A stretch of DNA of 64,000 bases from Spiroplasma phoeniceum (GTDB taxonomy: Bacteria; Bacillota_I; Bacilli_A; Mycoplasmatales; Mycoplasmataceae): NCBI GenBank assembly GCA_026239495.1, contig CP110830.1:1612001-1676000 (forward strand), given 5' to 3'. Shown one piece after another: positions 1 through 64,000 of the stretch. The position numbers and the translations under genes were made by a program. Numbering within the stretch: position 1 is the first letter of the stretch; every line of letters begins with the position of its first letter. The notes beneath the pieces were generated by a model that searched no databases, was not told the origin of the DNA, and saw nothing but the letters and a program-made list of their open reading frames with translations.

Positions 1-1402
1 TAAAGCCGACAACAATTGGAATAAAGAAGATTGGCATTACTGGTTTTAATCCTTTTGGAACATTTCAAGTATTAATTCATTTAACAGTATATCCAACCGC
101 TAGTCCGGCTGCAATTGCTCCAACGAATCCAGTTGGAGTATTAACTGCTTCAATTCCTGGTAAAGGATAAAAGTTAGCAGCATTATTTCCAATAAATGAA
201 ACAACTAAAGCTGGGGCAATTGCTGAACGACCAGCAATTGAATTAGCAATAAATGCTCCCAAAATTGGAATCATTAATGTAAAGGCTGATACCCCTATAA
301 CATTAAGATAATAAAAAAAGTTTTTTGGGTCAGTTAATGGGTCAGTATAAAATATTTCTCCTCAATATGCTGTTGTTCCGCTAGCATCAGGAATTCAACC
401 CATTCCTTTTAATGAACCATGAAAATTATCATAGTTGGGGCCATAAATTGCTTTTGCTAATCCTAATGAAATAGCAATAAAAATTCCCCCTAAAATAACA
501 ACTGGAACCATATATGAAACACCAGCCATTAAGTGTTTCATTACTCCAAATTTTTGGTTGCTACCATTAGCGCCCTTAATAATAAATTCTCCAGTTGGTA
601 GCACTTTTCCTTCTTTTAGAGCGGCACTAATAACCCCTTCTGGATCTTTAATTGCTTTTGCAACTGGACAGTTATAAACTTTTTTTCCACCAAATCTTTC
701 CATATCAAGTCCAATATCTGTTGCAGCAATGATTACTTCGGCTTCTTTAATTTCTTCCTCTGTAAAATCATTGCGAGTACCTTCAGACCCATGTGTTTCA
801 ACTTTAATGTCGTATCCCATTTTAGGGGCAGTTTGGTTTAACTTATCCGCAGCTAAAAAAGTATGAGCTACTCCTGTTGCACAAGATGTCATTGCTAAAA
901 TAAACGGCTTTTGACTAGTTAGAGTTGTTTTGGTTGGAGCTTTTTCTTTTCCAATCCCATTTAATAATGCGGCTGAAATTTTTGCTTTGTCTGTTTCAAC
1001 TTTCATTGCTTTTTTAAAGTCTTCATCCATTAATTTTCGTGCTACTTCACTTAAAATTCCTAAATGAATTTCTCCTGATTTAGCTTCAGGAATAATTAAA
1101 GCAATGGCGACTTTCGTTGGCTTTCTATCCATTGAATTTCAATCAACATCATTTTTGAAACGAATAAATAAAACCGCTGCATTTGTAACAGCACTAATTC
1201 GTGCATGAGGAATTGCAAAGCCGTCTTCAAAACCTGTTGAAGACTCTTTTTCTCGGGCCTCAAAACCTTTAATAAGTTTATTGCGGTCAGAAACATATCC
1301 AAGATTTTCAGCTAATTGAGCAAGTTCTAAAAAAGCTTCTTCTTTATTTTTAGCTGTTGAATCTAAAATAATATGTTTTTCATTAAAAATGTTATTATAC
1401 AT
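1..1402 (-). CDS. fruA: Fructose PTS permease IIABC (partial, 3' end outside window)
   Basis: Fructose-specific phosphotransferase permease, which imports and phosphorylates fructose to fructose-1-phosphate at the membrane. Domains in order: EIIA type 2 (about residues 5-145, phospho-His in the AIPHA motif), EIIB (about 165-265, phospho-Cys near residue 174 in CATGVAHT), then the start of multi-span EIIC, which runs off the window. TGA codons at 1136-1138 and 392-394 are Trp. The start at 1402 (MYNNIF) is preferred to an in-frame ATG at 1420 because an AGGA ribosome site lies 8 nt before it. The family is certain; substrate specificity is inferred from the fused IIA-IIB-IIC order. Confidence 0.9.
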
Positions 1403-1619
1403 ATAGTTTTTCCTTTCCATTTATAGTTTACTATTTTAAAATTAAAAATCAATAATTTTGTTAAAAAAAATATATTTTTAAATATAAAATGAATTTTTTT
1501 CTATAAAATTAAAATTTAATAGGTATCATTTTTTTATTTAAAAAAGTAGACTGCACCCCCAAAAGTAAGTAAAATTAAAAAAGAACTTTACTAAAATTTT
1601 AGAGGAGGTACATTTTTAT

Positions 1620-1755
1620 ATGGCAAAAGGGGCCAAAAATTTAAAACATATACTGAAGAATTTAGAAAAAATCCAGTAAAACAAAATGAACAAACATCGC
1701 TTACTTATATTTCAAAAAAATATAAAGTAAATATAAAAACACTTAATTCATAACA
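1620..1755 (+). pseudogene. IS3-family OrfA remnant
   Basis: Starts with a good ribosome site (GAGGAGG) and ATG. After four codons it must shift frame to read KFKTYTEEFRKNPVKQNEQ and then YISKKYKVNIKTLNS, the typical helix-turn-helix start of IS150-group OrfA. It then stops. The gene is a frameshifted, truncated remnant. Confidence 0.65.
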
Positions 1756-2432
1756 AATAAATTTTAAAAAAGGAATTTTAAATACACCAAAAGACCCAAA
1801 AGAAGCATTTGGGAAAAAGATTTAAACTATTACAAGGTTAGGTATGAATTATTAAAAAAGCTCCATGACTTTTACAATTAAATAAACAAAAAATAGTATC
1901 TTTTATAAAAAAATCGTGCTAAATATTCATTAAAATTATTGCTTGATATAACAGGTTTAAAGCGTAGTTATTGAGATAAATATAAAAATTATTTAAGTAA
2001 TGGTAAGTATAACGAACCATTAAAGAATATTGTAAAAGTCTATGAAGAAAATTTAAAACAATTTGGATATCGTCGGATAACTAAATATTTAAAAGAAGAT
2101 TGTGGCATTATTTATAATGCTAAAAAAATATTACGAATTATGAATGAAAATAATATTCAAGCTGAATATGTAAAACGGATGCGTAAAAAAATATTAATAA
2201 AAAGGGCCAAAAATAAAAATATAACTAAATATCCTGATTTAGGAAATCGTAAATTTAATAAAATTAAAGAAAAATTTAAAGTTTAATTTAATGGTGTAAA
2301 TTATTTAATTTGAAATGGTAAAAAACATTATCAATCAACAATAATTGATGGATATACTAAAGAAATTGTTGATGTGCAGTTATCAAAAAATAATGATAAC
2401 AAAATTGTTGTGAAAAATTTATACGCTGCAAT

Positions 2433-3461
2433 AGACTTCTTGCATAACCTAATCTAATTATTTCAAAATTCCTATAAAATATTTTTAAATTAAAATAGAA
2501 ATTATAGGAGATTAAAATTATGAAATTTGATAAATTTAATTTTATTAATGATAAAGAATTATTGCGATTAACCGGAGCAAAATAGAAAAATTTAAAAAAG
2601 GTGGCAAAACTAATAAATTATCACTATAAAATCGGATACTGATGACTTTATCGTATTGACGAGAATATCGGACTTATTTTCATCTTGCTAAAAGTTTTGA
2701 TATTAGTGAATCTAGTTGTTATCGCAATATCAAGTGAATTGAAGATATTTTAATTAAACAATCTGATTTTCAAAAACTCGCTAGTAAAAAATCACTAATA
2801 AATGATTATTTTAATGATAAAATTATTATTATTGATGTTGCCGAAACCCCAATCCAACGCCCAAAAAAAACAAAAACAATCTTATTCTGGTAAAAAGAAA
2901 AAACACACAATTAAAACACAAGTAATTATCGAACAAGAAACCAAAAAAATTATTGCAACAAGTTTTTCGCTTGGAAAAAAACATGATTATGCTTTATTTA
3001 AAGAATCAAAAATCTCAATTTTAAAAAATACCAAATTAATAGTTGATAGTGGTTATCAAGGAATTCAAAAAATTCACAATAATGTTCTAATACCTACAAA
3101 AAAAACAAAGAAAAACCCTTTAAATAAAGTACAAAAACAACGTAATAGAATAGTTTCAAAAATGAGAATTATTATTGAAAATATTTTTGCTATTCTTAAA
3201 AAATTTAAAATTATTACAGAAAAATATCGTAATCAAAGAAAACGATTTAGTTTAAGATTTAATTTAATTGCTTCAATTTATAATTTGCAGTTATCATAGA
3301 AGATTTATTTAAAATTAAAGAATTTAAATAATAAATTCATTTTTTGTTGTGGCAAAATATTAAATTTTTAAATAAAAAACATAATTAATTAAAATTATAT
3401 TTTTCTATTAGCGTCTTTTTACAAATATTTGCAATTTTTTAATAGGTTATGCAAGAAGTCT
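2433..3461 (+). mobile_element. IS5-like element copy A (defective)
   Basis: Bounded by inverted repeats AGACTTCTTGCATAACCTA and TAGGTTATGCAAGAAGTCT with TA on both sides. It belongs to the same family as nine other copies in the window (full length about 1070 bp). An internal deletion after codon 21 of the transposase makes it shorter. It sits inside the IS3 orfB. Confidence 0.9.
2520..3299 (+). pseudogene. IS5-family transposase, copy A
   Basis: Reads MKFDKFNFINDKELLRLTGA, then loses about 35 codons, then resumes in the DDE domain. The -1 frame is open from about 2802 to 3299, with VDSGYQG (second D) and IIENIFAILKKFKI (catalytic E region). The conserved G after the A7 heptamer is lost, so the two frames no longer join. 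Confidence 0.85.
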
Positions 3462-3834
3462 AATTAATAAAATTAAACAAAAAAAGATCTCAGTAACATA
3501 ATAATTCATTCAGATCATGGATTTCAATACACATCAAAAATATATAATAATAAATGTATATATAATGAGATTAGAATTTCTATCGGTAAAAATTATCATT
3601 GTGCTGATAATATTGTTATTGAAAGTTTTCATTCTTTATTAAAAAAGCAACAATTCATAACAATATTTATTTATCTCATGATGAATATATTAATGATGTT
3701 AAAAAATGAAATAAATGATATTCAAGTCGTAAAGAAAAAGATGTAGTGGTCTTCTTGCATAACCTAATATAATTATTTTAAAATTCCTATAAAATATTTT
3801 TAAATTAAAATAGAAATTATAGGAGATTAAAATT

Positions 3835-4820
3835 ATGAAATTTGATAAATTTAATTTTATTAATGATAAACAATTATTGCGATTAACCGGAGCAAAAAAA
3901 AGCTACTTTTAATAAAATGTTAAATATTTTACAAGTAGCTGAAATAGAAAAATTTAAAAAAAGTGGCAAAACTAATAAATTATCACTAGAAAATCGGGTA
4001 GTAAGAAAAAGGTTGAGGTTTTGGTATAAAAAGTATTTTTTTACTATTATTGATGAATTTAAAACACTAATAAATCAGGATTTTTAAAAATTTATCCAAT
4101 TATTTTATTTATATTTTTTATAAAACCTCAACTTTTGTAATGCTATCGAAAATCGGCTACTGATGACTTTATCGTATTGACGAGAATATCGGACTTATTT
4201 TCATCTTGCTAAAAGTTTTGATATTAATGAATCTAGTTGTTATCGCAATATCAAGTGAGTTGAAGATATTTTAATTAAACACTCTTATTTTCAACAAATC
4301 GCTGGTAAAAAATCGCTAATAAATTATTATTTTAATGATAAAACCATTATTATTGATGTTACAAAAACCCCAATCCAACGCCCAAAAAAAGACAAAAACA
4401 ATCTTATTCTGGTAAAAAGAAAAAACACACCATTAAAACACAAGTAATTATCGAACAAGAAATCAAAAAAATTATTGCAACAAGTTTTTCGCTTGAAAAA
4501 AAACATGATTATGCTTTATTTAAAGAATCAAAAATCTTAATTTTAAAAAATGCCAAATTAATAGTTGATAGTGGTTATCAAGGAATTCAAAAAAAATCAC
4601 AATAATGTTATAATACCTAAAAAAAACAAAGAAAAACCCTTTAAATAAAGTACAAAAACAACGTAATAGAATAGTTTCAAAAATAAGAATTATTATTGAA
4701 AATATTTTTGCTATTCTTAAAAAATTTAAAATTATTACAGAAAAATATCGTAATTGAAGAAAACGATTTAGTTTAAGATTTAATTTAATTGCTTCAATTT
4801 ATAATTTACAGTTAGCACAG
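3835..4820 (+). pseudogene. IS5-family transposase, copy B
   Basis: N-terminus MKFDKFNFINDKQLLRLTGA followed by a frameshift in a poly-A run, the MITE insertion after KLSLENR, and further indels in the C-terminal half. The stop codon at the usual place is mutated (TAG to CAG). Confidence 0.85.
3998..4147 (+). repeat. MITE-like 150-bp repeat, copy M1
   Basis: Starts GTAGTAAGAAAAAGGTTGAGG and ends CCTCAACTTTTGTAATGCTATC, an imperfect terminal inverted repeat of about 25 bp. Flanked by a perfect 9-bp direct repeat GAAAATCGG (3989-3997 and 4148-4156). The interior has no coding potential. Three further copies are at 24086, 27120 and 35414. Confidence 0.85.
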
Positions 4821-5069
4821 AAGATTTATTTAAAATTAAAGAATTTAAATAATAAATTCATTTTTTGTTGTGGCAAAATATTAAATTTTTAAATAAAAAA
4901 CATAATTAATTAAAATTATATTTTTTCTATTAGTGTCTTTTTACAAATATTTGCAATTTTTTAATAGGTTACGCAATAATTCTAATAAATAAAAGTTTAT
5001 AGCCTTTTTTTATTAATACTTACTAAAATTGGTGCAGTCTAAAAATTCAAATTTTTGCTCTTTTTAAAT

Positions 5070-5978
5070 TTATCTTTTATAATTTAATAATGCTTTCCCT
5101 TTAACATTTATTGTTAATTTTTGTGCTAATTCCACAATTATTGCTGATTCACCTTCTAAAAGTTCTGTTGTTCCGATGGTTATTTTTCCTTCAACAACTG
5201 TTACTTGTGCTCATTTTATAGTATTTAAATTAATTTCTCGTGTTTTTGTTAATAAATGTAATGTAAAATATTCATTATCAATTAAAATTCCTTCATTACG
5301 ATGAACAATTTGATTATTTGAATCAGGAACTGTTGTTACATCAAAACATTCTTGTAAATGAAGCGGACGAAAGTTTCCATCTTTATCCGCGCGATCAAAG
5401 TCATAAAAGCGATATGTTATGTCTGATGAACGTTGTAATTCAAAAACTGTTACACCTGGGGTAATGGCATGAACTTTACCTGGAGGAACATATAAAAAGT
5501 CCCCTTTTTGTACTTTTACTTCTTTAAATAATTGTGCTCATGCTTTTTTTTCAACCAATTGAATTAGTTCTTCTTTTGTTTGGGCATAATGTCCATAAAC
5601 CATTTTAGCATCAATAGGGCAATCAAGGATATATCAACATTCAGGTTTACCTAACATTTTATTATGTTTTAAACTATATTCATCATCAGGATGAACTTGA
5701 ACTGATAAATAATCATTTGCTGTAATAATTTTGGATAATAAAGGAAAATCTTTATCAGTAGTTCCAAAATATTCTGGATGATTTGCAAAAAATTTTTTTA
5801 ATGATACTCCCGCCTCAGAACCATTAGCAATATAACTCATTCCATTATCTAATGCACTAATCACTCATGCTTCGCCATATAAGTTATCTGTTGGCAATTG
5901 AAAACCAAAATCCGCTAATTTTTGTCCCCCTCATAAACGTTCTGAAAAATATGGTGTCACTTTAATTACTTTATACAT
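5070..5978 (-). CDS. manA: Mannose-6-phosphate isomerase, class I
   Basis: 302 residues. Converts mannose-6-phosphate to fructose-6-phosphate in the cytosol, feeding glycolysis. Zinc-site motifs of the type I family are present: QVHPDDE (about residues 95-101) and the VPPGKVHAITPG stretch (about 160-172). The N-terminus PYFSERLWGG is typical. Start ATG has a strong GAGGAGG site. Trp-TGA codons are used. It is transcribed divergently from the membrane protein at 6092, and its 3' end abuts the IS3 remnant. Confidence 0.93.
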
Positions 5979-6091
5979 AAATGTCCTCCTCAGTTTTTCT
6001 ATTATATTAAACCACAAAAAATGAAAAAATAATATTATCATTAAAATTTATAGTAAGATATATTTAACTAATAAAATGATTGGAGTCAACA

Positions 6092-6586
6092 ATGGAAATT
6101 ATTCGTATTCGAGGTTATCTTAAAAAAATTAAATGGCATTTATTATGACTTTTTGCTGTATTAGGTATTGTAACAATTATTTTTATAATTATTTTGCTAG
6201 CATTAAAAAACATGTCATCACAAGATAAATTAATTTATTGTTCAATTTTTCTTGTGGTTAATTTAATTATATTATTTATTAATTATTTAATTATTAAAAC
6301 TCCCTTTATTTTTTCAAAAATTTATTATTATGACAACAACAAAAATCGATTACGTTTAAGTTTATATTTTTATTTTTTTGTTTTAATAATTACAATTATT
6401 TTCTTATTTTTAACTTTAATTTCCATCCAACTAATTTTAAAAACAACTTTTAGTCTTATAATTAAGAAATTGTGATTTGTTGGCTTAGGATATGCTCTGT
6501 GAAGTTTTAGTATTATTGGTGGATTTAATACCATTAATTTAATTATTTTAAATAAACCCATTCCACCACAAAAATCTACTACCTAA
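6092..6586 (+). CDS. Hypothetical membrane protein, 4 predicted helices
   Basis: 164 residues and one of very few plus-strand host genes here. Hydrophobic segments at about 18-38, 49-68, 92-115 and 130-150 suggest four membrane spans. Basic N-terminus (MEIIRIRGYLKKIKW). TGGAG ribosome site before the ATG. The first TGA (Trp) follows HLL. Its 3' end overlaps the convergent DUF3137-like remnant by a few bases. No family recognised. Confidence 0.75.
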
Positions 6587-7595
6587 AATCATACACTAAA
6601 ACTCATTGCAAAACAGTCAATAATCATTCAATGTCTTGATTAATAACGTCAATAATATTTGTCAAAATATCTTGATAAGTTCCAATAAAATAGAGTCCGA
6701 GCAATCATCCTTTTGGGTCATCAAAACTATTAACAAAATAATTATCAAAAATAATTGTCAAGATGCCATCATTAAGGTGCATTGTTGGGATTTTTGTTTC
6801 TTCTTTTGCTAACTCAATTAAATTGACTATTAATTTTGGTGTTAATAATTTTCGTATTAAAATTTGGTCATTTGCATTAACAGCAAACATTTTTTCAAAT
6901 TCTGTTGATTCTAGCGTTGTATTATCTCTTGTTTTAAAAATTTTTAAGAAGATGTACATTCCTTTAATTGTGGCAACTAATTCTGACATTTACTTAAATC
7001 AAGCGTTAAATATGGATATCGAATATAAGTAGCTTCTTCATCTTTACCTCAACCATCCACTTCGCGTCGTGTCAATGTTCTAAATGAGTAATTAATATCA
7101 TTTTCATAAAAATTAATAACATAGTCTTCTTTAAGGTCTTTCATATTAGGTAGTTCCATGCGCGGAAAAAGATTAAATTTTTGAGTAATAGTAGCAATTT
7201 GATATTGTTTTTTTTGCCAAAGCATTAAGACTAATTTGATAAAATTTCTCAAACGTTAGTTCTTGCATAATAATTTTTTGTAATTTTACTGCTTGATAAT
7301 ACTTTGTAAATAATCAAATCCCCAAACTTAAAGTAATTAAACTACTAAAAACTAAAATAATTTTGCCAGCAATACCTAATTCTAATAATCTTTTTAAAAA
7401 ACTAAGTGGCATTCCCATAATTATTGCTAATAATAAAAATAAAAATAAAAAATTAATAACAACTAAGATAAAATTCAAAAAGATATACCGTTTTTTAAAA
7501 TATTTAAAATTAAGATTTTTTAATTTATGTTTTTGCATTAACATTTGAAAATTATGTTCAATAATTGTTTCTAAATCTGATTTAATAATTCTTAT
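6579..7595 (-). pseudogene. DUF3137-like membrane protein, frameshifted
   Basis: Three pieces in different frames: 7544-7200 (two hydrophobic segments, FILVVINFLFLFLLLAIIM and KIILVFSSLITLSLGIW), 7252-6977 (FENDINYSFRTL-like middle) and 6989-6579 (FEKMFAVNANDQILIRKLLTPKL). The last piece resembles the core of DUF3137 proteins, which often sit next to lemA, as here. One break is in a run of eight A. No ATG lies near the ribosome site AAAAGGAT; an ATA at 7595 or ATT codons follow it, and the first ATG is at 7544. Alternative: two or three short coupled genes, but the domain order favours one broken gene. Confidence 0.6.
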
Positions 7596-7650
7596 TTTAT
7601 CCTTTTATATTTTTTTAATTAATTAAAAAATAGAATTAAATCCAAAATAA

Positions 7651-8275
7651 TTATTGGCATAAATCTATCTTAACATCTCGACGATCAGCAGCATTAGCTT
7701 CAAAATATAAGAATGTGCTTAATTTTAATGAACTTGCTGCAACATTTGATGGCCATGTTTTTAAACTCGCATTAAAGTCACGAGCTGCTGAATTATAAAA
7801 ACGTCGCGCAGCGCGCCCAGGCAATATTATCTTCACAATCTCTAATTCCTGCTTGTAATTCAATTACACTGTTATTAGATTTTAAATCTGGATAATTTTC
7901 TAATAATACATTAGAGTTTTACCAGCTTGACTTGTGACAGCATTATTAAATTGCTCTAATTCCTTCACATTTAATTTTTTATTTGCTTGACTAGGTAATT
8001 CAACAACTGTTGTTAAAGTATCTTTTTCATATTTCATATATTGCTTTGTGCTATCAATTAATTTTGTTAACATATAAATTATTCGTTTTAATTGAACATC
8101 AATGTCATAAGCTGTTTCTTCAATTTTTTCTTTATTTCTAATTAAATTATTTCTTGATAAAATTCAAAATAAAACTGGGATAATTAAAATAAATCAAATT
8201 TATACAAATAATTTTCCTCAAAAAAATACTTTTTGCTGGAATTTCCGCATTATTAACTGTTGGATTATATCTCAT
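7651..8275 (-). pseudogene. lemA: LemA family protein, broken
   Basis: Start MRYNPTVNNAEIPAKS followed by a membrane-segment region that shifts frame near 8200, then KEKIEETAYDIDVQLKRI and YMLTKLIDSTKQYMKYEK, then another shift near 7915, then LQAGIRDCEDNI, ARRFYNSAARDFN and KLSTFLYFEA. The order and the A(R)RFYN..A.DFN motif identify LemA, a membrane-anchored helical protein of unknown function. At least three frame breaks make it a pseudogene. It lies directly upstream of the DUF3137-like remnant. Confidence 0.8.
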
Positions 8276-8350
8276 TGTTACTATTCCTTTTGTAACTTAT
8301 TTAATATTATATAAGAAAAAAATATAAAAACAAGATTAATTATAATTAAT

Positions 8351-8384
8351 AAAAAAATAACTCAAAGAGAGTTGTTTTTTTTTT
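8351..8384 (-). terminator. tuf terminator
   Basis: Stem AACTC/GAGTT with a 5-nt loop (8359-8373), A-rich and T-rich on either side so that a T run follows the stem on the minus strand. It lies just after the tuf stop codon. Possibly bidirectional. Confidence 0.7.
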
Positions 8385-8390
8385 ATGTTA

Positions 8391-9581
8391 TTATTTACTA
8401 ATTGAAACAACTGTTCCGGCGCCAATTGTACGTCCACCTTCACGAATTGAGAATTTTGTTCCTTCTTCAATCGCAACTGGGGCAATTAATTCAACTGTCA
8501 TTTCAACATTATCCCCTGGCATAACCATTTCAACACCGCTTGGTAATTTAATTGAACCTGTAACATCAGTTGTACGGAAGTAAAATTGTGGACGGTAGTT
8601 TCCGAAGAATGGTGTATGACGTCCCCCCTCTTCTTTTGTTAAAACATAAACTTGTGCTTTAAATTCTTTATGTGGTTTAACTGAACCTGGCTTGGCAATA
8701 ACTTGCCCGCGCTCAACATCACTACGGTCAACTCCACGTAATAAAACCCCAACATTATCTCCAGCTTTAGCATCATCTAATAATTTTCTAAACATTTCTA
8801 AACCTGTTGCAACAACTTTTTTAGTTTCATTTTTTAATCCAACGATTTCAACTTCTTCATTAACTTTAACAATTCCACGTTCAACACGACCTGTTGCCAC
8901 TGTTCCGCGACCTGTAATTGTGAAAACATCTTCAACTGGCATCATAAATGGTTTAGCAGTATCTCTTTCTGGTTCTGGAATTCATTTATCAATTGCGTTC
9001 ATTAATTCCATAATTTTTTCTTCTCATTGAGCATCACCTTCAAGAGCTTTTAAGGCTGATCCTCTAATAACTGGTGTTTTTTCACCATCAAAACCATATT
9101 CACTTAATAGATCTCTAACTTCCATTTCGATTAAATCCATCATTTCAGTATCGCCATCCATCATATCACATTTGTTTAAGAAAACAACCATTTTTGGTAC
9201 ACCAACTTGTCTTGATAATAAGATATGTTCCCTTGTTTGAGGCATTGGCCCATCTGTTGCTGCAACAACTAAAATCGCACCATCCATTTGTGCAGCGCCT
9301 GTAATCATGTTTTTAACATAATCGGCATGTCCAGGGCAGTCTACGTGAGCATAGTGTCTTTTATCAGTACGATATTCAACGTGTGAGGTATTAATTGTAA
9401 TCCCACGCTCTTTTTCTTCAGGAGCTTTATCAATATTGTCATATTTTTGGGCTTCTGCAAATCCTTTTTTAGCTAATACCGTTGTAATAGCTGCCGTTAA
9501 AGTAGTTTTGCCATGGTCAACGTGGCCAATTGTTCCAACATTTACGTGTGGTAAACTTCTATCAAATTTTTGTTTTGCCAT
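8391..9581 (-). CDS. tuf: Elongation factor Tu
   Basis: 396 residues. GTPase that delivers aminoacyl-tRNA to the ribosome. G-domain motifs: GHVDHGKT (P-loop, about residues 18-25), DCPGHADY (G3) and NKCD (G4). Domains 2 and 3 follow to the C-terminus (TVVSISK). Two in-frame TGA codons (before [10 protein letters not shown] and [11 protein letters not shown]) fall at conserved Trp positions, direct evidence of UGA=Trp. Ribosome site AGGAGG. Last gene of the str cluster, with its own probable promoter and a terminator. Confidence 0.97.
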
Positions 9582-9608
9582 TTTAATCTTTTCCTCCTAT
9601 ATTTTTAA

Positions 9609-9638
9609 TTAATAGACAAACGTCATAACTATTGTAAA
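9609..9638 (-). promoter_or_regulatory. Possible tuf promoter
   Basis: On the minus strand TTTACA, 18 bp, TATTAA lies between fusA and tuf. It is a reasonable sigma-A-type match in an AT-rich gap of about 120 bp, so the assignment is tentative. Confidence 0.35.
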
Positions 9639-9698
9639 TTAATTCTTTTTACTTTGCAATCTTTTTTAGTAATGGTAGATTAAACCATTGTGTAATAA

Positions 9699-11777
9699 TT
9701 AATCTGTTGATTTTCCTGCTTTTTTAATAATTTCTTCGGTAATTGAATTTGGTGCTTCTTGGTAATGTGAAAACAACATTGTATAAGTTCCTCGTCCTTG
9801 GGTAAAACTTCTTAAGTCAGTTGCATATTCAAACATTTCTGATAATGGAACTTTTGCCTTTACAACTTGGGCATTTCCACGTTGATCATTTCCTTCAATT
9901 TGACCACGACGTGAAGATAAGTTTCCTATTACATCCCCATAGTATTCTTCTGGAACAGTAACTTCAACAGCCATAATTGGTTCTAAAATAACTGGTTTAC
10001 ATTTTTTAGCGGCTTCTTTTAAGGCTAAACTAGCGGCAAACTCATAAGCCATTTGTGATGAATCGACATCATGGTATGACCCATCATATAATGTTGCTTT
10101 AATATCAATCATTGGATATCCTGCTAATTTTCCTGTTTGAATTGACTCTTCTAAACCTTTTTTAACTGAACGAATGAATTCTTTTGGAATTTTTCCACCA
10201 ACAATTGCGTCAACAAACTCAAATCCTTTATCATGATTTGGTTCAAACTTAATTCATACGTGTCCATATTGTCCACGTCCTCCTGATTGTTTAATGTACT
10301 TCCCTTCTACTTCAGCACTATCTTTAAATGTTTCGCGATATGAAACTTGTGGTGTTCCAACATTAGTTTCCACTTTAAATTCACGTTTCATTCGGTCAAC
10401 TAAAATATCCAAGTGTAGTTCTCCCATTCCAGCAATAATTGTTTGTCCTGTTTCTTCATCTGTTCATGTTCGGAAAGTTGGATCTTCTTCTGCTAATTTT
10501 TGTAATGCTAAGCTCATTTTTTCTTGGTCAGCTTTTGTTTTTGGTTCTAAAGCTAAGTTAATAACTGGTTCTGGGAAAACCATTAATTCTAATATTACTT
10601 CATTTTTTTCATCACAAAGCGTATCTCCTGTTGTTGTTAATTTTAAACCAACTGCTGCTGCAATATCACCAGCATACACTGCTTCAGTTTCTTCGCGATT
10701 ATTAGCGTGCATTTTTAACAAACGACCAATACGTTCTGTTTTATCTTTTGTTGAGTTTAATACAGAGCTTCCTTTTTTTAACACTCCAGAGTAAACACGG
10801 AAGAATGTTAATTTCCCAACAAATGGGTCTGTCATAATTTTAAATGCTAATGCTGAAAATGGTTCACTATCATCAGCGTGGCGTTCAACTTCAGTCCCAT
10901 CTTCTCGAACACCTTTAATTGATAGAATATCAAGTGGTGAAGGTAAATAATCAATTACCCCATCCAACATTAATTTAACTCCTTTATTTTTAAAAGCACT
11001 TCCACAAAAGACTGGGAAAAAATCACCAGTTAATGTTGCAGTACGAATTGCACTTTTAATTTTTGGAATTGAAATATCATTACCATCCAAGTATTTCATC
11101 ATTAAATCTTCATCAAAGTTAACCGATGCTTCAATTAATTTCATTCGGTATTCTTCAACTAAGTCTTTTAAATTATCTGGGATTGGAATTTCTTTTGCTT
11201 CTTCGTTTGCTGCTCCATCATAATGATAAGCTTTTCGTTCAACGATATCAATAATTCCTATAAACTGGTCTTCAGCTCCAATTGGAATTTGAACTGGATG
11301 AGCATTTGCTTGTAAACGGTCATGAATTGTTTTTACTGAGTATAAAAAGTCAGCTCCAATTTTATCCATTTTATTAACAAAGACAATCCGTGGTACACCA
11401 TACGTAGTTGCTTGACGTCAAACAGTTTCTGTTTGGGGTTCAACTCCTGATTGTCCATCAAGAACAGCTACTGCTCCATCTAAAACACGTAATGATCTTT
11501 CTACTTCAACAGTAAAATCAACGTGCCCTGGAGTATCAATAATATTTAAGCGCATATTTTTTCAAAATGCCGTTGTTGCCGCAGAAGTAATTGTAATTCC
11601 ACGTTCTTGTTCTTGAGCCATTCAATCCATTTGGCTCGCTCCATCATGGGTTTCACCAATTTTATGAATTTTCCCAGTATGGAACAAAATGCGTTCTGTT
11701 GTTGTAGTTTTTCCAGCGTCAATATGTGCCATAATTCCAATATTTCTCGTATTTTCTAGAGAATATTCTCTTGCCAT
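9699..11777 (-). CDS. fusA: Elongation factor G
   Basis: 692 residues, usual family length. Translocation GTPase. P-loop AHIDAGKTT near the N-terminus, G2 region [16 protein letters not shown]3 DTPGHVDF, G4 NKMD, then domains II-V. GQYGHVWIKFEP marks domain IV and [25 protein letters not shown] the C-terminal end. TGA is Trp in several places. AGGAAAAG ribosome site. Starts 21 bp after rpsG and is co-transcribed with it. Confidence 0.97.
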
Positions 11778-11798
11778 TTTTCTTTTCCTTTCTATTTT

Positions 11799-12266
<468 letters not shown>

Positions 12267-12291
12267 CGTAATAATTCTCCTTTCTGTTTAA

Positions 12292-12714
12292 TTAAGCTTT
12301 TGCAGCTTTTGGTCTTTTTGTTCCATATAGTGATCTTCCTTGTTGGCGGTTATTAACTCCAGCAGTATCTAAAGTACCACGAATAATATGATAACGAACC
12401 CCTGGTAAGTCTTTAACCCTTCCACCACGGATTAATACAACACTATGTTCTTGTAAGTTATGTCCTTCACCAGGAATATATGCCGTTACTTCCATTCCGT
12501 TTGTTAAACGAACGCGAGCATATTTTCGTAACGCTGAGTTCGGTTTTTTTGGCGTCATTGTTGCAACCCTTGTACAAACACCTCTTTTTTGTGGTGCTGT
12601 AACATTAGTAGGTTTTTTTTGTAAAGAGTTTAGCCCTCTGTTTAAAGCGGGAGCTTTTGTTTTTCACGCTTTATCTTTACGTGGTTTATGCACTAATTGA
12701 TTAATTGTTGGCAT
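12292..12714 (-). CDS. rpsL: 30S ribosomal protein S12
   Basis: 140 residues. Decoding-centre protein. Conserved [11 protein letters not shown] and [12 protein letters not shown] segments. K at the classical streptomycin-resistance position in TPKKPNSA, as in most bacteria. First gene of the str operon, with AAGGAG site and a consensus promoter just upstream. Confidence 0.97.
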
Positions 12715-12772
12715 TAAGTTTTCTCCTTTTTTTCAAATATCCGAGTGTATCAAATAATACAATACATATATG

Positions 12773-12801
12773 ATATTACATAAAACAAAAAAATAAGTCA
12801 A
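12773..12801 (-). promoter_or_regulatory. str operon promoter
   Basis: Minus strand TTGACT, 17-bp spacer, TAATAT: a near-consensus sigma-A promoter about 60 bp before rpsL, directly after the rpoC terminator. Confidence 0.8.
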
Positions 12802-12825
12802 GATTTATTCTCAATATTCCCAAGA

Positions 12826-12846
12826 AAAAAAGACCTAATGGTCTTT

Positions 12847-12847
<1 letters not shown>
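12826..12847 (-). terminator. rpoC terminator
   Basis: Perfect stem AAAAAGACC / GGTCTTTTT with loop TAAT. On the minus strand it is followed by a T run, and it starts at the rpoC stop codon. It separates the rpoBC operon from the str operon. Confidence 0.85.
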
Positions 12848-16599
<3,752 letters not shown>

Positions 16600-16612
16600 T
16601 TTTTCTTCCCCC

Positions 16613-19600
16613 TTAATCTAATTCATATTGATCATTAATTTCATCAAGCTCACCATCAATTTCATCTAACTCATCATAGCCTAAATTATCTACCAAATCA
16701 AAACTATCTTCAACTTTAACAAATTCATCTAAATTATCATTTTTTTGTGGCTCACTATTAGTGCTTAAAATAAAGTTATCAATATCAAATTCATTTTCAA
16801 ATTCATCACTATCCTTTAATAAGTCTTCATCAACATAATTTGTTTCATCATAACTCTTAATATTCTTAATGTTTCCTTTTTCATCAATCATATGAATATT
16901 AAATCCTAATCCTTGAATTTCACGAGTTAAAACATTAAATGATTCTGGAATTCCTGGTTCTGGAATCTTTTTATCTTTCACAATTGATTCATAAGCACGT
17001 GTTCTTCCTTTAATATCATCAGACTTAATTGTTAAAATTTCGCGTAATGTATGAGCTGCACCATAAGCTTCTAACGCTCATACTTCCATTTCTCCAAAAC
17101 GTTGTCCCCCATTTTGGGCTTTTCCTCCTAATGGTTGTTGTGTAATTAATGAATATGGTCCAACATTTCTTGCATGTAATTTATCATCAACCATGTGTGA
17201 TAATTTTAACATATACATTACTCCTACCGAAACTGGATTATCAAATTTTTCACCTGTTCGACCGTCAATTAAAACTTCTTTCCCAAAGTTTTTCATTCCT
17301 GCTTTATCCATAATTTCAATTAATTCTTCATTTGTCATTCCATCAAAAACAGGAGTTGAAATTTTTTGTCCCAACTTTTTCGCCGCCATTCCCAAATGAA
17401 TTTCTAACACCTGCCCAATATTCATCCGCGATGGTACCCCTAGTGGATTTAACATAATATCAATTGGTGCTCCATTTTCCATATGTGGCATATCTTCCAA
17501 CGGTAAAATTTTCGAAATAACCCCTTTATTCCCATGACGACCAGCCATTTTATCTCCTTCTTGGATTTTTCGTTTTTGAACAATATAAACTTTAATAACT
17601 TCTAAAACATCGGATGATAATTCATATTTTTCTCGTGGAAAGCGTTTAATTGATTGAATAATTCCTTCACCACCATTTGGAACTCGTAATGAATTATCTT
17701 TAACATTTTTTGATTTTTCACCAAAAATTGCTTGTAATAATTTATCTTCTGGCGATAATTGGGTTTGTCCTTTTGGTGTTACTTTTCCAACTAAAATATC
17801 GCCGGGCTTAACTTCCGTACCAATAATAACTAATCCGTCATCATCTAAAAATTTTCGTGCATTTTCAGAAATATTCGGAATCTCACGAGTAATTTCTTCT
17901 GGTCCTTGTTTTGTTTGACGACGTTCAATTGTATATTCTTCAATATGAATTGATGTAAAAACATCTTCGGATACTAACCGTTCTGAAACAATAATAGCAT
18001 CTTCATAGTTGTAACCATTTCATGTTGTAAAGGCAACTACTACATTTTGTCCTAATGCTAGTTCTCCTTTATCAATTGATGGCCCATCAGCTAAAACTTG
18101 TCCTTTTTCAATTTTTTGTCCTTTACGCACTAATGGAACATGAGTTAATGATGTTCCTTGGTTACTACGAACAAAAGTGTCTAAATTATAATTTTTTAAC
18201 CCTTCTTTTGTTTTTAAAACAATTCTTGTTGCATCAACAAAATCAACAGTTCCATAATGTTGTGAAACAATTGCTAATCCAGAGTCACGAGCAGCAGCAT
18301 ATTCAGCTCCTGTTCCTACATACGGTGAATTTGGGGAAATTAAAGGAATTGCTTGTCGTTGCATATTAGCGCCCATTAAAGCACGATTGGCATCATCATT
18401 TTCTAAAAATGGAATACAACTTGTTGCAATTGAAACAATTTGTTTTGGCGAAACATCAACATAGTCAACATCGTTTCGTCCAGCAATAATATTTTCTCCT
18501 TGGAAACGCGCAACCACTTGTTCATCTAAAATTTCACCCTTATCACTTAAACGAATATTAGCTTGTGCAACAACATAATTTTTTTCTTCATCAGCTGTTA
18601 AATAATCATTTTCCATTGTAACTTTGTAACCAATAACACGACGATATGGTGTTTCAATAAATCCATATGAATTAATTTTGGCATATGTTGCTAAGTTATT
18701 AATTAAACCAATATTAGGCCCTTCTGGTGTCTCAATTGGACAAATACGACCATAATGTGAGTAGTGAACATCTCGGACCTCCAACCCAGCGCGTTCTCTT
18801 GATAATCCTCCTGGTCCTAGGGCTGTTAATCGACGTTTATTTGTTAATTCAGCTAAAGGATTTGTCTGATCCATAAATTGTGATAATTGTGATAAATTGA
18901 AAAATTCACCAATAATTGCTGATAATGGCTTATTATTAATAATATTTGAAGGTTTCATTTTAAATAAATTTGAAGTTGACATTTTTTCTTTAACATTTTT
19001 TTCAATTCTTAGTAAACCAATTCGAAATTGATTTTGTAATAATTCCCCAATTGTTCGAACACGACGATTTCCTAAGTGGTCAATATCATCAACTTCCCCA
19101 ATTCCATCTGTTAAATTTAATAAATATGAAAATGTCGCCAAAACATCAGGAACTGTTACATATTCATCAGTTGCATTAGGATCAATTCCAATAATATTCG
19201 CTACACGTGAGCAAACTTCATTATCAACATACACTTTAATTTTTTGAATTTTATTAGAACAAATAATTTCATCGCTAAATTTAACTTCTTGCAAACAAGC
19301 TCCTGCTTTTAAAATTTTTTTTAACTTGTTAATAGCTTCTTTATCCATTAACGTTCCCTCGGTAAAAACAACTTTACCATTTACATCTTTAATGTCTTCA
19401 GCTAATATTTTGTTATAAATTCGATTTTCAACTGATAATTTTTGAATTAATTTAAAACGCCCTGCTTTGGTTAAAGCATACTTACGTTTATCAAATAATA
19501 ATCCATATAAATATTTTGTCGCACCATCTGGGGTTGCTGTTTCTCCTGAACGAATTTTTTTATAAATTTCTTGAACAGCAATAATTTGGTCATATGAAAT

Positions 19601-20521
19601 ATCACCTGTGTATGGGTCTAATTCATAGGTGCTTTTTACTAATTTATTATCGCCAAAAATTTCTAGAGCATCTTCTTTAATAATTCCTAACGCCGTTAAG
19701 AAATTAGCAACGGATACTTTTCTAGATTTATCTATTTTTACATAAAAAAAAATCTCAAATTTTTCTTCTTTTCCAACTTTAATTTTTTTATGATCTGATT
19801 CAAACTCTAACCATGTCCCTCGTGATGGAATTAAATCAACATAGTAAACATTTTCTCCATTTTTACGATTTAAATCAATTTTATAATATGCACCTGGTGA
19901 ACGAACTAATTGTGAGACAACGACTTTTTCTGAACCATTAAAAATAAAAGTTCCTTTTCCTGTCATTAGTGGAAAATCGCCAAAAAAGACTTCGCCTTCT
20001 TTTTCAATTGTAATATCAATAATTAGTTTATCATCTAATCTTTCTTTAATTGTTACTGTACATGTTGCTGTTTCATCGCCAGAATGAATATCATAATAAA
20101 TAACATCAGTTGATTTTTTTAAAATTGTAATCATATGCCCAACACGTTCTTCAATTCACGCTTTAATTAATTCGGGCTCTCCCTTAACAATTGCTTTTAC
20201 AACTTCTAAATCTTTTGAATTAATTGTTAATTTTAAATTTGAATAAATTGGTGCTTCAAAGATTTTTGACTCATCTTTTGCTTGAGAAATTGTTCTTCGT
20301 GGCTCTCTAAATTCTCAATCTAACATCTCTAAAACGATATTTCCTTCATGTCCAACAATCGGAAATACCTCCCCGAACACTTCGCTAATACCTGTTTTCT
20401 TGAATCAATCATATGTTTCAGTTTGAATTTCAATTAAGTTTGGTAAATCTAAATTCCCACTTACTTTTGTGTAATCAATTCTTTTAGCGTAATGCCCAAA
20501 TTCTTTTTCTTTTAATGCCAT
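16613..20521 (-). CDS. rpoB: RNA polymerase subunit beta
   Basis: 1302 residues. Rif-region motifs [20 protein letters not shown] and [32 protein letters not shown] and the C-terminal RFGEMEVWAL are present. The rifampicin-pocket sequence reads [15 protein letters not shown], with N instead of the usual S/H stretch. Mollicutes are naturally rifampicin-insensitive and such changes are known to contribute. The last about 120 residues form an acidic tail. Ribosome site GAGG. Confidence 0.97.
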
Positions 20522-20559
20522 TAATTATTAACCTCACTTTTCACAATATATGTATATAA

Positions 20560-20588
20560 ATTTTATATTAGTTTTACAAAAAAGTCAA
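20560..20588 (-). promoter_or_regulatory. rpoBC promoter
   Basis: Minus strand TTGACT, 17-bp spacer, TAAAAT: a strong sigma-A match about 40 bp before the rpoB start. Confidence 0.8.
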
Positions 20589-20643
20589 TTCTTTTTATTA
20601 AAAATTAAAAAAGTGGTTGATTCTTTTTTACTTATATTAATTC

Positions 20644-20799
20644 TTACTTATGATGATCACAAATAAAAATTTCATCATCAACTGTGCCAACCATTACTTC
20701 TTTCATTTTTCCAAATAATACTTCAGCAGATCCGCCACCAACAACTTGTTTTTCTTGTTCAGCAATACATTTAAAACATTTTGGATTAAAATTAGTCAT
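20644..20799 (-). CDS. Small Cys-rich protein, possible zinc binder
   Basis: 51 residues, MTNFNPKCFKCIAEQEKQ... ending EIFICDHHK. A CxxC pair near residues 8-11 and C-D-H-H at the end could bind one zinc. Good ribosome site AGAGG. Lies upstream of rpoB on the same strand and is separated from it by the rpoB promoter. No family recognised. The intact frame and ribosome site make it a likely real gene. Confidence 0.65.
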   Translation of the reverse strand: MTNFNPKCFKCIAEQEKQVVGGGSAEVLFGKMKEVMVGTVDDEIFICDHHK

Positions 20800-20863
20800 T
20801 TTTTAAGACCTCTTTATATATTATTTTAATTTTAATAAAAAATAATAAAGTTGTAAAACTAAA

Positions 20864-21190
20864 TTACTTATCAATTAAAATTCTTGCTCATCATCCATGT
20901 TTAACATCAATATCGCCGCCATTTGAACCGTAGGCTGCATAGAAAATTGAATTTGTTCGATTTAAACCAAATATAAATGCTAAACAAAATGAACCTCAAT
21001 AATAATTGAAGACAATTCTATTTAGAGCGGTTTCATAATTATTATTTCCAAATCAATCAGCTTTATCTTTGACCAAATTATAAGCATTAAATAACTTAAG
21101 ATCAGGTAAATTCTCTACATTTGAACTTTGTTTAAAATTACTTAATAATTGTTTAAAAATTGCATTAGCACTATGCGTATTTTTTTAAAA
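20864..21190 (-). pseudogene. Unknown protein, C-terminal remnant cut by IS5-like copy C
   Basis: Open frame of about 108 codons starting at the IS boundary without a start codon: SANAIFKQLLSNFKQ..., ETALNRIVFNYYWGSFCLAF, YGSNGGDIDVKHGWW, ending LIDK. Several TGA codons are Trp. It may belong to the same gene family as the 303-residue protein on the other side of the IS, but I cannot show that they were one gene: that protein has its own TAA before the IS. Confidence 0.5.
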
Positions 21191-21196
21191 TTTATT

Positions 21197-22266
21197 AGAC
21201 TTCTTGCATAACCCATTAAAATAATTTCAAATATTTGTAAAAAGGGGTTAATATAAAATTATAATTTTAATTAATTATGTCTTTTATTTAAAAATTTAAT
21301 ATTTTGCCACAACGAAAAATTATTTTATTATTCAAATTCGTTAATTTTAAATAAATCTTTTATGATAACTATAATAATTGTAAATTATAAATTGAAGCAA
21401 TTAAATTAAATCTTAAACTAAATCGTTTTCTACGATTTCTATATTTTTCTGTAATAATTTTAAATTTTTTAAGAATAGCAAAAATATTTTCAATAATAAT
21501 TCTTATTTTTGAAACTAGTCTATTATGTTGTTTTTGTTCTTTATTTAAATGTTTTTTCTTAGTTTTCTTTGTGGGAATTATAACATTATTGTGAATTTTT
21601 TGTATTCCTTGATAACCACTATCAACTATTAATTTGGTATTTTTTAAAATTGCGATTTTTGATTCTTTAAATAAAGCATAATCGTGTTTTTTCCCAAGCG
21701 AAAAACTTGTTGCAATAATTTTTTTGGTTTCTTGTTCGATAATTACTTGTGTTTTAATAGTGTGTTTTTTCTTTTTACCAGAATAAGATTGTTTTTGTCT
21801 TTTTTTGGGCGTTGGATTGGGGTTTCGGTAACATCAATAATAATAGTTTTATCATTAAAATAATCATTTATTAGTGCTTTTTTACCAGCAACTTGCTGAA
21901 AATCAGGGTGTTTAATTAAAATATCTTCAATTCACTTGATATTGCGATAACAATTAGCTTCACTAATTCCAAAATTTTTTCCAAGATGAAAATAAGTTCG
22001 ATATTCTCGTCAATACGATAAAATCATCAATAATCGATTTTCTAGTGATAATTTATTAGCTTTGCCACCTTTTTTAAATTTTTCTATTTCAGCTACTTGT
22101 AAAATATCTAACATTTTATTAAAAATATCTTGTTTTATTCCTGTTAATCTTAATCATTCTTTATCATTAATATTTTTAAATTCATCAAATTTCATAATTT
22201 AATATCCTCATAAATTATATTTTATAATAATATTTTAATAATAAAACCAGGTATCGCAAGAAGTCT
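21197..22266 (-). mobile_element. IS5-like element copy C (intact)
   Basis: 1070 bp. Ends AGACTTCTTGC on both sides, with TA flanking each end. The transposase-proximal end reads GCGATACCTGG; the distal end reads GCATAACCC. Nearly identical to copies E and G, which implies recent spread. Both transposase frames are open. Confidence 0.92.
21369..22195 (-). CDS. IS5-family transposase, copy C (OrfA-OrfB, -1 frameshift)
   Basis: Frame 0 from ATG 22195 encodes 150 residues (to 21743), with the N-terminal helical domain and the first catalytic Asp in IIIDVTETPIQRP. At the A7 run (21800-21806, read CCA AAA AAA) a -1 shift continues into SYSGKKKKHTIKTQVI, VDSGYQG and IIENIFAILKKFKI (catalytic E), ending at 21369. 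The total is 827 nt, exactly 275 residues after one -1 shift. This matches the frameshift-expressed organisation of part of the IS5 family. TGA is Trp. Confidence 0.85.
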
Positions 22267-22278
22267 ATTAAATAACTT

Positions 22279-23190
22279 TTAACCAACATGAAATACACTA
22301 GTATGCTTAAAATTAATTTCATCTTTAAAAATTGAAACTCGTTTTTTAATTTCAAATTGATAATATTTATAAACCGTAACAATTATTTTTCCAAAATTTA
22401 TTAATTTATTATCTAAACCTTGACGACTAATTAAAATATTACTTTCAAAATTTTTACCATCGATTTTTAATGTTCCAGATAATGGTAAACCATATAGTGA
22501 AATAAAATTTAAATTAACACACAATCTAGCTAACATCATGTGATTATCACTGACATTAAAAATAGGCAAACTTTTTTTATAAGCTGTAACAAAATTTTCA
22601 GCTTTTAAGCCTGGTGGATTTATTCCCTCTCCTGCCCATAAGATTGGTTGATAATTACCAATGTCGGCTGTTTCAGTTAATTGTCCTGAATTTTCAGCTG
22701 TTGCCGTTCCTAAAATTAGACGCATTAAAGATTTATTACCAGTTTTATCAAAAGCAATTGCCGCACGAATTTCTTGGTTAATTACATTATTTTTCTTAAT
22801 TTTTTCATTAAATTGTTGAATAAAAATTTTATCTAATAGTATAAAATTAGTATTATAATTAATTTCAAAATAATCGTAAATTGATTTGAATTCATTGTTT
22901 TGATCAATTATGGAATTTTCATAATTATTAAAAAAGTTAATTAAATATTTTTTGATTTTTGCAATTGATTTTTCTAAAATTTTTTTAATTTCATCTGGTT
23001 CGTTTGTAATAACATAAGTAACTGTAAGTGGACGCATTTGTCTTAATGATTTAAAACTTAAATCTAACATAAAATCATACTGAATTTGAACTGCCCGAGC
23101 GCTAGTAGTTTTAGTATTAGTTAATTTATTAATTTTATCTAAATCAACATAAGTTAAAATAAATTTATTTGCTTCTTCAAGGTGATACAA
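22279..23190 (-). CDS. Unknown 303-residue protein
   Basis: Unrecognised. Mixed charged protein ending FKHTSVFHVG. Contains a Gly/Ala/Thr-rich middle (LILGTATAENSGQL, ILWAGEGINPPGL). The TTG at 23190 is a formal start only: the frame stays open about 130 bp further upstream and encodes a hydrophobic stretch (a possible signal anchor), but no ATG or clear ribosome site is visible there. The true start may be non-ATG or lost. IS5-like copy C is inserted 12 bp after its stop. Confidence 0.5.
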   Translation of the reverse strand: MYHLEEANKFILTYVDLDKINKLTNTKTTSARAVQIQYDFMLDLSFKSLRQMRPLTVTYVITNEPDEIKKILEKSIAKIKKYLINFFNNYENSIIDQNNEFKSIYDYFEINYNTNFILLDKIFIQQFNEKIKKNNVINQEIRAAIAFDKTGNKSLMRLILGTATAENSGQLTETADIGNYQPILWAGEGINPPGLKAENFVTAYKKSLPIFNVSDNHMMLARLCVNLNFISLYGLPLSGTLKIDGKNFESNILISRQGLDNKLINFGKIIVTVYKYYQFEIKKRVSIFKDEINFKHTSVFHVG

Positions 23191-23381
23191 TGGTTTTTTC
23201 TTTAAAGTGTATGCTGTAAAAATAAATCATAAAAATTTAATAAAGTTATAACAAATTAAAAATAAAAATCAATAATTACAAAAAATAACAAAATAAAAAT
23301 ATTATTTTTAATATTTATTTTAAAAATTATAAAATTAAACACAACAAAAAATAAATTTTATTATCTTATACAAACACTAAT

Positions 23382-24527
23382 TTAATTTAAATGAATTTTT
23401 TTAAAATATTGTATTGATGTAAAATTTCCCAAACAAGGTCTAATTGTAGTATTTAATATATCTAAAATAGATTTTAATCTACTACGAATATTAATTAATA
23501 ACTCATTTTGACCCAATCAACGCCTTATATCTCTATTTATTCTTTCCACTAATGCTTTCTGACGAGGTTTACAGGCATCACAAAAATAAACTATTATTTT
23601 AAAATGTTTTTCTATTGTTTTTCATCTATAAAATTATTTTCCTCTATCGGTTAAAATAAAACTAAATTTGCTAATACCAATTTTTTTAATCATTTTCATT
23701 AAAATTATTTATACAATACTTGTCTTTTTACTAAATAAAATATGATAAAAAAGTATCTTTGATTTACGATTTACTAAAACTAACAAATGAAAATTGCCAC
23801 AATCAAGAGTATCCATTTCTAAAATTCCACTAAAACTTAAATCATCTCCATAATCATTTAAAAATTGTTTATAATCTCTAATATTAATTAATTTTCCACG
23901 ATTATCATTTTTTTCCCATTTTTTTGTTTTTCTTTTTTTATTTTTAAAATATAACATTTATTTTTTTAAATTAAAATAACCTAATCTAATATATTTATAC
24001 ATTGTTTTAAAATATACACCAAATTTTACATTATATTGTAATTCATACGAAGTAATAATATTTTGTGGCGAACGACCAAAATTATGATAGCATTACAAAA
24101 GTTGAGGTTTTATAAAAAATATAAATAAAATAATTGGATAAATTTTTAAAAATCCTGATTTATTAGTGTTTTAAATTCATCAATAATGGTAAAAAAATAC
24201 TTTTTATACCGAAATATCAACCTTTTTCTTACTACCAAAATTATTATATTCATTATAAAAATAATTTAATTCTTGTGAATTTAGCATTGAATACTTACGA
24301 CATTGTTTTTTATTTTTATTATGTATTTTTTGTGTTTTTGTAGCATTATAATCATTAATATTATCAAACATATTTAACTCTTGCCAAATAGTTTTATAAT
24401 CTCTATTCATTTGTTTAGCAATTTTTCGAATATTAATTGTTCCATTTTTCTTTTTAAATAATTCATTATCTTTTAATTTTTCCAAATTTACTCTTTCATT
24501 AAAATCTAATCTTTCATATTTTTTCAC
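23382..24527 (-). pseudogene. IS30-type transposase, broken, carries a MITE
   Basis: N-terminal helix-turn-helix (RLDFNERVNLEKLKDN, RKIAKQMNRDYKTIWQEL) starting at GTG with AGGAGG. The frame is cut by a 150-bp MITE at 24086-24235, then resumes: RSPQNIITSYELQ, MLYFKNKKRKTKKWEKND and SGILEMDTLDC (catalytic D). The C-terminal end SFILTDRGK, YFCDACKPRQKALVERINRDIRR (E motif) is in other frames. Plectroviruses of the SpV1 type are known to carry IS30-like transposases, so this may be the edge of the neighbouring provirus. Confidence 0.75.
24086..24235 (-). repeat. MITE-like 150-bp repeat, copy M2
   Basis: Same element as at 3998, inverted: starts GATAGCATTACAAAAGTTG and ends CTTTTTCTTACTAC. Flanked by a perfect 9-bp duplication CAAAATTAT (24077-24085 and 24236-24244). 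Inserted into the IS30-type transposase. Confidence 0.88.
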
Positions 24528-24605
24528 ACTTTACCTCCTAAAATATTAAAATATTTTATAATTTATATAATTTAATTATAGCATTTTAAGTAAGGAGATA
24601 AAAAT

Positions 24606-24947
24606 ATGAAAAAGATACTTAGCATTTTAGGGGCAATCGGATTAACAGCAACAAGTACAACCAGTTTAGTTGCTTGTGATAATAATAAATCAGCAGAAAA
24701 ACCACCAGAAAATAGTAAATGAAAATTAGTATCAAGTATTTTAGGAGAAGGAAATACTAAAAAATGATAGATAGGTATTTTTAAAAAAAATAATAAATGA
24801 AATATTATAAAATGAAATGGTAACAAAAAATTTTATTCATATTATTATGATAAAATTTATTATTGAAATTGTAATAATGAACCTACTGATTTACAAATAC
24901 CATCAATTAATTCCAGTACAGGTGAAATTACAGATTGAAAAAGTTAA
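24606..24947 (+). pseudogene. Lipoprotein with a plectrovirus-like module, nonsense codon
   Basis: Begins MKKILSILGAIGLTATSTTS with lipobox SLVAC (Cys about residue 24) and a perfect AAGGAG site, so it is a typical spiroplasma lipoprotein start. The body after about residue 40 is nearly identical, in DNA and protein, to a stretch of the plectrovirus attachment-like protein (27642-27770 on the minus strand). An in-frame TAG at 24768 stops translation after 54 codons where the viral copy has TAC. The frame is otherwise open to TAA at 24945 (113 residues). It is a pseudogene, or a very short expressed lipoprotein. Confidence 0.75.
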
Positions 24948-24974
24948 AAAGGAACTTAAAAGTAGTTTCTTTTT
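24946..24974. terminator. Terminator after the lipoprotein, shared with the provirus edge
   Basis: Stem AAAAAGGAAC / GTTTCTTTTT (one G-T wobble) with a 9-nt loop. It follows the lipoprotein stop on the plus strand and overlaps the end of the convergent viral gene. Confidence 0.7.
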
Positions 24975-25446
24975 AAATTAATCGCACAAATTTCATAAAA
25001 ATAATTAATAAAAATAAATTAGTTATTGTACTATACAATTTGGGAATAAATTTTCATACTTCGAATGTTTGATTGAAAAAACTATATATTGTTTGGAATA
25101 TTTCCCCAACACCACTCGCTAATTCGTTTACTTGTTTTATACCAGGGGTATTATTAACGATTCAAATTGCCGCATTTCTGATATGACACGCTAAATTATA
25201 TCAACTACAACTTTCATATTGTGCTTACCATCATTGACTATCAGGAAATAATCCACCATTGTTTATTTCTTGTCAATTATAAATCCCAAAATTAAAATCA
25301 TAATAACGATACATATCATTTTCTTTTTGTGCTTGTAATTCAAAGACATTATAACAGATTTTTTGTTCTTCCATTTTTTTATATTTTAAACCATATTTAT
25401 CTTTTAAAATACTTTCAAAAACATAACCCTCATTTTGATTAATATT

Positions 25447-26515
25447 AGACTTCTTGCGATACCTGGTTTTATTATTAAAATATTATTATAAAATATAATT
25501 TATGAGGATATTAAATTATGAAATTTGATGAATTTAAAAATATTAATGATAAAGAATGATTAAGATTAACAGGAATAAAACAAGATATTTTTAATAAAAT
25601 GTTAGATATTTTACAAGTAGCTGAAATAGAAAAATTTAAAAAAGGTGGCAAAGCTAATAAATTATCACTAGAAAATCGATTATTGATGACTTTATCGTAT
25701 TGACGAGAATATCGAACTTATTTTCATCTTGGAAAAAATTTCGGAATTAGTGAAGCTAATTGTTATCGCAATATCAAGTGAATTGAAGATACTTTAATTA
25801 AAAACCCTGATTTTCAGCAAGTTGCTGGTAAAAAAGCACTAATAAATGATTATTTTAATTATAAAACTATTATTATTGATGCTACCGAAACCCCAATCCA
25901 ATGCGCAAAAAAAGACAAAAAAAAATCTTATTCTGGTAAAAAGAAAAAACACACTATTAAAACACAAGTAATTATCGAACAAGAAACCAAAAAAAATTAT
26001 TGCAACAAGTTTTTCGCTTGGAAAAAAACATGATTATGCTTTATTTAAAGAATCAAAAATCGCAATTTTAAAAAATACCAAATTAATAGTTGATAGTGGT
26101 TATCAAGGAATACAAAAAATTCACAATAATGTTATAATGCCCACAAAGAAAACTAAGAAAAAACATTTAAATAAAGAACAAAAACAACATAATAGACTAG
26201 TTTCAAAAATAAGAATTATTATTGAAAATATTTTTGCTATTCTTAAAAAATTTAAAATTATTACAGAAAAATATAGAAATCGTAGAAAACGATTTAGTTT
26301 AAGATTTAATTTAATTGCTTCAATTTATAATTTACAATTATTATAGTTATCATAAAAGATTTATTTAAAATTAACGAATTTGAATAATAAAATAATTTTT
26401 CGTTGTGGCAAAATATTAAATTTTTAAATAAAAGACATAATTAATTAAAATTATATTTTTCTATTAGCGTCTTTTTACAAATATTTGCAATTTTTTAATA
26501 GGTTATGCAAGAAGT
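25447..26515 (+). mobile_element. IS5-like element copy D (mosaic, defective)
   Basis: Starts GACTTCTTGCGATACCTGG (type of copies C, E, G) but its far end, TAATAGGTTATGCAAGAAGT, is that of copies A, B and F, so it looks recombinant. Inserted in the plectrovirus attachment-like gene. Confidence 0.88.
25518..26346 (+). pseudogene. IS5-family transposase, copy D
   Basis: 829 nt instead of 827. An extra A just after the heptamer fuses the two frames in DNA (DKKKSYSGKKKK), but a second extra A in GAAACCAAAAAAAATT breaks the frame again. Catalytic regions IIIDATETPIQ, VDSGYQG and IIENIFAILKK are all recognisable. Confidence 0.85.
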
Positions 26516-27119
26516 ATGTTATAATTATTTGCAACTGAAAAATCATAATTAAATACATCTCCATAATTAATGTTATAAAATCGATTTTTATAAACAGAAT
26601 ACATCTTAAAATCTAATGATTTATATTTATCAGAAAAATAAAAATAACGAGGATAAATTTTAAAACCATTATTTGCTAATAAACCATATTTTTTATTATA
26701 TCCTTGTGTATAAGTATTATTTTCTAAATCAAAAATTGTTCGTAAATAATCTTTATAAAAATTTTGAGAAACAGTAAACATACTATTTAATAATTTTTCA
26801 AATTTATTTTTATTAATATTATTTTCATCAATTAAAACATCTTTAAAATTAACTAATTTTAAACCAAAAAAGTTAATTAAAACAGTATCATATTGTAAAT
26901 TATAAATATAACCACTTTCTATAAAATTACTCCGATTTTGAAATACTGGAACCAAGGCATAAGCAAAAAAGGATTTTAAAAATTTATTAATATCAATTTG
27001 TCCTTTCATTTTTTCATAATATTTAATATTTCCATTTTCTAAATACGAATTAGTATTTGCATCAAAATTAAAGATATTATCTTTTTCTTGCATAAAAGTA
27101 AATAAAAAGCCTAATTTAG

Positions 27120-27272
27120 GTAGTAAGAAAAAGGCTGAGGTTTTGGTATAAAAAGTATTTTTTTTTTACTATTATTGATGAATTTAAAATACTAATAAAT
27201 CAGGATTTTTAAAAATTTATCCAATTATTTTATTTATATTTTTTATAAAACCTCAACTTTTGTAATGCTATC
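27120..27272 (+). repeat. MITE-like repeat, copy M3
   Basis: 153 bp, starts GTAGTAAGAAAAAGGCTGAGG and ends AACTTTTGTAATGCTATC. Flanks CTAATTTAG and CTAATTTAT match in 8 of 9 positions. Inserted in the plectrovirus attachment-like gene. Confidence 0.85.
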
Positions 27273-28318
27273 CTAATTTATCTTTTTGATTTTTAACAGG
27301 TTCATCTGCATATTTTCAATTATGAAATAATTCTAAAATACCAGCAATAATATTATTACTTTTATCAATTGTTAAAACCATCCGATAAATTGATTTAAAA
27401 CTATTTCTTGCTAAACTTTCATCTACAATTTCAAAATCAAAGATTATTCGTTGTGTACCAACAATAAAATTCTCATAATTTGTATTACCACCTTGCTGAA
27501 TCATAATATTTTCTTGAATAATAACATCTAAATAATTATTTAAAAAATCCTTAACTTTTTATTTATAAATATCTACTTCAAACTTAACATTTCCACTACT
27601 ATCAATTTTTAGTGTTTGTGATTGACCTTCTCCATCTCAACGATAAATTTTATCATAATAATATGAATAAAATTTTTTGTTACCATTTCATTTTATAATA
27701 TTTCATTTATTATTTTTTTTAAAAATACCTGTGTATCATTTTTTAGTATTTCCTTCTCCTAAAATACTTAATACTATTTTTCAATTATCAAAATCATAAT
27801 TTAAGTTAACTTGTTGTAAATCATTTATATTTGTTTTTAATTTATTTAACATTTGCGTTAAATTATATTTAATTGTAAAAGAATAAATAAAATTTGTTAA
27901 TTCTCTTAAAAATTGTTTTTTATCAACATCATAAAATTTATTAATTTTATATTGTTTAACATAAGTATCTCAATTTTTATATAAATCCATAAATTTATCA
28001 CTAGGTTTATCATAAGAAACACCGGTTGAATAACTATCTTTTAAAAAATCTAAATACCATTTATCGTTATAAGTTAATGATTTTGATGTTTTTAAAGTAG
28101 GATTAATAAAATAATTAGTATCACTTCAATTTTCAAAAAAAGTGCTGCGTAAAAACATAGTATTAATAAAATCATTTTCATTTATACCAGTTTCTACACT
28201 TCGCTTTGTTCTTAATTTTTCTGTTGTTTGTGGTTGATGGTTTTGTTTTAATGTCATTGCACCTAACGAGAAAAAATAAATCAATAAAATTGGTACAAAC
28301 TAAAATAATACTAAAAAC

Positions 28319-28627
28319 TTACGCATTATTATCTACCAACTTATTTTTACGATTTTCTTTTATTAATTTAATAATTTCATTAAATAAATAACCATAAAAA
28401 TAATGAATTATTAAAATATGTCACAATATATCAAATCATAAGCCATAAATTATATAACTATTTATACCGGCATATTTTTCTTTTAATTCTTCAATCGTCG
28501 AAACTGTATCTAATACACATACAAGGGTTAACGAAAAACTTATAATAAGATACAAAATCAAATCAACCCAAGAAATAAATAAACCATTTTGTTTCTTTTC
28601 TTTTTTATTTTCTACATTACTTTTTAT
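28319..28627 (-). CDS. Plectrovirus membrane protein, ATA or other non-ATG start
   Basis: 102 residues: charged N-terminus (KSNVENKKEKKQNG), a membrane helix (WVDLILYLIISFSLTLVCVL), and a second amphipathic or membrane region (YIIYGLWFDILWHILIIHYFYGYL) with two TGA-Trp. Ends VDNNA with its stop overlapping the ATG of the attachment-like gene. The only codon suitably placed after AGGAG is ATA at 28627; the start may have mutated from ATG. Confidence 0.6.
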
Positions 28628-28638
28628 AAATTTAACTC

Positions 28639-28876
28639 CTAACTATATAATGTTTTTGAAACAATAAACCCAACAATATATAAACTTGATATTGTTAACA
28701 TTAATGGATGACTAAATAAAATCGCCATTTTACCAAAAAATAGATAACAACCAAGTATCAGAATTATATAAATCCATAATAATATTTTTTGCTGATGTCA
28801 ACTGATTAATAATAACTGTAATAAAACCAGTTCCAAATATAGCGATTGCCACTACCAATAAAACTAACTTAATCAT
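28639..28876 (-). pseudogene. Small plectrovirus membrane protein, frameshifted
   Basis: AAGGAG site and ATG, then [20 protein letters not shown] (signal or membrane helix) and [21 protein letters not shown] follows in this frame, but one base away the sequence continues [30 protein letters not shown] to a TAG. Read together it is an 80-residue two-helix protein, a possible coat-type protein. Either a one-base indel or a genuinely shorter gene. Confidence 0.5.
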
Positions 28877-28894
28877 ATAAAATCAACTCCTTAC

Positions 28895-29329
28895 TTATTT
28901 TTTTATTCTTTTAGTGCTATGAATTCTTTTAAACCCTTGTTCTCTTGTTTTTGCTTGTCTTGCTAAACTTGATAATTGTTGTTTATTGCGAATAACTTTA
29001 AATTGTTTTCGTTCTTTAATATGTTTTTATAAACCTTGTTTAGTGCTAGAAACACCCCGAACAGTATCACCATATAGTTTAGAACTATTGATAACACCGC
29101 TTTTAACCGTTGAACCTAAGTCGTTATAATTAGTTGATGTTCCGTGAATTTCATAAATAGATAACTTAATAACCATAAAAAAGATTAAAAAATAAGAAAT
29201 CGTTATATTTGTCATTGGCAATTTAGTATTTCAAGTCACATCAAAAACAAATAAAAAAGTATCAAAAATAAAACTAAAAATTTTATTTCAATTATCGTTA
29301 TTAACGCTTTCATTTAATAAATTACTCAT
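28895..29329 (-). pseudogene. Plectrovirus membrane protein with internal ochre codon
   Basis: MSNLLNESVNNDNWNKIFSF, a hydrophobic segment, a second one (ISYFLIFFMVIKLSIYEI), then DLGSTVKSGVINSSKLYGD. A TAA at 29027 ends it at about 101 codons, but the same frame stays open for 43 more codons of very basic sequence (HIKERKQFKVIRNKQQ, KRIHSTKRIKK) to a second TAA. The open basic tail suggests the first TAA is a nonsense mutation, perhaps of CAA. The start overlaps the end of the Zot-like gene. Confidence 0.55.
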
Positions 29330-30333
29330 TTTTTATTTTTCCTTTCCCTTTTTTTGCTTTTAAATTTTCTTTCAAAATATCAATATCAAGCAATTCTAAG
29401 TGTTGTTTATTGTTTAATTTTGATATATCTTTTCAAAAGTATTCTTTTTTATTAATAACTTCATCATTTTTTAAATCACAAATAAAACTTAATCAATGAC
29501 TATCATATTTATTAGCAAATTCAGGCGAAATAATTATCTTAAAAAACCGAATTCCTAAACCAACATCCGATTTATGTTTTGATCGTTTTCCTTATGCTGT
29601 TCGTTCTACTGATTTTGTTTTTCAAATTTCATAATCCGTAATATCTTGGAAAATACCAATTCGCATAATAAAACTACGATTAAAAATATTACCTAATTTA
29701 GATTTAACGGGTTTTTTCAATGAAATCGGAATAATAATACCGTTTGCTAAATGACGAATATTATTTCACATCATGCCCTCACGCTGTACGGTAAAAATCG
29801 CTCTATTTTTAAAATGTCTTGATAAAACAATCCACACACTTTTACCGCCATGAACTTTTTTAACTTCGTGGGGGCTAGTTCCATCAATATATAAAAATCT
29901 CATCAAACAAAATTAAACTATCGTCAGGCGGGGCTAATTTAGTTCTATCAGTAAAATATAAGTTATTAAAAGTTAAAAGTTTTATTGCATCATCTTCGAT
30001 TGGATAATTACTATAAATTTTCTTTGTTAAAAGTTTCATAACTTGTGATAAAAAAGTTAAAAGTAATATTTTACCAATTCCTAATTTACCAATAATTACT
30101 GATAACGGATTGTCTCAAATAAAGTAAACTAAACGAAAAACATTTAACTGATAAAAAACATTTTTTCAAACTCACCAAACAAAATATACACATTGTAAAG
30201 CAAATAATAGTCAAAATACTAAAACAGTATAATTTAATGAAATTATTCAAAGTAATAAATCAATTAAAATAAACAAAACCATTGAACCATTAATATAACA
30301 AAAGTTTATTAGAAAAAATGCAAACTTTTTCAT
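29322..30333 (-). pseudogene. Zot-like assembly ATPase of a plectrovirus, broken
   Basis: N-terminal membrane region (ILIDLLLWIISLNYTVLVFW), Walker A-like GKLGIGKI (the expected T/S after GK is I), and Walker B-like LILFDEI, then a one-base frameshift, then YIDGTSPHEVKKVHGGKSVW, RHFKNRAIFTVQREGMMW, a TAA in ERTA-GKRSK, and a basic end KAKKGKGKIKNE. Zot-family proteins extrude filamentous phage through the membrane. The frameshift, stop and altered Walker A show it is dead. Its ATG overlaps the preceding stop (TAATG). Confidence 0.7.
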
Positions 30334-30536
30334 TACTTAAAATACCCAACTATTTTAAAAATTATTCACAATAAAAACCAAGTTAAAAACAAAATTACAA
30401 TTCAAACATCAAGCATCAAAGTTAAATATTCATTTTGTGTTAAATTTCAAGTTGTAATATTTTCAACATTTGTTTTATCTATAAACAAAAAGACATAAAT
30501 AAAAAACTCTTTTAATTTTTCTCAATCATTTTTCAT
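30333..30536 (-). CDS. Plectrovirus small membrane protein, 67 aa
   Basis: MKNDWEKLKEFFIYVFLFID..., with one long hydrophobic helix near the C-terminus (LMLDVWIVILFLTWFLLWIIF) and four TGA-Trp. Intact frame. Stop overlaps the ATG of the Zot-like gene. Role unknown; it lies where filamentous phages keep minor coat genes. Confidence 0.65.
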
Positions 30537-30538
30537 CT

Positions 30539-30688
30539 TTAAAAACTCCACATTTTTTGAATAATTTTAAAAAACATTCCAAAAAATAAAACGATAAATA
30601 ATACAAAGGATATTACATATAAAAATTCAGGGGCATTTGAACCAATAATATAAGTAATAAATTGAACTCAATAATTATATAAACTCAT
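30539..30688 (-). CDS. Plectrovirus small membrane protein, 49 aa
   Basis: MSLYNYWVQFITYIIGSNAP followed by one strong membrane helix and a basic end (KIIQKMWSF). Intact frame, starting and ending within the gene string. Size and single helix fit a minor coat protein, but this is inferred only from context. Confidence 0.6.
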
Positions 30689-30712
30689 TATAAAAACCTC
30701 TATAAAAAATAT

Positions 30713-31054
30713 TTACCATATTCATTGATATTCAATTTCATAATTAAAATCTTTTATATTAATTTGAATAGGTTTTTTATAAGATTGTTCATCATAAATT
30801 GATAAAACATAATTTGACTCTTTTTTAAAACTTTTATAGCATTTTTTACATAAGAATTTAATTTTATTTTTGCAAGAAAAAGATATATAAGAAACCTTAG
30901 ATTTTATAAAATTATTATAACAACCAACTACTTTTAAATAATTTTTAATTGGATGATGAAAAATATAACCATTATCACATAATTTATAACCTTTATTTTT
31001 TTCATATTTTATTCTATTTTCTTTATATAATTCTTCTATTAATTTAGCTTCCAT
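30713..31054 (-). CDS. Plectrovirus protein, 113 aa, Cys-rich
   Basis: MEAKLIEELYKENRIKYEKN, then CDNGYIFHHP, CKNKIKFLCKKCYKSF and a C-terminal EYQWIW in which the Trp before IW is TGA. CxxC pairs could bind zinc. Strong GGAGG ribosome site fixes the start at 31054. The stop of the gene before it overlaps by a few bases. No function known. Confidence 0.65.
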
Positions 31055-31055
31055 T

Positions 31056-31490
31056 TTATAATTCCTCCAAATCACTAATTAATTGTTCTACTTTTTTGTC
31101 ATTTCAATTTATTAAATTATTGTTGTTATTTGTTTTTAATTTTTTAGGTTCATTTTGAAATAATGATTTATGCATGCGCGTAAAATAGTTTTGTTTATAT
31201 TGATTATACAAATCAATTATTTCTGTTCCAGTTAAACATTTTCAAATATGGTGTTTTAAATTTTCATCATATTTTACAATATGATAAGAATTATCATAAA
31301 TTAAACCGATTGCTGCTTGTTCAGATTGTTTTTGACTAGGATAAATAAACTTATTACTCAATAAAAAACCAATATGGTGATTATGATTAGGTAAATTTAT
31401 AAAACTTGCTTTATCTGTTTCAAAAGGTATTAATTCCTTAGAAATAAAATAATTTGCTATATTTTTATTTTTCTTAACAAAATTACTCAA
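31056..31490 (-). CDS. Plectrovirus protein, about 144 aa
   Basis: [73 protein letters not shown]. Soluble-looking, with a TGA-Trp twice. The TTG at 31490 has better spacing (9 nt) to AAGGAG than the TTG at 31499. Overlaps the preceding gene's stop. No family recognised. Confidence 0.55.
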
Positions 31491-31833
31491 TTTTATCAAC
31501 TCCTTCTCTTAGCATTTTACCTTCTCCTAATGTTCCCATTATATTTTCTAACTGTAACATTCTTTTCTTTAACAACATAACTTTATATTCTTTAATTTCT
31601 GATATATGCTCTTTAATTACATAAAATAAAATAATAAATATAAAAATTAAAAATAAAATATCAATTCAAATACCGACTATTATTTCTCTATTAGTAAATA
31701 AAATAAAACCGACAATAATTGTAATAAAATTAATTAAGAATAAAAAATAACAAAAACCAAAACCAAAATTCTTAATAATAAAATCTCTTTTTAATTTTTT
31801 ATATTCCTTAGTTGTTTCAAATTTTATATCCAT
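31483..31833 (-). CDS. Plectrovirus membrane protein, 116 aa
   Basis: [20 protein letters not shown], two membrane helices (about 26-46 and 54-74, the second with a TGA-Trp), then a charged tail with coiled-coil character ([20 protein letters not shown]). Most upstream intact gene of the minus-strand cluster; IS5-like copy E lies just beyond it. Confidence 0.62.
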
Positions 31834-31885
31834 AATTAAATACCCCTAACTAAATATTTGTTTAATAAACATTGTTATATTTAAT

Positions 31886-32955
31886 AGACTTCTTGCATAA
31901 CCCATTAAAATAATTTCAAATATTTGTAAAAAGGGGTTAATATAAAATTATAATTTTAATTAATTATGTCTTTTATTTAAAAATTTAATATTTTGCCACA
32001 ACGAAAAATTATTTTATTATTCAAATTCGTTAATTTTAAATAAATCTTTTATGATAACTATAATAATTGTAAATTATAAATTGAAGCAATTAAATTAAAT
32101 CTTAAACTAAATCGTTTTCTACGATTTCTATATTTTTCTGTAATAATTTTAAATTTTTTAAGAATAGCAAAAATATTTTCAATAATAATTCTTATTTTTG
32201 AAACTAGTCTATTATGTTGTTTTTGTTCTTTATTTAAATGTTTTTTCTTAGTTTTCTTTGTGGGCATTATAACATTATTGTGAATTTTTTGTATTCCTTG
32301 ATAACCACTATCAACTATTAATTTGGTATTTTTTAAAATTGCGATTTTTGATTCTTTAAATAAAGCATAATCGTGTTTTTTACCAAGTGAAAAACTTGTT
32401 GCAATAATTTTTTTGGTTTCTTGTTCGATAATTACTTGTGTTTTAATAGTGTGTTTTTTCTTTTTACCAGAATAAGATTGTTTTTGTCTTTTTTTGGGCG
32501 TTGGATTGGGGTTTCGGTGGCATCAATAATAATAGTTTTATCATTAAAATAATCATTTATTAGTGCTTTTTTACCAGCAACTTGCTGAAAATCAGGGTGT
32601 TTAATTAAAATATCTTCAATTCACTTGATATTGCGATAACAATTAGCTTCACTAATTCCGAAATTTTTTCCAAGATGAAAATAAGTTCGATATTATCGTC
32701 AATACGATAAAGTCGTCAATAATCGATTTTCTAGTGACAATTTATTAGCTTTGCCACCTTTTTTAAATTTTTCTATTTCAGCTACTTGTAAAATATCTAA
32801 CATTTTATTAAAAATATCTTGTTTTATTCCTGTTAATCTTAATCATTCTTTATCATTAATATTTTTAAATTCATCAAATTTCATAATTTAATATCCTCAT
32901 AAATTATATTTTATAATAATATTTTAATAATAAAACCAGGTATCGCAAGAAGTCT
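31886..32955 (-). mobile_element. IS5-like element copy E (single nonsense mutation)
   Basis: 1070 bp with the same ends as copies C and G and nearly identical to them. It separates the minus-strand viral cluster from the plus-strand viral genes and truncates the gene on its right. Confidence 0.92.
32058..32884 (-). pseudogene. IS5-family transposase, copy E
   Basis: 827 nt like the intact copies, with the A7 heptamer and the OrfB frame open. In OrfA a GAA codon is TAA (in YWR-*-YRTYF, near 32697). One substitution has killed an otherwise intact element. Confidence 0.88.
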
Positions 32956-33027
32956 ATTAAAAAAATTACGGTTGACCCTACTTGTTTAGATGGTTTAATT
33001 CAACACTTAAATAATTTAATTATTTAG
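32956..33027 (+). pseudogene. 3' remnant of an unknown viral gene
   Basis: Open frame from the IS boundary reading KITVDPTCLDGLIQHLNNLI then TAG. It has no start: its 5' part was lost or displaced by IS5-like copy E. It lies on the plus strand upstream of the OB-fold-like gene and could be the end of a replication gene, but nothing proves that. Confidence 0.4.
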
Positions 33028-33149
33028 ATATGTGTGTTAAGATTAATTAAAGTATTAATTTTATTTAATCTATTATGCTATTAATTTTTTTTATTAGTTT
33101 AAAATTTTTTAATTATAAAATACTTTAATCAATGAAAGGAATTTTTTAT

Positions 33150-33449
33150 ATGTACAGAAATTTTCAAAACAATCAATTATTTACAAAAGAAGTAGATGTT
33201 ATTTTTGCTGATAAAGCAATGTTTAAAACAATTACCGACAAAAACAATATTCAACGCAATTTATTTTCATTTTATGTAAATGATGAAGGTCAAAATATTA
33301 AATGTGTTACTTGAAACGAAACTGCGGATAATTTAAACAAAGTATTTAATAAAGATACTAAAACAATTGAAATTAAATATCTTCACAAAAAGAACAAAAA
33401 CACTGACGAACTTGAATACAGTGTCAGAGAATTTAATATTATCAATTAA
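33150..33449 (+). CDS. Probable viral ssDNA-binding, OB-fold-like protein
   Basis: 99 residues, MYRNFQNNQLFTKEVDVIFA..., with the pattern LFSFYVNDEGQNIKCVTW-NETADNLNKVF...IEIKYLHKK, which resembles the beta-barrel order of small single-strand binding proteins. ATG 33150 is preferred over 33132 because AAAGGA lies 9 nt before it. Trp is TGA. Fits a phage that replicates through single-stranded DNA; assignment is inferred, not proven. Confidence 0.5.
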
Positions 33450-33468
33450 ATTATGTTATATTAACAAC

Positions 33469-33584
33469 GATGTATTTTAAAATACATCACCCTTATAAAT
33501 TAGGTTTAAATAAAAACACCTTATTAAAATAAGGCACAATGTTTCTTTTAACTGAGAATATGAAATAAAAAACCTTTCTAGGTT
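33469..33584. other. Cluster of three palindromes
   Basis: GATGTATTTTAAAATACATC (33469-33488), CCTTATTAAAATAAGG (33519-33534) and AACCTTTCTAGGTT (33571-33584) follow within about 120 bp of the OB-fold-like gene. They may be terminators, or a replication origin or packaging hairpin of the former virus. Confidence 0.5.
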
Positions 33585-33622
33585 ATTATTAAATATATAA
33601 AGTTAGGAGAAACATTTTTTAT

Positions 33623-33706
33623 ATGGCAAAGGGTAAAACTAAAGGGTCAAAAGACCATGATATTTAATTTAAAACTAAAATTATTAACGAATATTACGAA
33701 TATAAT
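33623..33706 (+). pseudogene. Truncated gene start, possibly transposase OrfA
   Basis: AGGAG site and ATG: MAKGKTKGSKDHDI, TAA, then FKTKIINEYYEYN up to the IS5-like copy F boundary. The pattern of a short basic start followed by F-K-x-K-I-I-N-E-Y resembles the helix-turn-helix start of IS3-type OrfA. Too short to be sure. Confidence 0.4.
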
Positions 33707-34784
33707 AGACTTCTTGCATAACCTATTAAAAAATTGCAAATATTTGTAAAAATAAACTAATAGAAAAATATAATTTTAATTAATTATGTTTTTTATTTAA
33801 AAATTTAATATTTTGCCACAACAAAAAATGAATTTATTATTTAAATTCTTTAATTTTAAATAAATCTTCTATGCTAACTGCAAATTATAAATTGAAGCAA
33901 TTAAATTAAATCTTAAAATAAATCGTTTTATTCGATTACGATATTTTTCTGTAATAATTTTAAATTTTTTAAGAATATCAAAAATATTTTCAATAATAAT
34001 TCTCATTTTTGAAACTATTCTATTGCGTTGTTTTTGTACTTTATTTAAAGGGTTTTTCTTTGTTTTTTTTGTAGGTATTAGAACATTATTGTGATTTTTT
34101 TGAATTACTTGATAACCACTATCAACTATTAATTTGGTATTTTTTAAAATTGAGATTTTTGATTCTTTAAATAAAGCATAATCATGTTTTTTTTCCAAGC
34201 GAAAAACTTGTTGCAATAATTTTTTTGGTTTCTTGTTCGATAATTACTTGTGTTTTAATGGTGTGTTTTTTCTTTTTACCAGAATAAGATTGTTTTTGTC
34301 TTTTTTTGGGCGTTGGATTGAGGATTCGGTAACATCAATAATAATAGTTTTATCATTAAAATAATCATTTATTAGTGATTTTTTTACCAGCGAGTTGTTG
34401 AAAATCATAGTGTTTAATTAAAATATCTTCAATTCACTTGATATTGCGATAACAACCAGATTCACTAATATCAAAACTTTTAGCAAGATGAAAATAAGTC
34501 CGATATTCTCGTCAATACGATAAGGTCATCGGTAGCCGATTTTCTAGTGATAATTTATTAGTTTTGCCAGCTTTTTTAAATTTTTCTATTTCAGCTACTT
34601 GTAAAATATTTAACATTTTATTAAAAGTAGCTTTTTTTTTGCTCCGGTTAATCGCAATAATTCTTTATCATTAATAAAATTAAATTTATCAAATTTCATA
34701 ATTTTAATCTCCTATAATTTCTATTTTAATTTAAAAATATTTTATAGGAATTTTCAAATAATTAAATTAGGTTATGCAAGAAGT
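33707..34784 (-). mobile_element. IS5-like element copy F (defective)
   Basis: Ends AGACTTCTTGCATAACC and GGTTATGCAAGAAGT. Belongs to the older subtype (copies A, B, H, I). Cuts the short open frame at 33623. Confidence 0.9.
33869..34699 (-). pseudogene. IS5-family transposase, copy F
   Basis: Starts MKFDKFNFINDKELLRLTGA but is 831 nt, four more than an intact copy. Indels lie in poly-A tracts near 34637 and 34385. The C-terminal part is open from 34216 (VDSGYQVIQ, IIENIFDILKK). A and D changes in conserved positions add to the decay. Confidence 0.85.
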
Positions 34785-34790
34785 ATATTG

Positions 34791-34830
34791 AATAAATTAT
34801 CCGCTAATAAATTACGCGGGATAATTTATT
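34791..34830 (-). terminator. Strong hairpin after the 36-aa gene
   Basis: Arms AATAAATTATCCGC and GCGGGATAATTTATT with one bulged base and an 11-nt loop, directly following the TAA of the small gene. Possibly a terminator. Confidence 0.55.
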
Positions 34831-34832
34831 CT

Positions 34833-34943
34833 TTACTTTTTAATTTCAATATCATTTGCAATCTTATTGACAGTATTAATAACATTATCTTTACCATACT
34901 TTTCCACTAACGACCTCAAAATAAAATATTGCTTTGTTTGCAT
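34833..34943 (-). CDS. Small protein, 36 aa
   Basis: MQTKQYFILRSLVEKYGKDN... ending NDIEIKK. A perfect AGGAGG site 7 nt before the ATG, a hairpin after the stop and a helical, charged composition suggest a real small gene. It lies between viral remnants. No function recognised. Confidence 0.55.
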   Translation of the reverse strand: MQTKQYFILRSLVEKYGKDNVINTVNKIANDIEIKK

Positions 34944-34970
34944 AATTTTAACCTCCTATAATTAACTTAA

Positions 34971-35000
34971 AAAAGTTAACTAAATTAATAGTTAACTTTT
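34971..35000 (-). terminator. Terminator of the gene at 35021
   Basis: Near-perfect inverted repeat AAAAGTTAACT / AGTTAACTTTT with an 8-nt loop, followed on the minus strand by T residues. Confidence 0.65.
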
Positions 35001-35020
35001 TATTATTTGGCATTTACAAT

Positions 35021-35413
35021 TTACAAAGTATTAAAATAATTTGGATATGTTTCACTAATTTTAACATTTAATTTCTTAAATATTTCTTTGCATTCATTTT
35101 GAAATTTTTTTAATCCTAAATTAATCTGCGCATTTGAATGATAAAGAACAGCCTACTGGTTGCGTTGATTAAATAAATCATAAAATTGATTTAATTCTGG
35201 AAATTCGTTTGAATTTTTAATATTTCCATTGCTATCATAATTTTTTATCTCATTACTAACATCACTGGCAATTTTCATTCAAATTAACATCTCGTTTTGT
35301 AAATTTGAATTAGTATAATTAGTGTCACGATATTTTATCATTCGACAACTTGTAATTTTACTAGTTATCCCAGCGGTAAATAATCCGACAACACTAAAAA
35401 TAATGACTAGTTT
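35021..35413 (-). pseudogene. Unknown secreted or membrane protein, N-terminus lost, amber codon
   Basis: Begins in a hydrophobic stretch (IIFSVVGLFTAGITSKI) at the edge of MITE M4 without a start codon. Then KYRDTNYTNSNLQNEMLIW, FPELNQFYDLFNQRNQ, an in-frame TAG near 35158, and NAQINLGLKKFQNECKEIF...ETYPNYFNTL. The N-terminal hydrophobic segment suggests secretion. Unrecognised; the MITE and TAG make it dead. Confidence 0.55.
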
Positions 35414-35561
35414 TGATAGTATTACAAAAGCTTATTTTTTATAAAAAATATAAATAAAATAATTAGATAACTTTTTAAAAGGTTGATTTATCAGTGTTTT
35501 AGAAATATATTTAAAATAAAGAATAATTTTTATACCAAAACCTAAACTTTTTTCTTACTAC
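35414..35561 (-). repeat. MITE-like repeat, copy M4 (diverged)
   Basis: Same orientation as M2: starts GATAGTATTACAAAAGCTTA and ends CTTTTTTCTTACTAC. Flanks share only CTAGTT, so the duplication has eroded. It is the most diverged copy and has replaced the start of the gene at 35021. Confidence 0.75.
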
Positions 35562-35650
35562 CTAGTTCATAAAATAGTTTTTTTCCTTATTTTTTGCAGA
35601 ATATATCCTCAGAATACATTAATTATAGAAAAAATAAGAAAATGTAAATA

Positions 35651-35674
35651 AAAACAACCGATATCGGTTGTTTT
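35651..35674. terminator. Terminator of the ABC transporter operon
   Basis: Perfect inverted repeat AAAACAACCGAT / ATCGGTTGTTTT with no loop to speak of, ending at the stop codon of the last permease gene. Symmetric, so it can act in both directions. It marks the border between host operon and accessory block. Confidence 0.8.
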
Positions 35675-36588
35675 TATCGTAATGACTTATCAAATGGAAT
35701 CCCGGATGCTTTTGGTACTTTTGAATATTTTGAGAAAATAACCATTGTTATTAATGCAAAGACAAATGGTAAAATTTTTAATAACTGATTTGATGGATCA
35801 GCAATATTTCAGCCCGCAAAACGTCATAATGTTCCTGCTAAAGCAATTAAAAAGCTGAATAAGACTGCTCCCAATGTAATATATTGAATTCGTCATTGCC
35901 CAAAAATCATAATTGCCAAGGCAATATATCCTTGTCCTTGGACGTCACCACGAAATTGCCCAGAAACATAATGAGTGAACATTGCCCCCGCTAGGCCTGC
36001 TAAGCATCCAGAAATAATAACTGCCTTATATCTTGTTTTAATTACATTAATTCCAGCTGCATCAAGTGCATTAGGATTCTCACCACATCCAACATAGCGT
36101 AGTCCTGTTTTTGTAAATCTAAAGAAAATAAAGGTAAAGCCTGCTAAAACAATTGCAATAATTAAGAAAATATTAATAATTTGATATGAATCAACCCCAA
36201 TTGTACTAAAACCTGTTTGAATCATATTTCCAACCGTTAAGGATGGCATGCTTACAAAAAATAATCCGATTCCAGTTGCTAATAAATTTAGCGCTGTTCC
36301 AGAAATTACTTGTTGTGCTTTTAAATTAATTGAAGCAAAACCATGTAATAAGGTAAGGGTCCCCCCACAAATTGTGGCAATTAATAAAGCAATAATTTGC
36401 ATTCCATTACCATATTGTGATAATAATTTACCAAGTAACGCATAAACTAATGCACCAATGATCATCATTCCATCAATACAAATATTAACAACTCCTGCGC
36501 GTTCTGAATACAAACCAGCCATTGCCGCAATTAACAATACTGCAAAAAGAATTGAACCATTAGCAAATAATTGTGAAACTGCTTCCAT
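35674..36588 (-). CDS. Nucleoside/BMP-type ABC transporter permease 2
   Basis: 304 residues with 8-9 hydrophobic spans. Family pattern: GLYSERAGVVNICIDGMMIIGA near the N-terminus, NLKAQQVISGTALNLLA, GENPNALDAAGINV and SGCLAGLAGAMFTHYVSG, as in the second permease of RbsC/YufQ-type systems. Its ATG overlaps the stop of the preceding permease gene (TAATG). Substrate is probably a nucleoside, by analogy with related Gram-positive systems. Confidence 0.88.
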
Positions 36589-38747
36589 TATTTTTTTTCT
36601 CCTTTTTGAATTTGATAAGCTAAATTTTGACGATGATATTCTGCTTTTAAAATTTTATTATCTTCTGAAACAACTTTTCGAATATGTTTTAATTTTTGAT
36701 TTAATTCCTTTTTCCACTGTGGAATCTCTCTTTTATTTTTTTTGCACATAGCTTGATATTCAAGATTAAATTGTTGTTTCATATCTTTTAATTGCAGTTT
36801 TAAATTTTGTTTTAACACAGACACTTCCTGTTGAATCTTAACATCTGCTTTTACTTGACGATTAATTATTCTTAATTCCCGTTTAATTTTTTTCTTACTT
36901 TGATAATTTACTATTCTAAATTGATACATTTCACGACGTTGTTGGCGTTTTAATGCTTTAATTCCTTGATTTAATTTTTTAATAATTAGCGCTTCTTCTT
37001 TTTGCAATCTTTTAAAATCATTTCCATATTTTTGTTGAATTTGATTAAAAATAGGATAATAACTTTCACGTAATTTTTTAATAGCTTTCTCTTGTTTTAG
37101 AACTAAATCACCATATTGCGACTGTAAGTGCGATAATTTAGCATATAATTCTTTTTTCGGCAAATTATAAAACTGTGATAATTCTTGTTTTGATTGCCCT
37201 TTTGCTCTTCATACGGCTTGATAATAATTATTTTTTAAAAAACTAATTTCTTGTTTTTTTAATAAATATTCATTTTTCACTTGTACAAAATGGTCTAATG
37301 CGGAGCCAAGGGCAATAAATGTTGCTAATTTATATTTTGTTTTAAGACCACGTTGCCCAGTTTTTGTTGCTTCCTTATATTTTAAATTTTCAAAAAAACG
37401 AATTTCTGTTTTTAAAGTGGTGATTTTCCCAGCATATAACGTTAGTTGATCATTAATTTCATTCCGATATGCTTTAATTTCTTCTTTATTTCCTTCTTTT
37501 TTTAATTCTTGCATTTTAATTCGATATATTTTATTCGTATTTTTAATTTGTTTTTGATAGTCCTTAATTTGTTTTTGATATTTATTATATTCTTGCTTTC
37601 ATTCTACATTGTGTTGAATATTTCATCAACGACGCAATCAAAAGATCGGTTTAAAGTAAATAAATAATGTAGAAATTGCAGACATATAAATAATGATTCC
37701 GAAAATCAATTGTCCGATTTGTTTTGACATTTGAAAATCAGGTAATTGAGTTGCTTGCAAAGCAGCTGTTTTAATAATTCCTCATAATAAAGCAATTGGT
37801 AAAATAGCAATCCCATTTGTAAAAGCAACTAACGCAACAGTAATTGCATCAAAACCGACAACCGGTAGTGCATCAGTTGTAAATTGTAATACTGTTGATT
37901 GTGTCATATAATATAACATTCCTAACACGCCTGCTAAAGCACCTGATAATGCCATTGAAACAATAGTATATGCTTTAACATTTATTCCGGCGTATAAAGA
38001 AGTATTTTTTGATTTTCCAACCGCTTTAATTCGAAAACCTAAAACAGTATAATTCATAATAAAAATAATTATTCCTAATAATAACATTGCAATAATAAAT
38101 GGAATAATTCATAATTGCCCATTCAATACTAAATTAAAATTTGGGGCTGTTGTAACAATATCAATTGTTGAATTTTGATTTGAATTTCACATCCCATGCG
38201 CCGGATTCATAAACATTCATTTCATAACATACCAAACAATTCAATTTAACATAATTGTTGAAACAACTTCATGAATATTAAAATAAGCTTTTAATGCTCC
38301 AGCAATTGCTGCCAACATTGCACCAACAATAATTGAAATAAATAAAGCTCCAATTACGCCAGCTCCTTGACTAATTGTGGAATTCTTTAAACCTAAAACA
38401 ATTGTCATACTACCTGCTAATAACATTTGTCCAGGAACACCAATATTAAATAATCCAGCTTTAAAACCGACCGCAACAGCTAATCCCGCAACAATATAAA
38501 TTGCTCAATAAGTTAGTGTCGAATCTTTTAATAATGGGTGAAAAGCTAGTCGAAAAACATAACTAAAAAATAATAATGGATCTGATGCATTTGAACCGAT
38601 AATAATAAAACTAAGCATAATTCCTACAATATTTGCAAAAATAGATGCCTTAAAATAGTTCATTTTAGTTTTAAATTCATTTGAACGAAAGAAAATTCTT
38701 GTTTTCTGTTTTAATAATCATCCATAATTTTTAATTTGTATTTGCAT
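36588..38747 (-). CDS. ABC transporter permease 1 fused to a long coiled-coil tail
   Basis: 719 residues. Residues 1 to about 375 are a YufP-type permease (GLFNIGVPGQMLLAG, AGALKAYFNIHEVVSTIMLNW, FRIKAVGKSKNTSLYAGIN, GFDAITVALVAF). After the last span and FKPIFWLRRWWNIQHN the protein continues for about 340 Lys/Gln/Glu-rich residues with heptad character. Ordinary permeases of this family end near residue 370. The tail would be cytoplasmic if topology is usual. One unbroken frame with only TGA-Trp codons, so fusion, not error. The start overlaps the ATPase gene by 17 nt. Confidence 0.88.
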
Positions 38748-40296
38748 TAATTTTTGTTCCTTTCTTATGATATCTTCCTGCCATCATTAAACCAATTTCT
38801 TCACGTTTAATTTTATTACCAGTAACTTCACCAGTAATGCGCCCATTATGTAAAACAACAATACGGTCAGCTAAACTAATAATTTCTTCTAATTCATATG
38901 AAACTAATAAGACTGCTTTTCCTCGTGATTTTTCTTCCAAAATTTTATTATGAATATATTCAATTGCTCCAACATCTAAGCCCCTTGTTGGTTGAACAAC
39001 AACTAAAATATTATGTTGTCGTGATAGTTCTCGCCCAATAACTAATTTTTGCTGATTACCTCCTGATAAACTGCGTGTAACAGCAAAACCAGAATTTGCA
39101 CCTAGTACATCATATTTATTAACAATTTGTTGAGCATATAATTGAATTGCTCCTTTATCTAATAAACCATAATTTGAAAATGGTTTTTGATTAATATTTT
39201 GTAAAACAACATTATCAATTGCATTGAATTCTAAGATTAAACCATATTTATGACGATCTTCAGGAATATGAGACATTCCATTTTGATAGCGTTCATAAAT
39301 ACTTTTTTTTGTCACATTAATATCATTAAAAGTTATTTCTCCAGAGGCTCCTTTTTCTAATCCGGTTAGAACATTTACCAATTCAGTCTGCCCATTTCCT
39401 TCTACTCCAGCAATTGCAACAATTTCTCCTGCATGAACGGTTAAATTAAAATCATCTAAAGCCATCAAACGCGTTAGACCTCTTTTCTTTACTAATAAAT
39501 TTTCAATTCTTAATAAAACTTCTTCTCGTGGTGCTTGCCCTGAATTTTTAATTTCAACTAAATTACGACCAACCATTGCTTCGGCAATTTCTTTCTCATT
39601 TTTATCTTGCACATTAAAAGTTTCGACAACTTTTCCACGTCGAATAACTGTTGCCCGATCAGCAATTTTTTTCACTTCATCTAATTTATGGGAAATAAAA
39701 ATAATTGTTTTCCCATTTTTTTTTAAATCTAACATAATATTTAATAAGCCTTCAATTTCTTGTGGTGTTAAAACAGCTGTTGGTTCATCAAAAACTAAAA
39801 TATCTGCTCCACGGTATAAAATTTTTAAAATTTCAACTCGTTGTTGCATTCCAACTGAAATATTTTCAATTTTTGAACGAAAATCAACTTGCAAATTATA
39901 TTTAGTTGCAATTTGAACAATATCACGCGCTTCTTTTGAGCGATCTAAAAATACTTTCCCTTTTAACTTTTCATATCCTAATGTAATGTTATCAAGTACA
40001 GTAAAAATATCAACTAATTTAAAATGTTGATGAACCATACCAATTCCTAATTGATTCGCTTTAATAGGATTATTAATATATTCTGGTTTTCCATTAATAA
40101 GGATCTCTCCCTTTGTTGGTTCATATAAACCAAATAAAATACTCATTAATGTTGATTTTCCTGCTCCATTTTCGCCAATTAAAGCATGAATTTCGCCTTT
40201 TTTTACTTTTAAGGTAATATCATCATTTGCAATTAAATCACCAAAAACCTTGGTAATATTATTGATTTCTATTGCATATTCACTATTGTTTTTCAT
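38731..40296 (-). CDS. ABC transporter ATP-binding protein, two ATPase domains
   Basis: 521 residues, a tandem ATPase of the RbsA/YufO type. Domain 1: Walker A GENGAGKST, signature SVGMQQRVEIL, Walker B ILVFDEPTAVL. Domain 2: GVEGNGQTE, LSGGNQQKLVIGREL, VVVQPTRGLDVGA (Q for the usual Walker B acidic residue), as expected for the degenerate second site. ATG 40296 is preferred because AAGGAAAG precedes it. It lies between the lipoprotein remnant and the permeases. Confidence 0.93.
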   Translation of the reverse strand: MKNNSEYAIEINNITKVFGDLIANDDITLKVKKGEIHALIGENGAGKSTLMSILFGLYEPTKGEILINGKPEYINNPIKANQLGIGMVHQHFKLVDIFTVLDNITLGYEKLKGKVFLDRSKEARDIVQIATKYNLQVDFRSKIENISVGMQQRVEILKILYRGADILVFDEPTAVLTPQEIEGLLNIMLDLKKNGKTIIFISHKLDEVKKIADRATVIRRGKVVETFNVQDKNEKEIAEAMVGRNLVEIKNSGQAPREEVLLRIENLLVKKRGLTRLMALDDFNLTVHAGEIVAIAGVEGNGQTELVNVLTGLEKGASGEITFNDINVTKKSIYERYQNGMSHIPEDRHKYGLILEFNAIDNVVLQNINQKPFSNYGLLDKGAIQLYAQQIVNKYDVLGANSGFAVTRSLSGGNQQKLVIGRELSRQHNILVVVQPTRGLDVGAIEYIHNKILEEKSRGKAVLLVSYELEEIISLADRIVVLHNGRITGEVTGNKIKREEIGLMMAGRYHKKGTKINANTN

Positions 40297-40312
40297 ATTA
40301 TGTACTTTCCTT

Positions 40313-41724
40313 CTATTGCAAAGCGGTTTCAATTGCATTTAAAATATAAGTTTTCAATTTCAATTTATTACTGTTTTGATAAGTATTTGCTAATGTTGTT
40401 GTAAACACCTTTGCTGCTACAGGAGGGGCATCATCAATTCCTCGCGAATAAACATCTTGTAATACTTTAATAATTTTATCAAATGCCGTCTCCTTTGTTA
40501 AATCATCAGTTTTATTATAAATAAAATTAACATTATCTTAATTAATTTACTTTGTTGTTTCAATCCCTGTCCCAGTTGGATGCTCAATTAATGATTTATC
40601 AGTATTAATTCAACATTCCGGCGCCACATGATTATTGTCTCAAATATTACTATTAGATGAATAACCACATTTATCTGAATAAATATTATTGAGAGCTTCT
40701 TGAGTTGAAGTTACAATTTCTTTTAAGGAACTTGTTAAGATTATGTCTTAACCATAAATTTTAGATTGTTCTGTATCCACACCAATAACTTTAGCTGGTG
40801 ATTTATTATATTTAATTCTGCCAATAGTATCTTGGGTCTGCGGACCTGCAACAGGGAAAATAATAATTACTCCGTGAGAAATTAACTCATCTGAAATATC
40901 TTTCCCATGTCCAATTTCAAATGATTGTGAAAATCATGATTCATTATTTTTTTATAAAATTTTGTACTTTTTCAATTTTTTGTAAAGCAGTTACTGCTGG
41001 ATTCATTTTTTTAACTTGTGCTAAAAGATCTGTTCTAATGTTAAATAAGTTTGGCAAATTGATGTTACTAGTGATTGCGTTAAAAATATCAGCATCCACT
41101 AAAAATCCTTACATATAATTTGAAACAGCGCTAGGATTATCCATTCCACCATATGTAGATATTTTTAAACCTGAAGGATATTTGCTTTGATTAGCATTTA
41201 ATCATAATTTTGTTGCAATTCCTGCAAAAAATCCCGATGATTCAGCTTCATAACTTATTCCAACAACATTTGTTGCTAATGGTTTTTGGGGGTTCATTCC
41301 TAAATGAATATTTTGGCTACTTCCATCAATATAAATTAAATTATCAACTATTTCTGCTCCCCATCCAATGGTATTAACATGCACAAAACATGGCAAAATT
41401 AATTTTTTTGCACCAGAAATATATGCTGTTAAATAGGCTGTTTTAGGGTCAGATGGTGTTTGAACTTGCTGGTTCATAATAACTAGCCCGATGGTGGCTT
41501 TTTTTTCACTCTGATGGTAAAATTTCTTTATCTTTTTGTGAAACGACATATTTACTTGCTACATCTCATACTGATTTATTAAACGATGCATCATTAATAA
41601 TACCAGCATCGGTAATAACTCAAATATTACTATCAAAATAATATTTTTTAGCACATGCAACAATAAAAAGACTCGAACCATTTAGCAAAGTTGCTGCTAC
41701 AAAAACACTGAGCAATTTTCTCAT
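40313..41724 (-). pseudogene. BMP-family substrate-binding lipoprotein, broken
   Basis: MRKLLSVFVAATLLNGSSLF then IVACAKK lipobox and WVITDAGIINDASFNKSVWD, the start of a BMP/Med-type nucleoside-binding lipoprotein. A frameshift near 41520 moves the frame to ATIGLVIMNQQVQT, VGISYEAESSGFFAGIATKL and ISTYGGMDNPSAVSNYM, then TAG; further pieces are VDADIFNAITSN, LISHGVIIIFPVAG and KVIGVDTEQSKIYG in other frames. It would normally deliver substrate to the permeases encoded next. At least four lesions. Confidence 0.85.
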
Positions 41725-41908
41725 TGTTTATTTCCTCCCGTTTATTACTAATAAATTATATTTTTTAATTAATTATTATTCGGCAATTGAATATTTCCTT
41801 TCATACTTAAATTACTATGTTTAATACCCTAACAATGTAATATCTCATTGCTAATTTATTTTTAACATATTTTTAAACAAATGAAAAGAAAAAAACTACT
41901 TTCTAAAT

Positions 41909-41948
41909 AAAAAAAGTTAAATTTAATCAACCTAAATTTAACTTTTTT
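41909..41948. terminator. Bidirectional-type terminator
   Basis: Perfect stem AAAAAGTTAAATTTA / TAAATTTAACTTTTT with a 7-nt loop, flanked by A and T runs. Lies after the large membrane-protein gene (minus strand) and before the lipoprotein remnant. Confidence 0.8.
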
Positions 41949-41989
41949 AATAAATTTATTTATAATATTAACAAATAAAATAATAATTT

Positions 41990-44806
41990 TTATTTGTTAT
42001 TCTTTTTACAAAATAGACAATTTGTTTCAAATGGAATATCTTGTTTAGTATATTTAGAAATATTATGTAAATTAAGATGATTATAATCAACAAATTGATT
42101 ATTATTTGCCCTTATTTCTTCTTGAGATGAATTACTATTTTTAGTTCGATAATAATTGCCAAAAAAATATGAACTTTCACTTGAATTAGCAATACCATAT
42201 GTTTTATAATAACCTTTTTTATTATATAAATTATAACGCGTTGATACTAAGTTAATATCACTAATTTGAGGATAAAACTGATCAATTGGTACAACGCCGT
42301 GATGCTTAATATATTTTTTAGCTTCCACATAGTTAATTTTTTTTGCAAAATCTGCTGATTTTGCTTCTAACGATTCAACTTTTAAAGTTAAATTTTTTAA
42401 GTGATTTTGCACTTCTCGTAATGTTTTTGTATGTGTTGTGTGTAATTTAATTGAATCTTTAATTAATTCTTCAATTTTTTCAAAACGATATTCAAAATCA
42501 TTTGAAATAACTTGTTGTAATGGTGGTTCTTCTACAAATGATGTTTCCTTAATTGGTTTTGGCTTTTCTTGATTAAAGTATTCAATTACTTCATCATCTA
42601 AATTTGAAAAATCATCATTCATAATTTTATCATCTAATTCATCTAAACTATATGATACTTCGTCTTTTAAAATTGGTCGAATTTCTGATTGCAACGATTT
42701 ATTTGTTTCATTTGTAACAAAATCGTGTAATAAATGGCCTTGATAGTCTTCTGTTTTATTCTTATTTAATTCATCTGCGTTAACTTCTAATTGATTTGTT
42801 CCTTTAACATATGTTGTAAATATTTCTGCAGGTACACTATCTTTTGTTTTTATTAAAATAGTATTTTGTTTTTCATTCATTGAGATATTAAACATATCTG
42901 CTCCCACATTGTTTGGTTCTGTTGTATCTAGTGATTCAGGGGTTAATTCTAAATTAATTGCGCCATTTTTTAAATCATGCTCGGGTTTTACTTTATTAGT
43001 TTTTAAGATTTCATCTTCAATTAGCATTGCCATATTATTTTCTATTTGTTCTACTTTTTGTTGTTCAACTGATAGGTCTGAAAGCTCATCGTTTTCAGAA
43101 GATTGTATTTCATAATCATAATTATCTTCATTTGCAACTGAATCAATTTCATCAAGATGCCAAACTTGTAAATCATATAACCCAGTTAGCTCAGCAAAAG
43201 GGTAATCATAATTATCTGGTACATTATCTTTTTTTGTTTCTTCATCATCTGATGTTTTAATATCAGGTAAAAATTCTCCTTTTAATTTATCAATATTATG
43301 ATCAGATGGAATAAATATAATTTCTGTCCGTTGTAATTCTTGGTTTGCTAGTTTAATATTGTTATTCATAATTTCTATCTCTTTTTTTGTTTTACCATTA
43401 TCTACAACATTATTAAAAGTATTAATTTCTAAACTAATATTTTCTGATGATTCATTAATGTTGTAATTCAAGATATTATCAATTACATTATTGTCTGTTG
43501 CTAAAATTTGATCATTAAGAAAATCAACTGCGGCTTGTGAATTATTACTAAATATTTCAGCAATAAGTATTAATTTTAATTCATTCTCTGGTTCTAACTT
43601 TAATTTTCTTACTAATCCATTTGCTTGTTGATGCATTTCAATTCATTTATTATAAAGTTTTTTTTGTTTTCTTATAATTGTTTTCTCTGATGTTGATGAT
43701 GAATTCAAAAATTCATCATCTAAAAAAGAAAAATTTGGTTTTTCATCCTCTGCTGCATTAAAATCAGCATTTTCGTTTACAGCGCTTGTTTTATCAGAAA
43801 AACTTTTAATATCAGCATTTGGTTTTGCATCCAAGAATGGAGCAGGAATTTCTTCGACTCGTTCATTTTGTGGAGCATCATTTGCTGAATTTTGATCTTC
43901 TAATTGGTCTGATTCCAAGTTTAATTTTTCTTGTTGCTTAAATTCATTAACAACTCGTGTTTTTGATAATTCTTTTGATTTACTTTGTTTTAAATCAGTT
44001 TCCATTATATTTGATTTTGTTTCAAAAACCGCTGGTTTCTGCGGATTTTTCATAGTTTGTGTCATATCATTAATTAAATTTGCTAATTCATGTTCATCAA
44101 CATCATTTTTATTAGAATTAAATAAATTATTTAATTCATTTGATGAAAAAATCGAATTTGATTTTTGATAAGATAACTTTTTACTATCATCCTCTTTCGC
44201 GTAATCATTGTTTTTGAAATCTCTTTCGGTTTCTTCGATACCTGCGATAGTCGCGTCAACCCCCAAAGTTGCGCTTCCATGATACTTTCCCTCTTTATTT
44301 ACCTCTCTTTCAAGTTTTTTATCTTGGTGGTAAATAACAATCATATTTCGTTCTTCAACAAAATTTTGTAAAGACTCAACATCAAATAATGATAATTCAA
44401 TAAACAATAAACCAATAAACATTAATACTGCTAACATTAATACTGCTACTTTTCCATAAATTAATGCTGCAATAATTAATATAACAAATATCATTTTAAT
44501 ATATGGTTTTGCAATTAATTGTCCTTTTTTAACACGATGCATTTGAACCGATACTAGTGTAATAACTAATAATGCAACAAAAATTGTTAAAGCAATAATT
44601 GTGTATTCTCAAATATCTCCTGTCAAATAACTTAAAATTTGTTCTTGTTTAAAAATTAATGTTTGAAAAATATTATTCATTGAATTTAAAATTGATGGAA
44701 GCGCAACAGATTGTGTTACCAAAAAGTTTAAAATAGCAGTAAAATTTTGAACTATTGCTCCAGTGATAATTAAACTTCACCCCAATGTTACTAAAAACAC
44801 AAACAT
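41990..44806 (-). CDS. Large unknown membrane protein with acidic cytoplasmic domain
   Basis: 938 residues. N-terminal hydrophobic segments at about 4-27, 68-88, 105-125 and 127-143, then about 750 residues rich in Asp, Glu, Asn and Lys. Near residue 800 a coiled-coil stretch (FRFEKIEELIKDSIKLH, LKNLTLKVESLEAK). Ends CLFCKKNNK with a CxxC. Several TGA are Trp. GGAGG ribosome site. Follows the 332-residue gene by 19 bp and is probably co-transcribed. Unrecognised; a scaffolding or adhesion-related role is only a guess. Confidence 0.8.
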
Positions 44807-44825
44807 TGTAATTATCCTCCTATCT

Positions 44826-45824
44826 CTACTTTCCACCGCGCATAGCTCAATAATCAAAGCCAATTGTTTCATCATCCTCATCTTCTGTTTCAAAAGAAGC
44901 AAAATCTGACATTGGATGATAAGAATCGGCTGCTTCTTTTGTTGGTTCTTTAGTAACAACATTATCATTTTCATTTTTAATAATATATCGTTTGTTATAA
45001 GCACTAACTTCATTCGCAACCAATTGGTCTGTTGCATAATTGCCATACATCTGTTTAACATAAGTTTCAATTAAAAGTGTATTTAGCCCGGCAATAAATT
45101 TAAACTGTAAAATTCCTTTAAAAATAGCTTGTACTAATCTAAATATTTGTTTAAATTTGACATATCCAACTAAATCAATATTATTAAAAATTACTACAAT
45201 ATTTTCTGTGATTTCATAAGCACGTAAAATTTCTTCAAATTCTCTTCTAATATACTCTAATGGATCGTCAAATTCTAACTCATTAACAATTAAAATTAAA
45301 TTAGAATCATTAACTTGTTCTAATGATTCGCTTTGTTTTAAAGTTAATGCAAATAATTTAACACGATCTCATAAAACTTTTTTATCTTCTAAATTAACTT
45401 TTGGTAGTCCCTTAATAATTTTTTTAAGTAAAAATAAAAATGGCGAAGAATATAATTCAATACGTAATAAATCAATATTAACAAGCGGCATTGAAAAAAA
45501 AGAAGTAGCAATTTCAGACATTGAATCACAATTTCCTTTATCCATAACTGCTAAGAAAAATTGCATTTCGTTATTTTTTTCTTTAAAAATTTTCATTAAA
45601 TCACGAATAATTTTAAAACTTGATAATGTAATTCCGTCAATCTTAAGTTCATCAGTTTTAATATTATGATTACTATTCTTTAAAAAGTCTCCTGTCGTTT
45701 CCCCATCTTCATTGTTACCTTGTAATAAATTTATATTTCTGCCATTACTTTTCATATTTATTGTATTTGTTTCGTCAGTATTTAATTTCATATTTTTCAT
45801 TTTTTCGAATGGATTGATGTACAT
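44826..45824 (-). CDS. Unknown 332-aa protein, partner of the large membrane protein
   Basis: MYINPFEKMKNMKLNTDETN, a polar N-terminus, then a mixed alpha/beta-like core (GITLSSFKIIRDLMKIFKEK, LILIVNELEFDDPLEYIRRE, NIVVIFNNIDLVGYVKFK) and an acidic tail (FETEDEDDETIGFDYWAMRGG). The core strands LILIVNELE and IVVIFNNID resemble P-loop NTPase strands, but there is no Walker A. Short gap to the downstream gene suggests an operon. No family recognised. Confidence 0.75.
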
Positions 45825-46178
45825 CGCGTATTTCTCCTGCTTCGTTTATTTATAATTAAATTGTATCATATTTCTAAAAAAAATTATAAAGCAATATGGT
45901 ATGATATTATCATTTTCTAAAATTAACAATTGTGTTCTTTCTTTAAATCCGCAAGTTCTTGTTCTAATTGTTTAATTCTTCCTTCCTTGTTTCCTAATGG
46001 TGGGTTGGTACCATCATCATCTTTTTTTACGATATTCCCTCATTATTTTTCTTGTCCCAATTAGAAGATTGTCTTTATTAATAAAAAAGAAATGCCCCAT
46101 AAAGTAATCAATAACACACACACCTAAAAATAAGATTGTAATTAAGAAAGCAACAGTATATTTTTCTTTGTTAATAAT

Positions 46179-47248
46179 AGACTTCTTGCATAGCCCATTA
46201 AAATAATTTCAAATATTTGTAAAAAGGGGTTAATATAAAATTATAATTTTAATTAATTATGTCCTTTATTTAAAAATTTAATATTTTGCCACAACGAAAA
46301 ATTATTTTATTATTCAAATTAGTTAATTTTAAATAAATTTTTTATGATAACTATAATAATTGTAAATTATAAATTGAAGCAATTAAATTAAATCTTAAAC
46401 TAAATCGTTTTCTACGATTTCTATATTTTTCTGTAATAATTTTAAATTTTTTAAGAATAGCAAAAATATTTTCAATAATAATTCTTATTTTTGAAACTAG
46501 TCTATTATGTTGTTTTTGTTCTTTATTTAAATGTTTTTTCTTAGTTTTCTTTGTGGGCATTATAACATTATTGTGAATTTTTTGTATTCCTTGATAACCA
46601 CTATCAACTATTAATTTGGTATTTTTTAAAATTGCGATTTTTGATTCTTTAAATAAAGCATAATCGTGTTTTTTACCAAGTGAAAAACTTGTTGCAATAA
46701 TTTTTTTGGTTTCTTGTTCGATAATTACTTGTGTTTTAATAGTGTGTTTTTTCTTTTTACCAGAATAAGATTGTTTTTGTCTTTTTTTGGGCGTTGGATT
46801 GGGGTTTCGGTAGCATCAATAATAATAGTTTTATCATTAAAATAATCATTTATTAGTGCTTTTTTACCAGCAACTTGCTGAAAATCAGGGTGTTTAATTA
46901 AAATATCTTCAATTCACTTGATATTGCGATAACAATTAGCTTCACTAATTCCGAAATTTTTTCCAAGATGAAAATAAGTTCGATATTCTCGTCAATACGA
47001 TAAAGTCATCAATAATCGATTTTCTAGTGATAATTTATTAGCTTTGCCACCTTTTTTAAATTTTTCTATTTCAGCTACTTGTAAAATATCTAACATTTTA
47101 TTAAAAATATCTTGTTTTATTCCTGTTAATCTTAATCATTCTTTATCATTAATATTTTTAAATTCATCAAATTTCATAATTTAATATCCTCATAAATTAT
47201 ATTTTATAATAATATTTTAATAATAAAACCAGGTATCGCAAGAAGTCT
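46179..47248 (-). mobile_element. IS5-like element copy G (intact)
   Basis: 1070 bp, ends AGACTTCTTGC, flanked by AATA and TAATA. Nearly identical to copy C. Inserted in a small membrane-protein gene. Confidence 0.92.
46351..47177 (-). CDS. IS5-family transposase, copy G (OrfA-OrfB, -1 frameshift)
   Basis: 827 nt, giving 275 residues if ribosomes shift -1 at the A7 run (46782-46788). OrfA: MKFDEFKNINDKEWLRLTGI through IIIDATETPIQRPKK; OrfB frame: SYSGKKKKHTIKTQVIIEQE, VDSGYQG, IIENIFAILKKFKI. No stop or indel in either frame. With copy C, one of two apparently functional copies. Confidence 0.85.
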
Positions 47249-47369
47249 AATAAATAAAACAGTAAAAATATATGATAACAAAATTAAGATACATAAAACA
47301 ACAACATTAATAATTCGATATCATGATCATTGTTTTTTATTTATTTTTTTTGTCCTTTTTTTTGCCTCC

Positions 47370-47909
47370 TTATCTAATAAATTCTTTTGTTAAAGAATTA
47401 TAAATCTTTGAAGGACGGTTATCTAAATAACCAGCATCAACAATAATATCAACATTAAATTTTTGAAGATCATTAAATTCTTTAGCATAATTTTGACCGC
47501 TAATATTTACACTTGTCCCATAAATTGGCCCAACCTTATTAATAATTTTTTTTAATCATTTTGATTTTGTAATTCTAATCCCAATTGTATTATCTTCTGT
47601 AATGTTATAAAGTTTATTAATATCATATTTTATGTTACCTATTATAGTAATAGTTTCATTCTTTTTAAAGAGTTTTAAATCATCACGTGGCAAGTCAATA
47701 AAATTATTCGCCATACGAACTGAACTAACAATAACTGATAAATACATTTTTTCTGATCGTCCTTTAACTTTAAAAATTCTCGCTTTTGCTACGGGTAAAC
47801 TAATAATACAAGTCATGCCATAAATAGTATCTGTTGGAACAATAATAACTTTTCCTGCTAAATAACCAGCAATAATCTCTTTGCGATCTTTTACAGTATA
47901 TACTTTCAT
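47370..47909 (-). CDS. tsaC: Threonylcarbamoyl-AMP synthase (YrdC/Sua5 family)
   Basis: 179 residues. Makes threonylcarbamoyl-AMP for the t6A modification of ANN-decoding tRNAs. Family motifs KVIIVPTDTIYGM (about residues 20-32), FKVKGRSEK and GPIYGTSVNISGQ. Short form without the Sua5 C-terminal domain. The prfA-prmC-tsaC grouping is conserved in Firmicutes; here a membrane-protein gene lies between. Confidence 0.9.
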
Positions 47910-47928
47910 ATATAATTAGTCTCCTTTC

Positions 47929-49353
47929 TTATAAATCATTTGAATTTGATTTAATTTGTTCATCGCTAATATGATTACTTTTAATTTTTGAAATATGTGA
48001 AAGAACAATAATTGATAAAACAGTAATGAAAGCAGATAATAGAATACCACTTGCTAATAATTCATTTCCTTGTAATCAAAAGTAATCTAAATGTGTTGTT
48101 TTAAAAAGTGGCTCCATTACTGTTTCTTTAAAATTATCACTTTGACTATTTCAATAATCAACTGCTTTTGTTAATTCATATTGAGAAACCAGAAACATTA
48201 CTATTGACGTCCCCGTTACAATTAAAAAACTAACATAAAAACTAATAAAACCTTTTTTAGTTAAATTTGGTTTTTTAAATATTACAAAAGTAAATGCAAA
48301 TAACATTGAAATAATTAAAGCAGAACAAACAATCGGTACAACACTAATAAAAATTCCTGACCCCGGCATATACATTGTCATCTCAAAATAATCAATATTT
48401 GGTTGATCTAAAATACTAGTTGTATTCGGTATAATAACATTAATTGTTAATTGTGGATAAAAGTAAGAAAATAAAAAAAACCGGTTTGCATCAGTAAAAC
48501 TGCTGCCAATAATAATTGTATAAACAAATTGAGGAATAAAAACCATACTTGAAAAAAAAACGACTCATAGTGAAATATTAAATTCATTTGGAATTAAATA
48601 TAGACTAATAAACTTTTTAAGACGACTTTGATTAAATGTATCTTTTAAAACAAATAATTCTTCTTTTTTATTTGAATTAATATTATAATTTAATAATAAT
48701 TCTAATTTAAAACTAACTTTCAACATAATAAAAATAATAAAAATCATTTGTAATCCTGTAATTCATCAAATAGCATTAAGACTAATTCATGTTAATGGAT
48801 ATTTATTGTTTGTTTCAGGCCCTGTTGCTAAATTAATTAATGCTTTAACAATTGCATCTCGATTTGGAATATCTTTATGAATCATATCTTGAATATTTTT
48901 AACAAAATCAGGACCAGTATAGCCACCTCTTAAAGAACGACATCGTTCTGTAAATAAATCATAATAATATTCTGCAAGTGAAAATAATAAACAAGCACTA
49001 AATAAAAAAGAGATAATAAAAACTGTTCCAATTAACAACATTATATTATTAAAATTAACTGTTCGTTTTTGATGGTGAATGTAAAAAACACTAATAATAA
49101 TGGCACCCACTAATGTTCCTAACGCAATATATGGCAAACCAAAGATTAAAAACTCATTTGGTAGATTATGTATTTTAAATGTTGTTAACACATCCTTAGG
49201 TGCTGTTGCAATAAAATTAAAGTATTTTTTTAAAAGTTGATCACTATGTGATACATATATAAAAGTAAAATATGGGAACATAATAAATAAAACTAATAAA
49301 AAAGCAACAATAATAATGCGAGTTCTTTTAATATTTTTAAGTTTATCTTCCAT
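47929..49353 (-). CDS. Unknown polytopic membrane protein
   Basis: 474 residues with about 8-9 hydrophobic spans: for example IIIVAFLLVLFIMFPYFTFI, LPYIALGTLVGAIIISVFYI, MLLIGTVFIISFLFSACLLF, a middle span LQMIFIIFIMLK, and MFAFTFVIF near the end. A charged loop with CRSLRGGYTGPDF lies between spans 3 and 4. Several TGA-Trp. Start follows prmC closely. No family recognised. Confidence 0.8.
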
Positions 49354-49387
49354 CCCTGCACCTCACACTTAATTTTCTTTTATTTTA

Positions 49388-50248
49388 CTAAAAAATATTA
49401 ATAAATAAAATTCGTCATTTTTTATTTATATCTTTTTGAAAATAATATTTCTGATTTGGAAAATATTCTTTTACTAATTTTTCTAAATCTTTTTTTTGTT
49501 CATAACCATGTTCAAAACATAAAATGCCATTTTTATTAACAACCTTCTGTCAATTTTTAAAAATTTCTCGATAAAAATATAGGCCATCAATATCACCAAA
49601 CAAAGCAACATGTGGCTCATAATTTTTAACGCGATTACTAATATTTTGATTCTTTGGAATATAAGGTGGGTTACAAACTAGCAGATCAGCTTTAATCTTA
49701 TTTTTAATAAATGGTTCTAGCAGATCACCTTCCAATAATTTAACATTTTTGCAATTTAACTGCTTAATATTTCTTTTTGCTATTTTTAATGCTTCAGTTG
49801 AAATATCGCTAGCATAAATTGTTAAGCTTGTATTTTCTAAACCTAAACTAATTGCAATTGCTCCGCTCCCAGTTCCAATATCAATTAAAGTTAATTGTTC
49901 ATCACCATTATTAAGCAATATTTCATCAATTATAATATTAATATTATCAACGAATTCTTCTGTTTCATAGCGAGGGACTAAAACATTATAATCAACATAA
50001 AAATCATATCCATAAAAATGTTGTAAATTAGTAATATGTTGGATTGGTTTTCCATTACGATATGCCGTTAATTGTTGTCAGTAATCATAAATCTTAAAAT
50101 TAATTTTATCATTTTGAATTGCATATAATTTTGCTAATGAAGTTTCCATAAAAAATGCTATTAAAATTTTAATATCGGCAAGATAGTTAGAATTATTCGA
50201 GTCTTTCAAATAATCTTCTGACTTTTTAATTAATTCATTAACTGTCAT
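49388..50248 (-). CDS. prmC: Release factor glutamine methyltransferase
   Basis: 286 residues. Methylates the GGQ glutamine of release factors using SAM. SAM-site motif LIDIGTGSGAIAISL (about residues 116-130) and catalytic NPPYIPKNQ (about 185-193); VPRYETEEFVD is the usual pre-motif. TGA-Trp in the N-terminal part. The ATG overlaps the stop of prfA (TAATG), its own substrate gene. Confidence 0.93.
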
Positions 50249-51324
50249 TAGTTTCCTTCCATTTTCAATCTTTGTTCTTCATTAATTAATTCTACTATAA
50301 TTTCATCTAAATTACCTTCCATAATTTGGTCTAATTTTTGTAGTGTTAAATTAATACGATGATCATTAACCCGATTCTGAGGATAATTATATGTTCGAAT
50401 TTTTTCGCTCCGGTCGCCTGTTCCTACTGCGTCTTTTCTTAAATTTCCGCGCTCTTCATTAATTTTACGTTGCTGTTCTTCATATAATTTACTTCGTAAA
50501 TGTTGCATTGCTAATGCCTTATTATCATGTTGACTGCGGCCATCTTGGGAAGTTACAACAACTCCTGTAGGTAAATGAGTGATTCGAACAGCTGAATCAG
50601 TTGTATTAACATGTTGCCCCCCCGCTCCTGAAGCACGGTAAGTATCAATTTTTAAATCAGCAGCTTTAATTTTAAAATCAACTTCTTCAATTTCTGGTAA
50701 AACAGCAACGGTTGCTGTTGATGTATGTACTCGCCCTTTGCTTTCTGTTTTTGGAATTCGTTGAACACGATGTGCTCCTGATTCAAATTTCATTTTTGAA
50801 TAAACGCGGTCTCCTTTAATCATAAAGGAAATTGTAGAAAAGCCGCCTGCTTCTGATTCATTTGCTTCAATTAATTCTACTTTTCAATTTTGTTGTTCTG
50901 AATATTTTATATACATTCGATATAAATCACCGGCAAAAATGTTTCCTTCATCACCACCTGCTGCTCCACGAATTTCAAAAATAACATTCTTATCATCATT
51001 AGGATCTTTTGGCAATAATACTACTTTTAATTCTGCTATAAGTTTTTCTTTTCTTATTTCTGAAGTTTTTAATTCTTCTTTTGCTAATTCAATTAAATCA
51101 TAATCCTTTTCTGTCTCTAAAATTAATTTTGCTTCATTAATATTATTTAAAACATTTTTATAATTTAAGTATAAAGCAACAGTTTCCTCTAATTGTGCTT
51201 GTTCTTTTGATAAACTAGTTAACTTTTTTACATCATTAACTATTTCTGGTTTTGTTAATTCTTCATTAATTAAATTTCGCCGCTTTAACATCGTTTCTAA
51301 TCGTTCAATTGTTTTTTGATTTAT
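50248..51324 (-). CDS. prfA: Peptide chain release factor 1
   Basis: 358 residues if begun at 51324. Recognises UAA/UAG stops. GGQ motif in [17 protein letters not shown] and the [18 protein letters not shown] stretch are intact. The usual N-terminus MNxKTIERLE is present only if the first codon is ATA (ATA AAT CAA AAA ACA ATT GAA), placed 9 nt after GAGG. The first in-frame ATG (51291, MLKRRN) has no ribosome site and would remove conserved residues. UGA being sense, RF1 is the only class-I release factor needed. Confidence 0.9.
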
Positions 51325-51402
51325 TTTGCTTCACCTCTTTTTTAGACACTTAACAATTATAATATATTTTAAATAATAATGATTAATTTAATTTATTATA
51401 AT

Positions 51403-52479
51403 AGACTTATTGCGTATCCTATTAAAAAATTGCAAATATTTATAAAAAGACACTAATAAAAAAATATAATTTTAATTAATTATGTTTTTTATTTAAAAAT
51501 TTAATATTTTGCCACAACAAAAAATGAATTTATTATTTAAATTCTTTAATTTTAAATAAATATTCTATGCTAACTGCAAATTATAAATTGAAGCAATTAA
51601 ATTAAATCTTAAACTAAATCGTTTTCTTCGATTACGATATTTTTCTGTAATAATTTTAAATTTTTTAAGAATAGCAAAAATATTTTCAATAATAATTCTC
51701 ATTTTTGAAACTATTATATTACGTTGTTTTTGTACTTTATTTAAAGGGTTTTTCTTTGTTTTTTTTTGTAGGTATTAGAATATTATTGTGAATTTTTTGA
51801 ATTCCTTGATAAACACTATCAACTATTAATTTGGTATTTTTTAAAATTGAGCTTTTTGATTCTTTAAATAAAGCATAATAACGTTTTTTTCCAAACGAAA
51901 AACTTGTTGCAATAATTTTTTTGGTTTCTTGTTCGATAATTACTTGTGTTTTAATGGCGTGTTTTTTCTTTTTGCCAGAATAAGATTGTTTTTGTCTTTT
52001 TTTGGGCGTTGAATTGAGGTCTCGGTAGCATCAATAATAATAGTTTTATCATTAAAATAATCATTTATTAGTGATTTTTTACCAGCGAGTTGTTGAAAAT
52101 CAGAGTGTTTAATTAAAATATCTTCAATTCACCTGATATTGCGATAACAAATGGGTTCACTAACATCAAAACTTTTAGCAAGATGAAAATAAGTCCGATA
52201 TTCTCGTCAATACGATAAAGTCATCAGTAGCCGATTTTCTAGTGATAATTTATTAGTTTTGCCACCTTTTTTAAATTTTTCTATTTCAGCTACTTGTAAA
52301 ATATTTAACATTTTATTAAAAGTAGCTTTTTTTGCTACGGTTAATCGCAATAATTCTTTATCATTAATAAAATTAAATTTATCAAATTTCATAATTTTAA
52401 TCTCCTATAATTTCTATTTTAATTTAAAAATATTTTATAGGAATTTTAAAATAATTAGATTAGGTTATGCAAGAAGTCT
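51403..52479 (-). mobile_element. IS5-like element copy H (defective)
   Basis: 1077 bp, older subtype. Left end AGACTTATTGCGTATCC is slightly diverged; right end GGTTATGCAAGAAGTCT. Inserted between prfA and the short remnant upstream, a position that does not break either gene. Confidence 0.9.
51565..52392 (-). pseudogene. IS5-family transposase, copy H
   Basis: OrfA starts MKFDKFNFINDKELLRLTVA and is open. The OrfB frame has one extra T in a run of nine near 51765 and loses its G-Y-Q motif (VYQ). Total 828 nt instead of 827. Confidence 0.85.
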
Positions 52480-52523
52480 AATAAAAAAATCATAATAATT
52501 AATGACTTTTTACTGATTTGAAA

Positions 52524-52818
52524 TTAATGTTTAAAATTTGGCAAATTTTTTAATTGGTTAAATAAAGTTAAATGATGTCCGCAACTTTCAAATGTTTTTT
52601 TAATGGGGTGTTTATGAATAATTTTTTGGCTAATTTTAAAAACATTATCATTAACAATCACATTGTCATTTTCTTTAATTAATAAGTCTTCTAAAATTAT
52701 TATTATAGGATTAATTGGCAAATTTTCAACAAAATGAGCTTTAATTTTTTTTTATATTTTTTGGCTTACTATTTATAATAAAATAAAATTCAGCATTTAA
52801 TCCACCTTTTGTTAAAAT
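52524..52818 (-). pseudogene. Unknown small protein, frameshifted or non-ATG start
   Basis: Upstream piece KGGLNAEFYFIINSKPKNIK follows AGGAG but has no ATG, only ATT/TTA codons at the expected place (52818). After a poly-A run it continues in another frame as KAHFVENLPINPIIIILEDL, NVIVNDNVFKISQKIIHKHP and CGHHLTLFNQLKNLPNFKH to TAA. Together about 97 residues. Lies between tdk and prfA on the same strand. Unrecognised. Confidence 0.5.
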
Positions 52819-52832
52819 TTTTTTCTCCTACA

Positions 52833-53417
52833 TTAGTATGTTACTTCATGACAATGACGACAGCGAGCTTCATATTTATCCTTTTCACCAATTAAAACAA
52901 TTGGATCACAATAATTAGCTGTTTTCCCATTAATTAAGCGTTGGGTTCTATTTGCTAAATTTCCACATTTAACACAAATTGCATGCAATTTCTTAACCTC
53001 TTCTGCTTGTGTCATTAATTTTTCAACATTAATAAAGGCTTCGCCTCGAAAATCTTTATCTAAACCATTAACAATAACAATAATTCCTTTGTCTGCTAAA
53101 GAATTAGCAAGTTTAACAATATTATTATCAAAAAATTGAACTTCATCAATCCCGACAACATTTGTTGTTGGTTTTAGATTTGTTAATAACTCTTCAGAAT
53201 TATTAACTGATATTGCTTCAACTGCTTTTTTGCTATGGCTAACAACTTGGTTTTCACTATAACGATTATCAATTGTTGGTTTAAAAACTTGAATTTCAAA
53301 TTTAGCATAACCTAGGCGAACTAAGCGGCGAATAAACTCTTCGGTTTTTCCAGCAAACATACAGCCAGTTATAACTTCTATTCAGCCTATTTGAGCTTTA
53401 CTATTTAAAAAATACAT
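52833..53417 (-). CDS. tdk: Thymidine kinase
   Basis: 194 residues. Salvages thymidine to dTMP. P-loop GCMFAGKTEE (about residues 18-27), catalytic DEVQFF (about 97-102) and a C-terminal zinc site (CVKCGN, CRHCHE). Usual family length. Its start overlaps the end of nrnA by 17 nt. tdk next to prfA is a conserved Firmicutes arrangement. Confidence 0.95.
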
Positions 53418-54381
53418 TCTTAACCTCCATATATTTAATGTTATTTTTAATTAAAAAACTTAGGTCTTTTAAAACTCGTTCTAAATCTTCTCACTGATAA
53501 ATTTTTGCACCGCTTGCTAACTGATGACCGCCACCACAGTACTTTTCTGCTACTTTATTAATAATATAAGTATTGCTACGAATGCTAAGGTTTATATAAC
53601 CCTCTGCTTTATTTTCAATTACTCACATTCAAATTTTAAATTCTTTAATATTAATCATAATATTAACCCATGGTTTAACAGTCTCATAACTCATATTATG
53701 TTCTTTTAACATTTCGTCAGTTATCTTAACATAACTAATTTCTTTATCATAAATAACTAGTTGCGATAACAAATAATTTTTAAAGCGTACATTAACTCAT
53801 GATTCTTCATATAAATTTTGATAAATTGATTGCAAATCAAAACCTGTCGCAACTAATTGACCTGCTAACATAAAAGTATTGTGGCAAGTTTTACTATACA
53901 TAAAACGATTTGAATCTGTTACAATTCCAGTAAAAATTAATTTGGCTGCCTTTGGTGTTACTATTAATTTTGATGTTAAAACTAACTCGGCAATCATTTC
54001 TGAAGCTGCAATTTTAGTTTCATCAATTCATTGTATATCACCAAATGGTGTAACATTAGGATGATGGTCAATTTTAATAACTTCTTTTGCTTTCTGCCAA
54101 TATTTACTATCAATTCGTTCAATGTTCGCTGTATCAGTCACAATTACTAATGCATCTTTATAATCTTCTGTTTGAAGAAGATCGGGTGTTGCCAAGAAGG
54201 CTAAAAAATCATTTGGTTCACCATCAACTAACACCTTCTTATTTGGAAAATTATCTTTAATAAATTGTGCTAATCCAAATGCCGAACCATATGCATCGCC
54301 ATCTGGTGAAATATGACGTAAACAAATAATTGTCTTATAATCTTTAATTTTTTGTAAAATAATTCCTTTTAAATCTTGCAT
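53401..54381 (-). CDS. nrnA: DHH/DHHA1 phosphoesterase, NrnA-type
   Basis: 326 residues. Degrades short oligonucleotides and, in relatives, pAp. DHH-family motifs: HISPDGDAYGSAFGL (motif I), VTDTANIERID, IDHHPN (motif III), VTDSNRF, and the DHHA1 end CGGGHQLASGAKI. TGA-Trp codons in DIQWIDETK and others. ATG 54381 follows a GAGG site. Stop lies inside tdk. Confidence 0.88.
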
Positions 54382-54394
54382 TTGTTTTCCTCGC

Positions 54395-56320
54395 TTATAT
54401 GTTAGCAACTAAATTATTGTTAACTTTATCATAAACTAATAATGCTTTCTTTTCAAAATATATTGTTGTTGTTTTTTTAAAATTTAGTTCTTTTTCTCAC
54501 ACTAAAATTTTAAAAATAACTTCATCATTAACTTCAAAAAAGCAAACAATTGATTTAAAGACTTTTTTAATTGACTTAACATGTCCTTTATATAATAAAT
54601 TTAAATCTTTGTTAAACTGCTTTGTCTTTTGGAATGAGATTAAGTTTGGATTAACTGCTAAATAATATTCTTTTTGATCAATTAATTTAGTTCTTTTAGG
54701 TAATTTAATCTTAATTTTTTCATTTTTTAAAACATTTTCTGCTATAGAATATTTCATGATAAAAACATTTTCTGAACTATTATACATTATTTGATATAAA
54801 TTAATTGTATTAGGTAAAAAATCAGCATGATTTTTTGACATCAATTTATAATTATTATCCTTATCAAAAAATAATAATTGTGTAGCATAATTTTTAATAT
54901 TCTCAATGTTCTTTGTTAAAACTAAAAAAGTTAACTGTGGATTATAGTTTTTTAAACTAAGTAAAATTTCATTTAATTCATTTGCTTCATTATGAGTTAA
55001 ATTGTCAAAAGTATTATGTAAAATAATTAATTCTTTCTTACTTAAAATGGCATTAATCAATCTAATTTTAGTATGATCAAAACTACTTAAATTTTTAGTA
55101 AGTTTAAATCAATTCATTTTAATATTTAAATTAATCATTAATTTTTTAACTTCTTCGAAAGCTTGATTATAAACTGTTACAACTTTTTCATTTGCTTCTT
55201 CAATAGCAAGTGAATTATCTTTTTCACGAGTTTCTAATGTATTATTTAATAATTCTAAATGATATTTATGAAAATATTCTAAAACTTTTCCCTTAATAAT
55301 TGTTGCTTCATCTGGTAATAAATTTGCAATTAATTGTTCTTGTTTTTGATTATAGTTAAATCATTGGTCTTCTGATAATTTTGTTCAAGTAATTATATTC
55401 GAGGAATTACTTTTATTTAAAATTCCTTTAATAACACTCTTATGTTTACTATCTTTTAAAACCATATTTATAACATTAAGACGATATTTTTTTAATGCTT
55501 TTCGTGCTTTAATTAAAAGATAACGTTCATATGTAATTTCAGTCTGCAATATTTTTAAATACTTTTCACAAACTAATTTTGCCCCAATAAAAACAAAACT
55601 TTTATCTTTAAGTTTTCTTTTTTTAGCAATTTCATAACAATCACACAAATAATCTAAGTCAGAAATATAATAAATTTTATCTCATAAAGCTTGTAAAAAT
55701 GAAAGATAGCCTTCATATACACGAATTTCTTCTCTTTTATAAGTATAGGTATGTAAACTTTGAATAAAAATTGAATCTTTATCATCATCTAAAATTTTAC
55801 TAATTTCTTTTTTATGGAATTCACTAATTTGAGTTAAATAAGTCTCAATTCATTCTTCTTTAATATGAATTGAATTATTAAAATATTCATTAATGATTTT
55901 ATCTATTTTTAATATTAAATCTTGTTTATTTAAATCATTACCAATAAAAACTAAATTTTTATAAAAATATTTATTTTTATTATATTTTAATGAACTATCA
56001 TGTAAAAATTTTGGCGTTTTTAAAATATGATAAGCCAAACGTAATTTTGTTGGTAAAAAAGCTAATCTTAATGGTCCGGGTGATACATAGCCAATTCTCC
56101 GTTCTTTTGGTAATAAAGTTGTGATATTTCTATTGTTTAAATAAATCTTTCCATTACGTGGTTTTTTCTTTCCCAATAACAATTTTAAAAAATATAATTG
56201 TGAAAACTTATTCTCAAAATGAGTCCCCAAAACTTCTTGACTATCAACACTAAAATTTAAATCACTAAAAATAATTTTTTTATATCGTTTATACTTTAAA
56301 TTATTAATTTTCAAACCCAT
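54395..56320 (-). CDS. ABC-ATPase-like protein without Walker motifs
   Basis: 641 residues. The N-terminus NNLKYKRYKKIIFSDLNF, KKPRNGKIYLNNRNITTLLP and KERRIGYVSPGPL follows the layout of MalK/UgpC-type ATPases, but the Walker A position is VLGTHFENKFSQ, with no GxxGxGK. An insert of about 300 charged residues follows, then SSFDHTKIRLINAILSKKEL and LIILHNTFDN in place of signature and Walker B (no LxDE), and a C-terminal beta-rich end. It cannot bind ATP in the usual way. The related MG187-type proteins of Mycoplasma also have large inserts but keep the motifs. Confidence 0.72.
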
Positions 56321-56479
56321 TAAAATACCACGCTCCAAATTAATTTTAATATACTCAAATAATTTTATTATATCTAAATAAAAATAATAAAAAATAGTTA
56401 TTGTTAAGTTAAACTTATATTTCCGCTAATTTTTGAAAAATTATGTTTCTAATTTAATAAAATTACATTACAAAATATC

Positions 56480-56512
56480 AAAAAACCTTTATCTTTTTAA
56501 GATAAAGGTTTA
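56480..56512 (-). terminator. rpmE terminator
   Basis: Perfect stem AACCTTTATCTT / AAGATAAAGGTT with a short loop, followed on the minus strand by TTTTTT. Sits a few bases after the rpmE stop. Confidence 0.85.
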
Positions 56513-56516
56513 CCAA

Positions 56517-56822
56517 TTATTCTGCCTTTTGTTCATCAGATTTTGGTTTTGCTATTTTTTTGTTAAGTTCTTTTTGTGCTTTTGATGCTTTTTCTGTTTG
56601 TTTTACTAACTCTTCTTTTTTATTAAATTTAGATTTAAATCGTTCAATACGTCCCGCTGCATTAGCAAACTGTTGACTTCCTGTATAGAAGGGGTGGCAT
56701 GAAGAACAAGTATCAACTTTTAATTCTTCTCCTTTAGTAGAACCACTTATGTACTTAGTTCCACAAGTTATACACATAATTTTAGTTTCAAAATATTTTG
56801 GATGGATTCCTTCTCTTGCCAT
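56517..56822 (-). CDS. rpmE: 50S ribosomal protein L31, type A
   Basis: 101 residues, MAREGIHPKYFETKIMCITC... The zinc form: CITCG and CSSCHPFYTG supply the cysteines. A Lys/Glu-rich C-terminal tail of about 30 residues (KKEELVKQTEKASKAQKEL) exceeds the usual length. GAGGTGAG site sets ATG 56822 rather than upstream codons. First gene of the translation-related cluster. Confidence 0.95.
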   Translation of the reverse strand: MAREGIHPKYFETKIMCITCGTKYISGSTKGEELKVDTCSSCHPFYTGSQQFANAAGRIERFKSKFNKKEELVKQTEKASKAQKELNKKIAKPKSDEQKAE

Positions 56823-56905
56823 ATAACTCACCTCACTTTTAATAATATGACTGCATATTATTTGCACGTAAATAATTATAACACATATTTAAACAAAAAC
56901 AAAGA

Positions 56906-57550
56906 TTATTTAATAATCTTTGCAAATTCATTAAAATCAATTCTAACACGCGGCATTGTTGCTTTATCATCATCTTCATCATAGTATCCTAACGCTAAAG
57001 ATAAGACTGTATGATATTTTTTTTGATCAAACGCACAATGTTTTGTTAATAACTTATCACATTTTTTTGCATCAAAACCGCCCATAATAGTAGTTCCTAT
57101 TCTTAAATCAGCAGCTTGAATTGTAATAAAACTAGTTACAATATGAGCTTGTTCTGAAACAAATGCAGAAAGATGTTCTTTTTGTTCTAAAAAAGTTTGA
57201 TATTTTTTAATTGCCTTTTCTAAATCATTTGCTTGGTTAATAACTCGTTCTAAGCGTTTTGTTAAAAATTCAGTTGAAACTAAATAAGATGGATTAGTAC
57301 CCGTAATAAGCATTATACAACTAGCGTTTTTGACTTTTTCTTGATTTCAGCCAAGCATTGCTTCATCAGCAAATTTCTTTTTTAATTCTTTATTTGTAAT
57401 ACTAACAACATTGGTTACTTCAATTCCTAATGAACAAGGTGATAGGCGCCCTGCTTCAAGTATTACTGTTAAATCTTCTTGATTAATTACTTTTTCACTA
57501 TTATATTTTTTAATAGTTTTTCTTCAATTAATTGCATTTTTTACTGTCAT
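56906..57550 (-). CDS. Nitroreductase-family NAD(P)H:flavin oxidoreductase
   Basis: 214 residues. FMN-dependent oxidoreductase of the NfsB/YdgI type: RRTIKKYNSEKVINQEDL-like start (here WRKTIKKY), ILEAGRLSPCSLG FMN-binding segment, and GTTIMGGFDAKKCDKLL, then LALGYYDEDD. TGA-Trp twice near the N-terminus. No terminator was seen between it and the oxidoreductase remnant. Confidence 0.85.
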
Positions 57551-57578
57551 TTAATATTATTATCTCCTTTAATCTTTA

Positions 57579-57785
57579 TTACTCATTAATTTTTGTCAAA
57601 GCAATGTTTAATACATCAACACTTTTTGCAAAAGGAAGTGAATGTGGTAGATCTAAATATTCAATTTCACCAATTTTAGTTTTTGTTCAAATAATTGGTA
57701 TTAAAACATTGATTATTAAACTAGCTTTATTATAACCAAAAATTTGTGCACCATCAATAACTTTAGCTTTTTGGTCATAAATAAT
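57579..57785 (-). pseudogene. FAD/NAD oxidoreductase C-terminus, cut by IS5-like copy I
   Basis: 69 codons open from the IS edge: YDQKAKVIDGAQIFGYNKAS, then LIINVLIPIIWTKTKIGEIE, DLPHSLPFAKSVDVLNIALT. This matches the dimerisation domain end of NADH oxidase/CoA-disulfide reductase proteins (IDG.Q..G, ...Y/H.PPFA...D.LNIA). The rest of the gene is absent beyond the IS, where the microvirus begins, so the insertion came with a deletion or rearrangement. Confidence 0.7.
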
Positions 57786-58862
57786 AGACTTATTGCGTAA
57801 CCTATTAAAAAATTGCAAATATTTGTAAAAAGACACTAATAGAAAAATATAATTTTAATTAATTATGTTTTTTATTTAAAAATTTAATATTTTGCCACAA
57901 CAAAAAATAAATTTATTATTTAAATTCTTTAATTTTAAATAAATCTTCTATGCTAGCTGCAAATTATAAATTGAAGCAATTAAATTAAATCTTAAACTAA
58001 GTCGTTTTCTTCGATTACGATATTTTTCTGTAATAATTTTAAATTTTTTAAGAATAGCAAAAAATATTTTCAATAATAATTCTCATTTTTGAAACTATTC
58101 TATTACGTTGTTTTTGTACTTTATTTAAAGGGTTTTTCTTTGTTTTTTTTGTAGGTATTAGAACATTATTGTGAATTTTTTGAATTCCTTGATAACCACT
58201 ATCAAATATTAATTTGGTATTTTTTAAAATTGAGATTTTTGATTCTTTAAATAAAGCATAATCATGTTTTTTTCCAAGCGAAAAACTTGTTGCAATAATT
58301 TTTTTGGTTTCTTGTTAGATAATTACTTTTGTTTTAATGGTGTTTTTTTTCTTTTTACCAGAATAAGATTGTTTTTGTCTTTTTTTGGGCGTTGGATTGG
58401 GGTTTCGGTAACATCAACAATAATAGTTTTATCATTAAAATAATCATTTATTAGTGATTTTTTACCAGCGAGTTGTTGAAACTCATAGTGTTTAATTAAA
58501 ATATCTTCAATTCACTTGATATTGCTATAACAACTAGATTCACTAATATCAAAACTTTTAGCAAGATGAAAATAAGCCTGATATTATCCTCAATACGACA
58601 AGGTCATCAGTAGCCGATTTTCTAGTGATAATTTATTAGTTTTGCCGCCTTTTTTAAATTTTTCTATTTCAGCTACTTGTAAAATATTTAACATTTTATT
58701 AAAAATAGCTTTTTTTGCTCCTGTTAATCGCAATAATTCTTTATCATTAATAAAATTAAATTTATCAAATTTCATAATTTTAATCTCCTATAATTTCTAT
58801 TTTAATTTAAAAATATTTTATAGGAATTTTAAAATAATTAGATTAGGTTGTGCAAGAAATCT
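57786..58862 (-). mobile_element. IS5-like element copy I (defective)
   Basis: 1077 bp, older subtype; left end AGACTTATTGCGTAACC, right end GGTTGTGCAAGAAATCT. It lies between the oxidoreductase remnant and the integrated microvirus. Confidence 0.9.
57948..58775 (-). pseudogene. IS5-family transposase, copy I
   Basis: OrfA starts MKFDKFNFINDKELLRLTGA. An extra A near 58062 breaks OrfB, and GAA to TAA near 58318 adds a stop in the TKTQVI-IEQE stretch. 828 nt instead of 827. Confidence 0.85.
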
Positions 58863-58893
58863 ATTATAACATCTAAATTATCAAAATAAATTA

Positions 58894-58925
58894 AAAAAAG
58901 AATTAATTTAAATTAATTCTTTTTT
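58894..58925. terminator. Long palindrome at the left microvirus boundary
   Basis: Perfect 32-bp palindrome: AAAAAAGAATTAATTT followed by its complement. It may be a terminator of the lost host gene or part of the virus. It lies a few bases from the first viral gene. Confidence 0.6.
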
Positions 58926-58948
58926 TAATCATCATGTTAAAATAATTT

Positions 58949-59101
58949 TTATTCTTTTTCATATTTTTTATTTAAATTCTCTCCATCTTTTTTCTTTTTT
59001 AACCTATCATTAATTTTTCTTAACAAAGCAACAATAGTTGATAAAAGAGTTATAATAACAAATATTAAAATATATAAAAAAATATTAATTCCCTGTGTCA
59101 T
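58949..59101 (-). CDS. Microvirus small membrane protein, 50 aa
   Basis: MTQGINIFLYILIFVIITLL with one membrane helix, then a basic tail (RKINDRLKKKKDGENLNKKY). Last gene of the viral strand. Intact. Could be lysis-related, but only the single helix supports this. Confidence 0.6.
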   Translation of the reverse strand: MTQGINIFLYILIFVIITLLSTIVALLRKINDRLKKKKDGENLNKKYEKE

Positions 59102-59104
59102 AAA

Positions 59105-59227
59105 CTAAAATCTAATTCTACCACGAGATGTGGGGCGAAACAAATTAGCAGCACGAACAGTGCGAGCGGTAGTTGTTAAATAACGACGGTGGGCTGCAGT
59201 ATTTCTTACTTTTTTACGAAATGCCAT
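59105..59227 (-). CDS. Microvirus DNA-binding protein, J/VP8-like
   Basis: 40 residues, MAFRKKVRNTAAHRRYLTTT ... ending RPTSRGRIRF. About one third Arg/Lys. Position and composition match the small basic packaging protein that accompanies microvirus DNA into the capsid. AAAGGAG site. Intact. Confidence 0.75.
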   Translation of the reverse strand: MAFRKKVRNTAAHRRYLTTTARTVRAANLFRPTSRGRIRF

Positions 59228-59275
59228 TTTAAAAATTTCTCCTTTCATGTATAATAACATTAAGAATAAAAAATA

Positions 59276-59428
59276 TTATTTTTTATCTTTAACATTTCGC
59301 TTCAAAACTTTAATTCTGTCGTGAAGAATATGTTGTCTATTAACAAGTAAGCTAACATATCCTATGCCAGAATTTTGAACACGGAAAACTAAATTATGTC
59401 TCGCGTTATTAATGCGGTCATTTTTTAT
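59276..59428 (-). other. Open continuation after rep, possible small gene
   Basis: The frame of rep stays open after its TAA: IKNDRINNARHNLVFRVQNS, YVSLLVNRQHILHDRIKVLK, to a TAA at 59276. No ATG; an ATA directly follows the rep stop. Either a small coupled gene with a non-ATG start, or rep once extended 50 codons further. Confidence 0.4.
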
Positions 59429-60248
59429 TTATTGTAAATGTTCACTATTCTGTTTTTCATAAAGACGATCAAAATAACGAGGCGGTTGTACTTTAAGTAA
59501 GCCCTTGTCAGTATTTAAATTAACAAGATCAAATTTATAAATTTGATCTTTAAATTCATCAAAATAATTTTTACCAATTCCTTTACTCATGTACAATTTT
59601 TCAGGATCAATACCTAATTTTTCATAATCTAACTTAGATCTTAACTTCTTCAAAGTATAACGCACTACATAGCCAACGCTCTGATAGGTAACACGACCTA
59701 TTTTATGTATACCTTTGCCTCAAATACGATCAGCCAATTTACTAAAAAAGTAAAAATGACCCAAATTAGACTTTTCACCAGTATGAATAAGGTGTTTATC
59801 CCAAAAAATACCAAAGGGGAGACCAAAAAAAACAAAGGTTATAATGGGGTCTATTCGTGCGAGAACCATATTCTTAACTAGCTAAATATCTAATATTTCT
59901 AATTCCTTGACGAGTAAAAACTTGACGCAAAGATTCAACAAATCTTCTTAAATCATAATAACTAATCGCTGGAATGCCTCTATCATTAACAGGTAAAAAT
60001 TCACCAGCATAAGTTAAAGTAATAAATCAATTATCTTTTGAGCTCTTACCTTCTAAAGCAGAACGAATGGCTCGCTCTTTAGAATTATCTAATTTACAAC
60101 CGATACACTTGCGACAAGGAACCGAACTATTACTTTCGTAATTCATATTCATATCTAATTTAGCAACATCAATATTACTGTATCTTTTAAAACTTATTTT
60201 TTCGCCTTTATTTAAATTATAAACCTGAATAGGTTTTAAACACGCCAT
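59429..60248 (-). pseudogene. Microvirus replication initiator (Rep/VP4), broken
   Basis: MACLKPIQVYNLNKGEKISF, PCRKCIGCKLDNSKERAIRS (Cys cluster typical of gokushovirus Rep), NWFITLTYAGEFLP, then a TAA before EYGSRTNRPHYN and a one-base shift after it to FFGLPFGIFWDKHLIHTGEK, TYQSVGYVVRYTLKKLRSKL (the VxYTxKK nicking-tyrosine motif) and RYFDRLYEKQNSEHLQ. The enzyme would nick the origin for rolling-circle replication. Nonsense plus frameshift make it inactive. AGGAGGAG site. Confidence 0.85.
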
Positions 60249-60361
60249 TTTAAGAACTCCTCCTCATATTTAATAAAAATATATAAAAAAACTGAAATAA
60301 AAATACAAAAAAAACCAGTACTTTCTAAACAATCTTTACAATCTTGAGTGCAAAGGGGCAT
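60236..60361 (-). CDS. Small Cys/membrane protein overlapping rep start
   Basis: 41 residues in another frame: MPLCTQDCKDCLESTGFFCI, membrane helix (IFISVFLYIFI), end KYEEEFLKWRV. The stop overlaps the start of rep, and the rep ribosome site lies inside it. Three or four Cys before the helix. Intact and compact, so likely a real viral gene, for instance lysis or regulation; unproven. Confidence 0.5.
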   Translation of the reverse strand: MPLCTQDCKDCLESTGFFCIFISVFLYIFIKYEEEFLKWRV

Positions 60362-60397
60362 GTTTCTCTTGAAATTTAATAGGCCTGGTTGCGCTCA

Positions 60398-60416
60398 AAA
60401 CCGCCTTTGGCGGTTT
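60398..60416. promoter_or_regulatory. GC-rich hairpin upstream of rep
   Basis: AAACCGCC TTT GGCGGTTT is one of the few GC-rich hairpins in the window. It lies in the noncoding gap between VP2 and rep, near GCGCTC. It is a candidate terminator of the structural genes or the virus replication origin. Confidence 0.55.
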
Positions 60417-60428
60417 CAAAAATTTTTT

Positions 60429-60870
60429 TTATTTAATCATCTTAGCATATGCAACAATTAATTTTTTTAAATTACGCTGATATAAATCAGTACGTAAATT
60501 AGATCCTTTAGCACTTGATAAATCATCTAATAACCTAGAACTAGAACCAATGATATTAGAGGCTATACCCAGCAATAGCATTTGCAGATTGTCCGCCAGC
60601 TCCACTAGAACCAGCAGGAACGGCTCCTGCAGCACTAGTAAAAGAAGATAAAGGATTAATACCTGCTTTTCTCATATCTTCAAATCCACGTTGTCACTGC
60701 GTATTAGCCATACGCTCCTGAAAATCACGATTCATTTGATTTTGAACCCTTGCACTGCTAGCTCCTGCGCCAAATAAATCCTGTATAACATTTCCAGCTT
60801 CTTGTATAGTAGGCGAACCATTATTAGAAGAAGCGCTAGCGATTGTTTGACCAGAATTATTAAGAATCAT
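60429..60870 (-). pseudogene. Microvirus VP2 (DNA pilot-type protein), frameshifted
   Basis: MILNNSGQTIASASSNNGSP, IQDLFGAGASSARVQNQMNR, DFQERMANTQWQRGFEDMRK and AGINPLSSFTSAAGAVPAGS, the conserved gokushovirus VP2 pattern (N...FQ..MSNTA.QR...DM..AGLNP). After QSANAIAG an extra G shifts the frame; the rest (SNIIGSSSRLLDDLSSAKGS, VAYAKMIK) is in the next frame. AGGAGG site. Follows VP1 by 12 bp. Confidence 0.85.
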
Positions 60871-60882
60871 TAACAAAACCTC

Positions 60883-62558
60883 CTAAATTCTATCAATAAC
60901 AGGAATACTAAACACTGGCATTGGACGCTCATGCATAACTTCAAAATAAAAATCAGATTGAAATTGTGGCATATCATCAGTTTATTTAATGGCTAAAGTA
61001 CGATCAATATTTGACTTGTCCTCTCGTAATCGCTCAGCAGACAACTTAGGCAACCTGTCATAATTATCAGAATAATGATAAACATCTAAACCTTTATTAA
61101 CACTACGCATCATACCAGTAACCTTACTAAATTTAGAACGATACGAAGCTCGCGCCTCATTATAACCAAATATTTCATTGTCTACTTTTTTATCACCACT
61201 AAAATAAATTTCTTTATTTTTAATTGGCTGTTCACCAATATTAGCAAATATTGGATCATAAATATAATTACGCAATCTACGAGTTCATAATTTTTCAACT
61301 CCTTGTTGATAAGAATGCTCATATCTAACACAAGCAACCAAAATCAAATAGCCATGTTCTAAAAAAGTTTTATTAATCATACTTTGACTTAAAAAACTTT
61401 CTCCAAAAGCAGCTAAACCGGCTTGTGGCGATTTAACACCACCACCATCAACAGTATTAGAGGTCTGGGGAACAGTATTAACATTTAATGGTTTATTATA
61501 ACCACATAGATATTCTGCTCTTTGTTGTTTAGTATCAGGAGAATTGGCGCCAAAATGAGCACGCAAATATCCAACATAACGAGTACCACTAAGAGCATCT
61601 TTTTCTAACATATGTTGATAAGCAATCGCTTGTCGTAAATCATTAATTGAAATACCTTTAGCTTTTGATAAATCAGCATATAAATTATCCGGATAAAGAG
61701 AAGGAGGAGATAAAACTCCTGCGGCAACTAAATCACCTTTTAATCCTGCAGTAGAATGGCCGTGTGAATCAGAATGATATCTAAATTAATATTGACCAAA
61801 ACCAAGATGAGAACCATCTGTTCGAGTAAATGTCACCGAATTTTGTTCACCATCAACCAAAGGAACCGAAGAGGTCATAACAGGTGCTTTAACACCAAAA
61901 TTTAAAGTAATAGGTGAACCTTTTTGTGTACTAGGTAAAGCGCTAGTAAAATAATCATGATACTTATTTGCAATAAATGGCTTGCCACCTAACTCTAAAT
62001 CCTTAACGTAATTACTACCATTAGAACCCTTTCCATCAGAACTAGACTTATTAATATGAGAAGCTGATTGTAAATTTTGATCTCTAAACCAATCATTGAC
62101 AATTTGAGTATAAGCTCGAAATGGTAAAGCATTAACCTCTGGGCCTTATTTATTAACAGGTAAGCCCATATAATCGGCAATAGTTCCAACTTTTCAACCC
62201 CCATCACTAGGGGCCTTAACAATAGGAATTAAAACATCATCCGTAACAGCTCAAGGATCATTATTTTCAACAAAAAACTTTTTAAAATCATCCCAAATAA
62301 TTCTATTTGGCACAAAAAAAAGCAAAAACATCAATATTAGCAACATCCATAACTGGCCTATTCATAGTCGTCTGACGAACTAAAGCTTTAACATCCATCT
62401 TAACATTATCACCGGGCAAAATCTCATCCAAATAAATAGGAACCAAATCACCAGCATTAAAAGCAGTAGTAAGTTGACTATTTCTTGTAAATACAGAATG
62501 CTGTGGCGACCTATCTAAAGCAGTCTGAAAACCATAAACTAATTTATTTTTTTTTCAT
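60883..62558 (-). pseudogene. Microvirus major capsid protein VP1, decayed
   Basis: About 558 codons, close to the SpV4 capsid length. Segments: KLVYGFQTALDRSPQHSVFT, DLVPIYLDEILPGDNVKMDV, MNRPVMDVANIDVFAFFVPN, KVGTIADYMGLPVN, ALPFRAYTQIVNDWFRDQNL, LPSTQKGSP, GISINDLRQAIAYQHMLEKD, RYVGYLRAHFG and the C-terminus RPMPVFSIPVIDRI. Frame breaks at the A9 run after ATG and in the T8 run near 62314. TAA codons interrupt it after MGLPVNK, after FGQY and at 60982. TGA is Trp (e.g. DPW). Confidence 0.9.
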
Positions 62559-63009
62559 TTTTATTTTCTCCTTTATCGTTTAACTCAAATTTATTCTTAC
62601 CATCATTAACATCTAAAACAATTTGATTATCTAAATCATCTTTTTTCTCTTTTTCATTAACGGTATTTAAAGACCTTAAATAATCATTAATAACATCTAA
62701 ATTATCAATATTTTTTAACAAATTTAAAGTCTCCACGGCAGAACTTGGTAGCTCAGATAAATCTAAATATTGACCTTGTCTAAAGTTAAAATCTACAAAT
62801 TCACCGGATTCATATTTATCAATAAGTTCTTGTAAAGTAGTACCAATTCCAGCTTCTTGTATTTCGTTATATAAATCTAAAACCTTATTAACTATTAAAG
62901 AAACTTCTCCGGTGTTTTTATTAACAACTCTTTCATATACATTATATAAAGAATCACCAGAAACAGATGAATCAGAAACATTATTATATTCACTATAAAT
63001 CTTTCTCAT
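62539..63009 (-). CDS. Microvirus internal scaffolding protein VP3
   Basis: 156 residues, intact. MRKIYSEYNNVSDSSVSGDS, QEAGIGTTLQELIDKYESGE and FRQGQYLDLSELPSSAVETL (conserved gokushovirus VP3 region), then an acidic C-terminus (EKEKKDDLDNQIVLDVNDGK). AGGAAATAG site. Its end overlaps the start of VP1 by 20 nt. In the family it directs procapsid assembly. Confidence 0.82.
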   Translation of the reverse strand: MRKIYSEYNNVSDSSVSGDSLYNVYERVVNKNTGEVSLIVNKVLDLYNEIQEAGIGTTLQELIDKYESGEFVDFNFRQGQYLDLSELPSSAVETLNLLKNIDNLDVINDYLRSLNTVNEKEKKDDLDNQIVLDVNDGKNKFELNDKGENKNEKKIN

Positions 63010-63325
63010 CTTCTATTTCCTTTCCTTTTTTTTCTTGTTCTTTAAATCAAGACAAATAACCATGATCATTTAAATAATCTTTTAACTTATCTAAATGATT
63101 CTAAACATTTTTATTATGCACTTTAATATATCTTATGGTTTCAATAACTGAAATAACAATTTCAGAAACAATAAGAATAACAGATATAACAATATATTCT
63201 GGCCAATTAATATTTAAATATTTACGACCAATAAAACATATTACAGTTCCACTTATAAAAAATAATGATGAAATTCCAAAGATTTTCAAAAAAATAATTA
63301 AATATTTAATAGTTAATTTTGACAT
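62993..63325 (-). pseudogene. Microvirus membrane protein with amber codon
   Basis: MSKLTIKYLIIFLKIFGISS with membrane segments, then YIVISVILIVSEIVISVIE and a charged tail. A TAG at 63101 stops it after about 74 codons, but the same frame continues NHLDKLKDYLNDHGYLSWFK, EQEKKGKEIEDEKDL to a second TAG that overlaps VP3. The overlap and the open frame suggest the original protein was about 110 residues. Confidence 0.65.
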
Positions 63326-63388
63326 AAAAAAATCCTTTCTTAAAATAAATTGAAATAAGAAAGGAGTATATGTGCAATATACCAAGGT

Positions 63389-63415
63389 AAAGGAATTAGT
63401 ACAGGTAATTCCTTT
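63389..63415. other. Hairpin at the right microvirus boundary
   Basis: AAAGGAATT / AATTCCTTT with a 9-nt loop in the gap between the first viral gene and IS5-like copy J. Possibly a viral terminator. Confidence 0.5.
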
Positions 63416-63433
63416 CTCATTTCATTAATCATT

Positions 63434-64000
63434 AGACTTATTGCATAACCTAATCTAATTATTTTAAAATTACTATAAAATATTTTTAAATTAAAATATA
63501 AATTATAGGAGATTAAAATTATGAAATTTGATAAATTTAATTTTATTAATGATAAAGAATGATTAAGATTAACAGGAATAAAACAAGATATTTTTAATAA
63601 AATGTTAGATATTTTACAAGTAGCTGAAATAGAAAAATTTAAAAAAGGCGGCAAAACTAATAAATTATCACTAGAAAACCGGCCACTGATGACTTTATCG
63701 TATTGACGAGAATATCGGACTTATTTTCATCTTGCTAAAAGTTTTGATATTAGTGAATCTAGTTGTTATCGCAATATCAAGTGAATTGAAGATATTTTAA
63801 TTAAACACTATGATTTTCAACAACTAGCTGGTAAAAAATATCTAATAAATGATTATTTTAATGATAAGATTATTATTGATGTTAGCGAAACCCCAATCCA
63901 ACGCCCAAAAAAAGCCAAAAATAATCTTATTCTGGCAAAAAGAAAAAAAACACCATTAAAACACAAGTAATTATCGAACAAGAAACCAAAAAAATTATTG
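63434..64000 (+). mobile_element. IS5-like element copy J (partial, runs off window)
   Basis: Left end AGACTTATTGCATAACCTAA. Right end outside the window. Mosaic of the two subtypes (see transposase). Lies directly beside the microvirus. Confidence 0.88.
63521..64000 (+). pseudogene. IS5-family transposase, copy J (partial)
   Basis: Starts MKFDKFNFINDKEW (older-subtype start), continues LRLTGIKQDIFNKMLDIL (newer subtype), then KTNKLSLENRPL and LAKSFDISESS (older subtype): a mosaic. OrfA is open to its TAA. In the -1 frame a TAA follows the A7 run where intact copies have ACAA, so the full transposase cannot be made. Confidence 0.82.

Follow-up and report, generated by a model that had tools for sequence, protein, structure and literature searches.

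The DNA analysed, called the window throughout, is a stretch of 64,000 nucleotides from Spiroplasma phoeniceum. On its minus strand it contains a pseudo-ATPase gene, here named X (Table 1). Under genetic code 4 the reading frame of X is open from its ATG, comprises 641 codons and uses six TGA triplets for tryptophan. The initial annotation had described a long, intact gene located between rpmE and nrnA. The uninterrupted frame agrees with the first statement, and Pfam and NCBIfam searches with the neighbouring ORFs agree with the second. The large charged insert also mentioned there is real: it spans about 300 residues, with 49 Lys plus Arg and 42 Asp plus Glu out of 299. With a pI of 8.9, as opposed to 9.86 for the remaining protein, the insert is not more basic than its surroundings. 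An unusually basic insert was considered as a sign of RNA binding, and the idea was rejected, as the pI of X proteins (8.4-9.9) is only slightly above that of their intact relatives (7.3-9.6). AlphaFold2, run with three sequences each, yielded a pLDDT of 33 for whole X and of 40 for residues 385-641, values too low to read a fold; in the low-confidence model of the whole protein the insert is mostly helical.

Table 1. Gene X, its parts and its conserved neighbours; coordinates refer to the window, residue numbers to the X protein.
Feature	Coordinates	Strand	Remarks
X, pseudo-ATPase gene	54395..56320	-	641 aa plus stop, code 4
Lobe I of ABC-like domain, aa 1-95	56036..56320	-	NCBIfam matches at 1-85; hhalign to UgpC-type
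Lost Walker A position, aa 32-40 (GTHFENKFS)	56201..56227	-	GK absent in 72/72 copies
Insert, aa 96-394, flanked by Q-loop and signature regions	55139..56035	-	boundaries approximate
Invariant D214	55679..55681	-	72/72 copies
CxC motif, C226 and C228 (CDC), proposed metal ligands	55637..55645	-	both 72/72
HxYH motif, H351, Y353 and H354 (HKYH), proposed metal ligands	55259..55270	-	H354 72/72, H351 58/72, Y353 70/72
Lobe II of ABC-like domain, aa 395-500	54821..55138	-	NCBIfam, family profile, hhalign
Lost signature motif position, aa 411-415 (LSSFD)	55076..55090	-	72-copy alignment
Lost Walker B position, aa 431-437 (LIILHNT)	55010..55030	-	72-copy alignment
C-terminal domain, aa 501-641, MalK-type regulatory-domain-like	54398..54820	-	hhalign E 2.7e-4
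nrnA (oligoribonuclease / pAp phosphatase)	53401..54381	-	13 bases downstream of X; start = ATG of MQDLKG
rpmE (ribosomal protein L31)	56517..56822	-	upstream of X; start = internal ATG
tdk, thymidine kinase gene	52833..53417	-	conserved neighbour; named from sequence
prfA, release factor gene	50248..51291	-	conserved neighbour; named from sequence

The window's genome belongs to a family, here f1, of which 60 genomes from 12 genera were compared; nine genomes of family f5 and five of family f9, both from the same order, were added. A protein search finds X in all 60 f1 genomes, with 58 copies intact and two frameshifted (G019, locus L016, and G023, locus L012, both in the window's genus). A search of the order with the whole protein gave matches in 274 of 298 genomes and is of little use for counting: most of them are short matches to ordinary ABC ATPases, and, scoring few candidates per genome, the search overlooked X in G063, G076, G094 and G106, where it was located by inspecting the DNA beside nrnA and rpmE. 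For these reasons the counts of spread rest on a profile of the insert only, which hardly picks up ordinary ABC ATPases. It detects X in 60/60 f1, 9/9 f5 and 5/5 f9 genomes and not in the other 246 of the 320 genomes of the order. Across the class 30 of 395 genomes were matched, 29 of f1 and one weakly (G400, E 0.0087). A match of 43 residues in G111 (E 7.4e-4) was set aside, as the full family model does not match there, and the same holds for the locus of a weak match in G031 (E 2.9e-5); further weak matches occur in G037 (E 8.9e-4) and, as a second match, in G102 (E 0.003).

In all 60 f1 genomes nrnA is the next gene after X. In one of them (L057) about 1 kb of extra DNA separates X, which ends at 6012, from nrnA, which starts at 6999, the order being otherwise kept. 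The rpmE gene lies within the examined flank in 54 of the 60 f1 loci, on the opposite strand in one case (L051), and outside the short flank in six (L006, L009, L010, L011, L012 and L022). In the species of L011 it is found some 2.9 kb upstream of X, as seen in L002, where this extra DNA lies between the end of rpmE (3067) and the start of X (5986) in an otherwise kept order. In ten loci of the other two families, five of f9 and five of f5, the genes rpmE, X, nrnA, tdk and prfA stand together within 10 kb without exception. Four further f5 loci have X followed by nrnA, with rpmE close by in three and distant in G106. X is thus retained at a fixed chromosomal place across three bacterial families.

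Is X an ABC protein at all? The Pfam model ABC_tran matches with an E of 0.017, below the Pfam cut-off. With E values allowed up to 10, NCBIfam yields 26 families, and the 25 displayed are all ABC ATPases; the best of them, WtpC, reaches an E of 7.7e-11 and 41.8 bits versus a cut-off of 440 bits, and none of these 25 comes near its cut-off. The matches fall into two blocks, residues 1-85 and about 374-488, the pattern expected when an insert splits an ABC domain. The best PDB match, 2it1 (E 8.8e-4), covers mainly residues 5-80, while a profile of the X family aligns with 4mki (EcfA2) over both half-domains in order (E 3.3e-10). Taken as sequence comparisons, these matches indicate a relationship to ABC ATPases that is weak but real. 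A DUF5131 match at residues 418-483 (Pfam E 0.038) is present in one of 38 members and was taken as chance.

For residue-level comparison 72 intact copies were aligned, 58 from f1, five from f9 and nine from f5; L002 and L003 were left out as repeats of L011 and L004, and L012 and L016 because of their frameshifts. As controls served 21 UgpC-type ATPases of mollicutes that carry a comparable insert. Walker A (GxxxxGK[ST]) and the signature (L[ST][GW]G[QEM]) are present in 21/21 controls vs 0/72 copies of X. A loose Walker B pattern, again found in all controls, occurs in six X copies and never at the Walker B position. There, at residues 435-436, the DE pair is missing from all 72; five copies have DD, the others mostly YN, HN or SD. 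Nor does any copy have the H-loop His at the aligned position 470; nine have a His at column 469, which could be an alignment shift. The missing P-loop, signature and Walker B acid pair, first noted in a single sequence, are therefore a property of all 72 copies. Relatives with intact Walker motifs at the same locus, which the initial annotation had named as the finding that would speak against it, were looked for and are not among the 72 intact copies. As the motifs are lost in all copies of three families, the loss probably predates the split of these families. Presumably X can no longer bind or hydrolyse ATP the way ABC proteins do.

The control proteins are more than a convenient reference. 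These insert-bearing UgpC/MalK-type ATPases, which we take to be of the MG187 kind, have an insert of similar size at the same place as X: 351-534 residues lie between Walker A and signature, as against 98 in ten relatives without insert. They also share the C-terminal domain and a detectable similarity of the insert with X. Aligned as families, X and the UgpC-type proteins give an hhalign E of 7.4e-16 over 588 columns. By parts, lobe I scores 67.2 (E 1.1e-12) and the C-terminal domain 27.7 (E 2.7e-4), where 20 column shuffles reach at most 15.5 and 13.6, respectively; lobe II exceeds its shuffles by a narrow margin (score 19.2, E 0.0093; at most 15.4). The MalK/UgpC-type relationship proposed by the initial annotation is thereby supported, above all by lobe I and the C-terminal domain. 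Insert against insert the comparison is weak if taken alone, with a score of 28.6, an E of 0.0036 and a probability of 9% (20 shuffles, at most 18.0). This figure was obtained without the seven of the 21 UgpC rows that have longer inserts; with all 21 rows the score is 25.2 and the E 0.011. The X insert profile, when run against genomes, matches the inserts of intact UgpC-type ATPases: four of the five genomes of f9 have such a match at E 6.7e-9 to 5.3e-8, a single f1 genome has one at E 9.5e-5. A tree of 48 proteins places the 26 rows of X on one side of a branch with a support of 100/100, the midpoint root serving for drawing only. Since its insert resembles that of UgpC-type ATPases with intact motifs, X is, as judged from these alignments, a duplicated, disarmed ATPase of the UgpC type. 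It illustrates well how the insert of an ATPase subunit has apparently outlasted the catalytic core.

Such ancestry suggests a role in import. As a pseudo-subunit, X might regulate an ABC importer: it would stand beside, or compete with, an active ATPase of the MalK/PotA/UgpC type and control the activity of that ATPase via its own C-terminal domain, the more so as this domain is part of what it shares with the UgpC-type subunit. In f9 the intact relative, with an insert of about 300 residues (L208, 2837-4756, plus strand; likewise in L209, L210 and L211), displays Walker A, LSGGQ and LLLDEP and precedes two ORFs of about 340 amino acids, which are placed like permease genes and named by position. 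The locus of X itself, however, is devoid of permease genes in f1 and in the ten f5 and f9 loci; its neighbours there are rpmE, nrnA, tdk and prfA. Moreover, the surfaces by which ABC domains pair, Walker A and signature, are gone from its lobes. Also the distributions differ: X occurs in 60/60 f1 genomes, but the intact insert-bearing ATPase at full length in 21/60 and in 0/14 of the window's genus, whose genomes gave nothing but short ABC matches. X therefore seems not to depend on this intact ATPase, and a partnership with that particular UgpC-type protein has lost credit. Overall we consider an importer pseudo-subunit unlikely.

The best conserved residues of X are found in the insert. Only four positions are invariant in 72/72 copies, D214, C226, C228 and H354, and all of them are located there. 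That three of the four are Cys or His is striking, because X proteins contain on average only 3.8 Cys and 9.8 His. Each family has a candidate for a fourth residue of this kind, yet not at the same place. In f1 it is H351 (58/58 copies). In f5 position 351 is Lys or Glu, and a third Cys makes the motif CxCxC (9/9); in f9 it is Tyr, and extra His make the motif CxCHxxH (5/5). A fourth Cys/His that shifts while three stay is what is expected of a structural metal site with four ligands. We infer that C226, C228, H354 and a family-specific fourth ligand form a candidate metal site, probably for zinc, and that these residues would meet in space. The insert-bearing UgpC-type ATPases contain few Cys, one to six each, and the CxC/HxYH pair, by eye and uncounted, is absent from their sequences.

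Rad50 and UvrA have an ABC fold whose lobes are separated by an insert bearing zinc. X resembles them in that its two lobes, too, are set apart by an insert, which contains candidate metal ligands. The analogy ends with the details: Rad50 and UvrA have intact Walker motifs and zinc motifs of the CxxC type, whereas X has neither.

Of course, the conserved Cys, His and Asp could serve catalysis or redox chemistry rather than form a structural metal site. X might then be a new enzyme with D214, C226, C228 and H354 as a metal-dependent or thiol catalytic site, and would work with NrnA and Tdk on nucleotides or RNA. The sole invariant residues are indeed of the type used for catalysis or metal binding, and the adjacency of nrnA in 60/60, 10/10 and 4/4 loci is consistent with such a partnership. 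The migration of the fourth Cys/His between families, however, fits a structural metal site better than a catalytic residue, and neither Pfam nor NCBIfam convincingly matches the insert to any known enzyme. An enzymatic function thus appears distinctly improbable.

The reading we prefer is that X is a pseudo-ATPase with a candidate metal site, working as a metal-stabilised adaptor or regulator without ATPase function; we assign to it as a whole a probability of roughly 0.6. The two lobes would persist as a scaffold closing off a helical insert at its base. The insert would hold the metal, probably Zn2+, by C226, C228, H354 and the variable fourth ligand, perhaps also by D214. The metal would tie the HxYH helix to the CxC turn some 125 residues before it, and the insert so fixed may be a rigid arm offering a platform for binding. 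X would then be no engine but an adaptor or regulator. Its partner may be either an importer with an active ATPase or the RNA or translation machinery; the first is suggested by the ancestry of X, while its neighbours suggest RNA turnover and translation.

In five pairs (L007-L011, dS 0.19-0.82) the dN/dS of X is 0.13-0.18, and nrnA yields 0.11-0.20 in the same pairs. The insert, with 0.10-0.15, is lower than the C-terminal domain with 0.21-0.32. Three closer pairs give 0.26-0.33 for X and the most distant one (L013, dS 0.92) 0.35. These ratios indicate that X is under purifying selection, and together with its presence in 74/74 genomes of three families they support the earlier statement that the gene is probably functional. 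They also bear on the view that X is a decaying remnant, kept solely for lying among needed genes. Its strong divergence, copies outside the genus being 19-25% identical to that of the window, and the two frameshifted copies would be in line with decay, but 72 intact copies, selection at the level of nrnA, invariant residues of the ligand type and the unbroken retention of the gene are not, and we regard this view as very improbable. The frameshifts in G019 and G023 are either decay or sequencing errors. As they affect two of 60 f1 copies, X may not be needed everywhere.

A likely counterpart of X is on record. In JCVI-syn3.0, the minimal cell derived from Mycoplasma mycoides, the loss of the ATP site has already been described for MMSYN1_0138 (PMC6629657). 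Of the loci next to it, 0139 is ytqI/NrnA and 0140 is tdk (PMC6609329); 0139 is quasi-essential (PMC6609329) and is named NrnA (PMC4993169). By locus number, MMSYN1_0138 stands beside 0139 and 0140, which is the order seen around X. Both proteins are ABC-like, have lost the ATP site and adjoin nrnA and tdk, the correspondence being one of gene order. X is the presumed orthologue of MMSYN1_0138 on this basis, and the core observation on X, the lost ATP site, is accordingly already in print for its presumed orthologue. The published passage on MMSYN1_0138 mentions neither a conserved CxC/HxYH site nor the spread over families. New here are this spread, the derivation of X from UgpC-type proteins with an insert and the set of conserved Cys, His and Asp; in the literature searched we found none of these, nor a description of a CxC/HxYH metal site in the X family.

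By its position X is one of the genes without known function kept in the smallest designed genome. What one asks about it is no longer the identity of its ABC transporter but that of its metal and its partner, and four residues can be named as targets. One may go further and imagine that a disarmed ABC ATPase was remodelled, with a metal site in the insert as its new centre, to become a new, near-essential metalloprotein of mollicutes, which would work with NrnA and the adjacent translation genes on RNA leftovers, pAp, the ribosome or release, and would thereby account for one of the function-unknown genes of the minimal cell. This extension is speculative, and we would rather doubt it than rely on it.

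Some minor features of the window deserve mention. Two partial copies of one transposase-like ORF (51940-52392 and 58584-58775, minus strand) flank the block rpmE-X-nrnA-tdk; both start with MKFDKFNFINDKELLRLT, and their function is guessed from sequence. Further on, the ORFs at 59105-60248 (minus strand) resemble what we take to be genes of Spiroplasma filamentous phages; the one at 59874-60248 (minus strand) is presumably like the replication protein of these phages.
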